A stretch of DNA of 19,914 nt from Calditrichia bacterium (GTDB taxonomy: Bacteria > Calditrichota > Calditrichia > RBG-13-44-9), in assembly GCA_026991005.1 (NCBI GenBank), contig JALXCH010000276.1:1-19914 (forward strand). The letters are read 5' to 3'. Both the position numbers and the translations under genes were made by a program. The notes below the pieces were generated by a model. It was given only the letters and a program-made list of their open reading frames with translations, searched no databases and was not told the DNA's origin. Every line of letters begins with the position of its first letter. Position 1 is the first letter of the stretch. Of the stretch, positions 1-19,914 are shown in pieces.

Positions 1-130
1 CATCCGGGGAGTATTGCGGATCGCTGACGCTTTTAATATGATACAAATCCTCAATCGTAAACGGTTTCTTTTCTGCCAGCACTGGCAGAATGAAGACCAG
101 AATCAGAAAAAAGAGCACGCCTTTTTTCAT
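1..130 (-). CDS. Exported S9-family (prolyl oligopeptidase/DPP IV-like) peptidase, N-terminal fragment
   Basis: Only the first 43 codons lie in the window; the gene runs off the left edge. The ATG is at 130-128 on the minus strand, preceded at 7 bp by a strong AAGGAGG ribosome binding site. Residues 1-19 are a clear signal peptide: MKK, then a hydrophobic run, ending VLA before EKK. The mature part begins with a segment containing FTIEDLYHIKSVSDPQYSPD, which matches the opening of S9 serine peptidases, where the beta-propeller domain starts with 'lt.edl..l..vsdp.iSPDG'. The catalytic Ser-Asp-His domain would lie outside the window, so the peptidase call rests on this short opening and the signal peptide. 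It probably cleaves peptides in the periplasm or outside. An exported beta-propeller protein of another family is possible. Confidence 0.6.
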   Translation of the reverse strand, partial: MKKGVLFFLILVFILPVLAEKKPFTIEDLYHIKSVSDPQYSPD

Positions 131-449
131 GATGCCTCCTTGATTAGTTTGCTCAAAATCCGGAAAAAGCTAACAGTGGGTGGGCAAATATGCAAGAGAA
201 AAGAAAATCTACAAATGAATTCAACGGCTTCCGTAATTTTCCGTAAAATGCAGCTCTTGTTTCTTTTAATTCAGAGTAAAATTGCGTTGTTAATGAGATT
301 GGTTCGAATGTTTCACCATCGTTTGCCAGGGATGTAACATATATTCCCCGGATGAATCATCCTGAATTAATTTCAAAAATTTGCTGAAACCTCCCCTCTA
401 TCTAAAACCTTCGGTGCCACAAGAAACGGGACTCCATTATTTCCCACCG
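131..449. other. Intergenic region between plsX and the S9 peptidase
   Basis: No convincing gene is present. The plus-strand open frame at 14-337 overlaps the start of the minus-strand peptidase and has no recognisable content. The region should hold the peptidase promoter and the end of the plsX transcript, but I see no good promoter hexamers and no hairpin followed by a T-run. A 10-bp-spaced direct repeat of TTCCGTAA (229-236 and 239-246) and a small inverted repeat (350-362) are the only visible patterns. Confidence 0.4.
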
Positions 450-1496
450 CTAAAAAATCTCGAATAATGCCCGGTTGTATTTTTTAATATCCCGGCGAAT
501 GCTTTTAACCACATGGTGTTTCAGGGAACGTTCTGCGGTGAGCAACGCATTCTGAATGGCTTTGGCGTTGGAACGCCCGTGGGCTTTAACCACCAGCTTC
601 TGAAATCCCAGTACAGGTGCACCGCCGTACTCGGAATAATCCACCCGTTTTTTCACCTTCTTAAGCATGGGTGCCAGTAAGGTGAGTCCCAGTTTGGCAA
701 TCATGCTCTTCTTCCAGATGCGTTTTCCGGTTTCGATTCCCAGCTCGGCGGCTCCTTCCAGCGCTTTGAGCACAATGTTTCCGGTCATCCCTTCGGTAAC
801 AATCACATCGCTGATGCCCCGCAAAATGTCCTTCCCCTCCACATTCCCAATAAAATTAATGTCTTCCATCTGCTTCAGGAGGGAATAGGTTTCCACCAAT
901 CCCTGATGCCCTTTGGTTTCTTCTTCCCCAATGTTCAGGAGCCCTACCCGTGGATTTTCAATTTCCAGCACTTCCCGGGCATAATGGGTTCCCATAATCG
1001 CAAATTGGACTAATTGCACGGGGGTGCAATGCAGGGTGGCTCCCACATCCAGCATCACCGTGCGCCCGGGGTCACCCGGTCTGTTTTTCATGGCCGGGAA
1101 GATGGCCGTAAGCGCGCCCCTCTCCACCCCCTCAATCCGGGGTAAAAAGCGCGCTGCCGCCATGATGGTGGCCCCCGTGTTTCCGGCGCTCACCAGCGCA
1201 TCGCCTTCTTCTTCCGCCAGCAATTTCATTGCCACAACAATGGAAGCATCCGGTTTCTCGTCCAGAGCCTTTTTGGGAGAATCCTCCATGGTAATCACCT
1301 GAGACGCATGGACAATTTCAAAATTCAATCCGCTCAGGTCAAATTCCTGCAGTGTCTTGGCAATTTTATCCTGATCCCCCACTAAAATAACCTGCAGAGT
1401 TGGACTCAACTTGCTGGCTAGGACGGCCCCCTTTAAAATTTCGTACGGCGCATTATCGCCTCCCATGGCATCCAGGATCACACGGTTGCGCACCAT
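450..1496 (-). CDS. plsX: Phosphate acyltransferase PlsX
   Basis: PlsX converts acyl-ACP and inorganic phosphate into acyl-phosphate, the donor used by PlsY in the first acylation of glycerol 3-phosphate in membrane phospholipid synthesis. The 348-residue product has the usual family length. It opens with the family signature DAMGGDNAP (about residues 9-17), followed by VLVGD and a DSPKKAL segment; later come SAGNTGA, LDVGA, LLNIGEEE..KG and VEGKDI....DV.VTDG-like (here VTEGMTGNIVLK) blocks, all typical of PlsX. The ATG at 1496 has an AGGAGG ribosome binding site 7-8 bp upstream. In many bacteria plsX sits with rpmF and fab genes; here it stands alone, with its own promoter and no partner within the window. 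It is a peripheral cytoplasmic enzyme. Confidence 0.96.
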   Translation of the reverse strand: MVRNRVILDAMGGDNAPYEILKGAVLASKLSPTLQVILVGDQDKIAKTLQEFDLSGLNFEIVHASQVITMEDSPKKALDEKPDASIVVAMKLLAEEEGDALVSAGNTGATIMAAARFLPRIEGVERGALTAIFPAMKNRPGDPGRTVMLDVGATLHCTPVQLVQFAIMGTHYAREVLEIENPRVGLLNIGEEETKGHQGLVETYSLLKQMEDINFIGNVEGKDILRGISDVIVTEGMTGNIVLKALEGAAELGIETGKRIWKKSMIAKLGLTLLAPMLKKVKKRVDYSEYGGAPVLGFQKLVVKAHGRSNAKAIQNALLTAERSLKHHVVKSIRRDIKKYNRALFEIF

Positions 1497-1532
1497 CTCT
1501 TTCGCCTCCTTATTTTAATAATTTCCTTTCTT

Positions 1533-1556
1533 CTCTGAAAAGAACTCTTCTCAGAG
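1533..1556 (-). repeat. Inverted repeat in the plsX leader
   Basis: CTCTGA (1533-1538) and TCAGAG (1551-1556) form a 6-bp stem with a 12-base loop in the untranslated leader of plsX, about 37 bases before the start codon. It could be an operator half-site pair or a leader hairpin. Arms this short may also be chance. Confidence 0.25.
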
Positions 1557-1565
1557 CTCTTTTTC

Positions 1566-1594
1566 ATTACATATTTATGTGTAACATCTGTGAA
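1566..1594 (-). promoter_or_regulatory. Sigma70-type promoter for plsX
   Basis: On the minus strand TTCACA (1594-1589; 5 of 6 to consensus) is followed after exactly 17 bases by TGTAAT (1571-1566; 5 of 6). Transcription would begin near 1559, giving a leader of about 63 bases before the plsX ATG. Both hexamers and the spacing are good, but the call is by pattern only. Confidence 0.5.
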
Positions 1595-2221
1595 TATACA
1601 TGGTGAAGGTGAAAAATACAAGTGGCGAACAGAGGGGATGGGTTTTGGGTGTGAAAATCCTTTGAAAAAATGAACTGTAAGTGATTCAATAAAAAGAATG
1701 GTTTTTTAAGGACTGAATTCGAGATTATTAGCTATCTATTCCGAAGCGGTTTTATCTCAGGGCAATGGTCTCCTCTTTAAGAGATTTTGTCGAACAAAAC
1801 CTTCTCTACAAATTGAAGAACTAACTTTACCGCACTGTTTAACCAGAAATTAAAAGCAATTCTCTCGATGAAACAGCTTAAAAAAACCAGAGCTAAATCT
1901 GGAATTAATAATCTGTTTTAAAACGAAACTTCATGGTTCAAAACGATATTTTTTATTAAATTGTTGTGAAAAAAAATAAATATAAGATATTGTTCTTATA
2001 TTTTAATTAATTTCCTGTAGAAATTTCTTCTTCGAAAATTGACTTTACATGGATTAAATTGAAGAGGTTTTTATTGTAGCATTTTTAGTCAGAGAATGGG
2101 TTTTTTGATATATTTGCGTTAAAAAATAAAAATTTATTTCATTAAAATTATTGTGATTTAATATATTTACATAATTTTTGGCAAATTTAATTGTTTTTTT
2201 AAATAGTTTCCGATAAAATGC
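1595..2221. other. AT-rich intergenic region, no gene seen
   Basis: This stretch of more than 600 bases is dense in A and T tracts and has stop codons in all frames; I see no protein remnant. A small inverted repeat CCAGA/TCTGG (1887-1891 and 1898-1902) is followed on the minus strand by six T residues and so looks like a weak minus-strand terminator, but no minus-strand gene lies upstream of it. The base composition changes abruptly compared with plsX, marking the left border of the AT-rich insert. Confidence 0.4.
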
Positions 2222-2250
2222 TTGAAAATATTATTACAATTTAATATAAT
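2222..2250 (+). promoter_or_regulatory. Sigma70-type promoter for the AT-rich gene group
   Basis: TTGAAA (2222-2227) and a perfect TATAAT (2245-2250) are separated by exactly 17 bases. Transcription would begin near 2257, about 110 bases before the likely ATG of the membrane protein gene. AT-rich DNA makes chance matches more likely, but both hexamers and the spacing are good. Confidence 0.5.
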
Positions 2251-2368
2251 GATTCTAAAAGGGTCGATGAGTACCGGTTGGTAAAATAAAGTTCACTTCC
2301 TGAGAGGGTTTTTTCTTTTGGGTATCTTTCAAATCATAAAGAAACTGGAAAACAACGGGGATCAAGCC

Positions 2369-2953
2369 ATGCAATCTGATCAGATAAACGCTAGAACCAT
2401 GGGAGATAATTTTGGCAGTGTTACAATATTTATTGTGATGTTTTTATTGGGATTGTTTCTGGTTTTTAATAGCATCTTTATTCCGGAAGGCAAAGAAGGT
2501 TTTGCATTGACTATGGTGGTAAGTGGCATAGTTATTTTAATATTAGCAGATATCTATTTTTTAGTAATTTTATTTCGTATATGGAGATTTGCCATCACAG
2601 AATCTCGGCGTCTCGGCTTGTTACCATCTATTAAAACTCCAGGTAGGGCCGTCGGTTTTCTTTTCATCCCTATTTTTAGTTGGTATTGGGGCTTTAAAGC
2701 ATTCGGTGAACTGGCAAAAAATTTAAACTCAATTGCAAAAGCAAAGGATAAAAATATTACAATGTCGGAGGGCATCGGAATGTCTTTAGCGATATTGAAT
2801 ATTTTGAGTATTTTTCCTTATATTGGTTTTATCGCATTAATTATAACGTGCATTCTTATTCCTATATTTCTGAATCAAGCAATTAATATGTGTAAAAAAT
2901 TAAGTTTATCAATAAATAGTGCAGATTCTATTGATTACCAGCCGATTGAGTAA
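2369..2953 (+). CDS. Small polytopic membrane protein, function unknown
   Basis: The product (194 residues from the ATG at 2369) has about four or five hydrophobic helices: roughly residues 17-37, 45-70, 93-110 and a long pair at about 134-176. Between the second and third lies TPGRAVGFLFIPIFSWYWGF, which resembles a block seen in uncharacterised bacterial membrane proteins ('P..AVGFLFIPFFN.YW.F....gLa..lN'); I recognise the block but no function. An upstream in-frame TTG at 2318 would add 17 residues; a GGGG-rich element before 2369 and the polar character of the extra residues make the ATG more likely. The gene is AT-rich, as are the two that follow. Whether it works with them is unknown: 130 bases separate it from the phosphoribosyltransferase gene, on the same strand. 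Confidence 0.6.
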   Translation: MQSDQINARTMGDNFGSVTIFIVMFLLGLFLVFNSIFIPEGKEGFALTMVVSGIVILILADIYFLVILFRIWRFAITESRRLGLLPSIKTPGRAVGFLFIPIFSWYWGFKAFGELAKNLNSIAKAKDKNITMSEGIGMSLAILNILSIFPYIGFIALIITCILIPIFLNQAINMCKKLSLSINSADSIDYQPIE

Positions 2954-3082
2954 GGCAATTAGCGTATTGTTAAATTTAAATGCAAAGGCTATGCAATTTT
3001 TCAAGTTTTAACGCTTTTAAAAAGTTCTTCAGTTACTTAAACTCCATTGAACGCAACTATATTTTTATTAATGAACAGGGTA

Positions 3083-3659
3083 ATGCAGGGTATCATTTTG
3101 AAAGGAAATTGGAAAGCTGGCTGGGCAATTGAATTCCACACAATTAGTAGTATTCCTCTTGGTAATGGTATATTCTATACGACCTATACAAAAACTGGGG
3201 AAGCATTAAATAAATTAAAATATCATGATGATTTTTCCCAGATTCCGATACTTGCTCAAATAGCAGTAAATTTTTTGAGAACAAGACTCGTGACACTTTA
3301 TCTGGATGTTATACTCCCTGTACTTCCTTCCAGGCTCGATAGAACTATACAACCAGTATGGGAAATAGCAAAAGAAATAAGTAAGATTCTAAATATTTGT
3401 ATTGATTTTGATTATTTGTATAAAAAGAAAAGATACGGAACAAATAAAAGGTGTAGAGGAACCAACAGCAAGAGAAAAAATTCTTCAAAATGCTTTTGGG
3501 ATTAAGGATTTGCGATATAGGAATAAAAAGGTTCTTCTATTCGATGATTTATACAGATCAGGAGCCACCTTACGAGTAATAACAGAAGTATTATATGAAA
3601 AAGGTAGAGTTCAAAACGTATATGTGTTAACTTTAACGAAAACGAGAACAAGAAAATGA
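3083..3659 (+). pseudogene. ComF-type phosphoribosyltransferase gene with a frameshift
   Basis: Two frames together make one ComF-family (type I PRT) protein of about 191 residues. The first frame (from ATG 3083, or an upstream ATG/TTG at 3071/3047) opens MQGIILKGNWKAGWAIEFHT, then TKTGEALNKLKYHDD, and reaches DVILPVLPSRLD...QPVWEIAKEIS. The second frame, shifted by +1, continues with KDTEQIKG, REKILQNAF and the PRPP-binding motif VLLFDDLYRSGAT, ending VYVLTLTKTR. The break lies in the A-rich tract around 3420-3435, so a one-base insertion there, either real or a sequencing error, splits the gene. The second frame stops with ATGA overlap onto the SLOG gene start, which argues that the intact gene is translationally coupled to it. 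There is no N-terminal zinc finger as in ComFC. PRTs of this family bind PRPP; the substrate of this one is not known. Confidence 0.7.
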
Positions 3660-4420
3660 GCAAGAAAGTTTTTATTTCTGGTTCAATTTCAATAAAAAAG
3701 CTCCCAGAAGCAGTTTTGCAATCCATAGACAAAATTATATCCAATAAATTTGAGATATTGGTTGGTGATGCTTGTGGAGTTGATAAACTGGTTCAGGAAT
3801 ATTGTTTAAAAAAGCAATATTTTAAGGTAACAATTTATTCTATTTATGATAAGCCAAGAAATAGAGCAAGCGAAAAATTTGGATTTAAAAAAATTTTAGT
3901 TGAGGGAACTATAAAAAAGGAATCCGAAAAACAGAAGGTAAAAGATAGGGCTATGACCCAGGATTGTACTTACTGTTTAGTAATTTGGGATGGTAAAAGT
4001 AAAGGAAGTTATAGCAATATCCTGAGAGCGATAGAATTTAATAAAAAATCAAAAGTTTATCTTACGCAAAAAGATAAATTTTTAGAGTCCCAAAAAATTA
4101 CCAAAAAGGAAATTGAGAATATATTTAGAGAAACCAACGGCTATACAGCTTCGGAAGTGGTTAAATATTTGAATAAAAATGTATGTTATTATCTCAAGAC
4201 AAGTCACGATTTGTATCAATATTTGATTAACAAATCTTTAGTAAAAATAGAAAACAATATTTATGTTTCATCTGACCCTCATTCCACAATGTTTATTACT
4301 CAAAAATATAAAGGTAAACCTAAGGGAATAAGATTTACCAGAAAATTTATCGATTGGATTGAAAATGAACTGGAGAGTATAATCCAGAATGAACCAAATA
4401 TTTTTGAAAATATTGCGTAA
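3656..4420 (+). CDS. SLOG-domain (YspA/DUF2493-like) protein with probable winged-helix tail
   Basis: The 254-residue product begins with a Rossmann-like SLOG domain (about residues 1-140): VFISGS at the first strand, LVGDACGVDK at the glycine-rich nucleotide-binding turn, then KDRAMTQDCTYCLVIWDGKS, the block typical of the YspA/DUF2493 branch, and a final strand VYL. SLOG domains bind or process nucleotides and nucleotide-derived ligands; DprA, LOG and the TIR-linked sensors belong to this superfamily. Residues from about 150 to 215 (EIENIF...TASEVVKYL...DLYQYLINKSLVK) look like a winged helix, giving a DprA-like domain order, although the SLOG part is not of DprA type. The ATG overlaps the stop of the phosphoribosyltransferase (ATGA), so the two are probably co-translated. 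The gene is AT-rich and lysine-rich. The ligand is unknown. Confidence 0.65.
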   Translation: MSKKVFISGSISIKKLPEAVLQSIDKIISNKFEILVGDACGVDKLVQEYCLKKQYFKVTIYSIYDKPRNRASEKFGFKKILVEGTIKKESEKQKVKDRAMTQDCTYCLVIWDGKSKGSYSNILRAIEFNKKSKVYLTQKDKFLESQKITKKEIENIFRETNGYTASEVVKYLNKNVCYYLKTSHDLYQYLINKSLVKIENNIYVSSDPHSTMFITQKYKGKPKGIRFTRKFIDWIENELESIIQNEPNIFENIA

Positions 4421-4563
4421 CAGATTATCCCGGGTTACAGCTGTTACGTTGTAATCTAAAGAATCAGTTGTACTTAATTAAATTACCTCTTTGTGTAATT
4501 CGATGTTAAAGCTAACAAATACTTTCAATAAAATCTGCAAAGATACTTTCTAAAAACCAAAAA

Positions 4564-4584
4564 GCCCGACCGCAATGGCCGGGC
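4564..4584 (-). terminator. Intrinsic terminator of nrdJ, probably bidirectional
   Basis: An 8-bp GC-rich stem (4564-4571 with 4577-4584, loop of 5) lies 35 bases beyond the nrdJ stop. On the minus strand it has one G-U pair and is followed by TTTTTGGTTTTT. On the plus strand the G-U becomes an A-C mismatch and the tail is TTTT, so it could also end the SLOG-gene transcript. Confidence 0.85.
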
Positions 4585-4619
4585 TTTTCTGTATTCTCAA
4601 TGAATGATGAACGCTTCGA

Positions 4620-7547
4620 TTACGAACATCCCGTGGTAGAACCGCATTCCATGCACTTGTAGCAGTTTCCGTTGCGAACCATAATCCCACCGCATTCGGG
4701 ACAACTGGGAGCATCTTCCTGATTCTGAAAAGCAATCATCTCGGATTTTTCACCGGGAGCAGCGTTGGCCGTGGGCGCCGGTGGCTCAGGAGCAGTTGAT
4801 TGGCTCGAATGGGAAGAACCGCCTAAATTCAATTTAATTCCACCCGGCGCTTTTAATCCATCCGTCGCGTTCGGGGAAGAAGATACTTCCGGTGTGGTGA
4901 AGCCACCATCCGGCGAGTTGGAGAAGTTGTTATCCTGCACAAACTCTTCGCTCATATAACGCAATTGGTCTTCCCGACTGAGGAACTTCTGTGCCAGCCA
5001 GCGGAAAATGTAATCCATAATGGATTTGGCGTACGGAATATTGGGATTTTTGGTGTAGCCCGACGGTTCGAAACGGGTGTGGGTGAATTTGTTACAGAGC
5101 ACCTTCAAAGGTACGCCGTATTGCAGCGCCATGGAAATAGCCGTGGCAAACGAATCCATCAAACCGGAAACCACCGATCCTTCCTTGGCCATCACAATGA
5201 AAATTTCTCCCGGGGAGCCATCTTCGTACATTCCCACGGTAATGTACCCTTCGTGACCACCGACGGTAAATTTGTGGGTAATCGCTTTCCGTTCGTCCGG
5301 TAACCGTCGACGATAAGGCCGCCCGTATTCCTGCACCGTTTTCTCAATCTTTTTGGTGGTTAGCGGCTGGGTACGTTTACTATTGTCCCGATAAATGGCA
5401 ATGGCTTTTACGCCCAGCTTCCAGGCTTCCAGGTAAATGTTCTGAATTTCCTCCACAGTGATATTTTCCGGAACATTCACGGTTTTGGAAATTGCACCGG
5501 AAATAAAGGGCTGAATGGCAGCGAGCATTTTCACATGTCCCATGTAATGGATGGAACGCTCCCCATTCAGCGGTTTGAAGGCGCAATCGAACACCGGCAG
5601 ATGTTCTTCTTTCAGCCCGGGAGCTCCTTCGATGGTGTCGTGCTCATCGATGTAATGGATGATGTTTTTAATCTCGTTTTCGCTGTACTGCAGGTGGCGA
5701 AGGGCTTTTTCCACCGTCTGATTCACCATTTTAATCATCCCGCCACCTACCAGCTTTTTGTACTTCACCAGGGCAATATCCGGCTCCACTCCGGTAGTGT
5801 CGCAATCCATCATAAAGGCAATGGTACCGGTGGGTGCCAGCACACTCACCTGGGCATTGCGGAAACCGTACTTTTCCCCATTTTCGTAGGCTTTATCCCA
5901 GACCTCCTGGGCCGCCTGCACCATGTATTCGGGTACCATGCGGGAATCGAGCTTGTAGGCGTAATCCCGATGCTTTTGGATGACCCGCAGCATGGGCTCC
6001 CGATTTTTCTCGAATTCCTGGAACGGCCCCATAGCCCGCGCCAGCTCGGTAGAGGTGAGGTAAGCCTGTCCGCTCATGATTGCCGAGACAGCCGCCGCAT
6101 AAGCGCGCCCTTCGTCGCTGTCGTAAGGTAAACCACGGGACATGAGCAGCGCCCCCAGGTTGGCATAACCCAATCCCAAAGTACGGAAGAGGTGGGAATT
6201 CTGAGCAATCTTTTCCCGCGGATACCCGGAATTATCCACAATAATTTCCATAGCCGTAATCATGATGCGCACCGCTTTGCGGAATTTTTCCACATCGAAC
6301 TCATCGTTCTCATCCAGGAACTTCATCAGATTCAGTGAGGCCAGATTGCAGGCGGTGTCGTCCAGGAACATGTATTCGGAACAGGGGTTGGAAGCATTAA
6401 TGCGCCCGGAATTGGGGCAGGTATGCCATTTGTTGATGGTGGTGTCGTACTGCAATCCCGGGTCGCCACAAATATGGGTGGCTTCGGCAATTTCCCGCAG
6501 AATTTCCCGTGCCCGGTAGCGATCCGCCGGTTTACCCGTGGTTACCTCCCGAGTAACCCATTCCAGATCGTTTTCCACCGCTTCCATGAATTCATCGGTG
6601 ACGCGGACGCTATGGTTGGCATTCTGAAAAAAGACCGAGCTGTAGGCTTCCCCGTTAATGGAACCATCGTACCCGGCGTCAATCAGTGCCCAGGCCTTTT
6701 TCTCCTCCTCGGCTTTGCTGCGGATGAACTCCATAATATCCGGATGATCCACGTTCAGAATCACCATCTTCGCCGCGCGCCGGGTTTTACCGCCGGATTT
6801 AATGACACCGGCAAAAGCATCGAATCCTTTCATGAAGGAAACCGGTCCGGAGGCTTTACCTCCACCGGAGAGCGGCTCGCGCGAGGAGCGTATCTTGGAG
6901 AGATTGGAGCCACTTCCCGAACCGTATTTAAAGAGCATTCCCTCAATTTTAGCCAGATCCAGAATGCTCTCCATACTATCTTCCACCGAATTAATAAAGC
7001 AAGCTGAACACTGAGGCTTTTCTTCAATCCCCACATTGAACCAGACGGGACTATTAAAAGCAGCGTACTGGTTAACCAGCAATGCCGTGAGCTCCTGATA
7101 ATACGTTTCGGCATCCTCGGAACTGGCAAAATATCCGTCTTTGATCCCCCAATCGGTAATGGTGCGGGACACTCGATTAATCAGTTGCTTAATACTGGTT
7201 TCGCGCTCCGGAGTGCCCATCTGTCCATGAAAATATTTACTCACCACCACGTTGGTAGCCAGCTGAGACCAGAAAGCCGGAACCTCCACATTACTCTGCC
7301 GAAAAATTGCTTCCCCCTTCTCATTGGCAATTAACGCCTCCCGAATCTCCCATTCTATTTCATCAAACGGGTGAACACCAGGGTGAGAAAAGTAGTGCTC
7401 GAATCGCAGCTTCTTCCCTGATGGGGATTCCATTTTTTCCAGTGATTCCGTTCGGATGTCCTGAGCGGAATCTTCCCCTTCCGGATAATCCAGCGGTAGC
7501 ATCATATCCGCGGGTACATTTTTTTCGTGTGATTTTTTGGCTGGCAT
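4620..7547 (-). CDS. nrdJ: Adenosylcobalamin-dependent (class II) ribonucleoside-diphosphate reductase
   Basis: The enzyme reduces ribonucleotides to deoxyribonucleotides for DNA synthesis using a cobalamin-generated thiyl radical, with or without oxygen. The 975-residue protein has the long NrdJ form. Visible landmarks are CSACFINS with C180/C183 (the redox cysteine region), KYGSGSGSNLSKIR, the catalytic NPCSE (N387, C389, E391), CNLASLNL, and PTGTIAFMMDCDTTGVEPD. A proline/serine-rich linker precedes a C-terminal cysteine cluster CPEC...CYKCMECGSTTGCS, which passes electrons from thioredoxin or binds zinc. I chose ATG 7547, which has a GGAGGAGG site; an upstream TTG at 7589 would put that ribosome binding site inside the gene. 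It is monocistronic, with a promoter at 7645-7673 and its own terminator. I found neither an obvious cobalamin riboswitch nor NrdR boxes in the leader. Confidence 0.97.
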   Translation of the reverse strand: MPAKKSHEKNVPADMMLPLDYPEGEDSAQDIRTESLEKMESPSGKKLRFEHYFSHPGVHPFDEIEWEIREALIANEKGEAIFRQSNVEVPAFWSQLATNVVVSKYFHGQMGTPERETSIKQLINRVSRTITDWGIKDGYFASSEDAETYYQELTALLVNQYAAFNSPVWFNVGIEEKPQCSACFINSVEDSMESILDLAKIEGMLFKYGSGSGSNLSKIRSSREPLSGGGKASGPVSFMKGFDAFAGVIKSGGKTRRAAKMVILNVDHPDIMEFIRSKAEEEKKAWALIDAGYDGSINGEAYSSVFFQNANHSVRVTDEFMEAVENDLEWVTREVTTGKPADRYRAREILREIAEATHICGDPGLQYDTTINKWHTCPNSGRINASNPCSEYMFLDDTACNLASLNLMKFLDENDEFDVEKFRKAVRIMITAMEIIVDNSGYPREKIAQNSHLFRTLGLGYANLGALLMSRGLPYDSDEGRAYAAAVSAIMSGQAYLTSTELARAMGPFQEFEKNREPMLRVIQKHRDYAYKLDSRMVPEYMVQAAQEVWDKAYENGEKYGFRNAQVSVLAPTGTIAFMMDCDTTGVEPDIALVKYKKLVGGGMIKMVNQTVEKALRHLQYSENEIKNIIHYIDEHDTIEGAPGLKEEHLPVFDCAFKPLNGERSIHYMGHVKMLAAIQPFISGAISKTVNVPENITVEEIQNIYLEAWKLGVKAIAIYRDNSKRTQPLTTKKIEKTVQEYGRPYRRRLPDERKAITHKFTVGGHEGYITVGMYEDGSPGEIFIVMAKEGSVVSGLMDSFATAISMALQYGVPLKVLCNKFTHTRFEPSGYTKNPNIPYAKSIMDYIFRWLAQKFLSREDQLRYMSEEFVQDNNFSNSPDGGFTTPEVSSSPNATDGLKAPGGIKLNLGGSSHSSQSTAPEPPAPTANAAPGEKSEMIAFQNQEDAPSCPECGGIMVRNGNCYKCMECGSTTGCS

Positions 7548-7644
7548 AGACCATCCTCCTCCATGAAAAATTGAACAAAAGTAGAGCACGTAATTACATA
7601 AAAATCAATAGATTAAGAAATCAAGTTACCTGAATTTCAGCTGA

Positions 7645-7673
7645 AAGATAATCTTTTTATATTATAATGTCAA
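7645..7673 (-). promoter_or_regulatory. Sigma70-type promoter for nrdJ
   Basis: On the minus strand a perfect TTGACA (7673-7668) is followed after 17 bases by TATCTT (7650-7645; 4 of 6). The start would be near 7638, leaving a leader of about 90 bases. The remaining intergenic DNA between here and 7873 contains only the inverted repeat at 7813-7863. Confidence 0.45.
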
Positions 7674-7812
7674 TGAAAATTTTGGGGATAATTTCTGTCC
7701 TATTTTTCGGCAATTTGAGAAGAAAATCATTTGGCGAAATATGGTAATTTACTTTTGAGCTATCTTAGAAACTGTTGGGAATCTCGCCATAGTTCATTTT
7801 TACTCCGCAGCC

Positions 7813-7863
7813 CGGGAAAAACTCCCTCCATCCGACCTTATGTCGTCAACGCCGTTTTTCCCG
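7813..7863. repeat. Perfect 10-bp inverted repeat with nested hairpin
   Basis: CGGGAAAAAC (7813-7822) and GTTTTTCCCG (7854-7863) are perfect complements enclosing 31 bases, which themselves contain CGAC-CTTAT-GTCG. The element starts 10 bases beyond the stop of the DUF2520 gene, so it may fold at that transcript's 3' end; no T-run follows, so a classical intrinsic terminator is doubtful. Confidence 0.4.
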
Positions 7864-7873
7864 AAAAAGTAAC

Positions 7874-8746
7874 CTACTCAAAGAGCTTTTCCAATTCCTC
7901 CTTTTCGGCCTCCGAAAGTCCGCTGATGGGAATGAGTATCCGGCTTAACAGTTTGTAGGCAGGGAGTAAATCGGGATGGTGTTCTTGAAGATATTTCAGG
8001 TGAGAGACGAGCGTTTCCATGTCGCCCCGTTTAATGGGGCCCGTCAGGGCGCCCTCGGTACCGTGCTGGAGCACCTGCTCTACCGAGGAGGTGAGCAGGG
8101 GGCTGAGCATGTCGAAAATTTCTTTGTCCGGAAACCCCTGATTTCTCAGGATTTTCCGACTCATCTCCGCCAGCGAAATGTAAAAGTTGGCGTAGATGAC
8201 ACTGGCGATATGAATGGCTTCTTTTTGTTCGATGGAGACGCGTTTAAAAGGATTCCCGGTATGGCTAAGCAATTCTTCGAAAAAATCCAGCGCTTCCTTG
8301 TCCCCCTCCATATTGTACCAGATTTTATTGGCAAAGCGGTTTTCCCGGGGATCTTCGGCAAAGGCATACACGGCATGCACGGCTGCTACCCGGGCTCCCT
8401 TCCCGTGCAGCGGTTGCAAAATAGTGGAAGGAAGCACTCCGGAGAGATGAGCCACAATCTTCCCCGTCCACCGGACGGGGAGAGTTTGCAGGTATTGCAC
8501 CAGCTCCGCCATGTGGTCGTCCTGTACCAGCAATAACACCACGTCCGCCTGCTGGAGTTTTTCCGGAGAAATAGCTTCTTCCAGAAAAGGCCACGCTAAC
8601 TCTTTGCGCAAAAACTGCAGCCGTTCCGGTTTGCGTTCCACCAGCGACAAAATGCGGTAGCCCCGCCGTGCCAGATAGTAAGCCACAGAAGCACCGGCTC
8701 GTCCGGCACCAATAATAAAAAAGGAAGGATCCTGCACCAGACTCAT
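7874..8746 (-). CDS. Rossmann-fold / DUF2520 dehydrogenase-like protein
   Basis: This 290-residue protein has the two-domain layout of the DUF2520 family. Residues 9-18 give an NAD(P)-binding strand and turn, IIGAGRAG. Later come DVVLLLVQDD, the block HLSG, and a conserved histidine in AAVHAVYAFAE where the family usually has HP..tF. The C-terminal helical domain, related to 6-phosphogluconate and ketopantoate dehydrogenases, carries IHIASVIYANF and GPIKRGDMETLVSHLKYL, the latter a family hallmark. Members are predicted NAD(P)-dependent oxidoreductases; no substrate is established to my knowledge. It starts 40 bases after the stop of the acidic protein gene and probably shares its transcript. 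A weak AAAGGG site precedes the ATG. Confidence 0.85.
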   Translation of the reverse strand: MSLVQDPSFFIIGAGRAGASVAYYLARRGYRILSLVERKPERLQFLRKELAWPFLEEAISPEKLQQADVVLLLVQDDHMAELVQYLQTLPVRWTGKIVAHLSGVLPSTILQPLHGKGARVAAVHAVYAFAEDPRENRFANKIWYNMEGDKEALDFFEELLSHTGNPFKRVSIEQKEAIHIASVIYANFYISLAEMSRKILRNQGFPDKEIFDMLSPLLTSSVEQVLQHGTEGALTGPIKRGDMETLVSHLKYLQEHHPDLLPAYKLLSRILIPISGLSEAEKEELEKLFE

Positions 8747-8786
8747 TTTCCCTTTATTCCGCTTTGGTTGATCTCAAATCTAAAAA

Positions 8787-10058
8787 TTAAAAATCTTCTT
8801 TATTAACCAACCGATCTTTGGGGAAGTATCGGTTGTACACCACATCCGAAAATTCCAGGGCTTCTTTAGAATACGGGTTAATTCCCGTTTGTAAAAACAT
8901 TTCGTCTATGGTGTTCGAGGCTTCTTTCCAGGTGGGCAATCCGTTCAAATAATCGACAAATTGGGTGTAGCGGGTTTCGTCTTTACGAAAGATTTTTTTG
9001 ATGAATTTTTTCCGCTGTTTGCGGGAAATCAAATCATGTAGATTCATCAGCTTGTCGCCCTTGATTTTTTCCGCCACCACTTCCGCCAACTGATCAGCAG
9101 CCGTAGTCGGTTCCGCAGCCGCAACTTCTACTTCTTCCTCTTCTTCTTCTTCCTCCTCTACTTCCGGTTCTTCTACCGGGGCGACCTCGCTCGTGGCCGT
9201 CACCACAATCTCTTCCACCTGAATCTCCGGTTTGGCCGTTTCCATGTCGGCCACCTCTTCCATGCTCACTTCCCTGGCAGCAGGCGCCCGGCGCTCCAGA
9301 CGCGTTTTCCCGGTCTTTAACAGCGTTTCCAGTTCGTTCAGAGAAATTTCCTCGGTTCCCTCTTCTGCTTCCTTCTGTACCAGCACCGCATAATCGTGAA
9401 GATTGCGATCCCGTAATGCCTGAAAAAGAATATCCATGGGAATGGTGTCCGATGGAGGACGACCTTCATTTAAAAAATCAATAATCGTCTTTACCGTTTT
9501 TATAATAGTCGTCACCGGATCTTTCTCAAAAACCTGGCGGTCAATTTCATCAATCAATTCTTTAAATTGATTTTCCGAGATTTCCCGCAAATATTTTAAG
9601 TTGAAATAATCCGTGAGCGCATCTTTGTAATACTGAAATTTATCGAAATATTTCAGCATATCGTACACGTCCATGGTGGTAATCACAAAACTGTCCTTGA
9701 ACAGGAATTGAGTGAGGGTCTGGTGAGGGCGAATGAGATAATCGCGCTCCAGCTTGATGGCGCGTTCCAGCAACCGGTTGAACTGGTTCAAATCGAACGT
9801 GGCCGTTTGTTTGAGGATGTCTAGAATTTTGTCAATCAGTACCCGAACTTCCGGGAGGTCGTAATCGAAGCGTTCGCTGGAGGAGAATTTGTCCGCTTCC
9901 TCCCGAATCCAGATTTCCACTTCCTGGTCAAAAAAATGTTTCACCCAGCCGGGAATGTTTCGAGTTAAAAGGTAGTTTAAAGGAATCTGGGTCATTTGCG
10001 GCGCCAGAACTTCTTTCTGTATTTTACTCTTAATGTTGTCCACCACACGATTTAACAT
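8787..10058 (-). CDS. Conserved-looking acidic protein of unknown function
   Basis: I do not recognise a named domain in this 423-residue protein. It has no signal peptide or membrane segment and is probably cytoplasmic. Residues 1-245 are predicted helical, with many hydrophobic-charged heptads. Residues 255-330 form a low-complexity acidic linker that includes nine consecutive glutamates, flanked by valine and alanine. The last 90 residues look like a compact helical domain with blocks RKKFIKKIFRKDE, YLNGLPTWKEAS and INPYSKEALEF..VVYNRYF; from memory similar tails end uncharacterised proteins in Bacteroidota and Ignavibacteria, but I cannot verify this. The ATG at 10058 has an AAAAGGA site and a promoter at 10084-10112. 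It probably leads an operon with the DUF2520 gene. Confidence 0.75.
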   Translation of the reverse strand: MLNRVVDNIKSKIQKEVLAPQMTQIPLNYLLTRNIPGWVKHFFDQEVEIWIREEADKFSSSERFDYDLPEVRVLIDKILDILKQTATFDLNQFNRLLERAIKLERDYLIRPHQTLTQFLFKDSFVITTMDVYDMLKYFDKFQYYKDALTDYFNLKYLREISENQFKELIDEIDRQVFEKDPVTTIIKTVKTIIDFLNEGRPPSDTIPMDILFQALRDRNLHDYAVLVQKEAEEGTEEISLNELETLLKTGKTRLERRAPAAREVSMEEVADMETAKPEIQVEEIVVTATSEVAPVEEPEVEEEEEEEEEVEVAAAEPTTAADQLAEVVAEKIKGDKLMNLHDLISRKQRKKFIKKIFRKDETRYTQFVDYLNGLPTWKEASNTIDEMFLQTGINPYSKEALEFSDVVYNRYFPKDRLVNKEDF

Positions 10059-10083
10059 ATGCTTTTCCTTTTATTTTTTGTTT

Positions 10084-10112
10084 ATTTTAACATTTACACC
10101 CAATTTTTGCAA
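10084..10112 (-). promoter_or_regulatory. Sigma70-type promoter for the acidic protein/DUF2520 operon
   Basis: On the minus strand TTGCAA (10112-10107; 4 of 6) and TAAAAT (10089-10084; 5 of 6) are spaced by 17 bases. The start would lie near 10077, about 20 bases before the ATG at 10058, giving a short leader that just includes the AAAAGGA ribosome binding site. Confidence 0.4.
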
Positions 10113-10474
10113 GAGAAATAATCATCCGTCCCCCGCAAATTAGCAACAAAATTGTCAATAAAAATTGCATTTTTCATATAATTCGTTCTAAATTAAAAAA
10201 AGTTTAACGTCTGGAATTTATTTTGTCTGTTGCATCAAAAAAATGACGGTGGTAACAATCTGCTTAATGAACTATGGATCCGGAGTTAATTTGCGGTGGG
10301 AGGGGCTATCGGGATGAAATTTTTTATTTTTTGTGAAAAAGATTTCCGGGTTCTGTAAACAACTTTGCGGGGTTATCGGGAATTGTTCCTAAATAGAAGT
10401 TCGGCTTTTTTCATATTCAAGAAACTCTTTTCCTTTTTTGAAGTGTAGAAAAGACGGTTAAACCGGGAGGAGCC
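10113..10474. other. Divergent intergenic region before the cysteine hydrolase
   Basis: No gene is seen. A plus-strand promoter candidate is TTGTCA (10152-10157) with TATAAT (10177-10182), but the 19-base spacer is long. It would leave a leader of about 280 bases before the hydrolase gene, in which I recognise no riboswitch. The hydrolase ATG has a strong GGGAGGAG site. Confidence 0.3.
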
Positions 10475-11101
10475 ATGATGATAGAAAAATTATTCTGGGA
10501 TGTGGACACGCAGTACGATTTCATGAAGTCCGATGGGAAACTGTACGTTCCGGATGCCGAAAGTATTATTCCGGTGCTGGAGGAGGTGACCCGCTACGCC
10601 CGGGAACGGGGAATCCCCATCTGGGGTTCCGTGGATTATCACCAGCCGGATGATCTGGAAATTTCCGAGCAGCCGGATTTTTACAACACCTTTCCGCCCC
10701 ACTGCCTGCAAAATACCCCTGGCTGGGAGAAGATTGAAGCCACCCGTCCCCTCGATCCCCTGTGGATCGATTCGGAACCCATTCCCGCTGCCCGGCTAAA
10801 GCAAATGATCGAAGCGCATCCCAACGAAGTGTTCTTCCGCAAACAACGTTTCGATGTCTTTACCAACCCCAATGTAATTCCGGCGCTGGAAGTGGTTCAG
10901 CCCCGGGAAATTTACGTGTACGGCGTGGCACTGGATGTGTGCGATTATTTTGCCATTGAGGGATTTCTGAAACAGGGGAAATATCGGGTTACGCTCATTC
11001 ACGATGCTACCCGTCCCATTCATCCCGAAAAGGAAAAAGAGCTGTTGAGTGATTGGGAAAAGCGGGGGGTGCGAATCATTCAATCCTCGGATCTGGAATA
11101 G
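10475..11101 (+). CDS. Isochorismatase/nicotinamidase-like cysteine hydrolase
   Basis: The 208-residue protein has the full cysteine-hydrolase triad in order: D11 (in DVDTQYDF), K123 (in FFRKQRFDVF) and C156 (in YGVALDVCDY, after the family's cis-peptide segment). It also shows metal ligands of the nicotinamidase branch: D54 and H56 in SVDYHQ and H76 in PPHCLQNTPGWE, which parallels the WPxHCVQGTPGAEF block of PncA enzymes. Nicotinamide amidase activity (NAD salvage) is therefore the best guess, but the short loops and the ALDVC variant of ATDYC leave other small amides open. Start: MM at 10475/10478 after a strong GGGAGGAG site. It stands alone, convergent with nth with only 18 bases between the stops and no visible terminator. 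Confidence 0.8.
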   Translation: MMIEKLFWDVDTQYDFMKSDGKLYVPDAESIIPVLEEVTRYARERGIPIWGSVDYHQPDDLEISEQPDFYNTFPPHCLQNTPGWEKIEATRPLDPLWIDSEPIPAARLKQMIEAHPNEVFFRKQRFDVFTNPNVIPALEVVQPREIYVYGVALDVCDYFAIEGFLKQGKYRVTLIHDATRPIHPEKEKELLSDWEKRGVRIIQSSDLE

Positions 11102-11119
11102 CCCGGGAATGCGGTAGAT

Positions 11120-11791
11120 TCAGCTTTTCGAGGAAGCCTTTTCCGGAGTAAGCTGAGCGGTGGTTTTCCGATAGTATTCGCACCAGGGACTCAGGGAACA
11201 GGCCTGGCAGCGGGGATTCTGGGCGCGGCACACCCGGCGCCCGTGCCAGATGAGCCAGTGGTGGGCAGCCGACCAGAGGTGCCGGGGAATGTTCCTCATG
11301 AGCTGCTCTTCGGTTTGTTGCACATTGGGAGCCTGAGCCAGCCCAATGCGGTTCGCCACCCGAAATACATGGGTGTCCACCGCAATCGCATCCTGATTGA
11401 ACCCCACACTGAGCACCACGTTGGCTGTTTTGCGTCCCACGCCCGGTAACTGCATTAATTCCTCCCGGGTTTGGGGGACTTCTCCCCCGAATTTTTTCAG
11501 CAACATGCGGGACATGGCAATGATGTTGCGCGCTTTGTTCCGGTACAACCCGATGGACCGAATTTCCTGCTCCAGCTCCTCCGGAGTAAGCCGAGCAAAA
11601 GCCCGGGCATCGGGATATTTGCGATACAGCTCCCGGGTAATTTTGTTTACCTGCTTATCCGTACTCTGGGCAGCCAGCATGGTGGACACCAGCAACTGAA
11701 ACGGTGTCTGGAACTTCAGTGCCGTGCCGGTGTCCCCATATTCCTTCTGAAGCACCTGAAGAACCCGGGTGATTTCTTCCGGATTGAGCAT
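11120..11791 (-). CDS. nth: Endonuclease III (DNA glycosylase/AP lyase)
   Basis: Nth removes oxidised pyrimidines from DNA and nicks the resulting abasic site in base excision repair. The 223-residue length is typical. It has the helix-hairpin-helix LPGVGRKTA with the Schiff-base lysine K121, the catalytic aspartate D139 in VDTHVFRVANRIG, and a C-terminal iron-sulphur motif with the C-x6-C-x2-C-x5-C spacing of the [4Fe-4S] cluster (CRAQNPRC, QAC, SLSPWC). It lies 153 bases downstream of ligA on the same strand, so a shared transcript with this other repair gene is plausible. An AAAGGG site precedes the ATG. Confidence 0.96.
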   Translation of the reverse strand: MLNPEEITRVLQVLQKEYGDTGTALKFQTPFQLLVSTMLAAQSTDKQVNKITRELYRKYPDARAFARLTPEELEQEIRSIGLYRNKARNIIAMSRMLLKKFGGEVPQTREELMQLPGVGRKTANVVLSVGFNQDAIAVDTHVFRVANRIGLAQAPNVQQTEEQLMRNIPRHLWSAAHHWLIWHGRRVCRAQNPRCQACSLSPWCEYYRKTTAQLTPEKASSKS

Positions 11792-11944
11792 GAAATTTCC
11801 CTTTCTTTCAATTTACAGCAGAGGATTTCGAAATACAGCCGGTTCGGTAAAAACCATTCACAAAAATTAAAAACAAGAGAATTTAGACTTGAGCTTTCCC
11901 CGGGAACCCGCGTATTCTTCCACACTTTTGTTACCGGATTCGCC

Positions 11945-14029
<2,085 letters not shown>

Positions 14030-14056
14030 TCAAAAAATTTCCTAAATTCAAATAGG

Positions 14057-14641
14057 ATGAAAAAGATTTGGTACATCTTTCTGGTTTTCCTGGTGGCGTG
14101 CACCAACCCCTTTACCACCCGCACGCCCGAAAAACCCACTTCCAGCCCCGGGGTTAAACCGGCCAATAGTTTGCAAACCAGTCCGGATTCGTTGTTTTCC
14201 AAACTGAAGTACGCTTTTCGCGACCGCAACGTGAATTACTATCTGGAATGCCTGGCGGACGTTAATACCACCCATCTGCCCTTTACCTTTGTTCCTCAGC
14301 AAAACGAGTCCTACCGCCTGGTGGCCTGGACCCGTCAGGATGAATACAATTATTTCAACCGTCTTATTTCCAATAAAGAGCTTGACCATATCACATTGCA
14401 AATATACAATTTGCGACCCTGGAACACAGTGGGGGCTTCCCAGGATACCCTACAAACCCGATTTAACTATGAGATTAAGCTTGATTTTAAAACCCGGCGC
14501 GAGTACTACCGGGGCGAAAGTGTTTTTAAAATTCTTCGTTCTGACCAATCCCTCTGGTATATTTTTTACTGGGAAGACCTGGCACTTACGGCAGATCAGG
14601 CGGATAGTACCTGGTCCACTTTAAAAGCGAATTATCGGTAA
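14057..14641 (+). CDS. Lipoprotein of unknown function (paralogue 1)
   Basis: The 194-residue product starts MKKIWYIFLVFLVAC, a lipoprotein signal peptide with the lipobox LVAC; the mature protein begins CTNPF. A threonine/proline/serine linker of about 30 residues follows, then a compact domain that includes LFSKLKYAFRDRNVNYYLECL and ends with a VFKILR...LWYIFYWEDL block. Helix first, then strands with an aromatic-rich end, suggests an NTF2-like cone fold, but this is inference. The next gene encodes a clear paralogue beginning one base after this stop. The ribosome binding site (ATAGG) is poor. It is probably anchored in the periplasmic face of a membrane; no function is known to me. Confidence 0.75.
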   Translation: MKKIWYIFLVFLVACTNPFTTRTPEKPTSSPGVKPANSLQTSPDSLFSKLKYAFRDRNVNYYLECLADVNTTHLPFTFVPQQNESYRLVAWTRQDEYNYFNRLISNKELDHITLQIYNLRPWNTVGASQDTLQTRFNYEIKLDFKTRREYYRGESVFKILRSDQSLWYIFYWEDLALTADQADSTWSTLKANYR

Positions 14642-14642
14642 A

Positions 14643-15152
14643 ATGAAACGGATTTTGCTGATACTCCCCGTCCTCTGGATAGGATTTTCGTTGACTTCCT
14701 GTACCAATCCCTTTGCTCCTGCTCTGGCGGGAGAAGACATGCCTCATTCCCAGCTCCTCACCCAGCAAAAAACCCCGGAAGAAGTTCTGCAAAACTTTCG
14801 CTATGCCTACACCTACAAAGATTCTCTGGTGTATGCCGAAATCCTGGACAGCACTTTTATTTTCCGTAGTATGAATTACAACGTGTACCCACCCACCCCC
14901 ATTGAATGGGGAAGAGACGTAGAGCTGCGTACGACCGCTCGCATGTTTCGCTATTTTAACACCCTGGATGTGGTCTGGAATACCATTCTGCCCATCGACA
15001 CCACTCGCGAATCCCCGGAGTACAAGGTGACCTACACATTGACACTGGATGGAGGTCGTACCATTCCGCCCCTCAACGGGGAAGTTCTTTTTAAGTTTAT
15101 CCTACGTCGGAAAAAATATTATATTAGTTTATGGGAAGATTTGAAAATTTAA
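14643..15152 (+). CDS. Lipoprotein of unknown function (paralogue 2)
   Basis: The 169-residue product has a lipoprotein signal peptide ending LTSC and, like its upstream neighbour, a mature N-terminus CTNPF. The domain matches paralogue 1 in order: a helix with NFRYAYTYKDSLVYAEILD, then a segment FIFRSMNY...WGRDVELRTTARMFRYFN, strands, and a closing VLFKFILRRKKYYISLWEDL. Shared closing 'WEDL' and 'YAF/YAY..D' features indicate a tandem duplication. There is one base between the upstream stop and this ATG and no clear ribosome binding site, so translation is probably coupled. It lies 15 bases before the PdxJ-like gene on the same strand. Confidence 0.75.
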   Translation: MKRILLILPVLWIGFSLTSCTNPFAPALAGEDMPHSQLLTQQKTPEEVLQNFRYAYTYKDSLVYAEILDSTFIFRSMNYNVYPPTPIEWGRDVELRTTARMFRYFNTLDVVWNTILPIDTTRESPEYKVTYTLTLDGGRTIPPLNGEVLFKFILRRKKYYISLWEDLKI

Positions 15153-15167
15153 CCGAAGGAATTCTCG

Positions 15168-15896
15168 ATGAAACGTTTAAGCATTCGGCTGGATGATGTC
15201 CCTTACATTCGCTCCACCTTACAGGACGACCGCTTCGATCCGGTACAAATGGCGGTTCTGGCGGAAATTGCAGGTGCCAATGGGATTGTCGGTACTTTTA
15301 CTGGAAATAAAAATAGCCTCACCGAACGCGATGTTCGGTTGTTAAAAAATGTGCGCAAAACCTTTTTCAACCTTCGTATTCCCCTGGACGAAGAAGCCAT
15401 TCGGGTGGCTCTGGATACCGTACCGGATATGGTTACCTTTGTGCAAGTTCCACCCAATAATCCTTTACGCGCCGAGCCTCTGGACATTTCCCTGGTGCTG
15501 GAAGATATCGATCAATTTCTTCCCGACCTTCAGGCCAACGGCATTTCCATTGCCGTGCTGGTTGCCCCGGAAATTGGCAGTTTACGCAGCTTAACCAAAA
15601 TTGCAGTGGATTATGTTGAGTTTAACATCACGGCTTATACCGGAGCGCAGGATGTCAACGAGGAACTGGTGGCACTGGACAAAATTAAATCCGCCACCAT
15701 CGCCGCCGTGAAATTGGGGCTGGGGGTGAATTGTTCCGGTGGCATTCGCCTGGAGCATCTCCCGCCGCTGGCTCGCATTCCCAGTCTGGAGGATATTGTG
15801 GTAGGAACCTCTTTTCTGCAAAGCGCCATGCTGCGCGGGGTGGAAAAAACCGTCCAGGAGTTTCTCCAGCATATCCGCGCTGCGGAAGTGGAATAG
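15168..15896 (+). CDS. PdxJ-family (pyridoxine 5'-phosphate synthase-like) protein with altered active site
   Basis: PdxJ makes pyridoxine 5'-phosphate from 3-amino-2-oxopropyl phosphate and deoxyxylulose 5-phosphate. This 242-residue protein aligns along the whole PdxJ TIM barrel: DPVQMAVLAEIAGANGI (24-40), LTERDVRLLK (51-60), FNLRIPLDEEAIRVAL, PDMVTFV, ANGISIAVLVAP, VEFNITAYTGA, AAVKLGLGVNCSGG and IVVGTSFLQSAMLRGV. The family's catalytic positions are changed, however: the NIDH histidine is D10, the VHLREDRRHI segment is GTFTGNKNSL (41-51), the NLEMA glutamate is R70, and the NAGHG histidine is G191. Synthase activity is therefore unlikely; it may bind another phosphate-bearing ligand. The ATG at 15168 has a GAAGGA site. 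It follows the lipoprotein pair closely and is probably co-transcribed. Confidence 0.75.
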   Translation: MKRLSIRLDDVPYIRSTLQDDRFDPVQMAVLAEIAGANGIVGTFTGNKNSLTERDVRLLKNVRKTFFNLRIPLDEEAIRVALDTVPDMVTFVQVPPNNPLRAEPLDISLVLEDIDQFLPDLQANGISIAVLVAPEIGSLRSLTKIAVDYVEFNITAYTGAQDVNEELVALDKIKSATIAAVKLGLGVNCSGGIRLEHLPPLARIPSLEDIVVGTSFLQSAMLRGVEKTVQEFLQHIRAAEVE

Positions 15897-16089
15897 GCGG
15901 TGCCAGAAGGGACATTAATTTTTTCTGAATGACACAACCAATTGCCTGTGCAAAAAGGATTATTCCCAGAAAATTTCTCTGTTCCTTGAATTGATTTCCT
16001 GGAATATTTTTTTCAAATAAATCATCTAATATATTTGAAGAATCTGAAAAACACATGTTCTTCCAACTGACGAAATAAGGAGTTCGATT

Positions 16090-17640
16090 ATGTTGAAAGT
16101 TGTAAGCTCCCGGCAAATGCGCGAAATGGATCGCCACACCATAGAAGATCTGGGAGTTCCCGGCGTGGTGTTAATGGAAAACGCCGGAGTAGGTACCTAC
16201 CGGGTAATTCAGGAGTTACTTTCGGAAGTTCCTGATCCTCTTGTGTACGTTTTTAGCGGAAAGGGCAACAACGGCGGAGACGGATTTGTGGTGGCTCGTC
16301 ACCTGTGGGATGCAGGGGTGCGGGTGAAAGTCATCATTGCCGGTGCGGAAGCAGATTTAAAAGGAGATGCCCTCATCAACTACCGCATCGTTCGGAATTT
16401 TAAAATCCCGGTGCTATTTGTGCAGAATGAAGCCGCTTTACAGAAAGCGACAGAAGAGGTGCCGGATCTCATTGTGGATGCTCTGCTGGGTACGGGTATT
16501 CAGGGAGCAGTGCGGGGATTTATGAAGACGGTGATTGAACACATCAACCGCCTGAGTGCACCGGTGGTGGCGGTGGATGTGCCTTCGGGAGTAAACGCAG
16601 ACCTTCCGGTGGTGGAAGGGGAAGCGGTTCGCGCCGTAGCCACGGTGACCATGGCGCTTCCCAAGCCGTGCCATCTGTTTTACCCGGCGCGCCAGTACGT
16701 GGGCGAACTGTTTATTGCGGATATTGGCATTCCCCACACCGTGCGGCAATCCCGGGAAGTTCACTTTCAACTGGTCGAAGCTGCGGATATTCGCTTACCC
16801 GTACGGCAACCGGATGCGCACAAATACCGAGTGGGGAAGGTGGCGGTTTTGGCGGGCTCGCCAGGATACACCGGTGCGGCAGCGCTGTGTGCCGATGCGG
16901 CTTTGCGCATGGGGGCGGGACTGGTGATTCTGGGCGTTCCGGAAGAGCTCAATCCCATTCTGGAAACCAAACTCACCGAGGTCATCACCCGACCCTATCC
17001 CACCGGGGGCGCAGCTTTTCTGAATGAGCACAGCCGCCAGGTGGTTGAGGAGCTTCTGGAGTGGTGCGATGTTCTGGCGATTGGCCCGGGATTAGGTCGC
17101 AGCGAGGACACCCGGAAACAGGTGGTGGAAATCCTGCAACAGTTCGACAAACCGGCTGTGCTGGATGCCGATGCCCTTTTTGCCCTCGCACAACATCCTG
17201 AATTGCTGGAGCAGCCGCACCCCCAATGGGTTTTAACTCCCCATCACGGGGAATTTCAGCGCTTTCTCCCGAAAGTGGATCGGGAAACATTTCGGAAGGA
17301 ATTCCCCCAGCTGGCTCAGCAGTTTGCCCGGGAAAAACAGGTGACGCTGCTCCTGAAAGGAGCGCCCTCGCTGGTGGCCGCCCCGGATGGTGAGGTGTAC
17401 ATCAATCCCACCGGGAACGCCGGGCTGGCCAGCGGCGGCACGGGAGATGTGCTTACCGGACTGGTGGCCGGTTTGCTGGCGCAGGGAATGGAGCCGGTTC
17501 CTGCTGCCTACACCGCCAATTACCTGCATGGTTACGCGGCGGACAAATTTGTGGAAGCCCATTCCCAATACACGCTGACTGCAGGGGAACTGATTAGCCA
17601 GTTGAATGTTGTTTTAAAAGAATTTCCCGGGGCAAAATAG
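16090..17640 (+). CDS. nnr: Bifunctional NAD(P)H-hydrate epimerase / ADP-dependent dehydratase
   Basis: Nnr repairs NADHX and NADPHX, the damaged hydrated forms of NAD(P)H: the N-terminal domain interconverts the epimers and the C-terminal domain dehydrates the S form using ADP. The 516-residue protein contains both. The YjeF_N domain (about 1-215) shows MENAG, the GKGNNGGDGFVVARHL block (57-72) and VDALLGTGI..AVRG. The ribokinase-like C-terminal domain (about 235-510) shows GSPGYTGAAALCADAALRMGAG in sequence, LAIGPGLG, VLDADALF, LTPHHGEF, LLKGAPSLV and the catalytic GTGDVL with D453. The ATG has an AGGAG site. It is separated from the PdxJ-like gene by 193 AT-rich bases with no clear terminator. 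Confidence 0.96.
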   Translation: MLKVVSSRQMREMDRHTIEDLGVPGVVLMENAGVGTYRVIQELLSEVPDPLVYVFSGKGNNGGDGFVVARHLWDAGVRVKVIIAGAEADLKGDALINYRIVRNFKIPVLFVQNEAALQKATEEVPDLIVDALLGTGIQGAVRGFMKTVIEHINRLSAPVVAVDVPSGVNADLPVVEGEAVRAVATVTMALPKPCHLFYPARQYVGELFIADIGIPHTVRQSREVHFQLVEAADIRLPVRQPDAHKYRVGKVAVLAGSPGYTGAAALCADAALRMGAGLVILGVPEELNPILETKLTEVITRPYPTGGAAFLNEHSRQVVEELLEWCDVLAIGPGLGRSEDTRKQVVEILQQFDKPAVLDADALFALAQHPELLEQPHPQWVLTPHHGEFQRFLPKVDRETFRKEFPQLAQQFAREKQVTLLLKGAPSLVAAPDGEVYINPTGNAGLASGGTGDVLTGLVAGLLAQGMEPVPAAYTANYLHGYAADKFVEAHSQYTLTAGELISQLNVVLKEFPGAK

Positions 17641-17734
17641 CTCTTTCTTTGTAGAAAAATTTTTAATAATTTAAAATACATTTTTCGGGAACACGTGGCA
17701 GCCATGTGAGCCAGAAACAAAAAGGAGAGGTCGT

Positions 17735-18439
17735 ATGGCAAAAGATACTCTGGGATGTGCCCGACCCATCAGCGGTACCGTAACTGCCACCGCTGAAAGC
17801 CGTGAAGCAAGCGAACCCAAAGACAATAAAAAGGAGGTCAAAATGGCAGTACAGGTTGGTAAAAAAGCACCGGATTTTGTGGCACCTGCCTATCATAACG
17901 GTGAATTTAAGGATGTCAAACTCTCGGATTATGCCGGTAAGTGGGTGCTATTGTGCTTCTATCCCGGTGATTTCACCTTTGTCTGAGCGACGGAAGTTGC
18001 GGCAGTTGCCGCTCGGTACAAAGAATTGCAGGATCTGGGAGTAGAGGTACTCTCCATCAGCGTGGACAGTGTATTTGTTCATAAAATGTGGAACGACAAC
18101 GAGTTAAGCAAAATGGTAGAAGGCGGGGTGAAATTCCCCATGCTCAGCGATGCAGCGGGCCGCGTGGGCAAAGAATACGGTGTGTACGACGAAGACGCCG
18201 GAATTGAGCTCCGCGGACGGTTCATCATCGATCCCGATGGTGTGATTCAGGCCATGGAAGTGCTGACCCCACCGGTAGGGCGGCGTCTGGATGAAACCAT
18301 TCGTCAGATTAAAGCCTTCCAGCATGTGCGTGCCAGCGAAGGCGCCGAAGCCTGCCCGGCTGCCTGGGAACCCGGACAAGCCACACTCAAACCAGGACCG
18401 GCATTGGTGGGCAATGTTTGGAAAGAATGGAAGCCTTGA
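17735..18439 (+). CDS. Selenocysteine-containing peroxiredoxin (AhpC/Prx1 type), UGA read as Sec
   Basis: One frame is open from 17735 to 18439 except for a TGA at 17984-17986. That codon falls exactly where the peroxidatic cysteine belongs: [21 protein letters not shown] corresponds to the family's DFTFVCPTE, and the P-x3-T-x2-C motif is intact with Sec in place of Cys. Downstream the frame continues as a normal 2-Cys peroxiredoxin ([42 protein letters not shown]) with the resolving cysteine in ACPAAWEPG, as in AhpC. With the 17843 start, Sec is residue 48 and the protein is 198 residues, the normal AhpC size; with the 17735 start it has 234 residues and Sec84. A bSECIS-like hairpin follows the UGA. 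It would reduce H2O2 and organic peroxides, recycled by a thioredoxin-like partner. It is a single gene followed by a strong terminator. Standard gene callers will truncate or split it. Confidence 0.88.
17831..17837 (+). promoter_or_regulatory. Internal ribosome binding site in the peroxiredoxin gene
   Basis: A perfect AAGGAGG lies 5 bases before the in-frame ATG at 17843. The outer ATG at 17735 also has a good site (AAGGAG, 17722-17727). The internal start gives a protein beginning [12 protein letters not shown], the usual peroxiredoxin N-terminus, so two products may be made. Confidence 0.55.
17983..18016 (+). promoter_or_regulatory. bSECIS-like hairpin downstream of the Sec UGA
   Basis: Immediately after the UGA (17984-17986) the RNA can fold in two ways. 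Fold A is a 5-bp all-GC stem, GCGGC-AGUU-GCCGC (17999-18003 with 18008-18012); its tetraloop begins 17 bases after the UGA and has a G at the second position, as bacterial SECIS elements usually have. Fold B pairs 17983-17989 with 18010-18016 (7 bp including one G-U), putting the UGA in the base of the stem. The folds are mutually exclusive. Either would be the SelB recognition element needed for Sec insertion. Confidence 0.6.
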
Positions 18440-18485
18440 TAATAAATACAGATGCTCCAACCTGCTACGTGATTCCCGAAAATGT

Positions 18486-18516
18486 AAACGAGCGAGTCTC
18501 TCCGGCTCGCTCGTTT
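18486..18516 (+). terminator. Intrinsic terminator of the peroxiredoxin gene
   Basis: ACGAGCGAG (18488-18496) pairs perfectly with CTCGCTCGT (18506-18514), extended by AA/TT, with a 9-base loop and a TTTT tail, about 46 bases after the peroxiredoxin stop. The AA before the stem gives only a weak tail on the minus strand, but it could also affect the convergent gene. Confidence 0.88.
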
Positions 18517-18547
18517 TGGTTTGGGCTGGGAGTGTTTTTGTAATTTA

Positions 18548-19914
18548 TTATTTAAACTCAATTAATCGAAAATAAATTCTTGATTTCCCTTCTTTTTCCC
18601 CAACCCATGTAGTAGCTATTTTATTTCTGTAGCTTGCAATGGTCATATAGTCACCAACATTTCGTTGTATCGGTGCAAATTGGGGATCGCCCTGAAGATG
18701 ACTCCAATCACAAGGGGTGGAATTTATTTTAATGTCCTGAAACGTATCACTTTTTAATTTAACTGACAAATAAACATCCGTTAATGTTGTGAAAGGATTA
18801 TTTCTGCGGTCGTAATAAAAAATGACTGGATATTTTTTTAAACTTGTCATCGTAGGGAAAACTCTTTCGTAATCTTTTGAAATATCTCCCACATAAATAG
18901 GTTTACTTTTTAACTCAAAATTATCGTCCAATTTTAAAAGAACTACACGAGAACCTCTGTTTTCTGTCCCTTCTACAAAGGTCAGCCAAAATAAGGTTTC
19001 ATCATCATTTATAGTATATGTCAACCATACACTTGCAGTAATCAGAAATGAAGCATCATTTCCTTTTTCATTTAAGGCACCAATGGTATATCCCTTAACT
19101 GTTTTTAATGTTTTTTTAATTCTGTATAAAAGTTTTGCTCTGGAGAAGGAAAATCCATTATTTATAGAGTAAGCATACCAGACTTCATTTTGATCCATAG
19201 CCCTTCCTTCAAGCCATGCAACTAATATTTTTTCATTGTATGAAACAACACAAGAACCTGTTTTTATAGGATTTATGGAATTAGATAATTTTATTGGAGA
19301 TAGCCAGGATTTTCCTTGATTAGAGGAATGAACAAAGAATATTTCATCTTTTTTATCAATAAAACTAGTAAAAGAAATGTTTATTTGCCCTGTTGGAGTT
19401 ATGCTCATGGAAGGTTTATCAATGAATTTACCCGAATAGGCTAAATATCTTTTCTTCCATTTACCTATCTCTTTATTATCCATAAAATAAACAAATAAAT
19501 AGTGAGAGCTATCCTGCCAGCTTAGAACCTGAAGGTAAAATTTACCGCTTGAATCACTTCCTAACCAGGAGTCGGCACCATCTACTCGCATAATAAATTT
19601 TTTATCGATTTGTGGAAGGTAGCCCCCAAAATTAAAATTTTTACCATTATTATATGATATTGCCCAACCAACAGAAGACCCGGTTTTAGAACCTACTTTT
19701 CCACCAAAACTATCATTCCACGAAACTAGCACAATATTTTTGTTTATTGTAACAGAGGGTTCGCATTGTAAATCACCGCCATTTTCTGGTTCACAGACCT
19801 GAATTTCCGGCCCTAAATTATACTCTAAACCATAAATGGTTTGAGAATATGAAAAAGTGTAATAAAATATTAAAAATATTAAAACCAAATTGTGTGATTT
19901 TATAAATTCATTTC
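18548..19914 (-). CDS. Exported Asp-box (sialidase-fold) beta-propeller protein, start probably beyond the window
   Basis: At least 446 residues are visible. The frame is open to the window edge: a TTG at 19888 is possible but has no ribosome binding site, and the residues upstream of it (NEFIKSHN) would supply the basic start of a signal peptide, so the true start is probably off the window. A hydrophobic signal sequence ending SYSQ follows. The rest is beta-rich with Asp-box-like repeats, S-x-D/N-x-G-x-x-W/F: SYNNGKNF, SSNQGKSW and SINNGFSF, each preceded by a strand such as WAIS, FFVHS or WYAYS. These repeats mark six-bladed sialidase-type propellers. I see no catalytic Arg triad to support a sialidase, so binding or another hydrolase role is possible. 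The gene is AT-rich compared with its neighbours. Confidence 0.65.
   Translation of the reverse strand, partial: NEFIKSHNLVLIFLIFYYTFSYSQTIYGLEYNLGPEIQVCEPENGGDLQCEPSVTINKNIVLVSWNDSFGGKVGSKTGSSVGWAISYNNGKNFNFGGYLPQIDKKFIMRVDGADSWLGSDSSGKFYLQVLSWQDSSHYLFVYFMDNKEIGKWKKRYLAYSGKFIDKPSMSITPTGQINISFTSFIDKKDEIFFVHSSNQGKSWLSPIKLSNSINPIKTGSCVVSYNEKILVAWLEGRAMDQNEVWYAYSINNGFSFSRAKLLYRIKKTLKTVKGYTIGALNEKGNDASFLITASVWLTYTINDDETLFWLTFVEGTENRGSRVVLLKLDDNFELKSKPIYVGDISKDYERVFPTMTSLKKYPVIFYYDRRNNPFTTLTDVYLSVKLKSDTFQDIKINSTPCDWSHLQGDPQFAPIQRNVGDYMTIASYRNKIATTWVGEKEGKSRIYFRLIEFK

Follow-up and report, generated by a model that had tools for sequence, protein, structure and literature searches.

The locus raises the question of what is made from a peroxiredoxin gene whose reading frame carries a stop codon at the position of the catalytic residue. 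The window, by which we mean the whole stretch of 19,914 nucleotides that was analysed, contains the following features around this frame.

17722–17727, plus strand: AAGGAG, a Shine–Dalgarno-like sequence ahead of the first start codon (ATG, 17735–17737), seen in the sequence
17735–18439, plus strand: prxU, long form of 234 residues, from matches to NF040737 and PF00578 and from translation
17984–17986, plus strand: TGA at residue 84, the peroxidatic position, almost certainly a selenocysteine (Sec) codon, from its retention in relatives
17999–18012, plus strand: SECIS hairpin GCGGC-AGUU-GCCGC, from its presence in 80 of 81 genes and from covariation
18486–18516, plus strand: inverted repeat 3' of prxU with 11-nt arms 9 nt apart and a short T tail, a possible terminator

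The only stops in the frame are the internal TGA and the terminal TGA (18437–18439), which is followed directly by TAA. The read-through product matches PF00578 (AhpC-TSA) with 139.4 bits over residues 41–173 in a Pfam profile search; translation and this match confirm the single in-frame TGA within an AhpC/Prx1-type frame that the sequence-only reading had described. The terminal TGA was considered as a second Sec codon and rejected, as TAA is the next codon and the relatives stop nearby with ordinary stops. Upstream, the neighbouring open reading frame ends at 17640. Downstream, the arms of the inverted repeat are 100% complementary; the repeat was not flagged by the terminator scan, which has a loop limit of 8 nt, against the spacer of 9 nt here. 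The convergent open reading frame beyond it (18548–19888, minus strand, 446 residues) has no Pfam match at an E value of 0.001. Scans of the window gave no Rfam match above threshold and no tRNA gene, and the promoter scan gave two consensus sites, both on the minus strand and near the shuffle mean.

Relatives of the gene were collected by a scan of the genome_contigs collection, in which at least 558 were confirmed. The best 80 were taken and, with the window gene, make up the set of 81 genes used below. The codon aligned with 17984–17986 is TGA in 80/80 of these best relatives, which come from many phyla, and the motif UATE is present in 79 of the 80 (UPTE in L056). A single internal TGA is likewise found in each of the 14 PrxU matches that score above the cut-off in 40 Calditrichota genomes. 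Six pattern matches were returned from viral_contigs, none coding for a relative.

The sequence downstream of the TGA was examined for a Sec insertion element. The 48 bases from the UGA onward align without gaps across the 81 sequences. By stem search, 80/81 of them have a hairpin whose loop starts at +21, and L043 has only a shorter stem there. In the window the apical loop, AGUU, occupies +21 to +24 counted from the UGA, and the G in a small loop is as the criterion for bacterial SECIS elements has it. Compared with shuffled alignments, the pairing is strongly non-random in three measures, none of which was equalled in 500 shuffles: the proportion of paired cells (92.8% of 567 versus 81.1%), the number of cells altered on both sides (80 versus 28.3) and the covariation score (0.314 versus 0.094). 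The number of further pair types (11 versus 8.1) was matched by three of the 500 shuffles, and the number of pairs altered on both sides (3 versus 2.4) by 233 of them. When the pairing is slid along the alignment the covariation score is at most 0.116. Two of the seven stem pairs are invariant, and the outer three fail to pair in 9, 13 and 18 of the 81 sequences. Folding of the window RNA by itself gives no advantage over its shuffles, and the signal comes from the alignment only. The first and last loop bases (18004 and 18007 in the window, columns 21 and 24 of the alignment) also covary, as A..U or G..C around an invariant GU; among 138 Sec genes the loop is GGTC in 77, AGTT in 60 and GGTT in one.

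Sequencing error can put a lone stop into a frame that is intact elsewhere, and so can nonsense mutation if the gene is an ahpC in decay. Against this, TGA stands at this codon throughout the best relatives, across many phyla, and the hairpin after it covaries; for the PrxU family this explanation is already refuted, and for the window gene we regard it as extremely improbable. The retention of TGA together with the covarying downstream hairpin is the ground on which the codon is read as Sec, almost certainly correctly, and it upholds the earlier placement of Sec at the peroxidatic position. In the mechanism we propose, SelB and Sec-tRNA would read UGA 17984–17986 as Sec, directed by the hairpin at 17999–18012.

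Decoding of the TGA to a different residue, for instance Trp, would be in keeping with the protein databases, where Trp stands at the Sec position in 95 of the 120 homologues listed (P0002–P0121). The site, however, is the catalytic Cys/Sec position, other frames in the window close with ordinary stops (the TGA at 18437 included) and the DNA of the relatives has TGA there, with the SECIS hairpin. We give the Trp reading almost no credence. Most simply, the Trp in the database homologues would be TGA mistranslated in the source annotation; its presence in many copies hides the PrxU family.

The host and its capacity to insert Sec were approached through relatives of the window organism. The LigA protein encoded in the window is 94% identical to one database protein, and its named matches are from Calditrichota; the best long LigA match among the 40 Calditrichota genomes (the phylum of G004, a Caldithrix MAG) is 83% identical, in G046. 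Within these 40 genomes PrxU is above the cut-off in 14, selA in 28 and tRNA-Sec in 27 (25 of them with at least 64 bits). Among the 14 genomes with PrxU, selA is found in 11, tRNA-Sec of at least 64 bits in 11 and at least one of the two in 12, while G048 and G017 have PrxU and neither selA nor a strong tRNA-Sec. selA is also found in 17/26 genomes that lack PrxU, and its occurrence therefore follows that of PrxU only loosely. SelB scores above the cut-off in 12/12 chosen PrxU genomes versus 2/14 controls. In the five genomes with the best long LigA matches, no PrxU is above the cut-off; four of them (G035, G036, G034 and G038) have selA and tRNA-Sec, and G046 lacks selA and has a borderline tRNA-Sec match. 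In the phyla of G002 and G005, PrxU is above the cut-off in 8/151 and 45/148 genomes, respectively, and the matches mostly carry one TGA (one and four, respectively, are free of stops). On the Sec reading, selA, selB, selC and selD would be needed elsewhere in the genome of the window organism, for which we infer Sec insertion. We are highly confident that the gene is a Sec-containing PrxU of a Calditrichota bacterium.

Four sequences from Calditrichota (L095, L096, L097 and L098, in G022, G046, G032 and G015) constitute a second Sec-peroxiredoxin family. They score 219–226 bits to the PrxU model, below its cut-off, and have UPTE and an AGTT loop at the SECIS position. From their hydrophobic, signal-peptide-like N-termini they are probably exported. 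G046, one of the four genomes, is the one whose LigA comes closest to that of the window.

Further features lie in the N-terminal part of the frame, ahead of the peroxiredoxin domain. The SECIS hairpin, a conserved N-terminal extension with a cysteine and an embedded second start were all missed by the sequence-only reading, and the frame 17735–18439 may have two starts, at 17735 and 17843.

17756–17758, plus strand: TGT, the N-terminal Cys8 in LGCARP, with Cys here in 81/81 genes
17830–17838, plus strand: AAAGGAGGT, a Shine–Dalgarno sequence inside the coding sequence, from the excess of the hexamer over a synonymous-recoding null
17843–17845, plus strand: internal start ATG at residue 37, giving a predicted short form of 198 residues, from a start codon in 126/126 genes

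The extension is open and in frame in 81/81 genes (the best 80 of at least 558 relatives and the window). Its GCARPTG-type motif keeps the cysteine in all 81, while the codons of the motif vary at silent sites, and for this reason the extension looks translated. A Shine–Dalgarno 4-mer precedes the nearest Met upstream of the motif in 70/81 genes; L056, L073 and L058 have no nearby ATG for the first start, and GTG is probable there. Among the 120 database homologues listed, the N-terminal Cys is present in 97 of 99 extended proteins.

The internal start was assessed against synonymous recodings of the same genes. A strong Shine–Dalgarno hexamer precedes it in 67/81 genes, compared with a mean of 18.9 and a maximum of 27 in 200 recodings, and a 4-mer in 80/81 (null 48.9, maximum 58). 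The mean pairing energy with the anti-Shine–Dalgarno sequence is −10.4 kcal/mol versus −5.7 kcal/mol in the null (standard deviation of the set mean 0.31). Codon choice is skewed in the same place: the GAG:GAA ratio for Glu is 94:26 in the seven codons ahead of the internal start versus 55:163 in the preceding linker and 403:597 in the core. Other in-frame ATG codons of the core have the hexamer at 17 of 464. In another 40 extended Sec genes, all of them different from those of the first set, the hexamer is present in 35 (null 9.6, maximum 17), and when the extended Sec genes are pooled a start codon stands at the internal site in 126/126 (124 ATG, two GTG). Kinship was handled by thinning to less than 75% identity, without a tree; in the 13 representatives that result the hexamer is present in 13/13, compared with a null mean of 3.1 and a maximum of 6 in 500 draws. 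Selection therefore acts on the second start site at the nucleotide level.

The extension was defined by the Cys motif in both the 126-gene and the 40-gene sets, so that extended genes without the cysteine escape them. The 40-gene set left out five duplicates of L001–L080, as well as L126, L163 and L168, which have the TGA and the Cys extension and gave no anchor. In that pass L156 and L173 were mis-anchored and gave no start, and L166 and L174 were mis-anchored and gave a wrong start; for the pooled count of 126 the anchor was improved and every locus was used. No pattern match was obtained from L171 and L191. The second start site is shown for Sec genes only: the Cys genes L180–L183 lack the Cys extension, L179, also a Cys gene, has an unrelated N-terminus, and these five are more AhpC-like and have little bearing on the extended Cys members (P0006 and P0082 among them).

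Two readings with a single start must be weighed against the use of both. If ribosomes initiated at the internal start alone, the upstream frame would not be made into protein. The strength of the embedded Shine–Dalgarno sequence would fit, as would the founding PrxU (locus L117): the published protein reportedly has 203 residues, which is its length from the internal Met, although the database record annotates 240. Against this, the leader is open and in frame throughout the 81 genes, its Cys motif is kept while the codons vary silently and most of the genes have a Shine–Dalgarno 4-mer ahead of the nearest upstream Met. We consider exclusive use of the internal start improbable. If instead the first start alone were used, the embedded Shine–Dalgarno sequence might slow ribosomes or be the relic of an older start. 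Two unextended Sec relatives, L184 and L187, have the same Shine–Dalgarno sequence and ATG with no other in-frame ATG upstream; they start at this site, which could thus be inherited. A relic would decay, yet the hexamer is in every one of the 13 thinned representatives; a start codon is kept in all 126 genes, including the two with GTG, in which the residue has changed and the start codon has not; and the Shine–Dalgarno sequence lies 5–9 nt from the internal ATG in 73/81. This second reading is unlikely, though a more serious contender than the first. We favour the production of both isoforms, with and without the N-terminal Cys, and judge it reasonably likely from the pattern of conservation. 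Ribosomes starting at 17735 would make the 234-residue form with the Cys motif, and those starting at 17843, from its own Shine–Dalgarno sequence, the short, AhpC-like form of 198 residues; both would decode the same Sec. Each gene of PrxU, a family of curated selenoproteins, looks as if made to yield two forms. If both exist, a part for the N-terminal Cys in the redox cycle can be put to the test, and any study confined to the short form would have overlooked it.

What the N-terminal Cys might do depends on the other cysteines of the protein.

17954–17956, plus strand: TGC, Cys74 in LLCFYP, ten residues before the Sec, present in 81/81 genes
18353–18355, plus strand: TGC, Cys207 in EACPAAW, at the canonical C-terminal resolving position, from translation

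In established peroxiredoxin chemistry, the peroxidatic residue attacks the hydroperoxide, a thiol resolves the oxidized product and thioredoxin serves as the reductant. By analogy, the selenolate of the window protein would attack the hydroperoxide, and the selenenic acid would be resolved by a thiol and then reduced by thioredoxin. In Cys207 the window protein has the cysteine at the C-terminal resolving position that typical 2-Cys peroxiredoxins have. The earlier assignment of a resolving cysteine stands for this gene and does not carry over to the family, in which only 15/81 genes, the window among them, have the C-terminal Cys. The N-terminal Cys was considered as a simple stand-in for it and set aside, as the mutual exclusion to be expected is not clearly seen: the C-terminal Cys is present in 24/126 extended versus 4/12 unextended Sec genes (n = 138, Fisher p = 0.26), and in 24/126 versus 4/8 without the probably exported L095–L098 (p = 0.059). 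These counts are suggestive of exclusivity at most. A structure model of the monomer has a pLDDT of at least 90 at 163/235 positions and below 50 at residues 1–4, 9–15 and 17–35; it gives the N-terminal Cys, in this low-pLDDT stretch, no position. The fuller proposal, that PrxU genes of several phyla have a dual start and that in most members resolution has passed, wholly or in part, from the lost C-terminal Cys to the N-terminal one, is a tentative one that we think may well be wrong. If it were true, alternative initiation would set the ratio between a self-resolving Sec–Cys enzyme and a 1-Sec enzyme that depends on an outside thiol.

Comparison with known systems places the gene in PrxU. 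The closest structure matches of the model are PrxA, human Prx2 and AhpC. AhpC (TIGR03137) and the Prx1-type 2-Cys peroxiredoxins have the fold and the active-site run in common with the window protein; they differ in having Cys rather than Sec, mostly CPTE rather than UATE, and no N-terminal Cys extension. The window protein scores 203.9 bits to the AhpC equivalog TIGR03137, below its cut-off of 272, and 402.7 bits to NF040737 (peroxi_PrxU), for which the curated cut-off is 270, over model positions 3–231 of 233. It is an ordinary member of this family, which also includes Cys members above the cut-off (P0006, P0082 and P0028). The Ala after the Sec, which had been remarked on as a departure from the usual Pro, is unusual relative to AhpC and usual in PrxU: it is found in 79 of the 80 best relatives (of at least 558) and in 106 of the 126 extended Sec genes, the other 20 having Pro, and Pro is found in 12/12 unextended Sec genes.

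Prx, with the TxxU motif of the window gene, is listed among the known bacterial selenoprotein families in the consulted parts of two reviews, which cite the 2001 founding paper (PMC13188914; PMC9312934). From the part consulted, an early selenoproteome survey counted 43 Prx sequences and 22 in a Prx-like COG0450 group (PMC1088965), and a 2013 genome paper found PrxU genes in only two of the sulfate reducers compared (PMC4046663). Neither the N-terminal Cys extension nor the second start is mentioned for the Prx family in the portions of the selenoproteome surveys consulted, nor is either described for PrxU in those of PMC13188914, PMC8533274, PMC4046663, PMC1088965 and PMC9312934. The literature searched, which did not extend to the founding 2001 paper (Sohling et al.), holds no description of either, and the conserved dual start is the part of this analysis that may be new.

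The nearest known system is the founding PrxU itself, from Peptoclostridium (Eubacterium) acidaminophilum (NZ_CP007453.1, WP_084481301.1, annotated prxU). It scores 408 bits to NF040737 and is 66.8% identical to the window protein over residues 7–232. As it has the same scaffold and UATE, and as the window gene scores so far above the PrxU cut-off, the suggestion that the latter is a notable case apart from PrxU does not hold. The two differ at the C-terminal resolving position, where the founding protein has Ala (EVAPSGW) and the window protein Cys. They agree in the TGA with UATE, in the GCARP motif of the extension and in having a Shine–Dalgarno sequence ahead of both starts.
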